Of a stretch of DNA of 64,000 nucleotides, positions 1 through 64,000 are shown piece after piece. This stretch comes from Paraflavitalea soli (GTDB lineage Bacteria; Bacteroidota; Bacteroidia; Chitinophagales; Chitinophagaceae). Within the stretch, counting starts at the first letter, position 1, and each line of letters begins with the position of its first letter. Location of the stretch: assembly GCF_003555545.1 (NCBI RefSeq), contig NZ_CP032157.1, forward strand, positions 4,096,546-4,160,545. The letters run 5' to 3'. The position numbers and the translations under genes were made by a program. The notes under the pieces were generated by a model. It was not told the origin of the DNA, did no database searches, and saw only the letters and a list, made by a program, of their open reading frames with translations.

Positions 1-236
1 ACTCAGAAGAAAAGCTGCTCTCCGGCAAGGATATCCTGCATTACAATTACCACACTAAACAAGAAATAGTGTCTAACGATTATCTCCGGGCACAGGAGCC
101 TGTGCGCATACTCATCACCAGCGGAGCATCCTGCCCGGATGCATTGGTGGAGGGAGTGATACGGAGGTTGGCATCCTTTTATGGAGTGGAAAATACAGTG
201 GATGAGCTCGCAGCCAGGTTTGAAGGGAATGCGTGA
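1..236 (+). CDS. ispH: 4-hydroxy-3-methylbut-2-enyl diphosphate reductase, C-terminal fragment
   Basis: The frame is open from base 3 to the TGA at 234-236 and encodes the last 77 residues of a protein that begins before the window. The segment ITSGASCPDALVEGVIRRL is the hallmark C-terminal motif of IspH/LytB; its Cys is one of the three ligands of the iron-sulfur cluster. IspH makes IPP and DMAPP from HMBPP in the last step of the MEP isoprenoid pathway, in the cytoplasm. Only the family assignment can be judged here, because the other two cluster cysteines lie outside the window. The stop is followed at once by a GAGC-rich repeat remnant, and the next gene is on the other strand. Confidence 0.9.
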   Translation, partial: SEEKLLSGKDILHYNYHTKQEIVSNDYLRAQEPVRILITSGASCPDALVEGVIRRLASFYGVENTVDELAARFEGNA

Positions 237-242
237 AGAAGC

Positions 243-263
243 CCCGAGCTGTGAGCCGTTTGC
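243..263. repeat. GAGC-type short repeat remnant
   Basis: The stretch contains CGAGCTGTGAGCCGTTTGC just after the ispH stop. It shares GAGCCGTTTGC with the end of the repeat at 9194-9228 and the GAGCTG core with the repeat at 2528-2566. It appears to be one degenerate unit of the same 14-nt family. Confidence 0.45.
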
Positions 264-270
264 TATTAGA

Positions 271-2505
271 TTAAGCCATTTTCAGTTCTTTACCCAGCTG
301 CCATTTTTTAGAGAGTTGTTGAATTGTTTTTTTATAGGCTTCCAGGCCGGCTTGCTCTTGTTTGATAAAGGTATTATCAGATAGTTTTCCCACCACTTTA
401 TTCATAGCTGCTGTGGTTTCGTAGACCATTTTACGGAAAGGATTGTTGTAATCCTTCGCACGTGAATCGTAGATACCTTTTACCATCCATTCTTTGGTAC
501 TGATGCTTTGCTGCAAGAGTTGTTGCAGGATGGGGCCCGTTGCCTTTTTGAGGTTGATGCCGTGTACTTCTTTTAAAGCAGCCAAGGCATGGGACAATTT
601 TTCCTGTGGATAGCTCTGCGACTGCTGTTCATAAAAGGCGTGGATATCTTTCCAGCTTTTAACACGGCCGGTGTGGATCTGTTTGATGAGTTTATCGAGG
701 GCAGCACGTTCGATCAGCTGGCCACCTGCATTTATCCAGGGAGCAACCTGGGGTTTTGCAGGTAAAGAATCTGTTAACTGATCGAGTGATCTGATATTAT
801 TACGATGGGTGTGATCCAACAGTTGCTGTACTGCATAATAAGCCACGAGCTCTCTGAAAATACGGTAAGCTGCGGGCACTTTAATGAGTACTACGGGACG
901 GGTACTATTTTCAAAACCTTCGGCCAGTATTTCCAGCTCACGTACTACAGGATCATTATTATCGAGCAGTTTTTTGCCGATGGCAGTAATGTCTTCTTTC
1001 GTTAATTTTTTGTGGTTGCCTTCTCTTGTAAGCCATGCTTTGCCAGTGTATAGTTGCAAGAGGGAAAGTGCCTGTATGATCTCATTTACAGAGTCAGGAG
1101 CCAGGAAGTTGAATTCTATGTGCTGCGTTTTATCGATCCTTTTATCGCGGTCCACATACTTCCAGGAATTGCGGGCGAGTGCGTACATATTGTACAGGAA
1201 CCAGTAAGCAGGCATTACCACAAGGCGATTGTTGGTAACATCATTACTTACGAGGGAAAATGGCAAGGGGATATCGAGCTCCACGGGAAAGTCGCCTTTG
1301 GCCAGGATGGTAAAAGTGGCAAACCGTGAATTGTGTTTGATGCTAACGCAGAGGCCGGGCCAGAATCCACGCCCTGCTATCAATTCGCCATCGGGGCTGC
1401 GGGAATTGTGGTTGGAGCCAATGGTGGCTCCTGCGGCCATATTGCTTTGGCCCTGTACGAGGGCAGCGCAAAGGAAAGAGTTGTTGTGGTGTTGTTCATG
1501 TGCCGGATAGATCAGGGAATTGAGCACTTCGCAACAGGATATGGTGGAGTTGTCGCCTAAATAGGAATTGATCAACCGGGCGCCATACTTCAACTGGGAG
1601 TGGGAAGCCAGGAAGAAGCGGACTGCTTTAACGCCGTAGAACAGGCGGCAGCCATAACCAATGATACCATTTACCAGTTCGCACCCCTCTCCTACCTGGG
1701 TGGGAGCTTCGGCGGAAGAATTGATGGTCACATTCTTGATCTTGTTGGCACCCTTGATGTAGGCATCAGAACCAACATTCACATCTTTCACGATGCGGCA
1801 ATTTTTAATGACGGTGCGATCGCCAATGGAACCGTAATAACCGCGGCGGGTATCAAATCTTTGCTGGGTAAACAGTTTTAGTTTATCCTGCAGCAGGGTA
1901 TCATCGCGGAACTGGGTCCATAACCAGGCATCGCCGGGCAACATGCCATCGAAAGGAATGATGCGGCGGCCTCCGTTCTCATTGCACACTTCCATCCAGA
2001 TGCGTATATTTTCTTCCTCGCCCTCTTTAAGGATACCATTACCAAACTTGGCATGGTCGGTGGCATCAATTTCATTGACATTGACCAGGATGACCTCACT
2101 GCCGGTAATATAGTGTGATATGAAGTTGACATTATCTACGACCACATTGTCACCAAAGTCGCAACTGATAATGGTACTGTTGTAGAGGCCAACCGGCCGG
2201 CGCAGGTTATGAAACTCCAGGTAATAGGGTTCCAGTTTGCCTATGCGCACGAGGCCAAAGAACTTACAATTCTGCACCAACTCAGGATTGAAGGCATTGG
2301 ATACGAGGATATGGTTCCAGTTGTCAGAGGTATTGCGGTTGCGGACCAGCACTTCAATTTCGTAGGCGGTGAGCTGCCGGTAATGAATACCGTTCTCATT
2401 TTGCTGGTTGCGCAGGTAATATTCATCTTTTCCTTTGGGAATGTATTCCGCAGGAATAAAGTGATACCCTAAAGTATGTAAAGGGCTTTTCTTAATAACA
2501 TTCAT
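271..2505 (-). CDS. DUF4954 family protein (left-handed beta-helix-like)
   Basis: This is a 744-residue protein of unknown function that I recognise as the DUF4954 family, found mainly in Bacteroidota and spirochaetes. From about residue 85 to 400 it has short reiterated turns of the type seen in hexapeptide/left-handed beta-helix proteins (for example ISCDFGDNVVVDNVNF and the series IGDRTVIKNC, VGSDAYIKGA, VGEGCELVNG, LGDNSTISCC). The C-terminal 300 residues are helical and end in a KxWxxG segment. There is no signal peptide, so it is probably cytoplasmic. It lies 61 bp downstream of glmS on the same strand, with only a GAGCTGCGAGC repeat between them. The beta-helix resembles that of sugar-nucleotide acyltransferases such as GlmU, which would fit glmS as a neighbour, but that link is inference. 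The ATG at 2503-2505 is the first in frame. Confidence 0.8.
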   Translation of the reverse strand: MNVIKKSPLHTLGYHFIPAEYIPKGKDEYYLRNQQNENGIHYRQLTAYEIEVLVRNRNTSDNWNHILVSNAFNPELVQNCKFFGLVRIGKLEPYYLEFHNLRRPVGLYNSTIISCDFGDNVVVDNVNFISHYITGSEVILVNVNEIDATDHAKFGNGILKEGEEENIRIWMEVCNENGGRRIIPFDGMLPGDAWLWTQFRDDTLLQDKLKLFTQQRFDTRRGYYGSIGDRTVIKNCRIVKDVNVGSDAYIKGANKIKNVTINSSAEAPTQVGEGCELVNGIIGYGCRLFYGVKAVRFFLASHSQLKYGARLINSYLGDNSTISCCEVLNSLIYPAHEQHHNNSFLCAALVQGQSNMAAGATIGSNHNSRSPDGELIAGRGFWPGLCVSIKHNSRFATFTILAKGDFPVELDIPLPFSLVSNDVTNNRLVVMPAYWFLYNMYALARNSWKYVDRDKRIDKTQHIEFNFLAPDSVNEIIQALSLLQLYTGKAWLTREGNHKKLTKEDITAIGKKLLDNNDPVVRELEILAEGFENSTRPVVLIKVPAAYRIFRELVAYYAVQQLLDHTHRNNIRSLDQLTDSLPAKPQVAPWINAGGQLIERAALDKLIKQIHTGRVKSWKDIHAFYEQQSQSYPQEKLSHALAALKEVHGINLKKATGPILQQLLQQSISTKEWMVKGIYDSRAKDYNNPFRKMVYETTAAMNKVVGKLSDNTFIKQEQAGLEAYKKTIQQLSKKWQLGKELKMA

Positions 2506-2527
2506 AGCTGATCTTGTTACTGGTTAA

Positions 2528-2566
2528 GCTGCAAGCTACGAGCTGCGAGCCATGAGCTGCGAGCAG
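2528..2566. repeat. 14-nt-period GAGCTGCGAGC repeat between glmS and the DUF4954 gene
   Basis: Two and a half imperfect copies of the unit nATGAGCTGCGAGC fill the space between the glmS stop codon (2567) and the DUF4954 start. The same unit recurs at 9194-9228 and in degenerate form at 243-263. Confidence 0.7.
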
Positions 2567-4402
2567 TTATTCTACTGTTACACTCTTTGCCAGGTTTCTC
2601 GGTTTATCAACATCCAGTCCTTTGGCTACACCAATATAATAGGCCAGGAGTTGCAATGGAATGACGCTGAGCAGGGGGGCCATGAGTTCGTCGGCTGCAG
2701 GTACAACAATGACATCATCGGCCATTTTGCTGATGATCTCATCGCCTTCGGTAATGACGGCAATGACCTTGCCTTTGCGGGCCTTGATCTCCTGGATATT
2801 GCTCACGATCTTTTCGTGGTAGGAATCTTTGGTGGCTACAAAAACAACGGGCAGGGTTTCATCTACCAGGGCGATGGGGCCGTGCTTCATTTCAGCAGCG
2901 GGATAGCCTTCGGCGTGTATATAGGAGATCTCTTTTAATTTGAGGGCGCCTTCAAGGGCGATGGGGAAATTGTATCCACGACCCAGGTACAGGAAGTCTT
3001 TGGCGTCTTTGTATTTTTCGGCCAGTTTACGGATGGCTTCGCTGTCTTTCAGGGCAGCGGGCACTTTCTCGGGGATTTCCTGCAGCTCATTGAGCAAATG
3101 CATAAACCGTTTGTTATCTATGCTGCCTTTTTCATGGGCAATTTTGAGGGCTATCATGGTGAGCACGACCACCTGGGCTGTGAAAGCTTTGGTGCTGGCC
3201 ACGCCAATCTCCGGGCCTGCATGGGTATAGGCGCCTGCGTGGGAGATACGGGCAATGGATGAGCCGACCACATTGACCACCCCAAAAATGGTGGCGCCCT
3301 GTTCTTTGGCTTTTTCAATAGCCACCAGGGTATCTGCGGTCTCTCCGCTTTGTGATACGGCAATGATGACATCGCCTTTATGAATAACAGGGTTGCGGTA
3401 ACGGAATTCGGAGGCATATTCGACCTCCACGGGAATGCGGCAGAGTTCTTCTATTACGTATTCTGCTACCAGCCCGGCATGCCAGCTGGTGCCGCAGGCC
3501 ACAATGATAATGCGGGAAGCATTTTTAAGCTGTTCAATATTGTTCTGAACACCTGCCATGGTGATGGTTCCGGCAGCAGCATCGAGGCGACCACGAAGGC
3601 AATCGAAAATGGTGTGCGGCTGTTCAAATATTTCTTTGAGCATGAAATGGTCGTAACCGCTTTTTTCAATAGCGGCGAGTTCCATATCGAGCTTTGTGAT
3701 GAAAGGAGTTACCTTTTCATTTCCCAGGTTTTTGAGGATGAGCTCATCGGGACGGATGATCGCCAGCTCATAGTCATTAATGTACACTACTTCTTTGGTA
3801 TACTCAATAATGGGAGAAGCATCGGAGGCCAGGAAATGCTCTCCCTTGCCAATGCCGATCACCAGGGGGCTTCCTTTGCGGGCTGCAATCAATGTATCGG
3901 GATTGTCCTGATCGATCAATACGATCACATAGGCGCCTGTAACGCGTTTCAGGGCGATGCGTACGGCTTCTTCCAGTCCGCAGTCGTTGTTAAGCTGAAT
4001 GTCCTCAATAAACTTGAGAAGGACTTCGGTATCTGTATCGCTGGAAAAGGTGTACCCCTTTTTCTGGAGTTCGCCTTTCAGTTGTGTATAGTTTTCGATA
4101 ATGCCATTGTGGATCATGGCCAGTTTTCCGTTGGCAGAGATATGTGGGTGCGCGTTGCGGTCGCTGGGTTCACCATGGGTAGCCCATCGTGTGTGACCAA
4201 TGCCGGCATTGGCATGCAGGTCTTTCCCTACGAGGCTTTCTTCGAGTTCTGCTACTTTACCTTTTTTCTTGTACACCTTCAGGCCGCTATTCAGGAGTGC
4301 CACACCGGAGCTATCGTATCCACGATATTCCAATCGTTTTAAACCTTTGAGGATAACAGGATATGCTTCTTTAGGACCGATATAGGCTACAATTCCACAC
4401 AT
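2567..4402 (-). CDS. glmS: Glutamine--fructose-6-phosphate aminotransferase (isomerizing)
   Basis: This 611-residue enzyme makes glucosamine-6-phosphate from fructose-6-phosphate and glutamine, the first committed step to UDP-GlcNAc for peptidoglycan and lipopolysaccharide. The start MCGIVAYIG supplies the catalytic Cys2 of the N-terminal nucleophile glutaminase, and GHTRWATHG follows. Two SIS sugar-isomerase domains occupy the C-terminal half (CGTSWHAG; SQSGETADT; the lysine-bearing ALEGALKLKEISY). The protein ends with DKPRNLAKSVTVE, the universal GlmS tail. Its length matches the family. The 5' region contains a TTTCGGGTT-type repeat (4410-4446) and no obvious glmS ribozyme, which is a Firmicutes feature. 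The gene probably starts a two-gene unit with DUF4954. Confidence 0.97.
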   Translation of the reverse strand: MCGIVAYIGPKEAYPVILKGLKRLEYRGYDSSGVALLNSGLKVYKKKGKVAELEESLVGKDLHANAGIGHTRWATHGEPSDRNAHPHISANGKLAMIHNGIIENYTQLKGELQKKGYTFSSDTDTEVLLKFIEDIQLNNDCGLEEAVRIALKRVTGAYVIVLIDQDNPDTLIAARKGSPLVIGIGKGEHFLASDASPIIEYTKEVVYINDYELAIIRPDELILKNLGNEKVTPFITKLDMELAAIEKSGYDHFMLKEIFEQPHTIFDCLRGRLDAAAGTITMAGVQNNIEQLKNASRIIIVACGTSWHAGLVAEYVIEELCRIPVEVEYASEFRYRNPVIHKGDVIIAVSQSGETADTLVAIEKAKEQGATIFGVVNVVGSSIARISHAGAYTHAGPEIGVASTKAFTAQVVVLTMIALKIAHEKGSIDNKRFMHLLNELQEIPEKVPAALKDSEAIRKLAEKYKDAKDFLYLGRGYNFPIALEGALKLKEISYIHAEGYPAAEMKHGPIALVDETLPVVFVATKDSYHEKIVSNIQEIKARKGKVIAVITEGDEIISKMADDVIVVPAADELMAPLLSVIPLQLLAYYIGVAKGLDVDKPRNLAKSVTVE

Positions 4403-4409
4403 ATAATTA

Positions 4410-4446
4410 GGTTTCGAGTTTCTGGTTTTGCGTTTCGGGTTCTTTT
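4410..4446. repeat. TTTCGGGTT-type degenerate repeat upstream of glmS
   Basis: The sequence has four imperfect GTTTCGrGTT-like units, including GGTTTCGAGTTTCTGG and GCGTTTCGGGTTCTT, directly upstream of the glmS start codon. The same unit builds the larger inverted array at 31973-32090. Confidence 0.55.
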
Positions 4447-4670
4447 GACCGGAGTTCCTGAAAATATTCAGACAGCTTTCTCCGACAGAACAAACGTTTG
4501 CGCAATTTATTGAAAATTACGCCGATTATGCAAGATTATGCCAGCCATCCAAGGTTCTAACAATGGTAAACCGTTGTAGCATGCACAAAATGGCGCTTGT
4601 TCAGCAAACAACAAACGAAAAAAAAGGGCTTTCCTTGCGTTGGCGGGATGAACTTTTTAAACTGCTCAAA
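4447..4670. other. Non-coding gap upstream of glmS
   Basis: Together with the repeat before it and the hairpin after it, this completes the 326-bp gap between glmS and the S9 peptidase gene. I see no open frame with coding character, no RNA gene and no convincing promoter pair. AACGTTTG on the minus strand near 4490 is a one-mismatch match to TAnnTTTG but lacks a spaced -33 box. Confidence 0.4.
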
Positions 4671-4715
4671 AAAAGTAAAGGTGGACCGCTTCCCTAAAGC
4701 GGCCCACCTTTACTT
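4671..4715 (-). terminator. Hairpin terminator downstream of the S9 peptidase gene
   Basis: Two arms of about 20 nt (AAAGTAAAGGTGGaCCGCTT and its partner) pair around a short CCCTA loop. The only plus-strand mismatch is A opposite C, which becomes a G-U wobble in minus-strand RNA, and the minus strand continues into a T-run. Both points assign the hairpin to the minus strand, just past the peptidase stop at 4729. Confidence 0.85.
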
Positions 4716-4728
4716 TAATTACCATTAT

Positions 4729-7176
4729 TTATTTTTTCAGGTGTGTCTCGAAGAGCTTATAGATACGCTTGTATTCATCGGTCCAGCTGCTGGGCTCTAC
4801 AAATCCGTGGTCTTCCATGGGGTAAACAGCCAATTCCCAGTTGTCCTTACCCAGCTCAATGAGTTTTTGGGAGATGCGCACAATATCCTGGAAGTGGACA
4901 TTTACATCTACCATACCATGACACATTAAAAGGTGTCCTTTGAGGCCAGCGGCAAAATTGATGGGGGAACTGCGCTGGTATGCCAGGCTGTCATTGAAGG
5001 GCTCATTGAGGATATTGGCGGTATAGCCATGATTATAGTGTGCCCAGTCAGTAACAGAGCGCAGGGCGCCGCCGGCTGCAAATGTTTCGGGTTCATTGAA
5101 CATGGCCATCAGGGTAATAAAGCCACCATAAGATCCTCCGTATAAGCCGATGTGCTTAGGATCAACGCCCAGTTTTTCTACGAGGTATTTAGCTCCGTCT
5201 ACCTGATCGCTCAGGTCTTTGCCACCCATATGGCGGTAGATGCCGGTGCGCCAGTCGCGGCCATAACCGGCACTGCCCCGGTAGTCGATGTCCAATACGG
5301 TATAACCCTGATCGGCGAGCATGTTGTGGAACATGAATTCGCGAAAGTAGCTGCTCCACCATTTATGGGCATTCTGGAGGTAGCCGGCGCCATGTACAAA
5401 TATGACGGCTGGTTTGGAAGGATGTGGCTGTGCGGGACGGAATAAACGGGCATATACTTCTGCGCCATCTTTGGCTTTGAAGGTAATCACTTCCGGATCT
5501 TTCCAGGCATAGGCTTTAAACTCTTCGGATTGGGCGGCAGTAGTGATCTGCCGGATCTTACCGCCGGGTTTGTTTTCCTGGAGGTAAAGTTCCCAGGGCT
5601 TATTGCTGTAAGAATAGAGGATGGCCAGCCATTTTTCATCGGGAGAAAGGGTCACCTGGTTGGCGCCTGTCATGGTGGTAATACGTTCTGCCTTGCCGCC
5701 ATTTACGGGCAGGCGGTAGAAATGTTGTTCACCGGGGTGCACCTCATTGGTGGTGAGGTAGAAATATTTTTTGTCTTTGGAGAGGATGGCGCGTTGAACT
5801 TCATATTTACCGCTGGTCAGTGCCTTCTTCTCTTTGGTTTGCACATTGATGGTGTAGAGGTGGGAATAGCCGGTGGCCTCAGACTGGAACCAGAAGGTAG
5901 CAGCATCTATCCAGCCGGTATTGAAACTACCAAAGCCGCTGGTGCCGGGGCCACCTATCCAGGCTTCGTCGCGCTGGCGATCGAGCAGGGAAAGTTTACC
6001 GGTAGGTCCGTCGAGGAGCATCAGCCAGCGGTCTTTGTTGTCCTGTGACCGGATCTCTACTACGGCATATGCTCCGTTGGGGGACCAGGATGCGTTTTGA
6101 AAACTAACAGGTCTTACAGGAGGGTTCTTTGTTTTTTCGGCATAGGTGGCGGGATAATCCTTTGCATAATCGGGCAGGTCCCTGATACCGGGTATGGAAT
6201 CTGTTTTCACCAGGAAAACGGTGTCTTTCATGGTATCGAAGACAAAGAATTCCTGGGTACTTTGGGGCGTGCCTACTTTGGTACGGCCGGGGATATCTTC
6301 TGTAAATCCGCTTTCGGTTACATAGTTGGGCACAATGGTGTTCTTGCCGCCGGTAGCGGTCTTTATCAACCGGTAGCTGATAAATCGTCCATCGGCGCTG
6401 ATAGCAGTTCCAAAGAGGGATTTATCTTCTGTGCTGATGGTGCGTAAGGTTTTTTCCTTGGGTAATGCCTTGCGCATAGAGTCGGCCAGTTCACGTTTTT
6501 CTTTCCGGCTTTGCAGTACCAGTGAGTTGTCGAGCGCTTCTTCCTGTAACCATTTTTCCTGGGGATTGCCAGTGGCGGCGGCCCTGCTTCCGCGGAAGCC
6601 TCCTCCCCCGCCCTGACCACCGCCGCGCTGGGGAGCCACTGTGACGGGTGCAGAAACACCCCCTTGTTGAAAATTGGTGAGCTGGGTGGTAGTACCTGTA
6701 GTGATATCCCAGGCATACACATTGTTGCCACGGGTGTATACTATTTTATTATCGTTGAAAGAGAACAGGGGATTGCTCTCAAATTCTGTGGTGAGGGTAA
6801 CGGGCCGCTGCAGACCGGTCTTTACATCGGCCAGGTAGACATCGCCCTGGCGGGTAAATACGTAATGGGTGCGCTTGTTGTTGTAGCGTACACTGCTTTC
6901 ATCGAGCAGGTCCTGCCTGAAGGCCCAGGTCGTCTTTTGGGGTGTGAGGGCGGTGGTAGTTATGAACCAGGTAGAATCGGACACTGCTTTTTCGGGATTC
7001 CAGCTGAACAGGAGGTACTTACTATCCCATGACCATTCGGGTTCGGAAGGAGAAGTACCAATCCATTTGGGATCGCGCATGATCTTTTCGACGGTTAGTG
7101 CAGTACCGGGGCTGGTCTGGCTGGTTGCAGATAATGCCATCAGCAAGGCCAATGGAACGAGCATTGATTTTCTCAT
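4729..7176 (-). CDS. S9 family peptidase (prolyl oligopeptidase/DPP-IV type), secreted
   Basis: This 815-residue protein has a cleavable signal peptide (MRKSMLVPLALLMALSATSQ), a WD40-like beta-propeller to about residue 540, and a C-terminal alpha/beta-hydrolase. Ser682 in YGGSYGG, Asp757 in HGMVDVNV and His790 in EDHGF form the expected catalytic triad. Members of the family cut oligopeptides after proline or release N-terminal dipeptides; here it probably acts in the periplasm. An unusual glycine-rich insertion (RGGGQGGGGGFRG, near residue 205) followed by a charged helix interrupts the propeller. It lies 36 bp downstream of mgtE on the same strand and ends at a strong hairpin. The exact specificity cannot be read from sequence. 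Confidence 0.93.
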   Translation of the reverse strand: MRKSMLVPLALLMALSATSQTSPGTALTVEKIMRDPKWIGTSPSEPEWSWDSKYLLFSWNPEKAVSDSTWFITTTALTPQKTTWAFRQDLLDESSVRYNNKRTHYVFTRQGDVYLADVKTGLQRPVTLTTEFESNPLFSFNDNKIVYTRGNNVYAWDITTGTTTQLTNFQQGGVSAPVTVAPQRGGGQGGGGGFRGSRAAATGNPQEKWLQEEALDNSLVLQSRKEKRELADSMRKALPKEKTLRTISTEDKSLFGTAISADGRFISYRLIKTATGGKNTIVPNYVTESGFTEDIPGRTKVGTPQSTQEFFVFDTMKDTVFLVKTDSIPGIRDLPDYAKDYPATYAEKTKNPPVRPVSFQNASWSPNGAYAVVEIRSQDNKDRWLMLLDGPTGKLSLLDRQRDEAWIGGPGTSGFGSFNTGWIDAATFWFQSEATGYSHLYTINVQTKEKKALTSGKYEVQRAILSKDKKYFYLTTNEVHPGEQHFYRLPVNGGKAERITTMTGANQVTLSPDEKWLAILYSYSNKPWELYLQENKPGGKIRQITTAAQSEEFKAYAWKDPEVITFKAKDGAEVYARLFRPAQPHPSKPAVIFVHGAGYLQNAHKWWSSYFREFMFHNMLADQGYTVLDIDYRGSAGYGRDWRTGIYRHMGGKDLSDQVDGAKYLVEKLGVDPKHIGLYGGSYGGFITLMAMFNEPETFAAGGALRSVTDWAHYNHGYTANILNEPFNDSLAYQRSSPINFAAGLKGHLLMCHGMVDVNVHFQDIVRISQKLIELGKDNWELAVYPMEDHGFVEPSSWTDEYKRIYKLFETHLKK

Positions 7177-7212
7177 GAATGTTATTTGTGATATGTGGGG
7201 TGTTGGAATTAA

Positions 7213-8595
7213 TTAAAGCAAAATACCCCGCAAAAAGATATAAGCAGTGGAAAAATATATGATAAGGCCGGTTACATCCACCAGCGTAGCTACGAAAGGA
7301 GCAGAGGAAGTAGCAGGATCGGCGCCCAGCTTTTTCAGCACGATGGGCAGCATAGAACCAGACACGGTTCCCCACAAAACAACGCCTACCAACGAGAAGC
7401 CTACGGTGAAGGCGACCATGAGGGTATGATCGCCATAAGTATGAAAGATGGTATTCCAGAATACCACGCGGAAAAAACCTATGAGGCCAAGCATGGCGCC
7501 CAGCATGAGGCCGGAAATGATCTCTCTTCTCAGCACCCGCCACCAATCGATCAGGGTGATCTCTCCCACGGCCATGGCCTGTATGATCAGGGTGGAAGCC
7601 TGTGATCCGCTATTGCCGCCGCTCGAAATAATGAGGGGCACGAACAAGGCCAGCACGACGGCTTTTTGTATCTCATCTTCAAAATAACCCATGGCAGTAG
7701 CGGTGAGCATTTCACCGAGGAACAATACAACGAGCCATACCACCCTTTTTTTGAACAATTTCATGATGGGCATTTCGAGATAGGGTTCATCCAATGCTTC
7801 GGTACCACCCATTTTCTGCATGTCTTCACTGAACTCTTCATTGGCCACCCACAGGATATCATCGATGGTAACGATACCCAACAGCAGATTTTTATCGTCA
7901 ATGACGGGCAAGGCCACGCGGTTGTTCATTTTGAATACCTGGTTGGCTTCTTCCTGGTCGTCGTTCACATGCAGGGCAATGAAACGATTGTCGATGAGCT
8001 CACCCACATTTTTTTCAGGACCGGCGAGTAATATTTCCCTGATCCTGATGTCATCTACAAACTCACCTTTATCGGTCACGACATAGATCACATCAATTGT
8101 TTCGCTGTCTTTTCCCACTTCACGGATATGTTCCAGTACTTCCTGTACGGTCCAGTCTACCTGCACAGCAATATAATCGGGGGTCATCAGCCTTCCTACA
8201 CTGCCTTCGGGGTAACCGAGCAGGGCGAGGGTAACGCGGCGCTCTTCGGGATCCAGGAGCCTGATGAACTCTTTTACGACTTCACTGGGCAGTTCTTCGA
8301 GGAAGGCGGTACGGTCATCGGCTGGTAGTTCATTGAGGAGTTCGGCTGTTTTATAAGGCGGCAGTTCCTGTATGATGGCTTTTTGGGTAGAGAGGTCGAG
8401 GATCTTGAATACGCTGGCAGCACGGTGCATATTCATGTGCTGGACGATCTGGCTTTCGTATTCGGGCAAATCATTGATGAGCTCTGCCACGTCGCTGATG
8501 TTCTGGTCATTGAGGAACTCCCGGATAGAAGTTTCATTGCCACTGTGCATCAGTTCTTCAAACTGCTCCTGGAGGGTGATGTTGTCAGTGCTCAT
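7213..8595 (-). CDS. mgtE: Magnesium transporter MgtE
   Basis: This 460-residue protein has the full MgtE order: an N-terminal superhelical domain (1-135), a pair of CBS domains (about 140-265) and five C-terminal membrane helices (about 285-460). The signature GGNSGSQAS at about 326-334 is the conserved segment lining the ion pathway. MgtE is a homodimeric Mg2+ channel in the inner membrane whose N and CBS domains sense cytoplasmic Mg2+. An exact minus-strand TAAATTTG box ends 4 nt before the ATG, suggesting a leaderless message. I see no M-box-like leader. The S9 peptidase gene follows after 36 bp and may be co-transcribed. Confidence 0.96.
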   Translation of the reverse strand: MSTDNITLQEQFEELMHSGNETSIREFLNDQNISDVAELINDLPEYESQIVQHMNMHRAASVFKILDLSTQKAIIQELPPYKTAELLNELPADDRTAFLEELPSEVVKEFIRLLDPEERRVTLALLGYPEGSVGRLMTPDYIAVQVDWTVQEVLEHIREVGKDSETIDVIYVVTDKGEFVDDIRIREILLAGPEKNVGELIDNRFIALHVNDDQEEANQVFKMNNRVALPVIDDKNLLLGIVTIDDILWVANEEFSEDMQKMGGTEALDEPYLEMPIMKLFKKRVVWLVVLFLGEMLTATAMGYFEDEIQKAVVLALFVPLIISSGGNSGSQASTLIIQAMAVGEITLIDWWRVLRREIISGLMLGAMLGLIGFFRVVFWNTIFHTYGDHTLMVAFTVGFSLVGVVLWGTVSGSMLPIVLKKLGADPATSSAPFVATLVDVTGLIIYFSTAYIFLRGILL

Positions 8596-8599
8596 TGGT

Positions 8600-8607
8600 C
8601 AAATTTA
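8600..8607 (-). promoter_or_regulatory. Bacteroidota -7 box (TAAATTTG) for mgtE
   Basis: This exact TAnnTTTG match on the minus strand lies 4 nt from the mgtE start codon. No clear TTTG box is found 17-19 nt further upstream. Confidence 0.45.
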
Positions 8608-8771
8608 AGGGAATACTCAATAGTGAGTAGTCGATGTTCAAAGGCGGGTGTAAAGGTAAGGAAGGTCTTAGATTAATTTTTTGAGATCATCGGGCAGGGC
8701 GGCGGGCGTTCGAAAATAATGGCTAATTTGGGCGGGTAAGCATTTCCAGACCCTCATACCTCGAATTTCAT

Positions 8772-9155
8772 ATGATCCTGCCATGTTTATTTATTGCTCC
8801 TACCCGGGAGATGGGCCGCGGTGTATTTACTTCCCAGAGTCTGGAAGCGGACAGTATTGTTGAGATATCGCCGGTGATCGTAATGGGTGAAAAAGATCGT
8901 GTATTGCTCGATCAAACGGTGCTGCACGATTATATTTTTGAGTGGGGCAATGACCGGAAGCAATGCTGCATGGCATTGGGCTATGTACCGATCTATAACC
9001 ATTCCTACACCTCCAACTGCGAGTATGAGATGGATTATACGCATGAGATCATCACCATCAAAACGGTACGTTTTATCAAGGCAGGGGAAGAATTGTTCAT
9101 TAACTATAATGGTAACTGGGACGACAGCAAGCCTTTGTGGTTTGAGGCAACATAA
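8772..9155 (+). CDS. Small SET-domain protein (putative lysine methyltransferase)
   Basis: This 127-residue protein is essentially a bare SET domain. It shows the N-terminal GRGVFTSQSL motif, the YNHSYTSNCEY segment matching the NHSxxPN active-site/SAM motif, and the closing AGEELFINYNGNW with the catalytic-type tyrosine. SET proteins transfer methyl from SAM to lysine; bacterial examples are small and mostly uncharacterised. There is no pre-SET or post-SET cysteine cluster and no signal peptide, so it should be cytoplasmic. The gene stands alone, convergent with a beta-barrel gene, and ends at a hairpin. The ATG at 8772 places the SET core 15 residues in. Confidence 0.85.
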   Translation: MILPCLFIAPTREMGRGVFTSQSLEADSIVEISPVIVMGEKDRVLLDQTVLHDYIFEWGNDRKQCCMALGYVPIYNHSYTSNCEYEMDYTHEIITIKTVRFIKAGEELFINYNGNWDDSKPLWFEAT

Positions 9156-9192
9156 CAAAGGTGAGCCGCCTTTGGAAGGCGACCCACCTTTG
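9156..9192 (-). terminator. Hairpin between the SET and beta-barrel genes (GGTGGGTCGCC family)
   Basis: The arms CAAAGGTGAGCCGCC and GGCGACCCACCTTTG pair with two mismatches in plus-strand RNA, but both become G-U pairs in minus-strand RNA. It therefore probably serves the minus-strand beta-barrel gene ending at 9245. Related hairpins occur at 12910-12933 and 13604-13636. Confidence 0.65.
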
Positions 9193-9193
9193 T

Positions 9194-9228
9194 CAGCTGC
9201 GAGCTATGAGCTGCGAGCTTCGAGCCGT
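9194..9228. repeat. 14-nt-period GAGCTGCGAGC repeat
   Basis: The stretch contains two copies of the nATGAGCTGCGAGC-type unit plus a partial one, identical in its core to 2528-2566. It sits between the hairpin and the 3' end of the beta-barrel gene. Confidence 0.7.
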
Positions 9229-9244
9229 TTGCCTCGCTGTCTGA

Positions 9245-10675
9245 TTATTTATAGAACCGATACTTTACGGAGAAATAGATGCCGTAGCTGGTAAGGTCCA
9301 GTTTTCCATAGCCCAATCCTTTCATCGGGATCTTCAGGTAAGGTTCGGCCTGTAGTGAGAAACGCTTGTTGAGGGCGCGTTCAAAACCACCTGAAAGGTT
9401 AAGGATGGAGAATGGATAGTTGCTGGTAGAATCTCTATCCCACATAGGGGTTTGCATACGGTTGCCATTATAGGTATAATCGTAGGCATACGATTCACCG
9501 GTCATGATGTAGGTAGATGCACCTGCACTGGCAAACCAACGTTGTTTTTTATTGACTGAGAAATCGTACCGTACATTAAGAGGTATTTCAAACATCTTGC
9601 AGTAACCCCACACGGAATGGAGATCAGTATTTCGCAACCAGCCGGTCTTAGTCCAGTCCTTGCCATCAGCGGTATAATTTTTCCGGGTATACAGTAAGCC
9701 TGTATTCACGGACCAGCGGTTGGAGAAACGATAGCCAATCTGGAGACCTGCATTGTAGCCGGCCTTATCCATGTCGGTAAATTTCACATTGCTCATGTCG
9801 GGACCTGCTACGAGACCTATTTCAAATCCTTTGTTTTGCTTGTTGTCTTTTTTCTTTGAGGCCGTCTTTTGGCCAGGGCCGGCATTGCTATCGGGAGCAA
9901 TAGTAAGCTTAGGGGCATTGATGGAGCCAATAGCTCCTGCCTTTATACCGTTCCATGAAACGATACTCGCTTTGGGCTCACGTCCTTGTTGTGTAGTTTC
10001 TTCGGGGATCGGCAGGGGATTGTTTTCTCTGAATGATGATTGGCTGGCAAGACCCTGTTTACCTTTTCGTGCAGAGGATGTTTTAGCTATTGCTGACCGG
10101 ATGGGTTGTTCTTTGTTCTTTTTATTACCGGCTATGGTTTGCTGTTTAATTGTGGTAGCGGAGGACTTGTTGTTATTATTTTCAGCCGCTGTGCCGGGCT
10201 CTTTGGCAGGTACCCTGGCTGTTGATGCAGGATTACCCGAAGCAGGTGTTGTGCTGCTGTTATCATCGGTCTGTGTTGATCCGGGCGTTGCCTGATGCTG
10301 TGCATCAGCGGTTGTTGTAGGTATAGTTGTTGGGGCTGCTTGCTCAGTATGAACACCGGATGTCGAAGCAGGCGTTACTGGTTCGTTATTATTTTGATTG
10401 TTGTTAGCAGATGGTACAGTATTTGTTCCGGTTACAGCAAGATTGGTATCTGATCTTTTACCGGTCATAGTCCACAACAAACCACCGCCTGCCAGCAGTA
10501 CAATAAGGAACAGCCAGAACAGGAAGCGCCTGCGCTCCTTGTCCTCTTTGAGGGGCAATTCCCTGTTGAGCCGGTTTTCAAGCGCTTCCCAGCCTGATGT
10601 GTTTTGCTCCACATCAAATTGGTCAGCAGCTTCCCTGCTCATCCGGTCAAGGTCGTTATCATTGAGGGGATACAT
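9245..10675 (-). CDS. Inner-membrane-anchored outer-membrane beta-barrel protein, sigma-linked (putative transenvelope anti-sigma/sensor)
   Basis: This 476-residue protein has an unusual plan: an acidic cytoplasmic-type head (1-46) with a W-x2-LE-x3-NREL helix, a basic stretch KERRR, one membrane helix (about 51-70), a Thr/Ser/Asn/Gln/Pro-rich linker (71-282), and a C-terminal domain (283-476) of alternating aromatic beta-strands ending in YFSVKYRFYK. The end looks like the PorT-type outer-membrane barrel family. There is no cleavable signal peptide. Its start overlaps the end of the ECF sigma gene by 17 bp, so translation is probably coupled. By position and head shape it may hold the sigma factor, as anti-sigma factors do, while its barrel sits in the outer membrane; this is inference. 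A near-identical plan occurs at 22956-24518. Confidence 0.8.
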   Translation of the reverse strand: MYPLNDNDLDRMSREAADQFDVEQNTSGWEALENRLNRELPLKEDKERRRFLFWLFLIVLLAGGGLLWTMTGKRSDTNLAVTGTNTVPSANNNQNNNEPVTPASTSGVHTEQAAPTTIPTTTADAQHQATPGSTQTDDNSSTTPASGNPASTARVPAKEPGTAAENNNNKSSATTIKQQTIAGNKKNKEQPIRSAIAKTSSARKGKQGLASQSSFRENNPLPIPEETTQQGREPKASIVSWNGIKAGAIGSINAPKLTIAPDSNAGPGQKTASKKKDNKQNKGFEIGLVAGPDMSNVKFTDMDKAGYNAGLQIGYRFSNRWSVNTGLLYTRKNYTADGKDWTKTGWLRNTDLHSVWGYCKMFEIPLNVRYDFSVNKKQRWFASAGASTYIMTGESYAYDYTYNGNRMQTPMWDRDSTSNYPFSILNLSGGFERALNKRFSLQAEPYLKIPMKGLGYGKLDLTSYGIYFSVKYRFYK

Positions 10676-11249
10676 ACACGTTGTACTGCGTTTTATTCAA
10701 CAATAGTTTTCTTAGGTTATCACGGGCTTTTGATAAGTTGGACTTTGACGCACCTACTGATATACCCAGCACTTTAGCAATTTCCTCATGGCTCAATCCT
10801 TCAATCACAAACAAGTTAAACACTGCTCTGTAGCCGGGTGATAATAAACGGATAGCTTCTACTATTTCTTTATAGGATAAAATGTCGATACCAGTCTCGC
10901 CATGATCTGGAATGGATTCGGATTCAGTATTCAACACATGCCCACTGACGGATGCATTCATTTTGCGATAATGGTCAATACAGGTATTGACCAGGATACG
11001 CTTGAACCATCCTTTGAGGGAAAGTAAGGTATCTTCCTGACGATTTTCATCAAACTGGTGTACATTCTTAAACAGTTTGACAAAACCTTCGTTCATGATC
11101 TCTTCAGACTCTTCCTGGGCATTGGTGTAACGGTAACATATTTTCATAGCAAACCCGCGGAGCAGGTAATAAAGCTCCTTTTGGCTGTTACGGTCATTTT
11201 GGCGACAGCCGTTCAACAGGGCAGAAATTTTCGGGTTATCTGCGAGCAA
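10659..11249 (-). CDS. RNA polymerase ECF-type sigma factor
   Basis: This 196-residue protein has region 2 at about residues 25-90 (ELYYLLRGFAMKICYRY, then EIMNEGFVKLFKNV) and region 4 at about 125-185 (YRAVFNLFVIEGLSHEEIAKVLGIS, SNLSKARDNLRKLL). It should direct RNA polymerase to a small regulon controlled by its overlapping partner. No ATG is available: an in-frame TAA lies five codons upstream and the first internal ATG falls inside region 2, so the TTG at 11247-11249 is the likely start. A 14-bp perfect palindrome lies 11 bp upstream of it. The gene heads a two-gene unit. Confidence 0.93.
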   Translation of the reverse strand: MLADNPKISALLNGCRQNDRNSQKELYYLLRGFAMKICYRYTNAQEESEEIMNEGFVKLFKNVHQFDENRQEDTLLSLKGWFKRILVNTCIDHYRKMNASVSGHVLNTESESIPDHGETGIDILSYKEIVEAIRLLSPGYRAVFNLFVIEGLSHEEIAKVLGISVGASKSNLSKARDNLRKLLLNKTQYNVYVSPQ

Positions 11250-11260
11250 GGGATGGTTGG

Positions 11261-11274
11261 TTTACAATTGTAAA
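11261..11274. promoter_or_regulatory. 14-bp palindrome upstream of the sigma gene
   Basis: TTTACAATTGTAAA is a perfect palindrome 11 bp upstream of the TTG start of the sigma gene. It could be an operator or part of the promoter; nothing else supports either role. Confidence 0.35.
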
Positions 11275-11369
11275 ACTTCTTTAATAAGTTACAATATATT
11301 TACTGAACTCCCGATAATACGGATTGCATTGCCGCCTGGTTGCCTAGCTGTCTATTTTCTTTTATTTAT

Positions 11370-12797
11370 TTACTGTTTCATACTCAACAAGTTAGCTGGG
11401 GGACGGCCAATAAGAACTATGTTGCCCTTAATATAGGCCTGCACCTGGATATAGTCTTTCTGGGGCAAAAGGCCCACTATTTTAATACTTTCGAGCCGGC
11501 CGGAGGTACTCATCCAGTCGGTCACCTGCTGGTTGAGCCGGGCCTCGATCAGGGCTTTGTTTTTCTGAATAAGGGCGGCAATGTCCAGTACAGACTTGCC
11601 CTGGAGCTCTTTCATGATCTTTTTACGGAACATGCCCTTGGCAATATTGACGAGGATATCTTTTGTATCGAGGGCAAAGGAGATATCGGGCATGGAAAGG
11701 AATTGTTTGGCCGTGTCGAGAACGGGGGTGCCACTGAGGTGCAATACGCCTTTGCGGTTGCCGGTGAAGGAAACATCCACTGCTATTTTACCATCGTTGC
11801 TGCCGCGTACATTCACGTCTTTGATGACAAAAGTCCTTCCTTCTACTTCGAAAGGCTTATTACCCAAACTGTCGTTGAGTAGTTTATTGAAAAACTTGTA
11901 TTCATAGACGGCATCGAGGTAAGTGCTGATAGCCCCGGCATTGTCGGTACCGGTGATGGGGGGCAAGGGGCCCCTGGTAACCAGGCGGATGCTGTCGGAC
12001 GAGAACTTAGGGGCGCCCTGAAAGCCAATGGCGAAATACAACGTGTCTCTGTTCACATTGAACTTACTCACGCGCAGCATGGAGGGGTTGAGGTTGAGGA
12101 AACCATAACGACTGATGGGCATTACGCGGCTACCGCCGCTACGCCATTGTTTCAGGAAATCGTTGTTGTTGACGGCCTGTACAAAGTTGTCGAAGGTGGT
12201 GCAATAGGTTTCGACGGATGCTTTGATGCTGTCCATGATCTCTTTGGTCATGTCGTTCTGCAGCAGGGTTACCTGGCATTTGTCTATGGGCTTGAGTGTT
12301 TCCAGGCGGGTGGTGGTCGATACCTGGTGATTGGGCAGCAGGTTGAGCAAAGAGCTGATATTGATATCCACCCTTCGGAGGGCCTCATCGCCAAAGCCGC
12401 AGCTGCCGCTTACCCAGGGGGACACTTGTTTATCAAACGCGCAGACACAGCGGCTGCCGGCAATCTGGTAATTACCACGAAAAGCAATATTCACTTTATT
12501 GTTTACGCAGGTGAAGATAAAGGGAGCGCGTACAAAGCGGTATTTGTAGCGGAAATCGCAGCCGCTCTGGAGGTAGTTGGGCCATTTTTCACTGGTAAAT
12601 TCTTTGGCGGTCATGCTGTCCATCAGGTTCAACAGGGGTTTCATGTATACCTTGATGGGAATGTTGATCTGTGATACAGGCAGGGCCGGCAAGAGACGGG
12701 CAGGCGGCTCAGTGGCGGTAACGGCTTTTTTAGAACTGCCACAGGAAGCCAGGAAAAACAAAGTACTCAGGAAAAGGAAGGCCGGAAGGAATTTCAT
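11370..12797 (-). CDS. DUF4403 family lipoprotein
   Basis: This 475-residue protein begins with a lipoprotein signal (MKFLPAFLFLSTLFFLASCG) whose lipobox Cys is at about residue 19. I recognise the body as DUF4403, a Bacteroidota/Proteobacteria family of elongated, lipid-transfer-like (TULIP-related) envelope proteins of unknown function. Two similar halves can be made out, each with an alternating-strand segment. The start was moved eight codons inward from the longest frame so that the signal peptide is intact. It stands alone, with about 120 bp to the sigma gene downstream. A localisation on the periplasmic face of a membrane is likely; its ligand is unknown. Confidence 0.75.
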   Translation of the reverse strand: MKFLPAFLFLSTLFFLASCGSSKKAVTATEPPARLLPALPVSQINIPIKVYMKPLLNLMDSMTAKEFTSEKWPNYLQSGCDFRYKYRFVRAPFIFTCVNNKVNIAFRGNYQIAGSRCVCAFDKQVSPWVSGSCGFGDEALRRVDINISSLLNLLPNHQVSTTTRLETLKPIDKCQVTLLQNDMTKEIMDSIKASVETYCTTFDNFVQAVNNNDFLKQWRSGGSRVMPISRYGFLNLNPSMLRVSKFNVNRDTLYFAIGFQGAPKFSSDSIRLVTRGPLPPITGTDNAGAISTYLDAVYEYKFFNKLLNDSLGNKPFEVEGRTFVIKDVNVRGSNDGKIAVDVSFTGNRKGVLHLSGTPVLDTAKQFLSMPDISFALDTKDILVNIAKGMFRKKIMKELQGKSVLDIAALIQKNKALIEARLNQQVTDWMSTSGRLESIKIVGLLPQKDYIQVQAYIKGNIVLIGRPPANLLSMKQ

Positions 12798-12819
12798 GGC
12801 GTAAATATAAATAGGGTTC

Positions 12820-12860
12820 AAGAATACAGCCTACAGAATTTAGAATACAGCATTAAGAAT
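12820..12860. repeat. AGAATACAG-type degenerate repeat
   Basis: Three imperfect AGAATACAGC/TACAGAATT units lie upstream of the DUF4403 gene. The same unit follows the serine hydrolase gene at 17763-17780. Confidence 0.5.
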
Positions 12861-12909
12861 CCTGCCTATTTAAGGGTCATTGTCTTGCCGACAGGCCTGT
12901 ATATAAAAA

Positions 12910-12933
12910 CAGGCCGCCTTTGGAGGCGACCTG
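12910..12933 (-). terminator. Terminator downstream of the DsbA-like gene
   Basis: CAGGcCGCC and GGCGaCCTG pair around a short loop; the C-A mismatch is a G-U wobble on the minus strand, where a TTTTT tract follows. It lies 31 bp past the DsbA-like stop. The core resembles the hairpin at 9156-9192. Confidence 0.7.
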
Positions 12934-12964
12934 AGACTATGAACACTTACGGGAAAATATTTAC

Positions 12965-13537
12965 TTAAGCCCGCTGTTTGACGGGCGCTTTACGCTTTCC
13001 CTTCAGGGCTTCGTCGATGGCCTTACTCAGCGCATCGAAAGTTGGCTTACCGGTAAAGAGCTGATCATTGATAAAAAATGTGGGTACATCTCTTACTCCT
13101 AATGCCAGGCCATCCATCAGGTCGGCGCGCACTGTCCAGCCATAGAACGAATCAATGAGTCGATTCAAAAAATGCTTGTCGGAAACGCCTGCATCGCGGC
13201 TGTGTTCTTTCAGACTTGCGCTGCCCAGGTGTTTGCGATTGTGGAATAATATATCATGCATTTCCCAAAACTTACCGGCTTGTGCAGCACCCACTGATGC
13301 TTCAGCTGCTTTGTGAGCCCGCTGGTGTATCTGAGTGAGGGGGAAATGCCGGAAATTGAACCTGACCTGATCGCCATAGGCATGAAGAAGTTTTTTTACC
13401 ACTTCATGGGCTTTGGCGCAGGCATCGCTTTCGTAATCACCGAATTCAACCAGTTTCACCGGTGCACTGGCAGGTCCCTGCCATATGTCTTTGGGTGAAA
13501 TGATCTCGATGACCTTTGGTTTATTGTTTACTGCCAT
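12965..13537 (-). CDS. DsbA-family thioredoxin-fold protein with an SxxC active site
   Basis: This 190-residue cytoplasmic protein has the DsbA/FrnE-type fold: KLVEFGDYES at the first strand, the FRHFPLTQIHQRAHKAA helix insertion, FWEMHDILFHN, and the cis-proline loop DVPTFFIND. At the position normally reading CPYC it has Ser37-Asp38-Ala39-Cys40, so the nucleophilic first cysteine is lost and only the second remains. There is no signal peptide. It cannot be a normal dithiol oxidase; a monothiol isomerase, a glutathione-binding or a structural role is possible. The C-terminus is strongly basic. It is followed by a terminator and preceded by a repeat-rich gap. Confidence 0.85.
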   Translation of the reverse strand: MAVNNKPKVIEIISPKDIWQGPASAPVKLVEFGDYESDACAKAHEVVKKLLHAYGDQVRFNFRHFPLTQIHQRAHKAAEASVGAAQAGKFWEMHDILFHNRKHLGSASLKEHSRDAGVSDKHFLNRLIDSFYGWTVRADLMDGLALGVRDVPTFFINDQLFTGKPTFDALSKAIDEALKGKRKAPVKQRA

Positions 13538-13603
13538 ATTGTAGATCCTTTATTTACTGGTTAAAATGTATCTCTTGTGCCTTTCAACAGGCTTCTTGAG
13601 ATC

Positions 13604-13636
13604 AGGGTGAGCCGCCCCGAAAGGGCGACCCACCCT
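13604..13636 (-). repeat. GGTGGGTCGCC-family hairpin
   Basis: AGGGTGAGCCGCCC and GGGCGACCCACCCT pair around CGAAA, with the same two mismatches as 9156-9192; these become G-U on the minus strand. There is no T-run, and it lies in the 5' region of the DsbA-like gene rather than after a gene. It may be a dispersed element or a leader hairpin. Confidence 0.6.
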
Positions 13637-13637
13637 A

Positions 13638-13721
13638 AAACCGCCTTCGACAGGCTCCTTTAGACGGTTTCGCCAGGCTCAACCTGACATTCGTTAAAGC
13701 TTCGACAGGCTCAGCCTGACA
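13638..13721. repeat. Cluster of three TTCGACAGGCTC REP-like elements
   Basis: Three diverged copies of the motif CTTCGACAGGCTCAGCCTGACA lie at about 13645-13656, 13668-13689 and 13699-13721. The core CAGGCTcAGCCTG is itself palindromic. A fourth copy is at 47769-47792. Elements of this sequence are widely scattered in intergenic DNA of many bacteria. With the flanking hairpins this accounts for most of the 327-bp gap between clpB and the DsbA-like gene. Confidence 0.75.
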
Positions 13722-13787
13722 AAAGCACAGGCATTCAGATACAGGAAAATGCACAGATAATCAATCGGTTACCTGCGCTATAAATGA

Positions 13788-13826
13788 AAAGCCACTCCGC
13801 TCGCGGCAGAATGGCTTTGGTATTAT
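13788..13826 (-). terminator. Terminator downstream of clpB
   Basis: AAAGCCActCcGC and its downstream arm ending in TGGCTTT pair with C-A mismatches that become G-U on the minus strand, where a TTTTC tract follows. It is 39 bp past the clpB stop. Confidence 0.65.
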
Positions 13827-13864
13827 GTTATATAGACGATTTTAGTGGCCCATAGGTTGTACTG

Positions 13865-16483
13865 TCAGGAAGTGATGTGGTTGGGCACTTCATTCCTGAA
13901 TACCACTACCCCATCGAATACATCCACGAGTACGGGGTGGGTTTTGTCTATATCGCCTGCCAGTATCTTTTTCGATAGCTTATTGACGATCTCTTTTTGT
14001 ATGAGCCTTTTAAGGGGCCGGGCGCCGAACTGGGGATCAAATCCGTTTTCGGCCAAAAAGTCGATCGCATAATCACTGAACTGGAGGTCGATGCCATTGT
14101 CGGCCACCATTTTCCGCAGGTTGTTGAGTTGAATAGTGATAATACCCCGGATCTCTTTTTTGAGCAATGGCTGGAACATGATGACCTCATCTACCCGGTT
14201 CAGGAACTCGGGGCGGATGGTTTGCCTCAGGAGGTTCATGACTTCCACTTTTGCTTTATCAGTAGCTTCCTCGAGGTTGCGTTCATTGACGCCCTCAAAG
14301 GCTTCCTGTATAAGGTGGCTGCCTATATTGCTGGTCATGATGATGATGGTGTTCTTAAAGTTGACCACACGGCCTTTATTATCTGTTAAGCGGCCATCAT
14401 CCAGCACCTGGAGGAGCACATTCCATACATCGGGGTGAGCTTTCTCAATTTCATCGAGGAGGACTACGCTGTATGGTTTGCGTCTTACTGATTCAGTAAG
14501 TTGTCCACCTTCATCATAACCCACATATCCCGGAGGGGCGCCTACCAGCCGCGACACCGTATGTTTTTCCTGGTACTCACTCATGTCAATGCGCGTCATC
14601 ATACTTTCATCGTCGAAGAGGTATTCGGCCAGGGCTTTGGCCAGTTCCGTTTTACCTACACCGGTAGTACCGAGGAAGATGAAGGAACCGATAGGCTTCC
14701 TGGGATCCTGTAAACCTGCGCGACTACGGCGGATAGCATCCGCTACGGCGGTAATAGCTTCCTCCTGTCCTACCACACGTTCGTGGAGATGATCTTCGAG
14801 GTGCAACAGTTTTTCTTTTTCACTCTGTAACATACGCGTTACCGGAATGCCGGTTGCCTTGGCCACATTCTCTGCAATGTCTTCCGCATCTACTTCCTCT
14901 TTCAACAAACGCTTTTCATTGATCACGTCCAACTGCTCTGATAAATCCTCTATGATCTTCTCCTGTTCTTTGATCTTGCCGTAGCGTATTTCAGCTACCT
15001 TACCGTATTCGCCATTGCGTTCAGCCTGTTCAGCTTCGAGCTTTAACTGCTCAATGGCTGCTTTGGCATTTTGTACTTTATCTACTATTTCTTTTTCTGC
15101 TTTCCATTTTGCTTTGAAGGTATCACGCTCTACGCTCAGGTTGGCAATGTCTGTATTGAGCTCGCGGAGCTTGTATTCATCATTTTCCCGCTTGATGGCT
15201 TCGCGCTCAATTTCCAACTGGCGTATCTGTCTTTCAAGCTTATCGAGCTCTTCGGGCATACTGTTCATCTCCAGGCGCAGTTTGGCTGCACTTTCATCGA
15301 TGAGGTCAATGGCCTTATCGGGCAGGAAACGATCGGTAATGTAGCGGTGAGACAGTTCCACAGCAGCAATGATGGCTTCATCCTTGATGCGCACATGGTG
15401 GTGTGTTTCATAGCGGTCTTTCAAGCCGCGCAGGATGGAAATAGCATCCTCCACAGAGGGCTCTTCTATCATTACTTTCTGGAAGCGGCGCTCCAGGGCT
15501 TTATCTTTCTCAAAAAACTTCTGGTATTCATTGAGGGTGGTAGCACCTATGGCCCTCAACTCACCTCTCGCCAGGGCCGGTTTGAGGATATTGGCAGCAT
15601 CCATAGCGCCTTCACCACCGCCCGCACCTACAAGGGTATGTATCTCATCAATAAATAGCACGATCTCGCCATCGCTGGTGCTCACTTCTTTTACTACGCC
15701 TTTCAATCTTTCCTCAAATTCTCCTTTGTATTTGGCGCCTGCGATCAGCTGACCCATATCGAGGGCGTAGATGATCTTGCTTTTCAGGTTTTCGGGTACA
15801 TCACCATTTACGATGCGCATGGCCAATCCTTCTGCAATAGCTGTTTTACCTACGCCGGGCTCACCCACCAATATGGGGTTGTTCTTGCTGCGGCGGGATA
15901 AGATATGGAGGGTACGCCTGATCTCTTCATCCCTCCCGATCACCGGATCCAGTTTGCCCTGGCGTGCGAGCTCATTTAAGTTCTTGGCATATTTGTTCAG
16001 GGCGTTGAACTGCGTTTCCTGTGTTTGGCTCTTGATGGTATCGCCTTTGCGCAGGTCCTTGATGGCGGTTACAAGCCCTTTTTCTGTAAGACCTGCATCT
16101 TTCAATAACCTGGCAGTATTATCGCTGCCTTGTATCAGGGACACCAACAGGTGTTCTACGCTTACAAACTCATCGCCAAACTGCTTGAGGTTATTACTTG
16201 CCCGCAGAATGGCATTGTTGGCATCCCGGCCAATAGATTGTGCCGGCTGCGCACCGCCACTTACTTTGGGCAGTTTATCAATAGCTTCCTCCAGTTTCGT
16301 CTCCAGGAGGTTGACGGTCACATTATTTTTCTTCAACAGGTAATCCACGGGTGAATCCTCCTGTTCGAGGAGGCTCTTCAGCAGGTGCTCTGTTTCTATA
16401 TTCACATTGCCACTATTAAAAGCGATCTGTTGCGCCTGCGCAATCACTTCCTGGGCTTTGATGGTAAAATTGTTCAAGTTCAT
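13865..16483 (-). CDS. clpB: ATP-dependent disaggregase ClpB
   Basis: This 872-residue Hsp104/ClpB chaperone has the N-terminal repeat domain (1-145), nucleotide-binding domain 1 with Walker A GEPGVGKT, the long coiled-coil middle domain (about 400-525, rich in Lys/Glu heptads), and domain 2 with Walker A GTTGVGKT and Walker B VVLLDEIEKAHPD. Pore tyrosines lie in AGAKYKGEFEER and GAPPGYVGYDEGG. Together with DnaK it pulls proteins out of aggregates after heat stress. The middle domain distinguishes it from ClpA and ClpC. The gene is monocistronic, ends at a hairpin, and has an unusual double inverted repeat about 80 bp upstream of the start. Confidence 0.98.
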   Translation of the reverse strand: MNLNNFTIKAQEVIAQAQQIAFNSGNVNIETEHLLKSLLEQEDSPVDYLLKKNNVTVNLLETKLEEAIDKLPKVSGGAQPAQSIGRDANNAILRASNNLKQFGDEFVSVEHLLVSLIQGSDNTARLLKDAGLTEKGLVTAIKDLRKGDTIKSQTQETQFNALNKYAKNLNELARQGKLDPVIGRDEEIRRTLHILSRRSKNNPILVGEPGVGKTAIAEGLAMRIVNGDVPENLKSKIIYALDMGQLIAGAKYKGEFEERLKGVVKEVSTSDGEIVLFIDEIHTLVGAGGGEGAMDAANILKPALARGELRAIGATTLNEYQKFFEKDKALERRFQKVMIEEPSVEDAISILRGLKDRYETHHHVRIKDEAIIAAVELSHRYITDRFLPDKAIDLIDESAAKLRLEMNSMPEELDKLERQIRQLEIEREAIKRENDEYKLRELNTDIANLSVERDTFKAKWKAEKEIVDKVQNAKAAIEQLKLEAEQAERNGEYGKVAEIRYGKIKEQEKIIEDLSEQLDVINEKRLLKEEVDAEDIAENVAKATGIPVTRMLQSEKEKLLHLEDHLHERVVGQEEAITAVADAIRRSRAGLQDPRKPIGSFIFLGTTGVGKTELAKALAEYLFDDESMMTRIDMSEYQEKHTVSRLVGAPPGYVGYDEGGQLTESVRRKPYSVVLLDEIEKAHPDVWNVLLQVLDDGRLTDNKGRVVNFKNTIIIMTSNIGSHLIQEAFEGVNERNLEEATDKAKVEVMNLLRQTIRPEFLNRVDEVIMFQPLLKKEIRGIITIQLNNLRKMVADNGIDLQFSDYAIDFLAENGFDPQFGARPLKRLIQKEIVNKLSKKILAGDIDKTHPVLVDVFDGVVVFRNEVPNHITS

Positions 16484-16559
16484 AGTCTCTTCTTTTTAGA
16501 TGTTGGTTCCTGGTAACTAAGCGGGGAAGGGTTACAAGGCGGTGTTGCTGCGGGACTTC

Positions 16560-16587
16560 AAAGGTGACACCTTTTTGGAAAAGTGTC
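16560..16587 (-). promoter_or_regulatory. Nested inverted repeats upstream of clpB
   Basis: AAAGGTGaCACCTTT (16560-16574) is a perfect 7+1+7 inverted repeat, and GACACcTTTT...AAAAGTGTC (16566-16587) is a second one sharing its right half. On the minus strand this reads ...GGTGTCACCTTTG, whose CACCTTTG resembles the -7 box. It is a candidate heat-shock control site for clpB, by position only. Confidence 0.4.
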
Positions 16588-16714
16588 CGCATTGAACTGC
16601 CTAAAATTCTCATTTATAACAACATTGTGCCAACCCTTCAGGTTCAGTTACCGTAACTTCCAATAACTTTACCCCTTATCGCAAATCACAATCCAACCAA
16701 AATTTCCGGCATTT

Positions 16715-17764
16715 ATGTCAGTAAAAATCCCCCAAACCTGTCCAAAGTTCAGTCTATTCCTGTTTTTCCTGTTATTGTTGCAGTTTGCCCAGGGCCAAAC
16801 CGATTTCAGCCGGGTGGACCAATTGCTGGAAAAGAACAAGAAATTATTGGGTAACAATGTGGTAGCCCTGGTTTGGAAGGATGGCAAGGTCATTTATCAG
16901 AAGGAGATCGGAACGGATTTCACAGCCAAAACGCAGGCGCCGATCGCCAGCTGTAGTAAGTGGCTCACAGCGGCCACTATCATGACCCTGGTAGATGAAG
17001 GAAAAATATCATTGGATGATCAGGTCAGTAAATATATCCCGGTGCTGGACAAATACATGAAAGGATATATCACGATCCGGCAGTGCCTGTCGCATACGAC
17101 AGGTATTGATGGAAAAGGCGGGCTGGCAAGTTTATTACAACGCAAGAAATTTGAGTCGCTGGCAGATGAAGCGAATGCCATTGCCGCCAAAGAGATCTCC
17201 AATAACCCCGGAAAAGAGTTTGCCTATGGCAGCAGCGGCCTTAACCTGGCAGCCCGGGTAGCGGAGATCGTCAGCAAAAAGGATTTCAGCCGGCTGGTGC
17301 AGGAAAAGATCACGCGTCCACTGAAGATGCGGGCAACGACTTTCGTTAATGACAATGGCAATGCGCCCAATCCTTCAGGCGGGGCACAATCGAGCGCGCT
17401 TGATTATATGAATTTCCTGATCATGATCCTCAATAAAGGGGTATTTGAAGGCAAGCGTATATTGAGTGAGGAGTCGATCGGCGAGATGCAGAAGAACCAT
17501 TTTCCCGGACTGCCGGTGAAGTTTACGCCGAAGGTAGCGGAGGGATTTGAATACGGACTGGGGGAATGGATACAGGAAAAGGATGCCAATGGCAACAGCA
17601 CGGTGGTGAGCAGCCCTGGTCTTTTTGGCACCTGGCCCTATGTAGACAAATGCCGCGGTTATGCTGCGATCATTTTTGTAAAAACAATACTGGGTGAACA
17701 GAAGAAAGATTTCTACCTGCAGTTTAAAGAAGCGGTGGATGAGCAGGTGGGACCGTGTAAATGA
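16715..17764 (+). CDS. Serine hydrolase, class C beta-lactamase/penicillin-binding-like, secreted
   Basis: This 349-residue protein has a signal peptide (about 1-27, ending QFAQGQ). The SxxK motif is Ser79-Cys-Ser-Lys82 and the second motif is YGS in FAYGSSGLNLAARV. The third motif (KTG/HxG) appears degenerate around SSPGLFGTWPY. Family members are D-amino-acid esterases, peptidases or carboxypeptidases rather than true beta-lactamases. LSHTTGIDG is the typical LLxHTSGL segment. It probably acts in the periplasm on a small ester or amide. It is a single gene, convergent with xylB, and shares a perfect 22-bp-stem terminator with it. Confidence 0.9.
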   Translation: MSVKIPQTCPKFSLFLFFLLLLQFAQGQTDFSRVDQLLEKNKKLLGNNVVALVWKDGKVIYQKEIGTDFTAKTQAPIASCSKWLTAATIMTLVDEGKISLDDQVSKYIPVLDKYMKGYITIRQCLSHTTGIDGKGGLASLLQRKKFESLADEANAIAAKEISNNPGKEFAYGSSGLNLAARVAEIVSKKDFSRLVQEKITRPLKMRATTFVNDNGNAPNPSGGAQSSALDYMNFLIMILNKGVFEGKRILSEESIGEMQKNHFPGLPVKFTPKVAEGFEYGLGEWIQEKDANGNSTVVSSPGLFGTWPYVDKCRGYAAIIFVKTILGEQKKDFYLQFKEAVDEQVGPCK

Positions 17765-17780
17765 GAATACAGAATACAGA
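17763..17780. repeat. AGAATACAG-type short repeat
   Basis: Two tandem AGAATACAGA units overlap and follow the stop codon of the serine hydrolase gene. They match the unit found at 12820-12860. Confidence 0.4.
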
Positions 17781-17821
17781 AGCGCGGAAGGAATTAGCGC
17801 TTAGAGGTAGAATGTTTGTTC

Positions 17822-17872
17822 GAAAACTAAAACAGCGGCACAACTTTAGATTGTGCCGCTGTTTTAGTTTTC
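17822..17872. terminator. Bidirectional terminator between the serine hydrolase gene and xylB
   Basis: A perfect 22-bp stem (GAAAACTAAAACAGCGGCACAA and its complement) encloses a 7-nt loop, with A-rich and T-rich outer ends on both sides. It serves two convergent genes. Confidence 0.9.
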
Positions 17873-17885
17873 AGCCATCTGCTAA

Positions 17886-19370
17886 CTATAGCTCTTTCAA
17901 CAAAGCTTGTTTCCAATTGCCATAAATATCTTGATATTGTTGCTGTAAGGCTTTCTCAGGCTCTAGTTTTTTGATGACGTTCATACCTGCAAAACAGGAT
18001 GCGAAGTCGGGATAGATGCCTGCCCCTACACCTGCTGCACGGGCGGCGCCGGCAGCCCCATCGGTATTGTACAACTCCACTGTACAACCGGTAGTATTGG
18101 CAAACACGCTGCCAAACACATCGCTCAGGAACATGTTTGCATAGCCTGCCCGGATAGTCTTCAACTGCATGCCCATTTGCTGCATGATCTCCATACCGTA
18201 CTTGAGGGAAAACACGATGCCTTCCTGTGCGGCCCTGGCCACGTGGCCACGATCATGTCGGTTGAACTGGAGGCCCTGCAGCATAGCGCCCAGGTCTTTG
18301 TTTTCCAATACACGCTCGGCCCCGTTGCCAAAAGGGAAGAAACTTAATCCATCGGCGCCGGGAGTAATAGCAGCGGCCTGGGCATTCATATCCGCATAGG
18401 AAGCATTGGCAAAGAAATTCTTGCGCAGCCAGCTATTGAGGATGCCTGTGCCGTTTACACATAGCAGGATGCCATAGCGGGGCTTTTCTTCTGTATGGGT
18501 CACGTGCACAAAGGTGTTGACCCTCGATTTGGGATCATACTCCACTTTATCGGTAACACCATATACCACCCCGGAAGTACCAGCTGTAGCAGCCACTTCA
18601 CCGGGTTGCAATACGTTGAGCGAATAAGCATTGTTGGGCTGATCGCCGGCACGGTAACTGACGGGTGTACCTGCCTTCAGGCCCAGTAGATCAGCCGCTT
18701 CGCTGGTAATACGTCCCTGTTCGCCAAAAGTGGGTACAATGGCAGATAGCAGGTTTTCGTCTATTCCGTAATAATTCAGCAATTCTTTGGCAATGGCCTT
18801 TGTCTTAAAATTCCACAGGATGCCTTCGGACAGGCCAGAAATAGTTGTGGTTGCTTCGCCGGTGAGGCGCAGGGCGATGTAATCGCCGGGCAGCATGACC
18901 TTGTGTATCTTTTTATAAGTATCGGGTTCGTTTTCTTTCACCCATTTCAGTTTGGAGGCGGTGAAATTGCCGGGGGAATTGAGGAAATTGGACAGGCTGA
19001 AATCTTCTCCCAGAGCTTCAAATGCTTTGTTGCCATAGGTAACAGCCCTACCATCACACCAAATAATGGAGGGGCGCAAAGGCTTACCTGCTTTGTCTAC
19101 GCATACGAGACCATGCATTTGGTAAGAGATACCGATGGCAGCCACCTCATCGCCCTGAAAGGCGACCTGCTGACGCAATTTTTGTAAGGCATGCTGCAAC
19201 TCCTTCCACCACCTGTCGGGGTCCTGCTCGGCAAAACCTGCTTTAGGGGCATCTATGGGCATTTCTTCTGCCGGGGAAAAAGCAGTAGCGGCCAGCTTTC
19301 CGTTGGCTATTTCTATCAATGCGGCCTTAACGGAGGAAGAGCCAATATCGAAACCGAGTAAGTATTTCAC
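17886..19370 (-). CDS. xylB: Xylulokinase (FGGY-family carbohydrate kinase)
   Basis: This protein of about 494 residues phosphorylates D-xylulose to xylulose-5-phosphate for the pentose phosphate pathway. It starts LLGFDIGSSSVKAALIE (ATPase phosphate-1 motif), has the xylulokinase-like GISYQMHGLVCVD, and the C-terminal GAAGAARAAGVGAGIY segment. No ATG is present at the 5' end: GTG at 19368-19370 gives MKYLLGFDIGSSS, which matches the family start, while another GTG two codons upstream (19374-19376) is possible. No xylose isomerase or transporter is beside it, so the sugar is assigned by similarity only; other pentuloses remain possible. Confidence 0.88.
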   Translation of the reverse strand: MKYLLGFDIGSSSVKAALIEIANGKLAATAFSPAEEMPIDAPKAGFAEQDPDRWWKELQHALQKLRQQVAFQGDEVAAIGISYQMHGLVCVDKAGKPLRPSIIWCDGRAVTYGNKAFEALGEDFSLSNFLNSPGNFTASKLKWVKENEPDTYKKIHKVMLPGDYIALRLTGEATTTISGLSEGILWNFKTKAIAKELLNYYGIDENLLSAIVPTFGEQGRITSEAADLLGLKAGTPVSYRAGDQPNNAYSLNVLQPGEVAATAGTSGVVYGVTDKVEYDPKSRVNTFVHVTHTEEKPRYGILLCVNGTGILNSWLRKNFFANASYADMNAQAAAITPGADGLSFFPFGNGAERVLENKDLGAMLQGLQFNRHDRGHVARAAQEGIVFSLKYGMEIMQQMGMQLKTIRAGYANMFLSDVFGSVFANTTGCTVELYNTDGAAGAARAAGVGAGIYPDFASCFAGMNVIKKLEPEKALQQQYQDIYGNWKQALLKEL

Positions 19371-19526
19371 AATCACTTTTTATTTAATAAAGAAGGGGTA
19401 TTTCTACCGGGTAGCCAATTTAGGCAATTTATCGGGCCGGGAAAACAATTTACCTTTAAATAAGCCCTGAAGCAGGGAGAGCAGGAGCAAAATGATACGA
19501 TAAAGACAATTTAAACATTTCTCGCT

Positions 19527-19871
19527 ATGTACGAACCCAAATACAAGCCATTGGCTCCCCGCAGGGTATTTTACCTGCGTGTGGCCAATAACCTGTTGAT
19601 CGGTGCAGGTATCCTTGGCATTTCGCTGTTGATCGGCATCCTCGGCTTTCATTATACGTGTGATCATATCCGCTGGCTGGATGCGTTTCACAATGCTTCG
19701 ATGTTATTATCGGGCATGGGGCCGGTTTTGGATCACCTGTGTGATAAAGGGATATGGTTCTCTTCTTTCTATGCCTTGTTCAGCGGGGTAGTGTTCATCA
19801 CCAATATAGGTTTTATACTGGCGCCTGTGATCCATCGATTCTTTCATAAATTGCACCTTCAGGAGAAATAG
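19527..19871 (+). CDS. Small two-helix membrane protein resembling a potassium-channel pore
   Basis: This 114-residue protein has a first membrane helix (about 20-43, [22 protein letters not shown]), an amphipathic re-entrant-like segment [18 protein letters not shown], and a second helix (about 78-100). This helix-pore-helix order resembles a K+ channel subunit, but the filter position reads SGMGPV rather than TVGYG. I do not recognise an experimentally defined family. It ends with a basic tail ([12 protein letters not shown]). It is followed by a repeat-rich gap and queG. A channel function is a structural guess only. Confidence 0.65.
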
Positions 19872-19962
19872 TCGGAAAGACCGGAAGTCAGAAAGTCCGA
19901 AAGACAGTACGGCTGTCAGCAGGTTTCTTAAGAACTTCCGGACTTACCAACATCCGGACTTT
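19871..19962. repeat. Inverted array of AAAGTCCGGA-type units
   Basis: The left arm (19871-19906) reiterates GGAAAGACCGGAAGTCAGAAAG-like units and the right arm (19929-19962) is their reverse complement (CTTCCGGACTTACCAACATC...). About 22 of 29 positions pair. It lies between two plus-strand genes. The same unit without the second arm occurs at 28816-28861. Confidence 0.7.
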
Positions 19963-19966
19963 ATTT

Positions 19967-20923
19967 ATGCGCACTATTGAGCAACATACTACACTCATTA
20001 AAACCTATGCTGCGCAGCTGGGGTTTGATTATTGTGGCATTGCCAGGGCGCAGCGGCTGGATGAGGATGCGCGGCGGCTGGAGAGCTGGTTGCAGCAGGG
20101 TATGCATGGTTCGATGGGGTATATGGAAAACCATTTTGAGCTGCGGATAGATCCCACCAAGCTGGTACCCGGCGCACAATCGGTGATCACGCTATTGCTG
20201 AATTACTACCCGGCAGAACAGCAGGACCCGGATTCGCTACAGGTAGCCAAGTATGCCTATGGGAAAGATTATCATGAAGTAATACGGGAAAAGCTCAACC
20301 GGCTGCTGGCACTGATAAAACTCCATATCGGGGAAGTACAGGGAAGGGGGTTTGTAGATTCGGCCCCGGTATTGGAAAGGACCTGGGCGCAACGAAGCGG
20401 CCTGGGATGGATTGGCAAAAACGGTAACCTGCTGACGAAGCAGGGAGGCTCTTTTTTCTTTATCGCTACGCTGATCACGGACCTGCCGCTACGGTATGAT
20501 GATCCTTATGCCAAGGATTTTTGCGGCACTTGCACAAAATGCATTGATGCCTGCCCTACGGATGCTATCCTGGACAATAAGGTGGTGGATGGGAGTAAGT
20601 GTATTTCGTATTTTACGATTGAATTAAAAGATAAGCTGATCCCCGGAGAAATGAAGAACAAGTTTGACAACTGGTTCTTTGGCTGCGATACCTGCCAGGA
20701 TGTATGTCCCTGGAACCGGTTTGCGCAGGCTACGCAGGAGACTGAATTCTCACCCATTCCTGAATTGCTTCATTTTACAACTGCCGAATGGCAGTCCTTG
20801 ACAGAAGACGCTTTCAAAAAGATATTCCGTCATTCTCCGCTCAAGCGATCCAAATTCTCGGGCATTCAACGTAACCTGACCTTTGTACAAAACACTTTCG
20901 ATGGAGAAGGCCCTGGTCAATAA
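19967..20923 (+). CDS. queG: Epoxyqueuosine reductase
   Basis: This 318-residue enzyme reduces epoxyqueuosine to queuosine at position 34 of tRNAs with GUN anticodons. It has the N-terminal cobalamin-binding domain and two 4Fe-4S motifs, [16 protein letters not shown] and [11 protein letters not shown], as in characterised Que[14 protein letters not shown] and [12 protein letters not shown] are conserved family signatures. The length matches cytoplasmic QueG of Bacteroidota, which lack the C-terminal HEAT repeats of longer forms. The gene overlaps a 55-codon open frame at its 3' end. No other queuosine gene lies in the window. Confidence 0.96.
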
Positions 20924-21068
20924 AAATAAAGGTGAGGGCAAACAAAAGCAATATATAGACTGGATCTACAGCGCCAAAAAAGAAGAAACCCGGATAGAAC
21001 GGTTGGCCGAAACCATTAACCGCCTAAGCCGGGGTTTGACATTGCGACAGAACAATAGCAGTGAATAG
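20901..21068 (+). CDS. Small protein resembling the C-terminal YdeI/OmdA motif
   Basis: This is a 55-residue frame whose ATG (20901) lies inside the last 23 bases of queG in another frame. The segment [31 protein letters not shown] matches the recurring C-terminal signature (wI..AK..eTR..Ri...i..L..G) of the bacteriocin-protection YdeI/OmpD-associated family (OmdA, usually about 190 residues). It is either a free-standing short form or the end of a truncated gene. It is highly charged and lacks membrane segments. Translational coupling to queG would be expected if it is real. Confidence 0.55.
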
Positions 21069-21077
21069 CAAGTAAAA

Positions 21078-21629
21078 TCAGATCTTGTACCCTACTTTCA
21101 GGGAAAACCTGTTGAGCTTGTATTTATAGGTACTTGTATAATAAGTATAATCGAGGCCTTTAAAACTATAGCCCACACTCATCAACAAGGCATTCTTATT
21201 TTTCAATCCAATATAATATCCCACACCTACATCATAAAAGAGACCGGGATCATAATCCTTCGAGGCATAATCATCTTTATTATACTTTTTTTCTGCCGAG
21301 AATTGTATGCCGCCATCGGCGTACAGAAATGGCGTGGCGGGCTTTGTCAGCAGGCTTTTGCGTATATCCAGGAAAAGGGGGACGGTTAAGGCACTATAGG
21401 TATCCAGCCCTACCCCGACCCCCACAGACCATGTTTTGTAGCGAACACCGTTGATGGTTTGCAATTGGATACCATTGTCATTTTCTCCGGTGACTACTCC
21501 AAACTGATTGATGGAACTAAAGCCAAAGGAGCTGTTCTTTTTAGTCTTTGCAGGTGCATCAGACTGCGCCAGGGTGCTTGCTGCAAGGCTACACAGGATG
21601 GCCGTTATCAAAGTGTATTTCCTGAACAT
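21078..21629 (-). CDS. Outer-membrane beta-barrel protein, small
   Basis: This 183-residue protein has a signal peptide (MFRKYTLITAILCSLAASTLAQ). The rest alternates polar and aromatic residues and ends in KLNRFSLKVGYKI, as in eight-stranded barrels. Strand-like segments include TWSVGVGVGLDTYSALTVPLFLDIR and FYDVGVGYYIGLKNKNALLMSVGY. The ATG at 21629 is preferred over an upstream TTG because it begins the signal peptide. It is the last gene of the sigma-led run, 7 bp after the LVIVD lipoprotein. Its role is unknown; it could be the outer-membrane partner of that lipoprotein. Confidence 0.75.
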   Translation of the reverse strand: MFRKYTLITAILCSLAASTLAQSDAPAKTKKNSSFGFSSINQFGVVTGENDNGIQLQTINGVRYKTWSVGVGVGLDTYSALTVPLFLDIRKSLLTKPATPFLYADGGIQFSAEKKYNKDDYASKDYDPGLFYDVGVGYYIGLKNKNALLMSVGYSFKGLDYTYYTSTYKYKLNRFSLKVGYKI

Positions 21630-21636
21630 TCGGTTA

Positions 21637-22902
21637 CTATTTATCAAGAACGATTTTACTCAGCAATTTAATATTGCTCACATCGGCATAGTTGAATTGG
21701 TACAATCCATCTTTAGCTACTACGAGTGCGCGTTTGTTGTAGGCAATCACATCATAGGCATCGATACCTTCTATCTTTTTAAGGAGTTTGAGGTCGCTTA
21801 CATTGGCAGCGTCATATACCTTTACCCCATCCTGCCCATCACAAATAAACAGGAGGTTATTGTCTTTGGACAGTCCGTGGGGATTGGTCATGGGATATAC
21901 CTTCACCATAGAAGGACTGATAGGATTGACAATGCTCAATACTTCCAGTTGGTTGGTAAATCCCTGGCAGGCGGTGCCGGAACGCAGGGTTACATAGGCA
22001 TACTCATCATCAGCAATAACCGGATCGCAACTACGTACATGAGAGAAAGTGCCCTGTGCAGTGGGAGCAACGGGGCTCGTTACATTATAGATGTACATGC
22101 CGGAGGTTGACCCGATGAACAATTTATCTTTAAATGGAAATATGGTTTCGATTCCGCCGTTATTGAGGTTTATCTTATTTACATAAGCAGGCTGCTGCGC
22201 AGTAGTTACATCAAACGTATTCAAGGTGCTGTTGGAAACAGTATACAGGTAATTGTTGATGAGTGTGAACCTTGCCATAGAACCTCCCTGACCACCGCCT
22301 AAATTGGGAGATGCATAATTGCCCTTACTGTCTGCACTGGCCAGGGAATAATAGGTTTCGTAGAGCATCCTGTAGGATTCGCAATCTACGGTAGTATCCC
22401 GCTCCTGCCAACTTACCACCACTCTTATTGAATCGGGGTTTATATTTCCTGCAGAAGAATAATAAATGGCGCGATGAGGGAATACGTTGTTGAGAAAATT
22501 CTTAGCCACTACTTCCTGCGGATTGCTGATATCAAAAGTGACGAGATCGCTCCAGGAGTCTGCGTATAAAGTATTGCCTTTTACTGCCAGGTCTACATTC
22601 CCTGGTATATTCACAAAAGCGATGTTCTTGGGAGAAGCAGGATCGCTGTTGTCAATGATGTGGATGCCTTTTTGCTGTTCGTTCAGGAAAATATACTTAC
22701 CGTAGATATATAATTTCCCGGGCGCCTTTAATGGCTGCGGGGAACTGCTCTTCATTTCTTTCCTTACCTGGCTCAGTGTTTTATATACCGGAGCATAGAG
22801 CTTGTAAGTTTGCGTACAATGGTCTTTAAGACAGCTGCTCAACGAAAGCAGGCATAGTAAAGACATCGCCCATAAGAGCGCGCTTTGGTTATTCCGCATC
22901 AT
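21637..22902 (-). CDS. LVIVD-repeat beta-propeller lipoprotein
   Basis: This 421-residue protein starts MMRNNQSALLWAMSLLCLLSLSSCLKD, a lipoprotein signal. The body repeats blades of the form GIHIIDNSDPASPKNIAFV, LVTFDISNPQEVVAKNFL, LNTFDVTTAQQPAYVNKI, MYIYNVTSPVAPTAQGTF and VKVYDAANVSDLKLLKKI, which are LVIVD repeats forming a propeller. About seven blades can be counted. The longest frame starts 32 codons earlier inside the previous gene and is not credible. It follows the beta-barrel gene by 53 bp and precedes a small barrel gene by 7 bp, so it belongs to the sigma-led unit. It is probably an outer-membrane lipoprotein; its ligand is unknown. Confidence 0.82.
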   Translation of the reverse strand: MMRNNQSALLWAMSLLCLLSLSSCLKDHCTQTYKLYAPVYKTLSQVRKEMKSSSPQPLKAPGKLYIYGKYIFLNEQQKGIHIIDNSDPASPKNIAFVNIPGNVDLAVKGNTLYADSWSDLVTFDISNPQEVVAKNFLNNVFPHRAIYYSSAGNINPDSIRVVVSWQERDTTVDCESYRMLYETYYSLASADSKGNYASPNLGGGQGGSMARFTLINNYLYTVSNSTLNTFDVTTAQQPAYVNKINLNNGGIETIFPFKDKLFIGSTSGMYIYNVTSPVAPTAQGTFSHVRSCDPVIADDEYAYVTLRSGTACQGFTNQLEVLSIVNPISPSMVKVYPMTNPHGLSKDNNLLFICDGQDGVKVYDAANVSDLKLLKKIEGIDAYDVIAYNKRALVVAKDGLYQFNYADVSNIKLLSKIVLDK

Positions 22903-22955
22903 AAAAAAGGGTTTCGTATCTGACAGCGGAACAGGAAAGAGCGTTGCCTCTCTGT

Positions 22956-24518
22956 TTATTTTTTCAATAATACAGTGGCACGTAAACCTACAGACCATAA
23001 ATGCTGACCGGTAGAATACTCTTTCTGCAGCAAGGGACTGATATTGTAACGCATAACGGGGCCTATGGACAAGGGATGGGCCGACTGGGAAAACAGTTGC
23101 ACATTAAAACCCGTAGCAGCAACCCATTGTACTTTGTTGAAGAGTGTATTGTCTTTATAATAAACCCCACCCAATCCATCATAATGCAGTGCATTGGTGT
23201 TGAGCAATTTTGAAACAGAGAAGCCGGCATCCCATGTAATGGGTAAACGTTTTCCCTTATTCAGCTGGGTATGCAAGGTTACAGGCAACTCAATAAAGTG
23301 GTAGCGGTTAGTGTATTCCTGGGTGTTATTGGCGTCATAATAGGACGATACCAGCTGCGAAGTGGAAGGCGCCCGGTTGACGGTCCTGTTGTTGTTGACC
23401 TTGGTACCAACAACCTGGCGTGCGCTCAGGTAGGTATATTGAAGTCCTACTGATAAACTTAAGCGTTTCGACAATGTACGTCGGGCAAATCCTCCAATGG
23501 AATAAGCAGGTCCCATAGAGAGGGAAGATGCTTTATTGACTGGCCGCGGAAACTGCGGGGCCATGGAAATAGCATTGTTGAAATTGGGTGATGCCAGATC
23601 AGCCACAGGAGAATTGCCACTTTTCAGGAAACCAAACAATCCTTCTTCGGTAACGCCTGAGTAACCACCTTCTGCCTGTACACCAAACTGCCATTTGGAA
23701 GCTCCTTTTTTCTTTTCAGGCTGTTTCGCTTTTACAACGGTGGCTGGTGTAGCTGGTAGGGCGGCGATTGTTGCTGTGCTGTCTTTCGCCAGGCTATCAA
23801 CAGGTATTACCTGGGCCAGGCTGCTATCGGCGGCGGGCACTATAGTGGCCATGGCTGTTGAATCCTCAACAGGCTGCCTGGTATCGTTGCCGGTTATTGT
23901 TTCAATATCAGTGTTTTGCTCTTTGTTGACTACCGGTTCCTGTACCGGAGTAGCCGGTTTATGTTTGACAGCCAGGGGTACAGCAGATGGTTGTTGTTTG
24001 ATCCTGGCAGGTTTCTTTATTGGCTGCTTCGCCAGCGCAGGTGCTGGTAGCTTGTTTTCGGTGTTGAGGTCTTTGCTCTTTACCGATGGGTTGGCAGCCG
24101 ATTGGGTAGCTGGCTGTTGACCGGCAGCTGCATGACTGTTATGAGAAGGATCAGGCGTTGGTGTTGTTTCGCCGGTGGTTGCTTTGCTGGCTGTAACCGG
24201 CTCATTTATTGGTGAATCAGTATTGGCTTGTGTTTGTGTAGATCCTTTTGTCGATAGCTTATTATTTGGTGTGGCAGAAGAGGAAGGAACAGCTTGTTTT
24301 ACCAGATCCTGTGTTGCAGGCCCGGAAGATTGGGTCATGGCAAAATAGCCACCTGCGCCCAACATCAGGAGGGCTATGGGCAGCCATAATATCATGCGGC
24401 GGCGGCGTTTATCCCTTCGGATGTTTTTCTCCACCTCCGTCCAGACAGCATCGGATGGACGCAATTTTAATTGCTCCAGCCTGACCTGTACCTGTTTCTC
24501 AAAATCATGGTCGGACAT
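22956..24518 (-). CDS. Inner-membrane-anchored outer-membrane beta-barrel protein, sigma-linked (second copy of the plan)
   Basis: This 520-residue protein has a charged cytoplasmic-type head (1-41) containing LRPSDAVWTEVEKNIRRDKRRRR, a single membrane helix (about 42-62), a Thr/Pro/Ala/Ser/Lys-rich linker (63-275), and a C-terminal barrel-like domain (276-520) beginning WQFGVQAEGGYSG and ending LWSVGLRATVLLKK. There is no cleavable signal. Its gene overlaps the ECF sigma gene by 14 bp. The plan, the gene order and the linker length (213 residues, against 212 in the protein at 9245-10675) repeat the first locus, although the linkers do not align by eye. It may be a one-protein link between outer membrane and sigma factor; this is inference. 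Confidence 0.8.
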   Translation of the reverse strand: MSDHDFEKQVQVRLEQLKLRPSDAVWTEVEKNIRRDKRRRRMILWLPIALLMLGAGGYFAMTQSSGPATQDLVKQAVPSSSATPNNKLSTKGSTQTQANTDSPINEPVTASKATTGETTPTPDPSHNSHAAAGQQPATQSAANPSVKSKDLNTENKLPAPALAKQPIKKPARIKQQPSAVPLAVKHKPATPVQEPVVNKEQNTDIETITGNDTRQPVEDSTAMATIVPAADSSLAQVIPVDSLAKDSTATIAALPATPATVVKAKQPEKKKGASKWQFGVQAEGGYSGVTEEGLFGFLKSGNSPVADLASPNFNNAISMAPQFPRPVNKASSLSMGPAYSIGGFARRTLSKRLSLSVGLQYTYLSARQVVGTKVNNNRTVNRAPSTSQLVSSYYDANNTQEYTNRYHFIELPVTLHTQLNKGKRLPITWDAGFSVSKLLNTNALHYDGLGGVYYKDNTLFNKVQWVAATGFNVQLFSQSAHPLSIGPVMRYNISPLLQKEYSTGQHLWSVGLRATVLLKK

Positions 24519-25065
24519 ACGTTTCGTTTTTTGTTTCCATATTTTGCTTTCTCAACCAGGTGATGAGCAAAGCACGGGCACGGGCATATTGTGAACGGGA
24601 AGTGCCTTCGTTGATACCGAGCATTTTCCCGATTTCTACATGTGAAAAACCCTCCACCGCATGGAGGTTAAAAATAGTCTGGTATCCGGTTGGTAACTGT
24701 CGTATTAGTTCTGCCAGGTCTTTGGCAAGCAGCTTTACTTCAGGATTATCAGCCGACACTGGATGCAGGCTCGTGTCGAAGTAAGCGAGGTCGGTTTGGT
24801 AGCGGCTGTTCTTCTTGAGGTAATTGAGGGCCGTATTGACCATAATACGCCGGATCCATCCCCCCAACTCGCCTTCAAACTTATATTGGTCCAGGTGTTT
24901 GAATACTTTAATAAATCCTTCCTGTAGTACATCTTCGGCATCGGTCATAGACTTGGTGTACCGGTAGCAAATACCGAGCATCCCCTCGGCAAAATGCTCG
25001 TAGAGCTGTCGCTGGGCTTCCGGTCGCCCCTTTAAACATTCTTTAACCAGCCGATTATAGTCCAT
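24505..25065 (-). CDS. RNA polymerase ECF-type sigma factor
   Basis: This 186-residue protein has sigma region 2 (ALGICYRYTKSMTDAEDVLQEGFIKVFKHLDQY-like segment, about 28-65) with the core-binding DAEDVLQEGF motif, and region 4 (TGYQTIFNLHAVEGFSHVEIGKML, then SRSQYARARALLITWL). It heads a four-gene unit: barrel protein, LVIVD lipoprotein and small barrel protein. It resembles the sigma at 10659-11249 in both regions, and the two loci probably derive from one ancestral module. An ATG at 25063-25065 is in place. A near-match to the -7 box (AACCTTTG on the minus strand) lies about 27 nt upstream. Confidence 0.94.
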   Translation of the reverse strand: MDYNRLVKECLKGRPEAQRQLYEHFAEGMLGICYRYTKSMTDAEDVLQEGFIKVFKHLDQYKFEGELGGWIRRIMVNTALNYLKKNSRYQTDLAYFDTSLHPVSADNPEVKLLAKDLAELIRQLPTGYQTIFNLHAVEGFSHVEIGKMLGINEGTSRSQYARARALLITWLRKQNMETKNETYVRP

Positions 25066-25161
25066 CTATATACTACACGTGACAGTTTACAAAGGTTATA
25101 CGTTGCACCCGAGGTGCTTTTTTGGATGAGCCCCACCGGCGCAGGATGACAGAAGAGTCTT

Positions 25162-25169
25162 TACCTTTG
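25162..25169 (+). promoter_or_regulatory. Bacteroidota -7 box (TACCTTTG) for bioA
   Basis: This exact TAnnTTTG match ends 7 nt before the bioA ATG, so transcription would begin at or next to the start codon. No spaced TTTG is visible upstream. Confidence 0.45.
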
Positions 25170-25176
25170 TCCTCCT

Positions 25177-26520
25177 ATGCCAAATTCATTGAAAGCCAGG
25201 GACAAACAGGTGATCTGGCACCCATATACCCCACAAAAATACATGCCTGATCCAATTCCCATAGTAAAAGGTGAAGGAAGTTATTTAATTGATGCGGACG
25301 GCAATCGCTACCTGGATGCGATCAGCAGCTGGTGGGTTACGATCCATGGGCACGCCCACCCATATATTGCAGAAAAATTATATGAGCAGGCCAAAACGCT
25401 GGAGCAGGTAATTTTTGCTGGGTTTACGCATGAACCCGCGGTAAGGCTGGCGGAGCGGCTGCTGGGCGTGTTGCCGGGCCATTTTTCCCGGGTCTTTTAT
25501 TCGGATAATGGGTCCACGGCTACCGAGGTGGCCCTGAAGATGGCGCTTCAGTATTGGTGGAACAATGGCTACCAAAAACGGACTAAAATACTGGCTTTCA
25601 ACAACTCCTACCATGGCGACACTTTTGGGGCCATGAGTGTGAGCCAGCGGAGCATATTTACAAAGGCGTTTGATGAGAAGCTGTTTGAGGTGGTGTTTGT
25701 AAATGCACCGGCAGTCGGCAGTCGGCAGTCGGCAATCGGTCCCGCCAAGGGGCGGGAGCAATCGGCAGTGAATAGTCCCGAAGTATTTGCTGGCAGCCAG
25801 CAATGGGAAACTATTCCCTGGGAGGAGGTGGCCTGTATTATTTACGAACCGCTGGTGCAGGGTGCGGGGGGGATGCTGATGTATGATGCGGAAGGATTGG
25901 ATGGGTTGTTGAAAAAGTGCCGGCAGGAAGGGGTTATTTGCATAGCAGATGAGGTAATGACGGGTTTTGGCCGAACAGGTAAGTTGTTTGCTTCTGCTTA
26001 TATGTCGGCCCAGCCGGATATTATTTGCCTGTCCAAGGGACTTACCGGCGGTACAATGGCCCTGGGTGTTACGGCCTGCACACACCGTATTTACGAAGCA
26101 TTTCTGCAGGAGGATAAACTAAAGACATTTTTCCATGGCCATTCTTTTACTGCCAATCCGCTGGCCTGCGCCACTGCGCTGGCCAGTCTTGACCTGCTGG
26201 AGGAAAAGAGTTGCCTGAACAATATAGACCGGATAAGCCGGCAGCACCAGGCATTCGCCGCCTCGCTGGCTAAGGACTTCCCGGCTTCCACCAAAAATAT
26301 CCGGTGCCTGGGAACGCTCTTTGCTTTTGAAATAGTACAGGGCAAGGATGGATACCTAAATACGATCAGCCGAGAGATCACAGAAAAAGCATTGGCCAGG
26401 GGCGTTTACCTACGGCCGCTGGGGAATACGGTATACCTGATGCCCCCTTATTGTTTTACAGCAGAAGAATTGAATAAAGTGTATGACGTGATCAGGGAGA
26501 TAATGGTGGAAATGGCGTAG
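25177..26520 (+). CDS. bioA: Adenosylmethionine--8-amino-7-oxononanoate aminotransferase
   Basis: This 447-residue PLP enzyme makes 7,8-diaminopelargonate for biotin synthesis. It has WHPYTPQKYMP near the N-terminus, SSWWVTIHGHAHP, the SDNGSTATEVALKMA phosphate loop, YEPLVQGAGGM, DEVMTGFGRTG and the Schiff-base lysine in CLSKGLTGG, all BioA-specific. Residues 179-209 (VGSRQSAIGPAKGREQ and what follows) have no counterpart in the family and are encoded by a CAGTCGG tandem repeat with a GC hairpin, inserted in frame at a surface position before WETIPWEE. The other biotin genes are not in the window. A perfect bidirectional hairpin follows. Confidence 0.95.
   Translation: MPNSLKARDKQVIWHPYTPQKYMPDPIPIVKGEGSYLIDADGNRYLDAISSWWVTIHGHAHPYIAEKLYEQAKTLEQVIFAGFTHEPAVRLAERLLGVLPGHFSRVFYSDNGSTATEVALKMALQYWWNNGYQKRTKILAFNNSYHGDTFGAMSVSQRSIFTKAFDEKLFEVVFVNAPAVGSRQSAIGPAKGREQSAVNSPEVFAGSQQWETIPWEEVACIIYEPLVQGAGGMLMYDAEGLDGLLKKCRQEGVICIADEVMTGFGRTGKLFASAYMSAQPDIICLSKGLTGGTMALGVTACTHRIYEAFLQEDKLKTFFHGHSFTANPLACATALASLDLLEEKSCLNNIDRISRQHQAFAASLAKDFPASTKNIRCLGTLFAFEIVQGKDGYLNTISREITEKALARGVYLRPLGNTVYLMPPYCFTAEELNKVYDVIREIMVEMA
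25711..25784. repeat. CAGTCGG heptamer array with GC hairpin inside bioA
   Basis: Four tandem GGCAGTC/GGCAATC units (period 7) are followed by TCCCGCCaaGGGGCGGGA, an inverted repeat, then GCAATCGGCAGTG. It is read in frame as residues 179-202 of BioA. The composition matches the intergenic repeat class of this genome rather than the surrounding gene. Confidence 0.8.
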
Positions 26521-26549
26521 CGGAATACAAGGCCCGATAGTCAGCCAAT

Positions 26550-26590
26550 AAAAAGAGGTGACGCCTTTTCGAATGGTGTCACCTCTTTTT
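26550..26590. terminator. Bidirectional terminator between bioA and the DUF2911 gene
   Basis: AAAAAGAGGTGACGCC pairs with GGTGTCACCTCTTTTT around a 9-nt loop. The single G-T pair is a wobble on the plus strand, so it is best matched to bioA, but A/T tails on both sides allow use by both convergent genes. Confidence 0.85.
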
Positions 26591-26610
26591 ATGTTGTATG
26601 ATCTATTACT

Positions 26611-27114
26611 TTATAACTTGATGGGCACAGTAACCTGCGTTTGGTCCCACTCAATGATCATATCATTTTTAGGTGTAAAGCGGATGGTATGTTGCTCTAC
26701 CACTTTGTCCAGCTTTTTAACAGGTACAGTTACCTGGAGTACATCTTTGTCTTTGGCCTTATCATAACCATAAGCGCCCCACTGGCCCAGTTGGCTGTTG
26801 AGGATAACAGTCCATTCTTTTTCATTGGGAATGGTAAACAAGGTATAAGTACCTGCTTTTACCGGTTTACCACCGAAGGTAGCATCCTTGGCAAAGGTAA
26901 TGGTGGTAGCAGAATCGGCCCCGGTACGCCAAACTTTCCCGAATTTTTCCAGCCCCCCGAATATTTCACGGCCCTTTTTGTATGGGCGGCCATACCTGAC
27001 ACTTACATCTTTGCCAAAAGCGGATTCATGCGGGCTTTTCTGTGCGGCTGCTTCTGTTGAAAACAGTGTGGAAGTAACCATGGCTATGGCGGCAAGGAAC
27101 AATAGCTTTTTCAT
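26611..27114 (-). CDS. DUF2911 domain protein, secreted
   Basis: This 167-residue protein has a signal peptide (MKKLLFLAAIAMVTSTLFSTEAAAQ). The body is the DUF2911 family, abundant in Bacteroidota and of unknown function: VSVRYGRPYKKGREIFGG, VWRTGADSATTITF, GTYTLFTIPNEKEWTVILN and GQWGAYGYDKAKD are its characteristic segments. It is likely periplasmic. It is followed by the convergent bioA terminator and preceded, 36 bp away, by an SRPBCC gene and an ABC permease on the same strand, which may form one unit. Confidence 0.88.
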   Translation of the reverse strand: MKKLLFLAAIAMVTSTLFSTEAAAQKSPHESAFGKDVSVRYGRPYKKGREIFGGLEKFGKVWRTGADSATTITFAKDATFGGKPVKAGTYTLFTIPNEKEWTVILNSQLGQWGAYGYDKAKDKDVLQVTVPVKKLDKVVEQHTIRFTPKNDMIIEWDQTQVTVPIKL

Positions 27115-27150
27115 ATTATCGTGTTTATTTAGTGGAATGAATATAGTGGA

Positions 27151-27645
27151 TCAGGGCGTAGTTTCCAGCTTTTTTTTGAGTTCCGCCAGAGATTGCTCCA
27201 TCGGCGGTCCTAATTGCTTATCAAAAATGATGCTACCAAACTTTTCCCAGGGGTACCATTTTAAATAAAAATCAAAATACCATTGAATTACAGTGGTATT
27301 GTCGGCGGTATAGAGAGTAAATCCGCTGCCGATCTCCCGGCCGGTTTCCAGGCGCCAGGTGGTAGTGATGGTATCGGTACCGGCATGCAGCAATTGTACC
27401 TGCAAGCCGTCACTGGAAAATGCATCCTTACTATAATGGGGATTGGTTCTGGGCGGGGCGTTGGTGAGGGCATTCCAGGGCTGCCACTGGCGCAGATCGG
27501 CCAGGTGGGCAACAATGCTGTCTTTGGACGCACTGATATTGATGGCCCGGGAGATACGCACATGTGCAGGAATGAGCAGGGATATGAGTAATATCACTAC
27601 GAACAACCCTACAATACTGATCAAACCTAACTTTACAAAACGCAT
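27151..27645 (-). CDS. Membrane-anchored SRPBCC (polyketide cyclase-like) protein
   Basis: This 164-residue protein has an N-terminal membrane helix (about 5-26, LGLISIVGLFVVILLISLLIP) followed by an SRPBCC/START-like ligand-binding fold: VRISRAINISASKDSIVAHLADLRQWQPWNA is its typical first strand-helix pair. The final LGPPMEQSLAELKKKLE helix closes the cavity. Such proteins bind hydrophobic ligands, but the ligand cannot be inferred. It sits between the ABC permease gene (23 bp) and the DUF2911 gene (36 bp) on the same strand. Confidence 0.8.
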   Translation of the reverse strand: MRFVKLGLISIVGLFVVILLISLLIPAHVRISRAINISASKDSIVAHLADLRQWQPWNALTNAPPRTNPHYSKDAFSSDGLQVQLLHAGTDTITTTWRLETGREIGSGFTLYTADNTTVIQWYFDFYLKWYPWEKFGSIIFDKQLGPPMEQSLAELKKKLETTP

Positions 27646-27668
27646 ATTGGATATTTATACAGCGGGAA

Positions 27669-28775
27669 CTATTCCCATTTGAATACTTTGATAGCGGCTA
27701 CATAACTAATTACACCCCAGATAGCCAAAACGCCCAGTTGCTTACCACAATCGGTGAGGTGGGCGCCTTCGAAAGCGATATTGCGCATGGCATCGTTCAT
27801 ATGGGTAAGGGGAAGGACACGGCAGATGGGCTGCAACCAGGACGGGAAATTGTCTATGGAAAAGAAAGTACCTGCCAGCAGGAATTGGGGTAAGGTAAAC
27901 AGGTTGGCCAGCGGTGGGATCACACTTTCGTTTTTGGCAACACCACTCACTACAAAACCAAATCCCATGAATACAAGTAATCCTATAAAACTCAACACCA
28001 ACAATTCTATAAAAGTGGTAAAGCCATGTATGAGGGTAAAATTAAAAAAGTAATGGCCTGCCAGCAAGATCACTACAGCGGTGATCAACTGGAAGATCAC
28101 GCGGCTCAATCCTTCGCCCAATACAATGTAGGAGCGTTTGATGGGGGTGGCAAAAAAGCGCTTCAGCACCAGGGTTTGCCGCAGGTTGAAGAAGATGAAG
28201 GCTACGCCAAATACTCCGGCACTCATGAGGGAGAAGCCGAGCTGTCCGGGCAGGATAAAATCAATGGTGCGGTATACGCGGCCAGGGATCTCCTCTACGT
28301 TCTTACTGATGGTAGCTACCGTTTTTCTTTCGGGAAATTTATCCTCATCCATGCTTTTGACTATGGATTCAATTATGGAACGTAGCACCTGCAGGTTTTG
28401 CGGATTAACAGCTCCGGAGCTTTTGAAACTAATCTTGTAAGCGGAAAGAGTATCCTTGCTTTTCTGAATATTTACAATGGCGGTGATGCGCCCTTTTTCG
28501 AGGTCTTCTATTATTTCTTTTTCCTCTTTTTGTACTGTGCGTACACCAGTCACGCTTTTTATGGCATGGTATAATACAGCGGTGGTATCCGATCTTTTAT
28601 CAAAAGCAATCCGCACATTGATCCCACCGCCACCGCCTATAAATCCAAACACCAAAATAAAGATCATGGGAAAGGCAAAACTGAAGATCACAGCGCTGGG
28701 GCTTCGGAAAACAGCTTTCAGGCTGGCTTTGGTGATGGCCAGCATAGCCCGGAACTGATTGTATGGTTGCGGCAT
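27669..28775 (-). CDS. ABC-2 type transporter permease
   Basis: This 368-residue permease has one N-terminal membrane helix (about 27-48, VIFSFAFPMIFILVFGFIGGG), a periplasmic domain of about 130 residues, and five C-terminal helices (about 180-365), as in the ABC-2/DrrB-NodJ exporter class. The LTHMNDAMRNIAFEG segment before the last helix is typical of these permeases. No ATPase gene is adjacent, which is unusual; the partner must lie elsewhere or the gene is an orphan. An exact minus-strand TAGTTTTG box lies 26 nt upstream of the ATG, abutting a repeat. SRPBCC and DUF2911 genes follow. Confidence 0.87.
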   Translation of the reverse strand: MPQPYNQFRAMLAITKASLKAVFRSPSAVIFSFAFPMIFILVFGFIGGGGGINVRIAFDKRSDTTAVLYHAIKSVTGVRTVQKEEKEIIEDLEKGRITAIVNIQKSKDTLSAYKISFKSSGAVNPQNLQVLRSIIESIVKSMDEDKFPERKTVATISKNVEEIPGRVYRTIDFILPGQLGFSLMSAGVFGVAFIFFNLRQTLVLKRFFATPIKRSYIVLGEGLSRVIFQLITAVVILLAGHYFFNFTLIHGFTTFIELLVLSFIGLLVFMGFGFVVSGVAKNESVIPPLANLFTLPQFLLAGTFFSIDNFPSWLQPICRVLPLTHMNDAMRNIAFEGAHLTDCGKQLGVLAIWGVISYVAAIKVFKWE

Positions 28776-28801
28776 AAGGGAGTGACTGGTTAAATAAGCA
28801 G

Positions 28802-28809
28802 CAAAACTA
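28802..28809 (-). promoter_or_regulatory. Bacteroidota -7 box (TAGTTTTG) for the ABC permease gene
   Basis: This exact minus-strand TAnnTTTG match lies 26 nt before the permease ATG. The -33 region falls within the AAGTCGG repeat and has no TTTG. Confidence 0.4.
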
Positions 28810-28815
28810 TGGTTT

Positions 28816-28861
28816 TAAGTCGGGAAGTCGGTAAAGTCGGAAAGTCCGTAAGCCGGTAAGT
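28816..28861. repeat. AAGTCGG-type degenerate tandem repeat
   Basis: Five imperfect units (AAGTCGGG, AAGTCGGT, AAAGTCGGA, AAGTCCGT, AAGCCGGT) lie in tandem between the permease and sppA genes. They match the units of the array at 19871-19962, but no reverse-complement arm is present. Confidence 0.65.
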
Positions 28862-28871
28862 AGTTTTTGTA

Positions 28872-30626
28872 TTACTCAATTGTAAAGTCAAAAGGCAGCC
28901 GGGCCTGTGAAATACCCACGAGGGCTTTGGCACGCTTGAGGGTATTGTAGGTCTTCATCCCCTCCTGCCCTATTTCTTCGCGGATAGCCCTGCTTTTGGC
29001 ATTTTGCTGGTAATCACCAAATATGACATCGAAGATGTTGCGCGGTTCGGGAAACTCTTTCAGGCTATAACTGGTTACTTTGGCCAGGCGGGCAGCACTG
29101 GCAATGGCATCGTCGAGTCCGCCAATGCGGTCAACCAGTCCCAGTTGCAAGGCCCTGGAACCGCTCCAGATACGCCCCTGCCCGATGCTGTCTACAAACT
29201 CCATCGATAATTTCCGGCCATCCGCCACGCGTTGTTTAAACCCGTGGTAAATGGTATCTACATCATTTTGCAGGTATTGTCTTTGTGCGGGAGAAAGCGG
29301 TTTGGTGACGGAAAGGGCATCTGCATCGGGCGATGTCTTTACACCATCGAAGGTCATACCCAGTTTGTTTTTAAAGAACGATCCCATATTGGGAAGCAGC
29401 ATGAACACACCAATGGAACCGGTAATGGTATTGGGCTGGGCAAATATGCTATCGGCATTGCAGGAAAGGTAATAACCACCGGAAGCAGCCACATCACCAA
29501 AACTTACTACCACGGGTTTATCTTTCCGGGCAATAGTGATCTCCCGCCAGATATTCTCACTGGCCATGGCACTGCCACCACCGGAATTGATACGGATAAC
29601 GATGGCCTTTACTTCTTTATCGAGGCGTGCCTTGCGAACGAGGTTGCGGTAGGTATCGCCCCCAATGTTTTCCTGGTCTCCTTTGCCATCTACAATATCA
29701 CCCTGGGCATAGATCACGGCGATCTTTTCGGTACCAGTTTGTTTATAATCTACGGCCATGGCATACTTACCCAGGCTTACAAAATTGATCTTATCATACT
29801 TTCCTACTTTCAACCTGTCTTTGATCTCATCTTTCACCTCATCATCGTATTTCAATCCATCGGCCAGCTTATACTTCACGGCATCTGCGGCAAACTGGAT
29901 ACTGTTCTCATTGGCATACTGGTGCAGGCTGCCGGTATCTGTTTTACGGGCAGCGGCTGTTTGCTGCAGGAAGTGACCATAGAGGTCATTGAGGATCACG
30001 GATGACTGGAGGCGGTTGGCATCTGTCATTTTATCTTCCCGGAAAGGTTCTGTAGCGCTTTTGAACTTGCCGGCATAAAATATCTGTGGTTCTATCTCCA
30101 GTTTCTGGAGTGTGCCTTTCAGGTACACCATTTGCATGGCAAAGCCCCGCCAGTCAATACCCCCTTTGGGATTGCAGTATACTTTATCGGCCACATTGGC
30201 TATATGGTAAGCACCCTGGCTGATCACATCTGCATAGGCATAGATGAACTTGCCGCCTGCCTTAAAGTCGAGCAGGGCATTGCGTATCTCATCACCGGCA
30301 GCAAATCCATTGCTGTTGGCATTACATTTAATATAGATCCCTTTTACGGATGAATCGGTTTTGGCGTGACGGATGAGCCTGATCACATCGTATAAAGCAG
30401 GGGTATTGTATTGTTCTTTTCCACCCAGGGCAGCCAGGGGATTCTCTATGCGCACTTCCTTATAGTTCTGGGCCAGGTCGATCATGAGTACAGCATTGGC
30501 CCCGGTCTTTTCCTTTTGGGGTGTAGCCAGTCCCGACACCAATCCCAGCACGATAAAAAATGCTACCACGGTAAACACCAGCAAGGCGGTCAGTGAAGCA
30601 AGAAATATTTTAAGAAAGCTATTCAT
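28872..30626 (-). CDS. sppA: Signal peptide peptidase SppA, long form
   Basis: This 584-residue protease degrades cleaved signal peptides at the inner membrane. It has an N-terminal membrane helix (about 5-32, FLKIFLASLTALLVFTVVAFF) and two tandem ClpP/crotonase-like domains, as in the 67-kDa E. coli form. The N-domain lysine segment YAGKFKSATEPFRED and the C-domain serine segment TGSIGVFMLLPN give the Ser-Lys dyad. INSGGGSAMASENIWREI is a conserved loop. The start was moved seven codons inward to the ATG that begins the membrane anchor. A minus-strand TATCTTTG box lies 25 nt upstream. It is divergent from folK. Confidence 0.94.
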   Translation of the reverse strand: MNSFLKIFLASLTALLVFTVVAFFIVLGLVSGLATPQKEKTGANAVLMIDLAQNYKEVRIENPLAALGGKEQYNTPALYDVIRLIRHAKTDSSVKGIYIKCNANSNGFAAGDEIRNALLDFKAGGKFIYAYADVISQGAYHIANVADKVYCNPKGGIDWRGFAMQMVYLKGTLQKLEIEPQIFYAGKFKSATEPFREDKMTDANRLQSSVILNDLYGHFLQQTAAARKTDTGSLHQYANENSIQFAADAVKYKLADGLKYDDEVKDEIKDRLKVGKYDKINFVSLGKYAMAVDYKQTGTEKIAVIYAQGDIVDGKGDQENIGGDTYRNLVRKARLDKEVKAIVIRINSGGGSAMASENIWREITIARKDKPVVVSFGDVAASGGYYLSCNADSIFAQPNTITGSIGVFMLLPNMGSFFKNKLGMTFDGVKTSPDADALSVTKPLSPAQRQYLQNDVDTIYHGFKQRVADGRKLSMEFVDSIGQGRIWSGSRALQLGLVDRIGGLDDAIASAARLAKVTSYSLKEFPEPRNIFDVIFGDYQQNAKSRAIREEIGQEGMKTYNTLKRAKALVGISQARLPFDFTIE

Positions 30627-30651
30627 CAACAACTTGGTTTTATGCAAAATT

Positions 30652-30659
30652 CAAAGATA
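30652..30659 (-). promoter_or_regulatory. Bacteroidota -7 box (TATCTTTG) for sppA
   Basis: This exact minus-strand TAnnTTTG match lies 25 nt from the sppA ATG, with an ATTG about 20 nt further upstream as a possible -33 element. It sits in the 59-bp divergent region shared with folK. Confidence 0.5.
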
Positions 30660-30685
30660 TTTGACCCTTTGACAGCCTGCAATAT

Positions 30686-31171
30686 ATGAATAATGTGTAT
30701 TTACTGATAGGCGGCAACGTAGGAAACAGGGCCGAAAACCTGCAACAGGCAATAATAGCCCTGAATCAAACCTGTGGCCGGGTTGTACGCCAATCGGCCA
30801 TTTATGAAACGGCCGCCTGGGGCAAAACAGACCAGCAGCCTTTCCTCAACCAGGCGCTTCTGCTGGTCACCCGCTTTACAGGCCCCGAACTACTGCAACA
30901 CACCATGGAAGCAGAGAACGTGCTGGGCCGGGTAAGGCAGGAACGGTACGGTCCCCGTATCATCGACATTGATATATTATTTTTTAATAATGATATCATC
31001 CGGGAACCTGCCCTTACGATCCCACATCCCGAAGTACAGAACCGCCGTTTTGCACTGACCCCGCTTGATGAACTGGCGCCAGACCTTGTGCATCCAGTAC
31101 TGCAAAAGACGGTCCACCAGCTGCTCGATGAATGTAAGGATGAATTGGAAGTGAAGGTGTGGAACGAGTAG
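30686..31171 (+). CDS. folK: 2-amino-4-hydroxy-6-hydroxymethyldihydropteridine diphosphokinase
   Basis: This 161-residue enzyme (HPPK) pyrophosphorylates hydroxymethyl-dihydropterin in folate synthesis. It has the YLLIGGNVGNRAENLQQA start, the substrate-binding YETAAWGKTDQQPFLNQ, and the Mg-binding signature RYGPRIIDIDILFF, followed by PHPEVQNRRFALTPLDELAPDLVHPV. The length is standard. It is divergent from sppA and is followed by an inverted TTAGC array before the deoxynucleoside kinase gene; no other folate gene is nearby. Confidence 0.97.
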   Translation: MNNVYLLIGGNVGNRAENLQQAIIALNQTCGRVVRQSAIYETAAWGKTDQQPFLNQALLLVTRFTGPELLQHTMEAENVLGRVRQERYGPRIIDIDILFFNNDIIREPALTIPHPEVQNRRFALTPLDELAPDLVHPVLQKTVHQLLDECKDELEVKVWNE

Positions 31172-31173
31172 GA

Positions 31174-31250
31174 ATAAGCTTTTAGCTATTAGGTGTTAGC
31201 TTTTAGCATTGGTTATTGGCTAACTGCTAAAGGCTAAGAGCTAATACCTT
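31174..31250. repeat. Inverted array of TTAGC-type units after folK
   Basis: The left arm (31185-31210) reads GCTATTAGGTGTTAGCTTTTAGCA-like units, and the right arm (31219-31247) is the reverse complement (GCTAACTGCTAAAGGCTAAG...). About 21 of 26 positions pair. The same unit builds 38331-38422. Confidence 0.7.
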
Positions 31251-31339
31251 TTCAAGTTTTCCACAAATTGTATTCACACCCTTTATGTGTGTAGCCATTT
31301 CCTTTATTTTGGCCTGCGTTGACGTTCCCGCATACATTT

Positions 31340-31972
31340 ATGAATTATCACTTTATAACCATCGAAGGCAATATTGGGGCGGGTAAGACCACCTTATCGC
31401 ATTTACTGGCCAAGAAATACAATGCCCGCCTGATCCTGGAGGCCTTTGCGGACAATCCCTTCCTATCCAAGTTTTACGAAAATCCCAAGCAATATGCCTT
31501 TCCGCTGGAGCTTTTCTTTATGGCCGAGCGGTACAAACAATTAAAAGAATTGATCCATACCAAGGACCTGTTCCAAAGTGTGACGGTCACGGATTATCTT
31601 TTTACGAAGTGCCTGCTGTTTGCCAAGGTAAACCTGCCGGAAGAAGAGTTTCGCCTGTACCAGAAACTATTTGAGATCATACACCAACAGATACCACAAC
31701 CTGAAATACTGATCTACCTGCATGTGCCGGTAAACAAACTGCAATCGAATATCCGGAAACGCAACCGGCCCTATGAGCAGTCGATCCCCGATGAATACCT
31801 GTTCAAAATACAGGAAACGTATACGAATTACATCAAACAGCACAATCTCAAGACCTTGTTTGTAGATGCCAGCAATGCAGACTTCCTGGGCAATGAAAAG
31901 CACCTGCAGGTGATCACGGACGCCCTGGAAAAGGACCATGATTACGGGCAACGGTACCTGACATTGCCTTAG
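31340..31972 (+). CDS. Deoxynucleoside kinase family protein
   Basis: This 210-residue P-loop kinase phosphorylates a deoxynucleoside with ATP in the salvage pathway. It has ITIEGNIGAGKTTLSHLLA (P-loop), the YFxxxRY-type LFFMAERYKQL, the DYLFTKCLLFAKVNL segment that replaces the usual DRY/ERS motif, and the lid RKRNRPYEQSIPDEYL. Whether it acts on deoxyadenosine, deoxyguanosine or pyrimidines cannot be decided. The start was moved seven codons inward from a TTG to an ATG that directly precedes the P-loop strand. It lies after folK with a repeat-rich 168-bp gap. Confidence 0.9.
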   Translation: MNYHFITIEGNIGAGKTTLSHLLAKKYNARLILEAFADNPFLSKFYENPKQYAFPLELFFMAERYKQLKELIHTKDLFQSVTVTDYLFTKCLLFAKVNLPEEEFRLYQKLFEIIHQQIPQPEILIYLHVPVNKLQSNIRKRNRPYEQSIPDEYLFKIQETYTNYIKQHNLKTLFVDASNADFLGNEKHLQVITDALEKDHDYGQRYLTLP

Positions 31973-32090
31973 CGGTTTCGGGTGTGGAGTTTCGGGTTTC
32001 GGGTTCTTGTGTGTAACCCGCTAACTAAATGTAAACTGAACTGTTAAAGCGTTGCAGCAACACGAAACACAAAACCCGGAACCCGAAACG
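31973..32090. repeat. Inverted array of GTTTCGGGTT units
   Basis: The left arm (31973-32017) has three GTTTCGGGT units and then TTCTTGTGTG. The right arm (32061-32090) is their reverse complement, CACGAAACACAAAACCCGG followed by AACCCGAAACG. About 23 of 26 positions of the inner stem pair. It lies between two co-directional genes and ends 11 bp before a -7 box. Confidence 0.75.
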
Positions 32091-32100
32091 ACTTTTCCTC

Positions 32101-32108
32101 TATTTTTG
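32101..32108 (+). promoter_or_regulatory. Bacteroidota -7 box (TATTTTTG) for the MFS gene
   Basis: This exact TAnnTTTG match ends 5 nt before the ATG at 32114. The expected -33 position lies inside the GTTTCGGG array. Confidence 0.5.
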
Positions 32109-32113
32109 CGCCC

Positions 32114-33364
32114 ATGGAACCTGATCTTCAAAGCCAGCATAGCCCCTTCGCCTCGGTCCGCATCAAGGAATTCCGCTACTTTATTACGCAACGTTTTTTC
32201 TTCATCATGGCCATGCGTATGACGGCTACGCTGGTATGGTGGAAGATGTACCTGCTCACGAAAGATCCGCTGCTGGTATCATTGGTAGCTTTGTCGGAAG
32301 CCATTCCGGCTATTTCACTGGCGCTGTATTCGGGTCATGTGGTAGATAAGAGTGATAAACGCACGCTGCTGCTTAAGACGATCGTGCTTTACCTGCTGTG
32401 CGTAACAGCGCTGCTGTTCATTACGCAGCAAAGTGTGGAAGCCACTATGGGCAAACGGTTTGTACAATATGGCATTTACCTGATCATTTTCCTCACGGGC
32501 ATTACGCGCTCGTTTTCCGGACCTACCTCCAGTTCTATTATGGCGCAGCTGGTGCCTAAAAATATTTTACCGAATGCTGTTACCTGGAGTTCCAGCACCT
32601 GGTTATCGGCCTCTGTGCTGGGGCATGGCTCTGCGGGTCTGTTGATCGCCTATGCAGGGTATACGCCTTCATTTCTGATCATCATTACCTACCTGATCAT
32701 TGCCACGGTAAGTGTGTGGCTGATCAAGCCCAAACCGATCCTGCATGTGAATACGGATCAAAAGACCTGGGAGAGTGTAAAGGAAGGATTGAAATATGTA
32801 TTTAAGACCAAGGAACTGCTGGGGGCATTGACGCTGGATATGTTTGCCGTGTTGTTTGGCGGAGCGGTAGCAATGATCCCTTTTTTCGCAGGAGAGATAC
32901 TCCATGTAGGTCCTATTGGCTTTGGCTGGCTCAATGCGGCCGCAGATATCGGGTCCATTACGAGTATTATCATCCTCACCTTCTACCCGCTTCGTCGTAA
33001 GCAGGGGCTGATCCTCCTGTATGTGGTGGCAGGCTTTGGATTGTGCATCATCACTTTTGGGCTATCGCAATTTTACCTGCTTTCCTTTATTGCCTTGCTG
33101 GCCAGCGGCGCACTGGATGGCATCAGTGTGGTGGTGAGGGGTACTATCCTTCAACTGAAAACACCTGATAATATGCGCGGGCGTGTATCATCGGTCAACT
33201 CGATGTTCATCAACTCCTCCAATGAGATCGGCAGTTTTGAAAGCGGTATTGCCGCCAAGCTGATGGGCATTGTACCTTCTGTGATCTTTGGAGGCACAAT
33301 GACCTTGCTGGTGGTGCTGGCCATGTGGTTCAAAGCGCCTACGCTGCGGAAATTTGAATATTAA
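32114..33364 (+). CDS. MFS transporter
   Basis: This 416-residue protein has about 12 membrane helices and the intracellular loop motif GHVVDKSDKRTLLL after helix 2, a version of the GxxxDRxGRR signature. It resembles the MFS_3/enterobactin-exporter-like group (ALSEAIPAISLALYSG; FSGPTSSSIMAQLVP; NMRGRVSSVNSMFINSSNEIGSFESG). The substrate is unknown. It is convergent with the CPA2 antiporter gene, with only 5 bp between stops and no visible terminator. Confidence 0.9.
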   Translation: MEPDLQSQHSPFASVRIKEFRYFITQRFFFIMAMRMTATLVWWKMYLLTKDPLLVSLVALSEAIPAISLALYSGHVVDKSDKRTLLLKTIVLYLLCVTALLFITQQSVEATMGKRFVQYGIYLIIFLTGITRSFSGPTSSSIMAQLVPKNILPNAVTWSSSTWLSASVLGHGSAGLLIAYAGYTPSFLIIITYLIIATVSVWLIKPKPILHVNTDQKTWESVKEGLKYVFKTKELLGALTLDMFAVLFGGAVAMIPFFAGEILHVGPIGFGWLNAAADIGSITSIIILTFYPLRRKQGLILLYVVAGFGLCIITFGLSQFYLLSFIALLASGALDGISVVVRGTILQLKTPDNMRGRVSSVNSMFINSSNEIGSFESGIAAKLMGIVPSVIFGGTMTLLVVLAMWFKAPTLRKFEY

Positions 33365-33369
33365 CGATC

Positions 33370-35592
33370 CTATTCCTTCACCAGTTTCTGCAATTGTTTT
33401 CTTTCACCTACGATCCATACCACATCGTCCCACTCGAAGATGGTGGTAGAATCGGGATTGAGGATACGTTCTCCATTGCGCTCTATACCAACGACCAATC
33501 CTTTCACGGTTTCCCGGATACCGGATGCCCGGATGGATTTACCACGCAGATCGGTATGTTCATCAATGATCAGTTTGTTGAGGGTTATGTCTTCGCGATT
33601 CACGGCTGCCTCTTCATAAACAGTTTCTGATTCGGCCACCGTCCGGAATTTCTCCAGCTGTATATCGGTCCCAATCACTGCTATTTTATCATATGGATAG
33701 ATCATTTCGGTGCGTGTAGGCGCATAGATAGTGCGCTTACCGCGTTCGATGGAAGCCACATTTACGCCATACTGCTCACGCCAGGCAAGTTGCTGCAATG
33801 TTTTACCGATGACGGGCGATTCGGGCTGGATGGTAAAATAAGCTATGTGGGCATCCCAGGGCGAAAGGTCGGGCAATCCATGCGTAGCGCCTTCGCGTTC
33901 ATTGAGGTTGGACAGAAATCGTTTCTCGATGCGGGAATAAAAAGACTGCAGCCTGCGGGAAAATATCAGTAACACCACGATGATCACGGGCAGTACTGCC
34001 AGCAGGGCTATCATGGCGCTGAACAACCTGTCGACCAGAAATCCTACCAGCACCACCAGCAGGATATTCCGCACAACTTCCAGCATTACCAAGGGACCAT
34101 GATTGTATTTTTTATCGAGCCATAAATTGGCATAGGCAAAGGAATGCAGCCGGCGGATGGCAAGAGCCCACAGAAAAGGGGCAATGGCGATGAGGGTAAT
34201 AAACCCAGTGATCACTGCTGCCAGTGTAGGACTGGACACAGAACCTGTAATGAGTGGCAACAGGAATTTTTCTGATAAGAGGATGAGTGCCATCACGATC
34301 ACGGAATTGATGATCACGACTGTGAGGTAAGACCGCAATACTATTTTCCAATCGCTTTCGGCCTGGATGGTCTGCGCACCGGTGCCGTATTGATTAATGG
34401 CCAGTTTCCACTTCATGGGCAACCGGTTCTCAATCCAATGATACACGGGCTCAGAGAACTTAATGAGGTAAGGAGTAGTAAAAGTAGTAATGGCCGAAAT
34501 AGCTACAGCAATAGGATACAGGAATCCACTGGTCACGTTCAAAGTGAGCCCCAGGGAGGCAATGATAAAAGAGAACTCTCCTATCTGCGCCAGGCTCATA
34601 CCGGATTGCAGGGATTGCTTCATAGGCTGACCAGATAATAAAGCGCCGGCGGTAGTACTGATGATCTTACCAAAGATGGTGACCAGGGTAAGGATCAATA
34701 CAGGCCATTTGTAAGCTATCAGGGTATTGGGCTCAAAGATGATGCCTACGGATACAAAAAATACGGCTGCAAACAGGTCTTTCACCGGTTTCACCAGGTG
34801 TTCAATGCGTTCGGCCATGGTCGTCTCGGCCAGTATAGAACCCATTACAAAAGCACCCAGGGCAGGTGAAAAACCTACCTGTGTAGCCAGCACTACCATG
34901 CCCAGGCAAAGTCCCAATGAAACGACCAATAAGGTTTCCTCACTCATTAGCTTGCTGGCCTTTCGCAAAAAGGTGGGCACTATAAAGATGCCGGCGAGGA
35001 ACCACACGGCCAGGAAAAACACCAGCTTCATCAGGGATTCGAGCATTTCGCCACCTGCGAATTTCTGGCTTACCGCCAGGGTAGACAAGATCACCATCAG
35101 CAAGATGGCTACCAGGTCTTCTACAATCAATACACCAAACACAATGCCGGCAAATCGCTGGCTTTTGATACCCAACTCTTCAAAAGCACGTATAATGATG
35201 GTGGTAGAAGAAACAGATAAGATACCGCCCAGGAAAATGCTGTCCATAGTAGACCATCCCATCAGACGGCCAACCAGGAAACCGAGGATCAACATCCCGA
35301 CAATTTCTACGATGGCGGTAATAGAAGCTGTGCCGCCTATGCGCACCAGTTTTTTAAAACTAAATTCCAGACCGAGGCTGAACAACAGGAATACGACACC
35401 AATTTCGGCCCATACTTTCACATTGGCTTCATCTGAAATAGTAGGTGTCCAGGGAACGTGGGGCCCTATCAATATACCCGCCAGTATATAACCAAGCACC
35501 ACGGGCTGTTTCAGTTTTCTAAATATAAGCGTGGTTACACCGGCTACACCCAGCAGGAGTGCAAGGTCTACAATAAGTTTAGGCAAATGCAT
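33370..35592 (-). CDS. CPA2-family cation:proton antiporter with two TrkA-C domains
   Basis: This 740-residue protein has a Na+/H+ exchanger domain (about 1-390; VVLGYILAGILIGPH, SLGLEFSFKKL, VLIVEDLVAILLMV, GAFVMGSILAETTMAERIE), then a second group of about four membrane helices (about 420-560), then two RCK-C/TrkA-C domains (about 590-660 and 670-740). The usual NAD-binding TrkA-N/KefB domain is absent. It probably exchanges K+ or Na+ for protons in the inner membrane, gated by a ligand at the C-terminal domains. Family members include KefB- and GerN-like proteins. It is convergent with the MFS gene. Confidence 0.92.
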   Translation of the reverse strand: MHLPKLIVDLALLLGVAGVTTLIFRKLKQPVVLGYILAGILIGPHVPWTPTISDEANVKVWAEIGVVFLLFSLGLEFSFKKLVRIGGTASITAIVEIVGMLILGFLVGRLMGWSTMDSIFLGGILSVSSTTIIIRAFEELGIKSQRFAGIVFGVLIVEDLVAILLMVILSTLAVSQKFAGGEMLESLMKLVFFLAVWFLAGIFIVPTFLRKASKLMSEETLLVVSLGLCLGMVVLATQVGFSPALGAFVMGSILAETTMAERIEHLVKPVKDLFAAVFFVSVGIIFEPNTLIAYKWPVLILTLVTIFGKIISTTAGALLSGQPMKQSLQSGMSLAQIGEFSFIIASLGLTLNVTSGFLYPIAVAISAITTFTTPYLIKFSEPVYHWIENRLPMKWKLAINQYGTGAQTIQAESDWKIVLRSYLTVVIINSVIVMALILLSEKFLLPLITGSVSSPTLAAVITGFITLIAIAPFLWALAIRRLHSFAYANLWLDKKYNHGPLVMLEVVRNILLVVLVGFLVDRLFSAMIALLAVLPVIIVVLLIFSRRLQSFYSRIEKRFLSNLNEREGATHGLPDLSPWDAHIAYFTIQPESPVIGKTLQQLAWREQYGVNVASIERGKRTIYAPTRTEMIYPYDKIAVIGTDIQLEKFRTVAESETVYEEAAVNREDITLNKLIIDEHTDLRGKSIRASGIRETVKGLVVGIERNGERILNPDSTTIFEWDDVVWIVGERKQLQKLVKE

Positions 35593-35693
35593 GGGCGGTC
35601 TGTTTTACTCGTCTTTGAAATATTTCCAATGCTCGCAATAGCTGAATTATACAAAAAATATCCTTCAGTTGTTGAGAAAGGCCCTGAATTTTA

Positions 35694-36182
35694 TCACTTA
35701 TTGGTTTGTTCCAACAGCTTTTCCATGACATAAAATACAGCAGGACAAAAACTCACATTCTTTAAAGTGAGGTTGGGACGCTTCAATAATACATCTTCAT
35801 CTGTATAGGGGAAACGTTCGCAATCAGAGGGACGTTGCTCATAGATGCTGCAATAGTTATCGGCCCCGAGGAAGGGGCAGGGCGCGGACCTTACTACATA
35901 ATCGCCTTCTTCATCCAGGCGCAGATAGGTATCAATAAACACACTCTCTTTCATCCTCAGGTGTTTGCTGATGCGCTTTATATCAGGTGTTTTAAAGCGG
36001 GGGGAATAATTCTTACAGCAGTTGGCGCATTGTAAACAATCGACATTGCTGAAGGCCTCTTCATGCAAATCGGGCAATTGTTTCAACACTTTATTTTTAT
36101 CAGCCTGCTTCAAAAACTGTTTGTACTGTTTCTGATTAGCCGCTGCCTTCTTTTGCCAATTATCGTTTACCGGATTTCCCAT
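35694..36182 (-). CDS. YkgJ-family cysteine-cluster protein
   Basis: This 162-residue cytoplasmic protein has the metal-binding pattern DCLQCANCCKNYSPRF (CxxCxxCC) and then PCPFLGADNYCSIYEQRPSDCERFP, the zinc- or iron-sulfur-chelating CxxCxxxxCC family signature (PF03692). Members are annotated as Fe-S oxidoreductase-like or YkgJ; function is unknown. The N-terminal 30 residues are basic and helical. It stands alone, 102 bp downstream of the antiporter start on the same strand. Confidence 0.92.
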   Translation of the reverse strand: MGNPVNDNWQKKAAANQKQYKQFLKQADKNKVLKQLPDLHEEAFSNVDCLQCANCCKNYSPRFKTPDIKRISKHLRMKESVFIDTYLRLDEEGDYVVRSAPCPFLGADNYCSIYEQRPSDCERFPYTDEDVLLKRPNLTLKNVSFCPAVFYVMEKLLEQTNK

Positions 36183-36323
36183 CAGCTAAAACATTCCACC
36201 AGAGCCGCTTAGCGGGGCGTATGGAGATTAAAACAATATTAGAATCAGATTAGAATTATTTACCCCTGCAAGTTACTGAACACCTGCAGGATTGCATGGT
36301 ACTTTTTTTGAAGGGGGAGCAGC

Positions 36324-37343
36324 ATGGGAACACTTCATCAGCAATTACTGGTGTTGATCAGTACGCCATTGTACGCCTTCATTATAGGGGCTGAGATCCT
36401 TTTAAGTAATGTTCATCATACACATAGCTATAGCCGTCGCGATACGATCCAGAACTTTTGTCTCAGCATTTTTTCCGGCGCAGTAGACCTTCTGATGCGG
36501 GGAGTCAGTTTTGCCATTCTTGCCTTTTTCTTTCATTATAGTTTTTTAACATGGGGGCATTCCTTTTTTTACTGGCTGGCCTTGTTGCTGCTGGTTGATA
36601 TGATGCATTACTGGCTGCACCGCCTGAGCCATTCCTGCAGGCTATTCTGGGCCGTACATGTAAACCACCATTCTTCCACACACTTCAATTTTACCGTAGG
36701 TTTCCGGGCCGGTGTACTGGAGCCTTTGTATCGGTTTGCTTTTTTTATACCGGTGGCGCTGTGTGGGTTTCAGCCTGTGGATATATTGCTGGTATATTCC
36801 TGTACAGAGATATGGGCCATTTTAACGCATACGGAAAAGATCAGGAAACTGGGATGGCTGGAATACGTACTGGTAACCCCTTCGCACCACCGCGTTCACC
36901 ATGCCTCCAATGAGAAATACCTGGACCGTAATATGGGCTCTATATTTATCTTTTGGGACCGGTTATTTGGCACTTTCCAGGAAGAATTACCCGCCTCGCA
37001 ATACGAACCTATCCGGTATGGGCTCACTACTCCACCTCAAAATGACAGCCTGCCGGTGATCATCTTTCACGAATGGGCTGCTATCCGCAAAGACCTGCAA
37101 CACCCCGGTATTACCTGGAAACAGAAGTTATTATATGTACTGGGGCCTCCCGGCTGGCGTCATGATGGCAAAAAGACAACCAGCACCGCATTAAGGGGAA
37201 GGCAACAGGTCTACAGGGCTGTACACGGGCACCTGATCAATAACCCGCAACGTATAAAAGAAAGCAAACATGTAGCCCCTGCCTGTTTTAATGGGGCGCC
37301 ATGTTATCCGGCGGCTTACACGATAAGAAGAATGCGTCACTAA
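36324..37343 (+). CDS. Fatty acid hydroxylase/sterol desaturase family protein, copy 1
   Basis: This 339-residue membrane enzyme has four to five helices and the di-iron histidine boxes HRLSH, HVNHHSS and HHRVHHA. The family inserts oxygen or a double bond into lipids such as sterols, carotenoids or fatty acids. A strong Shine-Dalgarno-like AAGGGGGAG precedes the ATG, which is rare in this window. The C-terminal 45 residues (from about 295) are basic and have no match in copy 2. The second gene begins 45 bp after the stop. Sequence identity by eye is high from HYWLHR to GPPGWRHDG. The substrate is unknown. Confidence 0.92.
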   Translation: MGTLHQQLLVLISTPLYAFIIGAEILLSNVHHTHSYSRRDTIQNFCLSIFSGAVDLLMRGVSFAILAFFFHYSFLTWGHSFFYWLALLLLVDMMHYWLHRLSHSCRLFWAVHVNHHSSTHFNFTVGFRAGVLEPLYRFAFFIPVALCGFQPVDILLVYSCTEIWAILTHTEKIRKLGWLEYVLVTPSHHRVHHASNEKYLDRNMGSIFIFWDRLFGTFQEELPASQYEPIRYGLTTPPQNDSLPVIIFHEWAAIRKDLQHPGITWKQKLLYVLGPPGWRHDGKKTTSTALRGRQQVYRAVHGHLINNPQRIKESKHVAPACFNGAPCYPAAYTIRRMRH

Positions 37344-37373
37344 CTTTTGACAATTCATTTAGCATCAGTTGCT

Positions 37374-37381
37374 TACTTTTG
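37374..37381 (+). promoter_or_regulatory. Bacteroidota -7 box (TACTTTTG) for desaturase copy 2
   Basis: This exact TAnnTTTG match ends 7 nt before the ATG of the second paralogue, so that gene may have its own promoter and a leaderless message. Confidence 0.45.
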
Positions 37382-37388
37382 TCCCCGC

Positions 37389-38330
37389 ATGGATTCATTA
37401 CGGGAACAAATACTCATCCTTATCAGTACGCCGGTGTATCTTATCATCATTGGGCTGGAAGTATTATTGAGCAACTGGCGCCACCGTAAAAACTATACCT
37501 GGAAGGATACGGGCATCAACTGTTACCTGATGCTTATGAATGGTACGATCGACCTTTTATTCAGGGGCGCCTACCTGTTGATACTGGATTATTTTTACCG
37601 GCATAATATTTTTTCATTCAGTCATGTAGTAGTTTACTGGTTTATGCTGGTGCTGCTGGAAGATTTCCTGTATTACTGGTTACACCGTTTTGATCACGAG
37701 ATACGCTTTTTCTGGGCGGTGCATGTTACCCACCACTCTTCAGAACACATGAACTTTACGGTAGGTTTCCGTTCTTCTGTGTTCCAGCCTTTGTACCGCT
37801 TTATCTATTTTATACCGCTGGCATTGATGGGCTTTTCGCCGATCGATATAGCATTTGTCTATTCTGCCACCCAGATATGGGGCATATTCGTACATACAGA
37901 ACTGATCCGCAAAATGGGCTGGCTGGAACATGTACTGGTGACGCCCTCCCACCACCGGGTACACCATGCATCCAATGCCAAATACCTCGACAAGAACATG
38001 GGCATGTTCCTGATCATCTGGGACAAGCTGTTTGGCACTTTCCAGCCGGAACTGCCGGCTGAAGAATACCAGCCCATCAAATATGGTCTTACTACCAATA
38101 TTGAGAAGGAAACGCCTGTAACGGTGGTCTTTCATGAATGGCAAAACATCTTCAAGGATGTGGCCCGCACTGATATTGGCTGGAAAGAGAAATGGGGATA
38201 CATCTTCGGCCCTCCCGGCTGGAGCCATGATGGCAGCCGGCTTACCAGTGAACAAATGCGGGAAGTGGAAGACGGAAAAATGAGTACCGACCTGCAAGAA
38301 GAGCCTGTGGCGGTGAAAGCCAGTAAATAG
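37389..38330 (+). CDS. Fatty acid hydroxylase/sterol desaturase family protein, copy 2
   Basis: This 313-residue paralogue of the preceding gene carries the boxes HRFDH, HVTHHSSEH and HHRVHHASN. The ISTPVYLIIIGLEVLLSN start matches ISTPLYAFIIGAEILLSN of copy 1, showing a tandem duplication. It lacks the basic C-terminal extension of copy 1 and ends in an acidic and then neutral tail. The longest open frame starts 14 codons earlier without ATG; the ATG at 37389 matches the start of copy 1. The pair may act on different positions or chain lengths. Confidence 0.92.
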   Translation: MDSLREQILILISTPVYLIIIGLEVLLSNWRHRKNYTWKDTGINCYLMLMNGTIDLLFRGAYLLILDYFYRHNIFSFSHVVVYWFMLVLLEDFLYYWLHRFDHEIRFFWAVHVTHHSSEHMNFTVGFRSSVFQPLYRFIYFIPLALMGFSPIDIAFVYSATQIWGIFVHTELIRKMGWLEHVLVTPSHHRVHHASNAKYLDKNMGMFLIIWDKLFGTFQPELPAEEYQPIKYGLTTNIEKETPVTVVFHEWQNIFKDVARTDIGWKEKWGYIFGPPGWSHDGSRLTSEQMREVEDGKMSTDLQEEPVAVKASK

Positions 38331-38422
38331 CTGCTGGCTTTTAGCCGTTAGCTTTTAGCAGCACTACTCAGACCCACATTGGTGGCAAATGGCTAACAGC
38401 TAATACCTAAACCCTAATACCT
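38331..38422. repeat. Inverted array of TTAGC-type units after the desaturase pair
   Basis: The left arm (38334-38363: GGCTTTTAGCCGTTAGCTTTTAGCA-like) and the right arm (38388-38422: GGCTAACAGCTAATACC, then TAAACCCTAATACC) are imperfect reverse complements. It is the same unit as 31174-31250. Confidence 0.6.
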
Positions 38423-38496
38423 CCTTGCTTATCAACGGTTTTCCCCATTTAATGCACCGGGTTGCACAAACACCTGTTCGTCTGGATTAATCGTAG

Positions 38497-38504
38497 TAAC
38501 TTTG
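38497..38504 (+). promoter_or_regulatory. Promoter for gcvP (TAACTTTG)
   Basis: This exact TAnnTTTG match has TTCG 16 nt upstream as an approximate -33 box. It leaves a leader of about 110 nt before the gcvP ATG, in which I find no recognisable glycine riboswitch. Confidence 0.5.
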
Positions 38505-38621
38505 CAGCCTTTTAGAAGGGTTACCATAAGGTTTAAGGTCGATTCCGGGGTAGTCTTTTTCCTGCACCTCCAACTTTACACGGTGGCTCTCCTGCTTTAA
38601 AATTAGAAATTAATACTATAT

Positions 38622-41501
38622 ATGAGTCTGTTTGAAAAGCAAAACTCCGAGTTTATCCATCGCCATATCGGGCCCCATGAATCTGAAACGAGGCAAATGC
38701 TGAAGGCCATCGGTGAGCCGAGCCTGGAAGCACTCGTCAATAAAACAGTACCGCCTGCCATCCGCATGAGTAAGGCGCTGAATATTCCGGCGGCCATCAG
38801 TGAGCATGAATACCTTCAGCTGTTGAAAGATATCTCACTGAAGAATAAGACTTACAAGAACTATATTGGTCAGGGGTATTATGATAACATCGTGCCGAGT
38901 GTTATCCTCCGCAACGTATTTGAGAATCCAGGCTGGTATACACAGTATACACCTTACCAGGCCGAGATATCACAAGGCCGCCTGGAAAGCCTGCTGAACT
39001 TCCAGACGATGGTAGCCGACTTAACCGGTCTGCCGCTTACCAATGCTTCCCTGCTGGATGAAGCTACCGCCGCCGCTGAGGCCATGACCATGTTCTTCAA
39101 CACGCTGAACAGGGATCATGATCATATTGAGCGCGCCAAATTCTTTGTAGACAATGAGACCTTCCCGCAAACCAAAGACGTGCTGGTTACCCGGGCTGTT
39201 CCTGTAGGTATCGAAGTAGTATTTGGCGATTACAAAACGGCCACCATAGACAAGAGCTATTTTGGTGCGCTGGTGCAATACCCCAACGATAAAGGGTCGA
39301 TTGAAGATTACCGCAGCTTTATTGCCAGGGTACATGAGGCAGACGCTTTTGTGGTGATGACCACCGACCTGCTGGCACTGACGCTCTTAACACCTCCCGG
39401 CGAACTGGGTGCTGATGTAGCTTGCGGCTCTGCCCAACGCTTTGGTGTACCCCTGGGCTTTGGCGGTCCGCATGCAGCTTTCTTTGCTGCCAAGGACGAA
39501 TTCAAACGCAATATCCCCGGTCGTATCATTGGTGTGAGCATCGATGCCCAGGGCGACCGCGCACTGCGTATGGCCTTGCAAACCCGTGAACAGCATATCA
39601 AACGCGAGAAAGCAACTTCCAATATCTGTACGGCACAGGCATTGCTGGCCAATATGGCTGCCATGTATGCCGTGTACCATGGTCCCGCCGGACTGAAGGA
39701 CATTGCCAAGCGGGTAACTGTACTGGCCAATGCCCTGGCAGAAGAACTGCAGGCAGAAGGATACGAAGTACTGCACGACAATTTCTTCGACACCGTAGTG
39801 TTCAAAGTAGACGATGCAGCTGCCATACAAGCTAAGGCTGATGAAGCAGGCATCAATTTCCGTTATTACAATAAGAATCTGGTAGGCATCTCCCTCGATG
39901 AAAGCACCACGCTGAGCGATGTGCTGGATATCCTGCTGTTGCTGGACCAGCCCAATGAACATACTGTAGCCGGCTTCAGTGTAAGTGAAGATGCCGGTTT
40001 GTACCACCTGCCTACGGGCCTGACAAGGACCTCTCCTTTCTTAACGCATCCTGTGTTCAATACGCACCACAGTGAAACTGAGATGATGCGTTATATCAAG
40101 CAACTGGAAAATAAAGACCTTTCGCTTAATACCTCCATGATCTCCCTGGGTTCCTGCACCATGAAGCTGAATGCAGCCAGTGAAATGATCCCTTTAAGCT
40201 GGGCGCATTGGAGTAAGATACACCCGTTTGCACCAGCCAGTCAAACAGAAGGATACCAACAGATCATCACTGAACTGAGCGAATACCTTTGCCAGATCAC
40301 TGCTTTTGATGCCTGCAGCCTGCAGCCCAACAGTGGTGCACAAGGCGAATACGCCGGTCTGCTGGTGATCAGGGACTATTTTGCAAGCCGTGGTGAAAGT
40401 CACCGTAATGTGATGCTGATCCCCATCAGCGCGCACGGTACCAATCCTGCCAGCGCCGTAATGGCGGGCATGAAGGTGGTGGTAGTGAAGGCACTGGAAA
40501 ATGGCTATATAGATGTAGATGACCTCAAGGCCAAAGCTGCTCAATACAGCAAGGAACTGGCAGGCATCATGATCACCTATCCCAGTACCTATGGTGTATA
40601 TGAAGAAACAGTAAAAGAAATTACCGATATCATTCACCAGCATGGCGGCCAGGTATATATGGATGGCGCCAATATGAATGCACAGGTTGGATTAACAGCG
40701 CCGGGCCTCATTGGCGCCGATGTTTGTCACCTCAACCTGCACAAAACATTTGCTATCCCGCACGGTGGCGGTGGTCCCGGCATGGGCCCCATTTGTGTTA
40801 AACAACACCTGGCTCCTTACCTGCCTGGTCACGTTTCTTTGGGAGGCAAGAACGCTGTTTCTGCCGCTCCCTATGGTTCTGCTTCCATCCTGCTCATCAG
40901 CTACGGCTATATCCGTATGTTGGGCCAGGAAGGCACCAAATTGTCTACTGAATATGCCATCCTGAATGCGAATTATATGCGCGCGAGGTTGCAGGAAGAA
41001 TATGAGATCCTGTACACCAACCACAATGGCCAGTGTGCACATGAATTCATTGTAGACCTGCGTCCTTTCAAAAAATCGGCTGAAATAGAAGCGGAAGATG
41101 TGGCTAAGCGTTTGATGGACTACGGTTTCCACGCTCCCACCCTGAGCTTCCCTGTACCGGGTACTATTATGATCGAGCCTACAGAAAGTGAGAACAAAGC
41201 CGAGTTGGACCGCTTCTGTGATGCCCTCCTGAGCATCCGCGAAGAGATCCGCGCTATTGAAGAAGGAAAGGCCGATAAGAAAGACAATGCGCTGAAGAAT
41301 GCACCGCATACGCAGTTTGTGATCACCGCCGATGAGTGGAAACATGGCTATACCCGCCAGCAGGCTGCCTTCCCGCTGCCTTATATCCGCAGCAACAAGT
41401 TCTGGCCTTCTGTAGCCCGTGTGAACAATACGCATGGCGACAGGAACCTGATCTGCACCTGTGAGCCGGTAAGCTCCTATGCTGAAGTGGAAGCGCAGTA
41501 G
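38622..41501 (+). CDS. gcvP: Glycine dehydrogenase (decarboxylating), single-chain P protein
   Basis: This 959-residue PLP enzyme is the P protein of the glycine cleavage system: it decarboxylates glycine and passes the aminomethyl group to lipoyl-GcvH. Both homologous halves are fused (N-half [19 protein letters not shown]-half with the PLP lysine in [20 protein letters not shown]). [15 protein letters not shown] is a conserved C-half segment. The C-terminal EHKxxYxRxxAAFPLPY-like segment reads [16 protein letters not shown]. The other gcv genes are not adjacent. It has its own promoter and a strong terminator. Confidence 0.98.
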
Positions 41502-41534
41502 ATTTATTGACTTTCAAATAATTACATACGTAAG

Positions 41535-41564
41535 AGGCTGTCTTCAACTGAAGACAGCCTTTTT
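41535..41564 (+). terminator. Terminator of gcvP
   Basis: AGGCTGTCTTC pairs perfectly with GAAGACAGCCT around AACT and is followed by TTTT. It is 33 bp past the gcvP stop. Confidence 0.92.
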
Positions 41565-41589
41565 ATTTGCCTTCGATGTAGGTGGTCTA

Positions 41590-41716
41590 AAGGTAGTCGT
41601 AACTTCCATCTATCCTAGGTATATCTTAGGGTTATTGTAAGCTTTTCCTAAGGTTTTATCCCTACCATTACCCTAAGAAAACCCTAGGATGACCCTAAGA
41701 TGACCCCAGGATGGGG
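41590..41716. repeat. Inverted array of 11-nt CCCTAAGATGA units
   Basis: The right arm has four units starting at 41671, 41682, 41693 and 41704 (CCCTAAGAAAA, CCCTAGGATGA, CCCTAAGATGA, CCCCAGGATGG) with an exact 11-nt period. The left arm (41610-41634, ATCCTAGGTATATCTTAGGG) is their reverse complement. It fills the gap between the convergent gcvP and DUF481-like genes. Confidence 0.8.
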
Positions 41717-41762
41717 CTATCTAAAGAGAAGGATCAGGCCTGCTAAACTCTAGGAAGGCTGC

Positions 41763-42494
41763 TTAAAAGTACTTTTCGGCGCTCAGGCCAAAGTTGACCA
41801 ATAGATTCTCGCGGTTGGTGCGGCTCAGCTTATTGAAGGTAAGGGATGTGGTAAGGCTGAGCCATTTCCTAAGCTTGATGGAAAGGGCTGAATTCGAGCG
41901 GATAATGTAATCATCGAATCGGGCCAGAGAAGGTTGCCAGAAATGCACGCCTTCCAACAGGACCAGGTTATTGATGGCCCACCTGTATTTTATACGCAGT
42001 GAATTGCGTACGGTTTGGTAGCGATCATCAACGCCCTGGGGCAGGGTAAGATCGCTGGTTTCGTACAGCAGACCATCACTGACCACCAGCTCGGCCTGTT
42101 CCTTGTTGAAGAAATTATATCCTATACCGGCGCCTCCCTGCAACTGGTGGTTGATCTTGAGGGAATAGCTGGTGGTAAAAGTGACCAGGCCCCAATAATA
42201 GAGCCGCTGCCGGTTTTTGAGGTAATCGATATTGAGGGCAGTGGAAAAATCATTGTTGGTAAGCCTGCTCCCCTGCCGCCCATACACCCAGGCATTGCTG
42301 CTATTGATGGTGAGCTTTTCTTTATTGACCTGGAAGCCGAGCACATTGTTCAATACAAACGACCGGGCATCATTGGTCCGGTTGATAATACCTGCAGTAG
42401 TATATTTTAGATGGTAATGGGTGGAATCATTAAACTGTGCATCCGCATAACCACACACCAGGAGCACCAGGGCTACAATGATCATTCTTTTCAT
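41763..42494 (-). CDS. DUF481-like outer-membrane protein
   Basis: This 243-residue protein has a signal peptide (MKRMIIVALVLLVCGYADAQ). The body is all beta-strand with alternating hydrophobic residues (QVNKEKLTINSSNAWVYG, YYWGLVTFTTSYSLKINHQLQGGAGIGYNF) and ends LLVNFGLSAEKYF with a terminal Phe, as in outer-membrane barrels. It resembles the salt-induced DUF481 family. It probably forms a small barrel of unknown role, and is a single gene. Confidence 0.7.
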   Translation of the reverse strand: MKRMIIVALVLLVCGYADAQFNDSTHYHLKYTTAGIINRTNDARSFVLNNVLGFQVNKEKLTINSSNAWVYGRQGSRLTNNDFSTALNIDYLKNRQRLYYWGLVTFTTSYSLKINHQLQGGAGIGYNFFNKEQAELVVSDGLLYETSDLTLPQGVDDRYQTVRNSLRIKYRWAINNLVLLEGVHFWQPSLARFDDYIIRSNSALSIKLRKWLSLTTSLTFNKLSRTNRENLLVNFGLSAEKYF

Positions 42495-42565
42495 AACAAT
42501 TTCCGCTTACAGCAGGTATGAGATCCTGCCGATATTTAATGACCGGCAAAGGTAAAGAATGAAAA

Positions 42566-42594
42566 AGGCCGGCTCAAAAGTTTTGAGCCGGCCT
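42566..42594 (-). terminator. Terminator downstream of the small basic gene
   Basis: AGGCCGGCTCAAAA and TTTTGAGCCGGCCT form a perfect inverted repeat around a single G (loop AAAAGTTTT). The minus strand continues CCTTTTTC, so it is read from the 42722-42925 gene. Confidence 0.85.
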
Positions 42595-42721
42595 CTTCTC
42601 ATGTAGCAGTTGGTTTTGATCTGGCACAAGTTGCCTGTTGCGGGTGTTGACCTCGTTACTTCCGGTCAGTATAAATAGTGCTGTTACCAGCACCATGTAT
42701 ACGGTATCCGGCTAGCGCTAT

Positions 42722-42925
42722 TTATAATAATGAAATACCTGATTGCTTGAATTGCACACAAAATGGATATTCACGGGCAATTGCGTTGAGACGGCTAATC
42801 GTTTCCTCGTCGTGAGGAGCTGGTGTGGTTTTCTTTGCTGGTGCTTTTGCCTGTGTTTTGCCTTTGGTGCTCTTACCTGTGCTGGTACTGTCAGCTGGAA
42901 GGTAATTGTATTGAAGCTTTTTCAT
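42722..42925 (-). CDS. Small Lys/Ala/Pro-rich protein of unknown function
   Basis: This 67-residue protein has an N-terminal basic low-complexity tract (STKGKTQAKAPAKKTTP) and a C-terminal amphipathic stretch (ISRLNAIAREYPFCVQFKQ). I recognise no domain. Support comes from a good ATG, an isolated position, and a perfect terminator 128 bp downstream on the same strand with no other gene to serve. The basic tract could bind nucleic acid, but this is only suggested by composition. Confidence 0.5.
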   Translation of the reverse strand: MKKLQYNYLPADSTSTGKSTKGKTQAKAPAKKTTPAPHDEETISRLNAIAREYPFCVQFKQSGISLL

Positions 42926-43189
42926 GCCATTAGATTTTATAGATTGACGTAATACTGAACAGATTTATACTGTGTACAGGGAAAACACTGACACATAGTT
43001 TTCAGTTAAGGGGACACGGGAGCAATACGTTTGGCAAAAAATCGGGAAGCTTTAAATATGGCAGGCGCTCAATGTTGACGGAGAAGAAAATATCGCTGCA
43101 ATTTCATTCGATCTTTCCAAAGATAAATAAAAAAGAAATTAACCGATCACTTCGTAAAAAAATACCTGCTAAATACTGGTTAATATCAT

Positions 43190-43267
43190 CCTCACAGTGA
43201 GGTAATTGGGGGCTGTCCCTTTGTGTACAATGTACAGCCCGGTGCATTGGCTGGCAGCCAGGCTGCC
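43190..43267. other. Three consecutive palindromes upstream of the acidic-protein gene
   Basis: CCTCACaGTGAGG (43190-43202), GGGCTGT...ACAGCCC (43210-43240) and GGCAGCCaGGCTGCC (43253-43267) follow one another in 78 bp. They lie in the 392-bp gap between the small basic gene and the acidic-protein gene. The rest of that gap (42926-43189) is AT-rich and shows no coding frame or RNA gene that I can recognise. Confidence 0.5.
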
Positions 43268-43317
43268 AATCCGGCTTTGGCACAAGATTTTAGCCCACCT
43301 GTTGTAAAAGCAGCAGT

Positions 43318-43887
43318 ATGAAAAAAACAACGCCCGGCGCCAAAACCAGCTCTGCAAAACAAGAGCGCGCCCAACCAGCCAGGCCCCAGGCCATGCCTTC
43401 CGCCGACCTTACAGATCCACCGGAAGAGGAGGCTAAACTGCAGGGTGATGAAGCTACGCTCGATCTTCCCGAAGTAAAAGATATTCCTGGCCAGGAACAT
43501 ATTCATGTACCCCGCATGCGCGAGTTTGGGGATGTTACCGCCTCATCAGATGACGAAGAAGGCGGCAGTATCCTGGACGATCCGGAAGATGAAGATATCC
43601 AGGCAGACAGGGGTTCGAATGTATCGCAGGAAGAAGCCGCTTTATTAGCCGCAGCGGCAGATTATAACTCAGATGAAGATGACAAGATCATCCGGGCTAC
43701 AGCGCTTGACAGCACGGATGAGGAAGGAGACCCGCTGAATGAAAAGGGATTCAGGAATGCTTATAGCGGCACTGATCTTGACGTGCCGGGCAGTGAGGAC
43801 GATGATGCTGATGAAGCTATCGGAGAGGAGGATGAAGAAAACAATGCCTACAGCGTGGATGAAGAGAATGAAGATGACGAAAAATAA
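43318..43887 (+). CDS. Highly acidic, probably disordered protein of unknown function
   Basis: This 189-residue protein has a basic head (MKKTTPGAKTSSAKQER) and a long Asp/Glu-rich remainder with no cysteine or tryptophan. Segments such as DIPGQEHIHVPRMREFGD, ASSDDEEGGSILDDPEDED and TDLDVPGSEDDDADEAIGEEDEENN look like conserved blocks of a Bacteroidota hypothetical family I have a memory of but cannot name. No membrane segment is present. It may act as a binding or chaperone-like polyanion. The next gene, a glycosyltransferase, follows after 145 bp. Confidence 0.7.
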   Translation: MKKTTPGAKTSSAKQERAQPARPQAMPSADLTDPPEEEAKLQGDEATLDLPEVKDIPGQEHIHVPRMREFGDVTASSDDEEGGSILDDPEDEDIQADRGSNVSQEEAALLAAAADYNSDEDDKIIRATALDSTDEEGDPLNEKGFRNAYSGTDLDVPGSEDDDADEAIGEEDEENNAYSVDEENEDDEK

Positions 43888-44032
43888 GGCCTCAGCCGGG
43901 TGACTGCCGGGTAATTCCACCGGCGCTTTCGTCAACTGGGAATACAGATAGGCCAGTTCATGCAGGCAGCCACCGGAAACATGATTGCTGGTTTTTAATA
44001 TTGTTGTCGCAATCAATATTAAACCGGTTATC

Positions 44033-45415
44033 ATGGAAAATAATAAGTATTACGGTTACACAGAAAATGGCAATGGGAAAAAGATCCTGTTTGCCTGTGT
44101 ACCTGCGGACGGACATTTCAACCCGCTTACCGGGCTGGCCATGCATTTGAAAAGCATTGGCTATGATGTAAGGTGGTATACCTCCAACACGTATGAACAG
44201 AAGATCAATAAGCTGGGCATCCCCCACTATCCTTTTGTAAGAGCGCTCGACATCAGCGGGGGCAGTATTGAAGAAATATTCCCGCAACGTGAGCAATACA
44301 AAAGCCAGGTGAGCCGCCTGAACTTTGACCTGATCAATGTTTTCATCCTGCGCTCAACAGAGTATTATGAAGACATCCAGGATATCCATCAAACATTTCC
44401 CTTCGACCTGCTGATCGCTGATATTACCTTTTCAGCCATTCCGTTTGTGAAAGAGAAGATGGGTATTCCGGTGCTTGGTATCGGCATCGTTCCTTTAATG
44501 GAAGCCTCGCGCGACCTGGGGCCTGCCGGGCTTGGCCTTACACCCAATACGGGTTTCCTGGGCAGGCGTAAACAGGATATGATGCGCTTTATCGCCGACA
44601 ATATTATCTTCCGCAAATCCAATAAAGTGATGCGCTCCCTATTCCGGACACATGATATAGATCCCGGCACTTCCAATGTATTTGATACGCTTACGCGTAA
44701 AGCCACCCTGCTGTTGCAAAGCGGCACGCCCGGTTTTGAATTTGAACGGAGTGACCTCGGCAGCAATATCCGGTTTATGGGCCCCTTACTGCCCTACCAG
44801 GCGCCTCAAAAGCACGGACGCTGGTATCATCCCAAACTGGAACAGTATGATAAAGTGATCCTCGTAACGCAGGGTACTGTAGAAAAAGATCCTGAAAAGA
44901 TCATTGTACCTACGCTGGAGGCATTCCAGCATACAAAACACCTGGTGATCGCTACTACAGGAGGATCACAAACGGCGGAACTAAGGAAGCGATTTCCTGC
45001 CGAAAACATCCTCATTGAAGATTTTATTCCCTTTGATGATGTGATGCCGTATGCCGATGTGTATGTAACGAATGGCGGATACGGCGGGGTATTATTGGGT
45101 ATTCAGCACCTGCTGCCACTGGTGGTAGGAGGTATTCATGAAGGCAAACTGGAGATCAATGCGAGGGTGGGCTACTTCAAGCTGGGTGTGGATATGAAAA
45201 CAGAAAAGCCTACGCCTGCCAAAGTGAAAGAAAGTGTGGAAGAAGTATTGTCGAACGAGCACTACCAGCAGCAGGTGAAAAAACTGGCAGCGGAGTTTAA
45301 CCGGTATGACCCTCATTTACTTTGTGAGCGATATGTAGCTGAAGTATTGCAACAGGGTAATTCAGCATTTGCAGGCAGGTCTACGATGAATCATAAGATT
45401 TTAATCGGAAATTAA
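44033..45415 (+). CDS. GT1-family glycosyltransferase (UDP-glucuronosyl/glucosyltransferase type)
   Basis: This 460-residue enzyme has the two-domain GT-B fold. The N-terminal acceptor domain begins KKILFACVPADGHFNPLTGLA with the catalytic-type His. The C-terminal donor domain has LVTQGTVEKDPEKI, IEDFIPFDDVMPYADVYVTNGGYGGVLLGIQHLLPLVVGG, a version of the UGT/MGT signature. Family members glycosylate lipids, macrolides or flavonoids; the acceptor is unknown. The ATG at 44033 is used instead of an earlier non-ATG start. A perfect 20-bp-stem terminator follows. Confidence 0.9.
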   Translation: MENNKYYGYTENGNGKKILFACVPADGHFNPLTGLAMHLKSIGYDVRWYTSNTYEQKINKLGIPHYPFVRALDISGGSIEEIFPQREQYKSQVSRLNFDLINVFILRSTEYYEDIQDIHQTFPFDLLIADITFSAIPFVKEKMGIPVLGIGIVPLMEASRDLGPAGLGLTPNTGFLGRRKQDMMRFIADNIIFRKSNKVMRSLFRTHDIDPGTSNVFDTLTRKATLLLQSGTPGFEFERSDLGSNIRFMGPLLPYQAPQKHGRWYHPKLEQYDKVILVTQGTVEKDPEKIIVPTLEAFQHTKHLVIATTGGSQTAELRKRFPAENILIEDFIPFDDVMPYADVYVTNGGYGGVLLGIQHLLPLVVGGIHEGKLEINARVGYFKLGVDMKTEKPTPAKVKESVEEVLSNEHYQQQVKKLAAEFNRYDPHLLCERYVAEVLQQGNSAFAGRSTMNHKILIGN

Positions 45416-45430
45416 ACTCTGTCAGGTCGA

Positions 45431-45475
45431 TAAACAAAGAGGATGTATTCCGGTAGAATACATCCTCTTTGTTTA
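45431..45475. terminator. Bidirectional terminator between the GT1 and DUF4397 genes
   Basis: TAAACAAAGAGGATGTATTC pairs perfectly with its complement around CGGTA, with A- and T-rich ends on both sides. It serves two convergent genes. Confidence 0.92.
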
Positions 45476-45499
45476 TGGAAAGAAGTTCATATTGTATGA

Positions 45500-46279
45500 T
45501 TAATTGGCTGCTCTCAGGGCACCCACTGTCAATGCGTTGACTCCGGTGCCGCCGGTATTGCCTGCCAGGTAAATGGTATAAGCATTGCCGGAGATCAGGT
45601 TCACATCAGTAGCCGTTTTGGCGATGAGGCTATCGTTGCTGCTCAGTTTGACGGAAAAGATGTGGGAACCGGTTGTGGCAGGCTGGAATTGGTTATAAAA
45701 GCCGCTGAACTCATTATCTGCCAATACACGCTGGGTGAATACCTTGTTGTTATCGATATACACGTCTACAGGACCAAGCGCAGATACGGAGGGACTTGCA
45801 TGAAAGAAACGGAAATAAGGTTTGTCCAGGGTAAGATCGGAGAAATCGTCTTCTACCAGCATAGCTTCTGCAGTAGCAGGTGTTCCCTGGTTGTTATACA
45901 TAATGATGGTATAAAAACCGAGTGAATCGTATTGGGATAGTGGTATACTGGCCATTACACTGTCGCCGCCGGCTTTCTTGAAAGAAACAGAGAAAGCGCC
46001 TTTGTCAACGGCGGAATAGGCTTGTGATACACCACCTGCGCCAAAAGCATTGCTGGTTACTTTAGTAGTATTGAAATAGATATCTGTCGAAAATGCAGGT
46101 GGCTGGGTAGCCAATTGCATGATGGAGATATAGGCCTTAGCCGGCTGCGGCTGGGGATCAGTAGCCTTCAAACAACCTGTTATGGACATACCCACTACAG
46201 CAACCACACACCATAATAAAATATTAGCCTTACTTTTTTGCACTGTTTTAATGTTTTTTATCTTAATAATTGGGTTCAC
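45500..46279 (-). CDS. DUF4397 domain lipoprotein
   Basis: This protein of about 259 residues has a lipoprotein signal (ILLWCVVAVVGMSITGCLKA). It resembles DUF4397: FRFFHASPSVSALGPVDVYIDN, then FYNQFQPATTGSHIFSVKL and ISGNAYTIYLAGNTGGTG. The family occurs in Bacteroidota and Firmicutes surface proteins, probably as beta-sandwich domains. No ATG lies before the signal; a GTG at 46277-46279 or another at 46241-46243 must serve, and the second gives a standard-length signal peptide. It is convergent with the GT1 gene and shares its terminator. Confidence 0.78.
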   Translation of the reverse strand: MNPIIKIKNIKTVQKSKANILLWCVVAVVGMSITGCLKATDPQPQPAKAYISIMQLATQPPAFSTDIYFNTTKVTSNAFGAGGVSQAYSAVDKGAFSVSFKKAGGDSVMASIPLSQYDSLGFYTIIMYNNQGTPATAEAMLVEDDFSDLTLDKPYFRFFHASPSVSALGPVDVYIDNNKVFTQRVLADNEFSGFYNQFQPATTGSHIFSVKLSSNDSLIAKTATDVNLISGNAYTIYLAGNTGGTGVNALTVGALRAAN

Positions 46280-46510
46280 TGATCACCAGATCAACTATTT
46301 ACAGGACAGCTATTTGACTACAATAATAGGAAAAGATTGCGCTTTTTAGCATACGGAATTTCCTGTAGGCTATTAAGACAACCATTGATCGGTTTTCGTT
46401 GCACGGGTAGCTTCCACAGCAACATTTCGGAACGCCCTCCAAGGTTGCCAAAAGCCTGCAACACACTATTTCACAGTCACTTATACTTATTCCAGGCTGG
46501 CCCGTAATGA

Positions 46511-47635
46511 TCAGCGGGCAGCTTTAATGATCTTACGTACAATTACTGCTCCGGGATAGGTGATCTTCACAAAATAATTACCCGCGGCCAGGGTGGTAGC
46601 CAGCGAAACTGTTAAGACACCCGCGCGCTCCTGTTCCAGGTCCCTACAATAAACTATGCGGCCGGTACTTTCGCAGATCATGACAGAACGAGGTTTTTTA
46701 CCGTTTTCCCAGCTTATCCGTACGATATCTGCGAAGGGATTGGGATATATGGTGAGGTTTGCTGCCTGCACCACCGGAGGCGTATATGGCTTGGTACTGG
46801 CATTTTGAACAGGTAATAAAGTCATCTCTGCACAGGAATTGCAATTCTGGAAAACATTGGCGGCTCCCCAGGCATTGGGCTTATTAGATCCCCCGGTAAC
46901 GGAGGAATGGCTGGCACTAAGACAGACCAATACATAGGGATGATCGGTCAACGTATCGGCAAACTGAGATAGCTGGTATACGGACACACAGGCATACCCA
47001 TCAGGAGCAACATAGGTATCCTTCACTTTATTGATGAGCACGGTTTGTTTGAGCTGGCTGGTGTGCCCCAGGCATACACTGCCGGCCACTGCATTGTTGT
47101 CGGTAATGATACCATGTACTTCAGCCAATCCATTGTTGACGAAGAAAGAAAAAGGATTATTGATCACGAGATAGTTAAAGGCCCTGCTGGAAGAAGTGGT
47201 AGTTACATTCATGAGTATATTGGGTCTTGCGGCAGTAGCATAAGGCCCTTCGAAAGAAAGATTGGAAGTGATCTCCAGCCTTCCATGGTTGTATATGGCG
47301 CAGCCGCCTCTCCATATCATACCGCCTCCGCCACCACCGGCGGTTAATTTAGCGCCGGGCCGTATGACAATGGTACCGGAATCAATATTGAGCACATTGA
47401 TGGTAAGGTCGGTACAAACAATGAGGGTACCGCCACGCATGGTGAGCTGGCTGAAAGTAGCTGTTGGGCCATAATACCATTTTTTGGTACCGTTCAATAA
47501 TATCTCATTGTCACTGACAGTGGCTTCTGTGCCGAGGCAGGCTTCCAGGGGAGGCGCTGTTTTACACTGGCTAAAGGATGAATGACATACTAGTTGCAGG
47601 AATGCAAGGATGAATAGCATAGCAAGGGCACGCAT
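46511..47635 (-). CDS. Secreted protein with T9SS type A sorting domain
   Basis: This 374-residue protein has a signal peptide (MRALAMLFILAFLQLVCHSSFSQ). The middle is a parallel beta-helix-like region with a GGGGGGMIWRGG loop, and the C-terminal 80 residues are a T9SS sorting domain (ANLTIYPNPFADIVRISWE, then VMICESTGRIVY, LAAGNYFVKITYPGAVIVRKIIK). Such proteins are exported by the type IX secretion system and either anchored to the surface or released. The start was moved 64 codons inward: the extension crosses a REP element. No enzymatic motif was found. Confidence 0.88.
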   Translation of the reverse strand: MRALAMLFILAFLQLVCHSSFSQCKTAPPLEACLGTEATVSDNEILLNGTKKWYYGPTATFSQLTMRGGTLIVCTDLTINVLNIDSGTIVIRPGAKLTAGGGGGGMIWRGGCAIYNHGRLEITSNLSFEGPYATAARPNILMNVTTTSSSRAFNYLVINNPFSFFVNNGLAEVHGIITDNNAVAGSVCLGHTSQLKQTVLINKVKDTYVAPDGYACVSVYQLSQFADTLTDHPYVLVCLSASHSSVTGGSNKPNAWGAANVFQNCNSCAEMTLLPVQNASTKPYTPPVVQAANLTIYPNPFADIVRISWENGKKPRSVMICESTGRIVYCRDLEQERAGVLTVSLATTLAAGNYFVKITYPGAVIVRKIIKAAR

Positions 47636-47768
47636 GGGTTGAGGGGTTTGAGGGTTTTCTACAGGGTAATCAGGTTCCCTGCCAAAATACCTTTTGCCCC
47701 TTGTGCCTGAAAGCAAAACCGTGTAAGCTGAACAATTGGGAGTGCGAGTTGAATAAATTGAGTAGTGA

Positions 47769-47792
47769 GGCTTCGACAGGCTCAGCCCGACA
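47769..47792. repeat. TTCGACAGGCTC REP-like element
   Basis: The single copy GGCTTCGACAGGCTCAGCCCGACA lies just after the LytTR stop codon, in the gap to the T9SS gene. It is the same element as the cluster at 13638-13721. Confidence 0.75.
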
Positions 47793-47798
47793 TATGGC

Positions 47799-48533
47799 CT
47801 ACTGCCCCAGCCACTTTTTGAACTCATTGACCTTTTCCCGGCTCACGAGGATATCTTTTTCCATAGTGGGATCGAGGAATAATTTCAGGCGGTTACCAAA
47901 ATAAGGATGTATCTGTTCCACGCATTTAAAAGCGATAAGTAAGGAACGGTTAATGCGGAAAAAGAGTTGGGGATCAAGCATGGTTTCCAGTTCTTCGAGG
48001 GTATACTCTACCAGGTATTTCTGCCCATCGAATGTTTTAAAGAAGATAAAGCGTCCTTCAGAAAAAAAGTAAGCGATGGCGGCGGTTTCAACAGAAGCAA
48101 ATTTCTGCCCTTGCTTCACGAGGAAGCGGGTTCTCCAGGCAGTAGTCATGCCTTGCAGGGTAGTAGTAGTAGTTTGTGTGGGTGGTAATATCTCAGTGTA
48201 AGCTTCTTCCAGGTAACGGTTCATAAAAGCCGCCGGCAACAGGTGTTCCAGGTGACCGATGCGAAAAGCGTAAAAAGTAAATTGATCAGACTGTACAGTG
48301 AAGATGACGGTGGCATTCATTTTACCCTGTGAGAGATCAACCACCTGGTATTCTTTTACAGCGTCTTCACTCATCAGGATAATATCGGGAACACCATGCT
48401 GTTCCAGCCAGTGGGCAGAGGCAAAGATAGCCGGAACGGTGCCAATGATATGAATGGATTGATCTATCCTCTTCAAAGCCCGTTCCAGTTTCCTGACAAC
48501 GCGCTTTTCTCCCTCTACAACTAATACCTTCAT
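47799..48533 (-). CDS. LytTR-domain regulator with degenerate receiver
   Basis: This 244-residue protein has an N-terminal receiver-like domain (1-115) and a C-terminal LytTR DNA-binding domain (about 145-244; KFASVETAAIAYFFSEGRFIFF, LDPQLFFRINRSLLIAF, LKLFLDP, ILVSREKVNEFKKWLGQ). The receiver lacks its key residues: the phospho-acceptor Asp is Ser55 (PDIILMSED), the acidic pair reads VEGEK, and the LLKP lysine is LLPA. It probably binds DNA without phosphorylation. No histidine kinase gene adjoins. The ATG at 48533 restores the MKVLVVEGE start. Confidence 0.88.
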   Translation of the reverse strand: MKVLVVEGEKRVVRKLERALKRIDQSIHIIGTVPAIFASAHWLEQHGVPDIILMSEDAVKEYQVVDLSQGKMNATVIFTVQSDQFTFYAFRIGHLEHLLPAAFMNRYLEEAYTEILPPTQTTTTTLQGMTTAWRTRFLVKQGQKFASVETAAIAYFFSEGRFIFFKTFDGQKYLVEYTLEELETMLDPQLFFRINRSLLIAFKCVEQIHPYFGNRLKLFLDPTMEKDILVSREKVNEFKKWLGQ

Positions 48534-48693
48534 GATTCTACACTTTATCGGTTGAGAAATATCGTAGCCTTCTACGGCCGACAAATGTAGAGAACCGCTT
48601 TGCGGTAAAAAGGTCGAACGTTATAAACAGTCAATCAGAAAGAATAAACCGAATGAATCAGGGGATGAACCGTATTACTTTTTTATAGCAGTT

Positions 48694-49584
48694 TTAAAAG
48701 CTCTTTTTTATCCAGGATGATAAGGTAGCGGGTTTCCAGGCACCGGGTACAATGATGCGCCTGATGGTATGCAGGGGATCATTTACATCACGCTTGCCCG
48801 ACAATTGAAAAGCCGCGATCATGCCGCGTTGCTTTAATTGCGGGATGGCCTGTGGATTCCATAAGCCAAAAGGATATGCAAAATAACTGATCGGTTTACC
48901 GGTAATGGCTTCCAGTTGTTTGGACGGCTTCTCGATCTGTGTAACCCAATCCTGTCCCTGGTATTGCTTCACATTGTGGTGATCCCAGGTGTGCGACCCG
49001 ATGGTGTTACCTGCATCGGACAGTTCTTTTACCTGTTCCTTACTCATATAGCGGGGCCTTCCCAGGGAAACGGTCATGACAAAGAATACACCTTTAAAGC
49101 CATGCTTATCCATTTCAGGTTTGGCTACGGTAAATTGTTCCAGGTCGGTATCGTCAAAAGTGAGCATGATCGGTTTCGATGGCAATGCCGCGCCTGTAGT
49201 GAGGTAAGCGTATAACTGATCGGGCAGGATGGTATGGTAACCACTATCGGCCAGCATTTGTAACTGGTCGCGGAAAGTCTGCACGGGTACGATATAGTTC
49301 TGGGCTGTTTTAGAATCTGTTTCGCGCCATTCGCGGATCTGGTGATAACAAAGAATAGGCACTTCCTTGCGGGCCATTACAGTAGCAGCGTCCACCTTAA
49401 CAGGAGTAACAGGTGTTACCGTAGCTGGTTTCGTTTCAGCAACAGGAGCAGCGGCCCTGGTGGCAGCCGGCGGCGCGGCAATGGCTACATTGGTATCGGG
49501 TACGGACTGGCAGCTAACTGCAAACAGCATGGAAGCTACTACAGAAATATTCCTGGCAAAAAGATAGGGGGCTGTGGTTTTCAT
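48694..49584 (-). CDS. Polysaccharide deacetylase family lipoprotein
   Basis: This 296-residue protein has a lipoprotein signal (NISVVASMLFAVSCQSV), a Pro/Ala/Thr/Val-rich linker (to about 70) and a NodB-homology domain. The domain has MLTFDDTD (catalytic base and metal Asp; TFDDGxx in most members), IGSHTWDHHNVKQ (HxxxH metal ligands) and ISYFAYPFGLWNPQA. It probably removes N-acetyl groups from an envelope or extracellular polysaccharide such as poly-GlcNAc or chitin oligomers. It is a single gene, divergent from the J-protein gene. Confidence 0.9.
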   Translation of the reverse strand: MKTTAPYLFARNISVVASMLFAVSCQSVPDTNVAIAAPPAATRAAAPVAETKPATVTPVTPVKVDAATVMARKEVPILCYHQIREWRETDSKTAQNYIVPVQTFRDQLQMLADSGYHTILPDQLYAYLTTGAALPSKPIMLTFDDTDLEQFTVAKPEMDKHGFKGVFFVMTVSLGRPRYMSKEQVKELSDAGNTIGSHTWDHHNVKQYQGQDWVTQIEKPSKQLEAITGKPISYFAYPFGLWNPQAIPQLKQRGMIAAFQLSGKRDVNDPLHTIRRIIVPGAWKPATLSSWIKKSF

Positions 49585-49688
49585 AGCGTTTTGAGAATGG
49601 GGTATAATCCGTTTTTTAGAACGGCAAACTTAGGTTTTTGTTGTCTCATTCTGTAAGACAAATACGCAGTATTTTCGCGTGGTTATAT

Positions 49689-50354
49689 ATGCAGCTAAAA
49701 GACTACTATAAGACGCTGGAAGTGACGCCGCTGGCCACCCCACAGGAGATCAAGCGATCTTTCCGCCGGCTGGCATTGAAATACCATCCCGACAAGAACA
49801 ATGATGACCACCTGTCGGCCGCACTTTTCAGGGAGGTGCAGGAGGCCTGGGAAGTGCTTTCGGACCCGAAGCAACGGGAAGAATACAATTACAAACGCTG
49901 GTACAACCGCAGTGTTGGGGAAGCTTTTACAGAACGCGCGCTCACACCCGCCGGCATACTGGCCGAATGTGAACGGCTGAAGCAGTATGTGGTATCGATG
50001 AATATCTTCCAGGTGGATTATGATGGGTTGAGCTATCATATCCGCCAGTTGCTGAGTGATAATAATATAGGCATCCTGCAACAATTTGATGATACCGGCA
50101 CCAAGCGTGCTGTGAACAAGGCTTTGTTAAAAGCAGCAGAACCGCTGCCCCTCTCCTACCTCCAACCCATTGCCTCGCTGCTGGTGAAACTGGCCGGGCA
50201 GGACGAATCGATGATCAGCGAGGTGGCAGCAGCGGTACAGCAAAGAAAACGCCGCGCCTCCTGGGACAAATACAAATGGGTGGTAGTACTATTGATAACG
50301 GCTGCCATTTGCTGGATCATGTATATGGTGGGCAAAGCAGGACCAGGCCGTTAA
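49689..50354 (+). CDS. J-domain protein with C-terminal membrane anchor
   Basis: This 221-residue protein has an N-terminal J domain (about 1-67; KDYYKTLEVTPLATPQEIKRSFRRLALKYHPDKNND with the HPD that stimulates DnaK), a helical middle of unknown function, and a terminal membrane helix (about 195-214, WVVVLLITAAICWIMYMVG). There are no G/F or zinc-finger regions, so it is a class C J-protein tethered to the membrane by its tail. The ATG at 49689 directly precedes the domain. A TATTTTCG near-match to the -7 box lies about 12 nt upstream. Confidence 0.88.
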   Translation: MQLKDYYKTLEVTPLATPQEIKRSFRRLALKYHPDKNNDDHLSAALFREVQEAWEVLSDPKQREEYNYKRWYNRSVGEAFTERALTPAGILAECERLKQYVVSMNIFQVDYDGLSYHIRQLLSDNNIGILQQFDDTGTKRAVNKALLKAAEPLPLSYLQPIASLLVKLAGQDESMISEVAAAVQQRKRRASWDKYKWVVVLLITAAICWIMYMVGKAGPGR

Positions 50355-50393
50355 AGTCCCTTTTTTTGATCACCCCAATTCATGTTGCCGGAA

Positions 50394-50579
50394 CTACAAT
50401 TCATACAAACCGCCATTGGGCAGGCTTTTAACCCGAAGTACATTTGTTGCTCCTTCATCCCCACGGTCTCTGACCGCTATTAACATCCTGTATTGATCCT
50501 GTGCTATTGCCAGGCCGTAAAAGGCTGTCTCATCACCTATACTGCAGGTAACATCCCACCTGGAGCAGGGAATTTTATT
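50394..50579 (-). pseudogene. Remnant of the 3' end of an unidentified gene
   Basis: Read on the minus strand, this 186-bp stretch is open and looks like protein: it includes SIGDETAFYGLAIAQDQY, LIAVRDRGDEG, NVLRVKSLPNGGLYEL and then a stop. No acceptable start exists (the only Met is 30 codons from the end), and the divergent cytochrome gene occupies the upstream DNA. It may be the C-terminal tail of a beta-strand-rich secreted protein left after a deletion. The family is unknown. Confidence 0.35.
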
Positions 50580-50599
50580 GGACTTTAAATAAAAACGAA

Positions 50600-51226
50600 A
50601 TGAAAAAGAAGCTGGTGCTTACGGGCATCCTTGGCTTGCTGACTGGCACTGCCGTGCTTTTCCAGGCAAGCTGTACCACACAGGCAGAAAAAAATGCAAC
50701 GCAGGTATTGAAAGATGCAGGCCCTACGAAGGGGGACCTGATAGCACGTGGAAAATACCTGACCACGATCGGGGCTTGTCATGATTGTCACTCGCCCAAG
50801 AAATTTGGTCCGGAAGGTCCTTCGCTGGATGAAGAACGTTTATTATCTGGTCACCCGGCGGGAAGTCCGTTACCCCCTATAGATGCGAAGGCCCTGACAC
50901 CAGGAGGCTGGTTATTATTTGCGGGAGATGTTACTGCTGCCGTAGGCCCCTGGGGCATTAGTTATGCCGCCAACCTTACACCAGATTCTGCCACGGGTAC
51001 GGGCGCCTGGAGTGAAGAGACCTTTGTGAAAACATTGCGTACAGGCAAACACCTGGGACAGGAAGGTGGCCGTGATATTTTACCGCCCATGCCCTGGCAA
51101 ATGGTACGTCAGATGACGGATGAAGACCTGAAAGCGGTGTATACTTATTTGCAATCATTACCCCCCGTGAAAAACCGGGTACCTGCTCCTGTGTCTCCTG
51201 CAGAAGCAGCCAAACTGGCCAAATAA
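50600..51226 (+). CDS. Membrane-anchored c-type cytochrome
   Basis: This 208-residue protein has a lipoprotein-like signal (LVLTGILGLLTGTAVLFQASCTT) and one heme-binding CHDCH (in GACHDCHSPKKFGPEGP), with an axial Met likely in DILPPMPWQMVRQM. The C-terminal YTYLQSLPPVKNRVP is typical of the cytochromes that accompany periplasmic dehydrogenases or carry diffusible electrons. It is a single gene, convergent with the MFS exporter gene, with a G+C-rich hairpin between them. The redox partner is unknown. Confidence 0.9.
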   Translation: MKKKLVLTGILGLLTGTAVLFQASCTTQAEKNATQVLKDAGPTKGDLIARGKYLTTIGACHDCHSPKKFGPEGPSLDEERLLSGHPAGSPLPPIDAKALTPGGWLLFAGDVTAAVGPWGISYAANLTPDSATGTGAWSEETFVKTLRTGKHLGQEGGRDILPPMPWQMVRQMTDEDLKAVYTYLQSLPPVKNRVPAPVSPAEAAKLAK

Positions 51227-51298
51227 ACAGGAGCTATTGTGAAGAAGGTGAGGCGTCTTTCAAAGTCGATCCACCTCTTGGTTATCAAAGTCACATGA

Positions 51299-51343
51299 GA
51301 AAAAGGTGGGTTGTCCCGGCTACTATGCGGGACGCCCCCTTTT
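51299..51343 (+). terminator. Terminator between the cytochrome and MFS genes
   Basis: GAAAAAGGTGGGTTGTCCCG pairs with CGGGACGCCCCCTTTTA, with one bulge and a G-U pair, and then TTATTGTTTT. It resembles the GGTGGG hairpins elsewhere in the window. Confidence 0.65.
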
Positions 51344-52766
51344 ATTGTTTTAGGAGGTTGCTGCCCCGCGACAGGGAAATGAAAACAGTAATTAAAATAA
51401 GTCCGGCAGTAACACGATAGGCCATTTGCATGCCATCGATCTGCGCAGCTATACTTTCAGGGGACACGAGGTGGTGCATGGAGTAGCTATTCCGTGTAGC
51501 ATACCAGACCGTAGCGCCCAATGATATGCCAAATACGAGGCCCAGGTTGCGCATGAAGGCAATGAGGCTGCTGGCTATTCCCCGCTCTGCTACGGGTGCT
51601 GAATTGAGTGCGCTGCTGCTGTTGGGTGATTGAAAAAACCCGAACCCCAGGCTCATGAGAGCAATACGCCAGGTGGCATCGTGCCAGGTCCATTGATCAT
51701 GGAGGAAGGAAAGGAGGAAATGCCCGGTGGCCATGAGAAGAAGACCCGCACTGGCGATCCATCGTGCGCCCATTTTATCGGACAGGTATCCTCCAATCGG
51801 TGCTGCAATGCTTAATGTGAGGGGGCCGGCAAGCATAATAAACCCCGCATTTTGCGGGCTAAGCCTCAGCAGCTGTTGCAGGAAGAAAGGCAATACATAG
51901 AGGTTGGAACCATTGGCAATAAAGGCCAGTCCGGTGGCAGCGAGGGCTGCGGTGAGTGGCTTGATCCGGAATAATTTCAATTGGAGCAAAGGGGCAGGGT
52001 ATCTCTTTTCCCAATAAAAAAAACAGCCCAACAACAAGATACCTGCCGCTATCAGGAACATAACTGTTGGATGTGCCCAACCATGATCGGGGGATGCACC
52101 GAAGTCAACACCGGTAAGCAAGCTGGTGACACCTACCAGGAACAATAAAGCGCCGGGAATATCAAATCCCTTGCTGCCGGCCACTGCACTCGCCGGTAAT
52201 ACTACGGAAGCTCTCCAGATAGCAATGAGGCCAATCGGCACATTCACAAAGAAGATACTCTCCCATCCAAAGTGCTGCAACAATAAACCGCCTGCTACAG
52301 GACCAGTAGTGCTGCCTGCCGCTACGGCGGTGCCCAGTAAGCCCAATGCCTTACCCCGTTCCTGTTGTGAAAAAGCATCGCCGATAATGGCGGGACCAAT
52401 CGCAAAGATCATAGAAGCACCTAATCCCTGTACCAGGCGGAAGACAACCAATGACCATAAAGACCAGGAAATGCCACACAGAAAAGAGCCCAGGATAAAA
52501 ACACCAAAGCCTGTCATGTATACCCTTTTCCGGCCAAACATATCGGAGAGACGGCCCATGATGAGGAGGGTACTGGTAGTAACGAGCAGGTAGCTGAGCA
52601 CGATCCATTCCACATTGTCGCCGGTATTCAGTTCCCTGCGTATAGTAGGCAGCGCTATATTAACGATGCTGCTATCGAGGGTGGCCATGAAGGAACCAAA
52701 GGCTACTGTACCCAATACCATCCATTTATTGGGTACAGTAGTATTTTGCACAGGAGGTGGTAACAT
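51342..52766 (-). CDS. MFS exporter, DHA2 (EmrB/QacA) family
   Basis: This 474-residue protein has 14 membrane helices and the DHA2 motifs: ATLDSSIVNIALPTIRRE (motif D1), GRLSDMFGRKRVYMTGF (loop motif A) and GPVAGGLLLQHFGWESIFFVN (motif C, GPxxGG, diagnostic of antiporters). Such exporters remove drugs or toxic metabolites in exchange for protons. No periplasmic adaptor (EmrA) or TolC gene is beside it. An exact minus-strand TACATTTG box lies 23 nt before the ATG, with TTTC 17 nt upstream of it. Confidence 0.93.
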   Translation of the reverse strand: MLPPPVQNTTVPNKWMVLGTVAFGSFMATLDSSIVNIALPTIRRELNTGDNVEWIVLSYLLVTTSTLLIMGRLSDMFGRKRVYMTGFGVFILGSFLCGISWSLWSLVVFRLVQGLGASMIFAIGPAIIGDAFSQQERGKALGLLGTAVAAGSTTGPVAGGLLLQHFGWESIFFVNVPIGLIAIWRASVVLPASAVAGSKGFDIPGALLFLVGVTSLLTGVDFGASPDHGWAHPTVMFLIAAGILLLGCFFYWEKRYPAPLLQLKLFRIKPLTAALAATGLAFIANGSNLYVLPFFLQQLLRLSPQNAGFIMLAGPLTLSIAAPIGGYLSDKMGARWIASAGLLLMATGHFLLSFLHDQWTWHDATWRIALMSLGFGFFQSPNSSSALNSAPVAERGIASSLIAFMRNLGLVFGISLGATVWYATRNSYSMHHLVSPESIAAQIDGMQMAYRVTAGLILITVFISLSRGSNLLKQ

Positions 52767-52789
52767 CTACGCTGCCATTTGATGTAGAC

Positions 52790-52797
52790 CAAATGTA
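52790..52797 (-). promoter_or_regulatory. Promoter for the DHA2 exporter gene (TACATTTG)
   Basis: This exact minus-strand TAnnTTTG match has TTTC 17 nt upstream (near 52814-52818), the best -33/-7 spacing seen in this window. Confidence 0.55.
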
Positions 52798-52818
52798 TGA
52801 ATAATTGGAAAAAAGAAA

Positions 52819-52839
52819 CCGCCCCGAAAACGGTGGCGG
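52819..52839 (-). terminator. Terminator downstream of the small secreted gene
   Basis: CCGCC, CCG, AAAA, CGG, T and GGCGG form a stem with a single bulge. The minus strand continues into TTTCTTTTTT. It lies 30 bp past the stop of the 52869-53165 gene. Confidence 0.6.
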
Positions 52840-52868
52840 CCTCTACCCTTTTAACGAACTTTAGTTTA

Positions 52869-53165
52869 TCATCTGGTACCCTGAAAAGAAGTTGAATGAT
52901 CGTCAGGAAATTCTTTGACGATACCGTTGATAGCCTTCAAGGCATGCAGGTTGAGCATAGACGCCTGACCTTGCAATACCGGTTCCTCGTTTGTTGGATC
53001 GTCATTGAGTACCACTTCTGAAGCATGTACCATGGGTACTAACTTCCACTTAGCCATCACGCCGATTTTGTTGTTATGTCCCATCTTAGCTGTAGCCTCT
53101 ATCACTGTTGCCAGCATACTGGTCAACACCAACATCACGGCGGGTAAAATAATTTTCCTGTTCAT
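52869..53165 (-). CDS. Small secreted protein of unknown function
   Basis: This 98-residue protein has a signal peptide (MNRKIILPAVMLVLTSMLATVIEATA) and a mature part of about 72 residues without cysteine (KWKLVPMVHASEVVLNDDPTNE, then SMLNLHALKAINGIVKEF). I recognise no family. Support comes from the ATG, the signal peptide and a following terminator. It lies downstream of the LytTR/LytS pair on the same strand, separated by 212 bp that contain a CGACGAAATG inverted repeat also seen upstream of the kinase gene, so it may be a target of that system. Confidence 0.6.
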   Translation of the reverse strand: MNRKIILPAVMLVLTSMLATVIEATAKMGHNNKIGVMAKWKLVPMVHASEVVLNDDPTNEEPVLQGQASMLNLHALKAINGIVKEFPDDHSTSFQGTR

Positions 53166-53324
53166 AGCTGTACTTTTTTAGGAAGGAGAAAGAAAAAAGC
53201 AACCCCGCCAGCCAGCAAAAAATTACCACCCTCTGTCATTTTTTCGTCTGGCAGGATTGCGAATACAAAAGTAGGCTGGTGAGGAAACGCCAGGCAGGCT
53301 GAAACTACCAATGGGGATCAAGAT

Positions 53325-53352
53325 CGACGAAATGAGCAATAGCATTTCATCG
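53325..53352. promoter_or_regulatory. Inverted repeat CGACGAAATG-N8-CATTTCATCG, candidate LytTR operator
   Basis: Two 10-nt arms with one mismatch flank 8 nt. The left arm recurs exactly at 55251-55260 upstream of the kinase gene. It lies 160-190 bp upstream of the small secreted gene. It could instead be a 3' hairpin of the regulator gene (the mismatch is a G-U on the minus strand). Confidence 0.45.
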
Positions 53353-53377
53353 GTAAATAGGGTGGTTCGTCGGAGGT

Positions 53378-54118
53378 TTAGTACATTAAGCGGCGTAAGT
53401 CGTCTGTATAGCTACGGCTCACCTTTAAAGAGACATTGTTGGAGGTAACTACCAGTATACCATTGTCTTCGCGGTATACTTCTTTAATGTGGCTGATGTT
53501 GACAATATAGGAGCGGTGAATGCGTATGAAATAACGGGGATCGAGGCGTTGCACGATCACCCCTATGCCATAGTTGCTGAGGTAGTTTTTCTTTTCGGTA
53601 TGCAGGCGGGTATAATCGCGTTCTGCCTCCAGGTAAATGATATCAGTGGTTTGAATATTGGTCATTTTATTACCGCTCTCCACCAGAATCCTTTCTGAAT
53701 AGGTGGTGGCATTGCTGCCAGCCTGGTCTACCAGGTTTTTAACTGCTTCCATGGCGGCAGCACCAGGCCTTAGCAACACTTTGGATACGGCCTGCCTGAA
53801 GCGTTCGAGGGTATAGGGCTTGAGGAGGTAATCAATGGCATTGGAGTCGAAAGCTTTGAGGGCATATTGATCGTAAGCAGTGGTAAAGATGATCTGGGGT
53901 ACATGTACGATCTGCTGGATCACCTGGAAACCACTCAGACCTGGCATCTGCACATCGAGGAATACGAGGTCCGGCTCCAGCCGGTTAATAGCGGTTACGG
54001 CTTCCTGGCCATGACTGCATTCGCCAATGATCTGCAACTCTTCAAAAGCACCGAGGTACTGGCGTATCACCAGGCGTGCTGCATCTTCATCATCAATGAT
54101 TAATACTTTCTTTGCCAT
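53378..54118 (-). CDS. LytTR-family response regulator
   Basis: This 246-residue regulator has an intact receiver (acidic pair IDDED, phospho-acceptor Asp in PDLVFLDVQMPG, YDQYALKAFDSNAIDYLLKP with the conserved Lys) and a LytTR DNA-binding domain (TTDIIYLEAERDYTRLHT, LDPRYFIRIHRSYIVNI, VSLKVSRSYTDDLRRL). It pairs with the LytS-like kinase encoded 5 bp upstream and probably controls envelope or polysaccharide genes. CGACGAA-type motifs flank the pair. Confidence 0.95.
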   Translation of the reverse strand: MAKKVLIIDDEDAARLVIRQYLGAFEELQIIGECSHGQEAVTAINRLEPDLVFLDVQMPGLSGFQVIQQIVHVPQIIFTTAYDQYALKAFDSNAIDYLLKPYTLERFRQAVSKVLLRPGAAAMEAVKNLVDQAGSNATTYSERILVESGNKMTNIQTTDIIYLEAERDYTRLHTEKKNYLSNYGIGVIVQRLDPRYFIRIHRSYIVNISHIKEVYREDNGILVVTSNNVSLKVSRSYTDDLRRLMY

Positions 54119-54123
54119 AAGCG

Positions 54124-55206
54124 TTATAACGGAATGTAAAAATACGAAGTTAGTCCCGAAGGAGAATTGGCTTCCACAAAGAGCTCTTCATTGTACAGCC
54201 GCAGCAGGCGTTGCCGGGTATTCTTTAACCCGATACCTTCTGTGCGCTCCAATTGCTGCAGATCGCCTTTAAAGCCTACGCCGGTATCACTGATAACGAT
54301 CTTGGCATGACGGCCCTCGCGGATGCAGGAGATCTTGATGGTGCCGCCGCTGATGCTGCCACCGATGCCATGCTTCACCGCATTTTCCACCAGGGGTTGC
54401 AGCAGCATGGGCGGTATTAATAATTGGAGAACGGATTCATCTGTATTGTATTCCACTTTGAGCCTGGATTTAAAACGGTGCATTTCCAGTTCGATCCAGG
54501 TGCGTATGAAATCGAGTTCTTCTCCCAAAGTCACTTCATGCTTTTGTGAGCTGCGCAAGGCATAGCGGAAAGTGTCGGCCAGCCGGGCTATCAATACCCG
54601 GGTAGCTTCCATTTCCGGTGGTACGGTAGCACTGATTGAATTGAGGGTATTGAACAAAAAATGAGGTTGTATCTGGGCTTTCAGAGCGTTCACCTCGCTT
54701 TGATAAGCCAGGGAAAGCAATTCCTTTTCTTTTTCCAACTGGCGCTGGCTTTTTAACCAGAAATTGTACGCATGGAAAATAGAGAACTGGATAATGTAAA
54801 ATAAGAAGGGCAGGTAGTAAGCATGCCAATAGAAAAAATTGCCGTAATCCTTAAAGGTCAACCGGCAGATCACTTCTTCACTCCATCCACGGAAAAGCAG
54901 GAATAGTGAGAGCACCACCAGGTGGGCACCCAGCACCACCGGCAGGGGCCTCTTATTTAGTTTCTTAAAGAACAACCACCAGAGCGGAATGGTCAACAAT
55001 ATCTGTATGAAAATATGTATAAATACATCCAACAGGAGCCATATATAAATGCCGAAATGCTTTTTACCATTACTGATGGTTTGGAGGGCTATGTAAAAAA
55101 GGATGCCGTAAATAATGTTGAATAACAGCCACAACGATATTTCTCTCACTGTGATCGTCCAGAGGACGCGCTTCGACAATAGGTTTGCCCTGGCAATGCT
55201 GCTCAT
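54124..55206 (-). CDS. LytS/YehU-type sensor histidine kinase
   Basis: This 360-residue protein has four membrane helices in the first 150 residues, a short coiled coil (about 155-180), and a His_kinase domain with the phospho-acceptor in LKAQIQPHFLFNTLNSIS. The ATPase motifs are LVENAVKHGIGG (N box) and ISDTGVGFKGD (G1). There is no separate sensory domain, so the membrane bundle is probably the sensor. It is co-transcribed with the LytTR regulator (5 bp). Confidence 0.94.
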   Translation of the reverse strand: MSSIARANLLSKRVLWTITVREISLWLLFNIIYGILFYIALQTISNGKKHFGIYIWLLLDVFIHIFIQILLTIPLWWLFFKKLNKRPLPVVLGAHLVVLSLFLLFRGWSEEVICRLTFKDYGNFFYWHAYYLPFLFYIIQFSIFHAYNFWLKSQRQLEKEKELLSLAYQSEVNALKAQIQPHFLFNTLNSISATVPPEMEATRVLIARLADTFRYALRSSQKHEVTLGEELDFIRTWIELEMHRFKSRLKVEYNTDESVLQLLIPPMLLQPLVENAVKHGIGGSISGGTIKISCIREGRHAKIVISDTGVGFKGDLQQLERTEGIGLKNTRQRLLRLYNEELFVEANSPSGLTSYFYIPL

Positions 55207-55247
55207 TCAATAAAATTAGTATATCCTGGCCGTTCAGGAGGCGGGTT

Positions 55248-55261
55248 ATCCGACGAAATGG
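55248..55261. promoter_or_regulatory. ATCCGACGAAATGG motif upstream of the kinase gene
   Basis: It shares CGACGAAATG exactly with 53325-53334 and ATCCGACGA with 55330-55338. It is 42 bp upstream of the kinase ATG and is a candidate autoregulatory LytTR site. Confidence 0.4.
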
Positions 55262-55328
55262 AGTTTAGCTTCGATGAGTGGCAGCTATTACCGGCGCATC
55301 GACGGGGCAGGCCGACGGACGACGCTAT

Positions 55329-55342
55329 AATCCGACGAGATA
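55329..55342. promoter_or_regulatory. Second ATCCGACGA motif
   Basis: AATCCGACGAGATA repeats the preceding motif 82 bp further from the kinase gene, toward the divergent OmpA gene. GTTCGTCGGAGG at 53365-53376 is a third, inverted copy next to the regulator's stop codon. Confidence 0.35.
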
Positions 55343-55432
55343 CAACATAGTTCTGCCAATCATGTTACCAACCCTTCGTCTGCATATTGGTGCACTGGTA
55401 GCTTTCCGGGCTATAGCGGATAAGGGGCCTGC

Positions 55433-55440
55433 TAATTTTG
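55433..55440 (+). promoter_or_regulatory. Bacteroidota -7 box (TAATTTTG) for the OmpA-like gene
   Basis: This exact TAnnTTTG match lies 44 nt before the ATG. No TTTG at the right distance upstream. Confidence 0.4.
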
Positions 55441-55484
55441 TGGGGTTAACGATCAAAATATTTATCCCCCTCTAAATGTAAAAC

Positions 55485-56750
55485 ATGAAATACATTATTG
55501 CAGCAGGCGTGTTGTTGATAGCAGGTTCCGCACAAGGGCAATTATTGAATAAGCTCAAGAACCTGGCAAAAGATAAAGTAGAAAATAAAGTAGTGAAGGA
55601 ATCGGGTAAGGTAATGGACAGCGCCCTGGATGGTAAGGGCAAGAAGCCAGCACCAGCCACTTCCGATAAAACGGCTGCTGCCAGCACTGCTGCCGCACCG
55701 GCAGCCGGTGAACTGAAAGTATACAGTGCCTTTGACTTTATACCAGGCGACAAGGTGATCGCCTGGGAAGATTTTTCGCAGGATGCCAAAGGCGATTTCC
55801 CGGCCAAATGGAATACCAATGCGGGTGGGGAGATCGTAACCCTGGAAGGGCATCCCGGGCAATGGCTGGCGCTCTCCAAAACGGGGGTCTATATGCCGGA
55901 GTTCATCCCTACGCTGCCGGATAATTTCACCCTTGAATTTGACCTGGGTTGTAACCCTGACTTCCGCTACCTGTCATCACCTTTTACTTTTGCTATAGCA
56001 GCTTTAAAAACGCCGGAGCAATATACGCGGTATATGCAGGGATCGGGAGGGCGCACAGGTTTCACTACCTGGGTGCTGCCCAATTCGCCCAACGGGCAGA
56101 CGGGCAAAACAGGTTATGACGCAGATGTGAATGGGGAGTCCATATCACGCCTGCAGGACCAGGAAACTTCGCAGTTCCATGGCAAGACAAAGAACTTTAT
56201 GAAAGTGTCGATCTGGCGGCAGAAACAGCGGGTACGGATCTACTTCAACGAGCAGAAAGTAGTTGACGTAGCCAAGGGTCTTACAGCTACTGGTTATAAT
56301 GCCTTCGTACTCTCGCTCTCTACTGCCCGCACAGAACCTGATCAATATTTTATTTCCAATATCAGGCTGGCCGTGGGCGCCCCGGATATGCGCAACAAAC
56401 TGCTGACAGAAGGAAAATTCACGACCACGGGTATCTTATTTGACGTGAACAGTGACCGCATCAAACCTGAATCTTATGGCGTACTGAAAGAAATAGCCGG
56501 GGTATTAAAGGACAATGCCGCGCTGAAAGTAAAGATCACAGGGCATACGGACAGTGATGGAGAGGCCGCTTATAACCTCAACCTGTCGAAGCAGCGGGCA
56601 GCGGCTGTAAAGAAAGCGCTGGCCACGGAATTTGGTATTGATGTGGAACGCCTGGAAACGGACGGCAAGGGTGAAAGTGCTCCTGTAGATAAAGCTACTA
56701 CCCCGGCAGCCAAAGCCAATAACAGGCGGGTGGAGTTTGAAAAGCTGTAG
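55485..56750 (+). CDS. OmpA-family outer-membrane protein with lectin-like middle
   Basis: This 421-residue protein has a signal peptide (MKYIIAAGVLLIAGSAQGQ), a Lys/Ala-rich helix and low-complexity linker to about 80, a concanavalin-like beta-sandwich (about 95-300; DFSQDAKGDFPAKWNTN, LPDNFTLEFDLGC, FMKVSIWRQKQRVRIYFN) and a C-terminal OmpA peptidoglycan-binding domain (ILFDVNSDRIKPESYGVL, KITGHTDSDGEAAYNLNLS, NNRRVEF). It probably tethers the outer membrane to peptidoglycan, with the middle domain binding a glycan or protein. It is convergent with the membrane-protein gene, with 2 bp between stops. Confidence 0.9.
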   Translation: MKYIIAAGVLLIAGSAQGQLLNKLKNLAKDKVENKVVKESGKVMDSALDGKGKKPAPATSDKTAAASTAAAPAAGELKVYSAFDFIPGDKVIAWEDFSQDAKGDFPAKWNTNAGGEIVTLEGHPGQWLALSKTGVYMPEFIPTLPDNFTLEFDLGCNPDFRYLSSPFTFAIAALKTPEQYTRYMQGSGGRTGFTTWVLPNSPNGQTGKTGYDADVNGESISRLQDQETSQFHGKTKNFMKVSIWRQKQRVRIYFNEQKVVDVAKGLTATGYNAFVLSLSTARTEPDQYFISNIRLAVGAPDMRNKLLTEGKFTTTGILFDVNSDRIKPESYGVLKEIAGVLKDNAALKVKITGHTDSDGEAAYNLNLSKQRAAAVKKALATEFGIDVERLETDGKGESAPVDKATTPAAKANNRRVEFEKL

Positions 56751-56752
56751 AG

Positions 56753-57388
56753 CTATTGCTCCAATTCAACCAGGTAGCTTTCGAGCTCCTGCAGGTTCTT
56801 TTTCAACAGGTCATTCTTGCTGTCCCTGAAGAGTTGTAGCTTTTTTGCCAGCAGTACGAGTGCAGCAATGATCACTACGGGGATGACTGTAAGGCTCAAC
56901 CCTTCTGCCAGGCCCCGATGTTCAATAACCCTGGGTAAGAAAGTGAAAGGGAAAGTGATACCGGCGATAAAATAACACCACCATACCTTTCTGCTCATTA
57001 CCAAATGCTGGTCATTTACATGGATCACTTTGCGGAGGCTGGTAGCGAGGTTGTCGCGGCTAAGTTGTACGTTGCTGATATTCCTGTAAACCTTCCATAG
57101 CAAGACGGCAAATGTGAAGCAGGTAATGCCCTGTATAAACAAAGGAATGTAAAACACCGGCTGTTCATAATCAAAAGCATTGCCAGCGATGCAGGCGGCA
57201 AAAAAGAAGGTATAGAACAGGAAGAGGGCTGCCAGGGCGAGGTTCTTGCGACTCATGGCTGTCAATGTGGAGCCCGACCGTTCGCTGATCATGGACAGCA
57301 CGAGTTGCTCACTCAGTGTTTTTTGGGCGACCCATTTTGCATCGAGGGCTTTCCAGGCCATCTGTAGTTCTTCAAAATTCGTTTGCAT
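56753..57388 (-). CDS. Four-helix membrane protein overlapping sigma gene (putative anti-sigma)
   Basis: This 211-residue protein has a soluble head of about 45 residues, four membrane helices (about 48-68, 80-102, 135-153, 160-182) and a helical C-terminus (SKNDLLKKNLQELESYLVELEQ). Its start overlaps the ECF sigma gene by 17 bp, the arrangement of sigma/anti-sigma pairs. The head (ELQMAWKALDAKWVAQK) could contact the sigma factor. No ZAS zinc motif (HxxxCxxC) is seen. No other family is recognised. Confidence 0.7.
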   Translation of the reverse strand: MQTNFEELQMAWKALDAKWVAQKTLSEQLVLSMISERSGSTLTAMSRKNLALAALFLFYTFFFAACIAGNAFDYEQPVFYIPLFIQGITCFTFAVLLWKVYRNISNVQLSRDNLATSLRKVIHVNDQHLVMSRKVWWCYFIAGITFPFTFLPRVIEHRGLAEGLSLTVIPVVIIAALVLLAKKLQLFRDSKNDLLKKNLQELESYLVELEQ

Positions 57389-57878
57389 ATACTGTTAGTA
57401 TTTTTTCCAGTTTACTTTTGATCCTGTTGAGCTTTACGCCCACATTGTTGTTGCTGATACCGGCAATGGCCGCTATCTCATTGTAGGTACATCCATCGAG
57501 GTGCAGCAGGATCATGGCTTTTTCTATGGCGGATAATTGTTCGATGGCCTTGTACAAGTGCTTTACTTTTTCATCATCCCCACCCAGGGAAGCCGGGTCG
57601 GGAATATCAATGCCCGCTTCGGCGAGGGATACCTTGTGGGGGCTTTTGACGGCCTTCCTGAAATTGGATATGGCGGTATTCAGAGCCACCCGGTACAGCC
57701 AGGTGGAAAACTGCGCCTCCTGCCGGAAACTGCCATAGCCTTTCCACAATTGCAGCACGATCTCCTGGAATAGGTCCCTCCTGTCTTCGGGATCCTGGCA
57801 ATAGATGTTACAGACCTTGTAGATCATGCCGATATGCCGGTTTATGAGGGCAACAAACTCTGCTTCCAATAATGCCAT
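57372..57878 (-). CDS. RNA polymerase ECF-type sigma factor
   Basis: This 168-residue protein has sigma region 2 (NRHIGMIYKVCNIYCQDPEDRRDLFQEIVLQLWKGY-like segment, about 12-50) and region 4 (LSAIEKAMILLHLDGCTYNEIAAIAGIS, then GVKLNRIKSKLEKIL). The DRRDLFQEI motif is the core-binding helix. The start was taken at the ATG at 57878; an upstream TTG would add six residues. It overlaps the four-helix membrane-protein gene. It is less similar to the two other sigmas here than they are to each other. Confidence 0.93.
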   Translation of the reverse strand: MALLEAEFVALINRHIGMIYKVCNIYCQDPEDRRDLFQEIVLQLWKGYGSFRQEAQFSTWLYRVALNTAISNFRKAVKSPHKVSLAEAGIDIPDPASLGGDDEKVKHLYKAIEQLSAIEKAMILLHLDGCTYNEIAAIAGISNNNVGVKLNRIKSKLEKILTVYANEF

Positions 57879-58065
57879 TTGAATAGTTAATCGCAATAAG
57901 GGCTGAAAACTTACAGGATTCCCGCTATTTTTTTAAATTAACCTGCCGGGCAGCCTGCGCCGGTGTAACAAAGCTCCACAATTGGATACTAATGGAGGAC
58001 TATGGCCGCCTGGCGGTTGTGGGACAATTTATATTAACTTTAAACTTACTAAAAGTAACCGCTCC

Positions 58066-59823
58066 ATGAGAAAATCCCGCCTTTTATTACCCTTAACTAT
58101 AAGCCTTGCTCTTGCCTCTTTTGCACAGACCAATCCCGGTACAGGGAAAATAGAAAAGCTTTCGGGGCCTATTGTGATCAGCAAAGTGAATGTAGTCAAT
58201 GTGGTGACGGGAAAAGCGGAGGCCGATCAAACTATTGTGATCGAGGATGGCCGGATAACGGCTTATGGCCCTTCTAAAAAGATCAAGCCACTGGTCAATG
58301 CCACGGTAATTGACGGTACCGGCAAATACATCATGCCTGGGATGACGGATGCACATATTCACTTTTTCCAGAGTGGTGGTTTGTACACCAGGCCCGATGG
58401 GGTGAACCTTAACAAGGTATTTCCCTATGAGAAGGACCAGCAATGGGTGAAGGATAATCTTTATGGACTGATGGCGCGTTACCTGGCCTGCGGCATCACC
58501 ACGGTGATCGATGTGGGCGGCCCTATGAGCAACTACACGATCCGCGATTCGGTGAATGCTCGTCTTACTGCTCCGACGGCCTTTGTAACCGGGCCGCTTG
58601 TATCGACCTACCTGCCGCCCAACCTGGATAAAAAAGACCCGCCCATTGTGAAGGTGACCAGCGCAGAAGAAGCGAGGGCGCTGGTGAAAAAGCAGGTCCC
58701 CCTGAAACCAGATTTCATCAAGATATGGTATATCGTATTGCCTGGTCAAAAGGCGGAAACGACCTTACCCATTGTACAGGCTGCGATCGAGGAAAGCCAT
58801 GCCAATGGATTGAAGGTAGCGGTACATGCCACGCAATATGAAACGGCCAAACTGGCGGTGACTGCAGGTGCAGATATATTGGTGCACAGTGTGGATGATA
58901 AAGTACTGGACAATGACATGCTGCAATTGCTGAAAAGCAAACAAACGGTATACATACCCACGGTGCTGGTGGCGCAGAACTATAACCGCACTTTCACCCA
59001 GCAATTCAACTTCACAGGGCACGACTTCCGGTATGCCGACCCCTTTATGCTAGGAACTCAAATGGACCTTCAGCACCTGGATAAGAGTCAGCAGGTCTTC
59101 GACTATAAGAAAATGCGGAATGCGCTAAGGGTACCGGATAAAGAAGACAGCACCATACTCATCAACCTGAAACTGGCACAGGATGCCGGTGTATTGGTGG
59201 TAACGGGTACAGATGCGGGCAATATTGGTACGCACCATGCTTCTTCTTATTATGATGAATTGCTGGTAATGAAGCAGGCAGGGTTGAGCAATGCCGAGAT
59301 CATCCGGGCCGCCACGATCAATGCAGCCAAAGGCTTTGGTAAAGACAAGGATTATGGGAGTATTGAGAAAGGAAAGATCGCCGACCTGCTGTTACTGGAC
59401 AAAGATCCTTTGCAGGATATTACTATCCTGAGCCAGATCAATACAATTATCCACCGGGGATCGCTCATGCAAGCACAACAATTGCTGCCGGTAACGCCGG
59501 AGATATTGGCGCAGCAGCAACTGAATGCCTACAATGCAAGGAATATTGACGCCTTCCTGGAGCCTTATAGTGATAGTGTACGCATTTATGGCTTTCCCAA
59601 TACGCCTGTATTACAAGGAAAGGAAGCGATGCGCAAACAATACAGTGGTATGTTTGAAAGGACCAAGGACCTTCACTGTCAGGTGGTAAACCGTATTGTG
59701 CAAGGGGACACGGTGATCGACCATGAAAGTGTGACCTGGCTGGGCAGTAAAGAACCGATGAAAGCGATCGCCATTTATAAGATCAAAAATGGCAAGATCG
59801 CGGAGGTGTATTTTATTCAGTAA
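58066..59823 (+). CDS. Secreted amidohydrolase fused to an NTF2/SnoaL-like domain
   Basis: This 585-residue protein has a signal peptide (MRKSRLLLPLTISLALASFAQ), an amidohydrolase TIM barrel (about 30-470; metal-binding HIH in MTDAHIHFFQ, a metal His in VAVHATQYETA, and Asp in TGTDAGN) and a C-terminal alpha+beta cone of about 110 residues (LNAYNARNIDAFLEPYSDSV, then HCQVVNRIVQGDTVIDHE, KAIAIYKIKNGKIAEVYFI). The barrel resembles prolidase/imidazolonepropionase-type proteins of Bacteroidota. The fusion implies substrate shaping or dimer formation by the second domain. The ATG at 58066 begins the signal. Confidence 0.92.
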   Translation: MRKSRLLLPLTISLALASFAQTNPGTGKIEKLSGPIVISKVNVVNVVTGKAEADQTIVIEDGRITAYGPSKKIKPLVNATVIDGTGKYIMPGMTDAHIHFFQSGGLYTRPDGVNLNKVFPYEKDQQWVKDNLYGLMARYLACGITTVIDVGGPMSNYTIRDSVNARLTAPTAFVTGPLVSTYLPPNLDKKDPPIVKVTSAEEARALVKKQVPLKPDFIKIWYIVLPGQKAETTLPIVQAAIEESHANGLKVAVHATQYETAKLAVTAGADILVHSVDDKVLDNDMLQLLKSKQTVYIPTVLVAQNYNRTFTQQFNFTGHDFRYADPFMLGTQMDLQHLDKSQQVFDYKKMRNALRVPDKEDSTILINLKLAQDAGVLVVTGTDAGNIGTHHASSYYDELLVMKQAGLSNAEIIRAATINAAKGFGKDKDYGSIEKGKIADLLLLDKDPLQDITILSQINTIIHRGSLMQAQQLLPVTPEILAQQQLNAYNARNIDAFLEPYSDSVRIYGFPNTPVLQGKEAMRKQYSGMFERTKDLHCQVVNRIVQGDTVIDHESVTWLGSKEPMKAIAIYKIKNGKIAEVYFIQ

Positions 59824-59838
59824 AGTACCGGGGTCGGC

Positions 59839-61335
59839 CTAAGGATTGCGCCTGATGAGATCGAATGCAAATTGCTTTTGTGTGTCAATGCCTTTGAGTA
59901 TATTATCCAGATTATCTGGCACATCATGGTCGGGCATCAGTCCCCTCCCCTTTTTAAATGGTGGCCTTGTCATGTTATCATAATATACGAGGGGGATGCT
60001 TATTTTGATCTTGCTATGGGGCAATACCAGGCCGATAAAAGAACCACCATTACCCCCTTCATAACTACCCCCGGCTTCTTCGCCAATGAAGGTACCCAGT
60101 TGGTTGGCATGGGCAGCGGCTAAGAGTTCGGAAGTAGTGGAAGCACTGGCACCATTCATGAGGAAGTATACTTTTCCGGTGTAGTGATTGAGCTTGGGTT
60201 GCTGCAGGGAAAGGCCAGCAGCGGCGGCCGCTTTGAGTGAAAAGGTGCCATCTTTCTCCGCTATCAATTCATTAGCTGCATTTTTGATCTCTTCGGGTGA
60301 GAGATCACTGAGGCTAAGGTATTGTGAGGTATCGGTAATTGTATGTTGGCGGATATAATAGCGGGAGGGTTTATTGATAAGGTAGGTAAAGAGGATGACA
60401 CCTGCACTGTCCCACCCACCGGGATTGCTGCGCAGGTCAATGACGAGGTGGCCGATCTTCTTTTTTTGCAACTCCTTCATGGCTTTTGGCAGAAAGCTGC
60501 CAATGTCGCCAGCCGCTTTTCCTCCAAAGGTGCGAACATTAAGGACGGCAGTATTGATATCTTTTTTTATATCCAGGTCCAGGTCTTTCCGTTTCCGATC
60601 CACATACAGGCGAATGATCTCTTTATTCACAGGATTTTGGCGGAGGTTGGCCATACTGGCCTGAAAGGTGAGGGCCGGATATTTTGCCTTCCGTTCATTG
60701 CCGGAAAGGTCTTTGCAGGTCACCACAAAGCTATCGGGGCGGGCGATGAGTGTGTAATACAACATGCCGAAGGAGCCGCTATTGAGCCGCTGTTGTTTGT
60801 TGGTGGTGTTGTAACCATCGCTCCAGGAATGGTTGAATATGAATTGAACAATCTCCTTAATGGGCTGGCCATTAATGGTCAAAATCTCATAGCCGGGTTT
60901 GATGGTCGTATCCCGCGTGAGGTTGAGCGTAACATAGAGTTTGTCGTGGATACCATGTACGGTGAAGGGGAACATAGAGGTATTTTTCGTGAAATGGGAT
61001 CCCCAATCCGGACCGGGTGTAATAGCGGTATGAGCGCAACGTACGCCTGCCACAAGAGCGGAAAGCAGGCGATAATAATCGTAATAAGGTAAATCGCCGG
61101 TGAGCTGGGTATAGAAGCTATCCAGCCGTTGGTCCATAACAGGCTTTGGCGTGTAACGATACAGGCCGGGATGTACTGCTTCCATTACATGGCGCATGTA
61201 CCGGAGGTCTTCCTGCATCCCTTGTATTGAAAGTACGCGATCGGTTAAACTGTCATAGGCTGCCTTTTTTTCCTGTGCGAGGGTCAGGACAGGTACCAGG
61301 ATAAATAGCGCGAGGGCTACGAGAATAGACTTCAT
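59839..61335 (-). CDS. S41-family (C-terminal processing) peptidase, secreted
   Basis: This 498-residue protein has a signal peptide (MKSILVALALFILVPVLTLAQ), a helical segment, a PDZ-like region (IKPGYEILTINGQPI) and the S41 catalytic domain. The domain has HLVIDLRSNPGGWDSAGV and FLMNGASASTTSELLAAAH, the serine in the latter acting as nucleophile. The ATG at 61335 is used: the longer frame crosses the next gene's 3' end in another frame. It is convergent with the amidohydrolase (15 bp) and lies 85 bp downstream of the AraC-type regulator. Confidence 0.92.
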   Translation of the reverse strand: MKSILVALALFILVPVLTLAQEKKAAYDSLTDRVLSIQGMQEDLRYMRHVMEAVHPGLYRYTPKPVMDQRLDSFYTQLTGDLPYYDYYRLLSALVAGVRCAHTAITPGPDWGSHFTKNTSMFPFTVHGIHDKLYVTLNLTRDTTIKPGYEILTINGQPIKEIVQFIFNHSWSDGYNTTNKQQRLNSGSFGMLYYTLIARPDSFVVTCKDLSGNERKAKYPALTFQASMANLRQNPVNKEIIRLYVDRKRKDLDLDIKKDINTAVLNVRTFGGKAAGDIGSFLPKAMKELQKKKIGHLVIDLRSNPGGWDSAGVILFTYLINKPSRYYIRQHTITDTSQYLSLSDLSPEEIKNAANELIAEKDGTFSLKAAAAAGLSLQQPKLNHYTGKVYFLMNGASASTTSELLAAAHANQLGTFIGEEAGGSYEGGNGGSFIGLVLPHSKIKISIPLVYYDNMTRPPFKKGRGLMPDHDVPDNLDNILKGIDTQKQFAFDLIRRNP

Positions 61336-61420
61336 TCGTGGATCGTTTTTTTTACAAACCTCTTGTTTACTGCCTGAACGGGCTAAAAAACGGTCGCTCA
61401 ATTCCGGATTTGAGGGGCTT

Positions 61421-62590
61421 TTAGGGCGTTTCGGCCTGTTTTGCCTCCTGGATGAACCGGGAGGGGGTGGTGCCGGTAAGCTGTTTAAAGATGCGTTGAA
61501 AGGTGGCAGGTGAAGAAAAGCCACATTCCATGGCAATACCAGGGATGGTGAGCTGGCTGGCATCCTGCTGTAAGATCCTTCTTTTAAAGGCGGCCACGCG
61601 GTATTCATTAACAAAGGTGGAAAAGCTTTTATCGAGGTGCTGGTTCAGCACGGCGGAAACTGTTTTGGCAGGCATACCGGCCTGCTGCGCCAGGCTATTC
61701 ACGGTGAGGGAAGGATCGAGGTATAACTGCGCTGCTTCCATTAATTTTTGGAGGCGCTGGATGAATGCTTCTGCCGAGTCATCCGGCAACCGTGATGCCG
61801 GAGCAACAGTCTTATTGCTTTGCTGCACGGTAGTGATCCTGCTGTTGACCAGGTAACCTTTGAGGCCCAGCCAATAGATCAATACAGCCAGGGGTACAAA
61901 AATAGGGTACCAACCTACGGCATTGAGCAGGGGCTGACGGGTAGCCGGAATGATATATGGCACCAGGTAAAGCAACCAAATGCCCTGGAATACGAGGAAA
62001 AGGAAGAGGAACTGCTGCAACCACCGGGCTGTGTCATCTGCTATATCCAATTGTTCCGACTTGCGCTTCATTATATATTGGCGGGACAACCAGCAGTAAA
62101 TGGTAATGGAAAACCAGCGGGGAATATCGGCGTACACATTCCAGGAGTCTGCAAAACCACTGATCCAGGAGCGCTGTTGTTGAGACGCCATCCCATTAAG
62201 GAAGGCCATATCGGCCATAAAGGCCAGAGTATAAGGAATGAGGTCAATAAGGACGGGATAAAAATGAATATAGTATTTACGGGAGAAGGTGAAGGATGGG
62301 TCCATGCTTGCCTGCACATAGCACCATATCAACGGGCCGATGGGCATGATAACTACCAGGGGTAGTGCATTGGCGAGTATCGTCCAAATGGTACGGGTAT
62401 TATACCAGGTTACATCCAACAGGTAGATATTGAGACAGGCAAGGGTAATGAGGCCTATCAGGACTGCCAGTATACGGCTAGGCAGTTGGTGTCTGCGGGA
62501 GGCAAAAAGGAGACCACTGAGTATCAGGCCTTGCACGATGCCTAATAAAATGATGGTTGACCAAAAACCCGACAAGGAGATCATAAGCAT
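61421..62590 (-). CDS. AraC-family regulator with seven-helix membrane N-terminus
   Basis: This 389-residue protein has about seven membrane helices (1-250) and an AraC DNA-binding domain at the C-terminus (about 285-385; LYLDPSLTVNSLAQQAGMPAKTVSAVLNQ, FSTFVNEYRVAAFKRRIL, IPGIAMECGFSSPATFQRIFKQLTGTTPSRF). It is a one-component, membrane-bound transcription factor of a type common in Bacteroidota. The likely target is the S41 gene 85 bp downstream or the GH2 gene upstream; neither is proven. Confidence 0.93.
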   Translation of the reverse strand: MLMISLSGFWSTIILLGIVQGLILSGLLFASRRHQLPSRILAVLIGLITLACLNIYLLDVTWYNTRTIWTILANALPLVVIMPIGPLIWCYVQASMDPSFTFSRKYYIHFYPVLIDLIPYTLAFMADMAFLNGMASQQQRSWISGFADSWNVYADIPRWFSITIYCWLSRQYIMKRKSEQLDIADDTARWLQQFLFLFLVFQGIWLLYLVPYIIPATRQPLLNAVGWYPIFVPLAVLIYWLGLKGYLVNSRITTVQQSNKTVAPASRLPDDSAEAFIQRLQKLMEAAQLYLDPSLTVNSLAQQAGMPAKTVSAVLNQHLDKSFSTFVNEYRVAAFKRRILQQDASQLTIPGIAMECGFSSPATFQRIFKQLTGTTPSRFIQEAKQAETP

Positions 62591-62638
62591 TCGTTTTCAC
62601 AGATCGAAAATACCTCTTCGGCGTGACAAGGACTACCC

Positions 62639-64000
62639 CTATCTGAAATCAAACCACAATACACCCTGGTAAGGGGCATTGAGCTGCACATTCTTCTGGC
62701 TTTGCGGGCCCATGACGGAGGCTGGTTGGAACTTGGTACCAATAGCTTGTATGGCATTTAAGAACCCTATATTACCCGCCGGATAATTGACGGTGGTATT
62801 GTTGTTGTAAGCGCCTTTGGGGCTTTCCGGTTTCAACATCTGCACGAATATCTTTTTGTCGGCCGGGATCACGGTAAAAGGAAATTCATTGGTTTGCACG
62901 GTAACCCAGGATACTTCCGCATGGTTGCCTTTAAACTCTGGGTACTGCCAACCATGCTCACCTGTAATGGTATTGTTGTACGCCTTTTCCCATATACCCC
63001 ACTGTAACCCTTTCAATCTATTCTTCCAAACATGATAAGGCCCTCTGCCCAGCCATTTCATACCTTTTATTTTTTCCTCCGGATAGTTAAAAGTAATGCC
63101 CATAAAGTCGGCCTCGCCACGCTGTGAAAAGGAATACTCCAGCTTTACGAGTGAACCGGGACTGAAGGTCCAGGTGGCATTCAGCCAATTGTCCTTGCCC
63201 TTATAAGCAGCTTTTACTATATATCCACCTGATATATCGGTGTGGGAGAAAGATGACAATTGCTGGTCAAATCCCGCCAATGCCGGACCGACTGCTAAAG
63301 ACAACTCTGCACTCCCTTTAACTATTTTGGACAGGTACCCGGTGGTCTTATCAAAGTATACAGCAATACTATCCTGCTGCACGATCAATGTATTGCCTTC
63401 TTCCCTGGCTTTTATAGTGCCATTGGGTTTTAGGTCATCGGGCAGTGGTGCCATCAGCTGTTCTCCCTGGTCAATGGGCCAGCTCCAGGTAAATATTTCC
63501 TTGCCATAGGGATCTGTTGCAGTGAGGTATAATGCATCGGCCTCATTCCATGATGTGGGCAATTGCAGGTTAAGCATACCATGCTCTCCCGGCTGTACAG
63601 ACAGTTTTGCCGCAGCACCGGAATCGACGATCGTCATAGCTCCTTTTTCCTGGCGCTTTAATGTCCATTTGAACGTACACTGATCAAGGTTGGTGAACAT
63701 ATACCTGTTCTCCACAGCGATGCGACCGGTGAACAAAGGGCCGATCGTTTGCGGGCCTATGTATACGGGAGACCATATTTCTTTGATGGTATAGTAACTG
63801 CCTTCCTTCTGGTGATACGGACCTACAATTCCGTCCGGTGCATTGTTGGTATAAGTATCCAGGCTGTCGTTCTTGTCACGCCTCACTACCCCTTCATCAG
63901 CAAACACCCAGAGAAAGCCACCTGCCGCCCGGGGACTTTGGAGAATGAGGTTCCAGAAGTCGTCGAGCCCGGCGCCATGACCGCCATCGTAAAGCCCGTG
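62639..64000 (-). CDS. Glycoside hydrolase family 2 (beta-galactosidase-like), 5' end beyond window
   Basis: The C-terminal 453 residues are inside the window, and the frame stays open to base 64000 without an internal start that must be used. GGFLWVFADEG corresponds to the end of the GH2 TIM barrel (GGxIWDWxDQG in LacZ). After it come a beta-sandwich (about 60-160; IWSPVYIGPQTIGPLFTGRIAVENRY) and a LacZ small-chain-like domain (from about 205; FDKTTGYLSKIVKG, then KWLGRGPYHVWKNRLKG, a version of WxGxGPxExYxDR). The acid/base and nucleophile Glu are outside the window. It likely cleaves beta-galactosides or other plant-glycan side chains. It is the first gene of its run, with the AraC gene 48 bp downstream. 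Confidence 0.9.
   Translation of the reverse strand, partial: HGLYDGGHGAGLDDFWNLILQSPRAAGGFLWVFADEGVVRRDKNDSLDTYTNNAPDGIVGPYHQKEGSYYTIKEIWSPVYIGPQTIGPLFTGRIAVENRYMFTNLDQCTFKWTLKRQEKGAMTIVDSGAAAKLSVQPGEHGMLNLQLPTSWNEADALYLTATDPYGKEIFTWSWPIDQGEQLMAPLPDDLKPNGTIKAREEGNTLIVQQDSIAVYFDKTTGYLSKIVKGSAELSLAVGPALAGFDQQLSSFSHTDISGGYIVKAAYKGKDNWLNATWTFSPGSLVKLEYSFSQRGEADFMGITFNYPEEKIKGMKWLGRGPYHVWKNRLKGLQWGIWEKAYNNTITGEHGWQYPEFKGNHAEVSWVTVQTNEFPFTVIPADKKIFVQMLKPESPKGAYNNNTTVNYPAGNIGFLNAIQAIGTKFQPASVMGPQSQKNVQLNAPYQGVLWFDFR

Follow-up and report, generated by a model that had tools for sequence, protein, structure and literature searches.

A candidate dual membrane-spanning anti-sigma factor and its ECF sigma factor in Paraflavitalea soli and other Chitinophagaceae

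Can a signal that arises at the outer membrane be delivered to an ECF sigma factor by a single polypeptide? In the FecR/FecI systems, the outer-membrane signal reaches the ECF sigma factor through three proteins, one of which is a TonB-dependent transducer. RseA, which responds with sigma-E to outer-membrane stress, is a membrane anti-sigma factor with a single helix and only a periplasmic domain beyond it, with no barrel. The question is raised by a gene pair in a 64,000-nucleotide stretch (the window) of the P. soli genome, an 8.44-Mb single contig. The first gene, which we describe as 'Das'-like, encodes an ECF sigma factor of 196 aa with a TTG start (10659-11249, reverse strand). The second, 'Dma/Reo'-like, encodes a trans-envelope anti-sigma-like protein of 476 aa (9245-10675, reverse strand).

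Pfam analysis assigned Sigma70_r2 (8.5e-12) and Sigma70_r4_2 (4.5e-16) to the sigma factor, and among the 25 matches listed in its NCBIfam scan the general model TIGR02937 alone exceeded the cut-off. Among named records, the closest one found with the sigma factor, at 94% identity, is Paraflavitalea sp. CAU 1676 (Chitinophagaceae; L033). The two ORFs share positions 10659-10675, so that the first bases of the partner lie inside the sigma gene; this is the 17-bp overlap claimed in a previous sequence-only reading of this DNA. Upstream of the pair lies a gene for a DUF4403 protein and downstream, on the other strand, one for a SET-domain protein. No FecR domain was identified in the Pfam scan, which agrees with the earlier suggestion that the signal may pass without separate FecR/TonB-receptor parts. 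Whereas the FecR/FecI route involves three proteins, the P. soli pair would use one polypeptide, and neither of its immediate neighbors is a TonB-dependent receptor. Like RseA, the 476-aa protein is predicted to be a single-helix anti-sigma factor, but RseA has no barrel.

Four segments can be distinguished in the 476-aa protein. The head (residues 1-46; 10538-10675, reverse strand), predicted to be cytoplasmic, is modeled by AlphaFold2 (AF2) with helices at residues 6-19 and 29-39, and the first 50 residues contain 9 K/R and 13 D/E. It is followed by a single membrane helix (residues 51-71; 10463-10525, reverse strand), preceded by a K/R-rich stretch, which corresponds to a hydrophobic stretch at 51-69 (KD 2.2) and to an AF2 helix at 46-71; the hydropathy analysis found no second stretch above threshold anywhere in the protein. 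Residues 72-275 (9851-10462, reverse strand) form a disordered tether rich in T, A, S, N, P and K and devoid of Cys, with pLDDT mostly below 50 (approximately 37-51 per ten-residue block between residues 71 and 270). The C-terminal segment (residues 280-476; 9248-9838, reverse strand) is predicted to be an eight-stranded beta-barrel; it matches OMP_b-brl_2 (1.3e-11) and OMP_b-brl (6.9e-10) within residues 280-474. Two sets of database matches were discarded: NCBIfam matches to GltJ and RodZ, far under the cut-off and located over the low-complexity linker, and eight PDB profile hits that cover the membrane helix and linker only.

The AF2 model, with a whole-chain mean pLDDT of 69.6 and a pTM of 0.50, was built from 44 rows, one for the 476-aa protein itself and the others for 43 partners out of the 51 from loci L033-L087; eight were excluded as cut, short or of doubtful start (L036, L046, L049, L067, L072, L073, L075 and L082). 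It contains eight long strands between residues 283 and 473 with pLDDT of approximately 86-98. Based on Foldseek searches against the PDB, the top-ranking structures were OmpA, NspA, a Legionella porin and Ail, while OmpX and OmpW appeared at ranks 30 and 41; TM scores for these small barrels were 0.55-0.71 by target length, with 11-16% identity. The sequence-only reading had described a charged head, one membrane helix at about residues 51-70, a low-complexity linker and a barrel-like C-terminus, and each of these is recovered here. In particular, the structure prediction of the whole protein that it proposed as a check gives the C-terminus a confident barrel fold rather than a non-barrel one.

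The same division is seen in conservation. Mean pairwise identities among the 44 rows amount to 0.45 (head) and 0.40 (barrel), compared with 0.25 (helix) and 0.12 (linker, residues 75-276). The linker varies from 125 to 284 residues (median 213.5); aliphatic and aromatic residues make up 14.9% of it, and Cys is essentially absent. Since the linker has low identity while head and barrel are conserved, the tether is kept as a tether and not as a sequence. The conserved two-helix head precedes the membrane helix, and its positions D10, A16, A17, W29 and L36 are invariant or nearly so in the 44 rows. In the barrel, the fourth long loop (residues 451-460; window 9296-9325) is, unlike loops 1 to 3, conserved nearly as well as the strands, with G455 and G457 invariant or almost invariant. 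This loop may be a functional site, placed on the outer face if known small barrels are taken as a guide.

Barrel proteins normally require a cleaved signal peptide, which suggests another way of reading the internal helix: as a late signal peptide, after which the chain would be cut, so that only the barrel would reach the outer membrane and the head would be left as a membrane-bound or soluble inhibitor. The other barrels of the same genome provide a control for this possibility. We identified 20 OMP_b-brl_2 matches genome-wide and sorted the proteins by the strongest hydrophobic stretch in their first 110 residues. For 17 of them this stretch starts by residue 21 and resembles a signal peptide, as the late-signal reading would have it for barrels in general. 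The remaining three carry a charged head followed by a stretch starting at residue 42-52: the 476-aa protein, another one encoded in the window (22956-24518), and a protein located at 6.8 Mb (L144; below the Pfam cut-off). In the 476-aa protein the stretch lies some 50 residues from the N-terminus and is modeled as a 26-residue helix; no AxA is found near it, and of the 44 rows 9 contain AxA at any point of the inspected stretch. We consider a late signal peptide highly improbable.

All three proteins with a head and an internal helix are encoded directly behind an ECF sigma gene of the same orientation; the two genes overlap by 17 bp in the first case and by 14 bp in the second, and are 74 bp apart in the third. 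By contrast, none of the other 17 barrel genes follows any of the 47 sigma matches of the genome on its own strand within 40 kb. The one that comes closest, at 6,293,721, is separated by 970 bp from a sigma match of opposite orientation. For the next two, likewise in opposite orientation, the distances are 2.9 and 5.1 kb, and for all others they exceed 20 kb. The second pair in the window, approximately 12 kb from the first (22956-25065), consists of an ECF sigma gene of the same type (24505-25065, reverse strand; 186 aa) overlapped by 14 bp by the gene of a 520-aa protein (22956-24518, reverse strand) with a head, a membrane stretch at 42-60, a linker and a barrel match (OMP_b-brl_2, 8.1e-7); its AF2 model, of low confidence (mean pLDDT 49.9), is only suggestive. 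Structure prediction, fold search, conservation and the same-genome control together support the predicted trans-envelope anatomy, in line with the earlier proposal that one polypeptide spans inner membrane, periplasm and outer membrane.

The search of related genomes confirmed that the arrangement is real and conserved. Among 117 genomes of the family, including that of P. soli, 71 contain a match at E <= 0.001, some of them to the barrel or the head only; the contig search with the single protein as the query found no relatives. The sigma and partner genes overlap by 8-20 bp in 27 of 31 loci (L001, L002 and L004-L032, two of them in the P. soli genome). The longer overlaps of L007 and L015 are due to the script's choice of an upstream start, and no sigma gene was detected by it in L009 or L013. 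Additionally, 51 of 55 loci (L033-L087) encode, behind the sigma factor, a partner that has a head plus a membrane stretch; these loci had been picked by sigma similarity and are not a random sample. The exceptions are L061 and L081, with short frames in the partner's place, L084, with an interrupted sigma frame, and L087, whose sigma gene runs off the contig. Loci from other families (L088-L090) also encode partners with a head and a membrane stretch.

The sequence-only reading had suggested searching Bacteroidota for the domain order, and in the phylum sample 43 of 148 genomes contain sigma matches at E <= 1e-35. Of 29 partners examined (L162-L190), a barrel was matched in 12 at E <= 0.01, in six of them over the curated cut-off. 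Sixteen have neither a barrel nor a PKD/CHU_C match, eight of these being short (224-263 aa), and one (L175:2051-3361) has PKD and a weak CHU_C match with no barrel. Pfam undercounts barrels in this set, since L164, which has no Pfam barrel, is the site of a match to the 476-aa protein (7e-35, residues 142-474). In the Flavobacteriales locus L089 (1612-2472), a CHU_C type IX secretion signal domain (1.8e-12) takes the place of the barrel; the L089 and L175 partners are likewise head and membrane-stretch proteins behind ECF sigma genes. A narrow literature search returned nothing on type IX signals combined with anti-sigma factors. No natural sigma-Dma fusion of the published Dma3 type was found among the phylum-sample sigma matches listed, whose frames are 289 aa or shorter.

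Other partners were found within the P. soli genome, in which the sigma profile has 47 matches at E <= 1e-5. We inspected the partners of 20 sigma genes besides the two window pairs: those of L143, L145, L146 and L148 carry a single membrane stretch and match no Pfam model, and that of L150 has HEAT repeats and a hydrophobic stretch under threshold. Because related sigma factors pair with head and membrane-stretch proteins with no recognized barrel, the barrel is not needed for pairing in general. By eye, a proline-rich head-like motif is repeated two times in the L142 partner (548-1471) and three times in the L147 partner (2451-3365) before the membrane stretch.

These partners also bear on whether the 476-aa protein is an anti-sigma factor at all. 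It could instead be an outer-membrane product whose gene overlaps that of the sigma factor for co-expression only, with a head that does something else, and the head indeed matches no Pfam model. Nevertheless, N-termini that contain W and look alike by eye follow related sigma genes even where no barrel is recognized, and published relatives with the same layout are reported to repress their sigma factors. This alternative appears highly improbable. The co-variation of the two proteins was also analyzed. Among the 44 loci, sigma distances correlate with those of the head (r 0.77), the barrel (0.69) and the linker (0.61); the partial correlation is 0.55 for sigma and head given the barrel and 0.34 for sigma and barrel given the head, and none of 2000 permutations reached 0.55. 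Since permutation leaves shared ancestry in, these correlations lend weak support to a contact between head and sigma.

The dual membrane-spanning anti-sigma class was described in 2022 (PMC9308784) and reportedly also in a 2024 PNAS paper. In B. thetaiotaomicron, anti-sigma factors with this layout, each a single polypeptide, reportedly control the sigma factors with which they are paired, and the consequence of Dma2 loss is reported to depend on Das2 (PMC13088901). As described there, Dma1/Das1 and Dma2/Das2 share an N-terminal anti-sigma domain, a helix, a long disordered tether, a C-terminal barrel and an adjacent ECF sigma factor; judged by this described layout, the 476-aa protein has the corresponding membrane helix, tether, barrel and neighboring ECF sigma gene. 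The Dma family is further defined by a partner sigma factor of the ECF21 group and by activation of that sigma factor when the anti-sigma protein is lost. The EcfO-Reo systems of Phocaeicola vulgatus and B. fragilis, according to PMC9308784 and PMC13114119, also consist of a sigma gene followed by that of an anti-sigma factor predicted to cross the periplasm and to end in an outer-membrane barrel. The P. vulgatus anti-sigma factor was reported in 2022 to regulate its sigma factor, and both an antibacterial toxin and a BamA inhibitor were reported to induce the matching pair (PMC9308784). Reo is described as extending through all five compartments (PMC13114119).

The anatomy of the P. soli pair matches that of the published Dma/Das and EcfO-Reo systems, a class already described in gut bacteria (Bacteroides, Phocaeicola). 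The hosts differ, Bacteroides in the case of Dma/Das and a member of the Chitinophagaceae in that of P. soli, both within Bacteroidota. The output also differs: NigD_N has no match in the P. soli genome, while the Bacteroides control matches, and an output shared with Das1/NigD is therefore ruled out for P. soli. The EcfO-Reo systems show the same contrast, the NigD output being known from Bacteroides. Our analysis extends the one-protein trans-envelope anti-sigma factor to the Chitinophagaceae with an internal control, in which 3 of 20 barrels are tied to sigma factors. Added here are a census of the family, the control within one genome, a promoter-like element (see below) and the relatives with another C-terminus, although parts of this may be described already.

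We conclude that the P. soli pair is very probably a dual membrane-spanning anti-sigma factor with its ECF sigma factor, of the Dma/Das or Reo/EcfO type. The head would hold the sigma factor at the cytoplasmic face of the inner membrane, to which it would be anchored by the one helix; the tether, of approximately 200 residues, would cross the periplasm, and the eight-stranded barrel would sit and sense in the outer membrane. By analogy with the published systems, a change in the barrel, whether caused by a ligand, damage or failed assembly, would free the sigma factor through a pull, a conformational change or proteolysis, and the freed sigma factor would then transcribe further targets as well as its own operon, the latter from a GCAACC-16-CGTA promoter.

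Release by regulated proteolysis, as known for RseA and RsiV, is a variant compatible with this explanation: the periplasmic tether would be cut, and an RseP-type M50 protease would then cut the helix, freeing the head with the sigma factor. The genome has one Peptidase_M50 match, and a long disordered tether should be an easy protease target. Nevertheless, M50 matches occur in all 14 control genomes, so that their presence says little, and at a linker identity of 0.12 no shared cleavage motif is apparent. On balance, we give this variant slightly less than an even chance. With regard to the dual membrane-spanning pair itself, the barrel could also be a built-in assembly gauge, i.e., a BAM client tied covalently to the head, whose failed folding or retention would be the signal and whose sigma factor would mainly refill its own operon. 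We regard this idea as rather unlikely; if true, the protein would be a one-molecule reporter of outer-membrane biogenesis, and the CHU_C relatives could likewise report on the type IX export route.

Upstream of the sigma gene we identified a putative ECF promoter, GGCAACC-N16-CGTAT (11317-11344, reverse strand), 67 bp before the TTG start. The strict element, GCAACC-16 bp-CGTA, is present upstream of sigma in 52 of 58 loci, these being the window and L033-L090 without L086, whose upstream sequence is missing (the distant sigma factors L091-L111 were excluded). Spacers of 15-18 bp were permitted, and all 52 have 16 bp. Letter shuffles of the same upstream stretches gave the pattern 9 times in 11,600. 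The element is missing from L060 (CGTC for CGTA), L081, L084, L088, L089 and L090. By eye, the sequences on either side of it show no alignment from one main group to the other. In the family sample (27 loci of L004-L032 with a sigma start, some of which repeat genomes of the first set), 11 have the strict element, 6 a 15-bp spacer, 2 CGTT and 8 none. The element is rare outside the family (1 of 29 phylum-sample loci), and it is absent upstream of the 10 other related sigma genes examined in the P. soli genome; nor was it found before the sigma gene of the second pair. ECF promoters have the position and spacing of the GCAACC-16-CGTA element, and this fit suggests that the sigma operon is probably autoregulated through it.

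The strict pattern was also tried as a guide to a regulon and rejected for the P. soli genome, where its 6 places are close to the 5 of the reversed control, so that no wider regulon is shown. One of the 6 is the operon itself; three of the other five lie 24-55 bp before ORFs of 486, 240 and 116 aa, which are unconfirmed. In seven relatives, 25 places were found versus 12 in the control, 6 of the 25 being the operon. By way of the promoter-like element, autoregulation and the regulon can be tested directly in an organism with no NigD_N match.

Two further observations concern sigma genes. TTG is the first available sigma start, by mechanical choice, in 27 of the 29 loci with a sigma gene among L001-L032; a conserved weak TTG start could keep the sigma factor below its anti-sigma factor. 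Elsewhere in the window (56753-57896), an ECF-type sigma match (57387-57848) overlaps by 17 bp the gene of a 211-aa partner; as this partner has four hydrophobic stretches, the pairing is of another kind.
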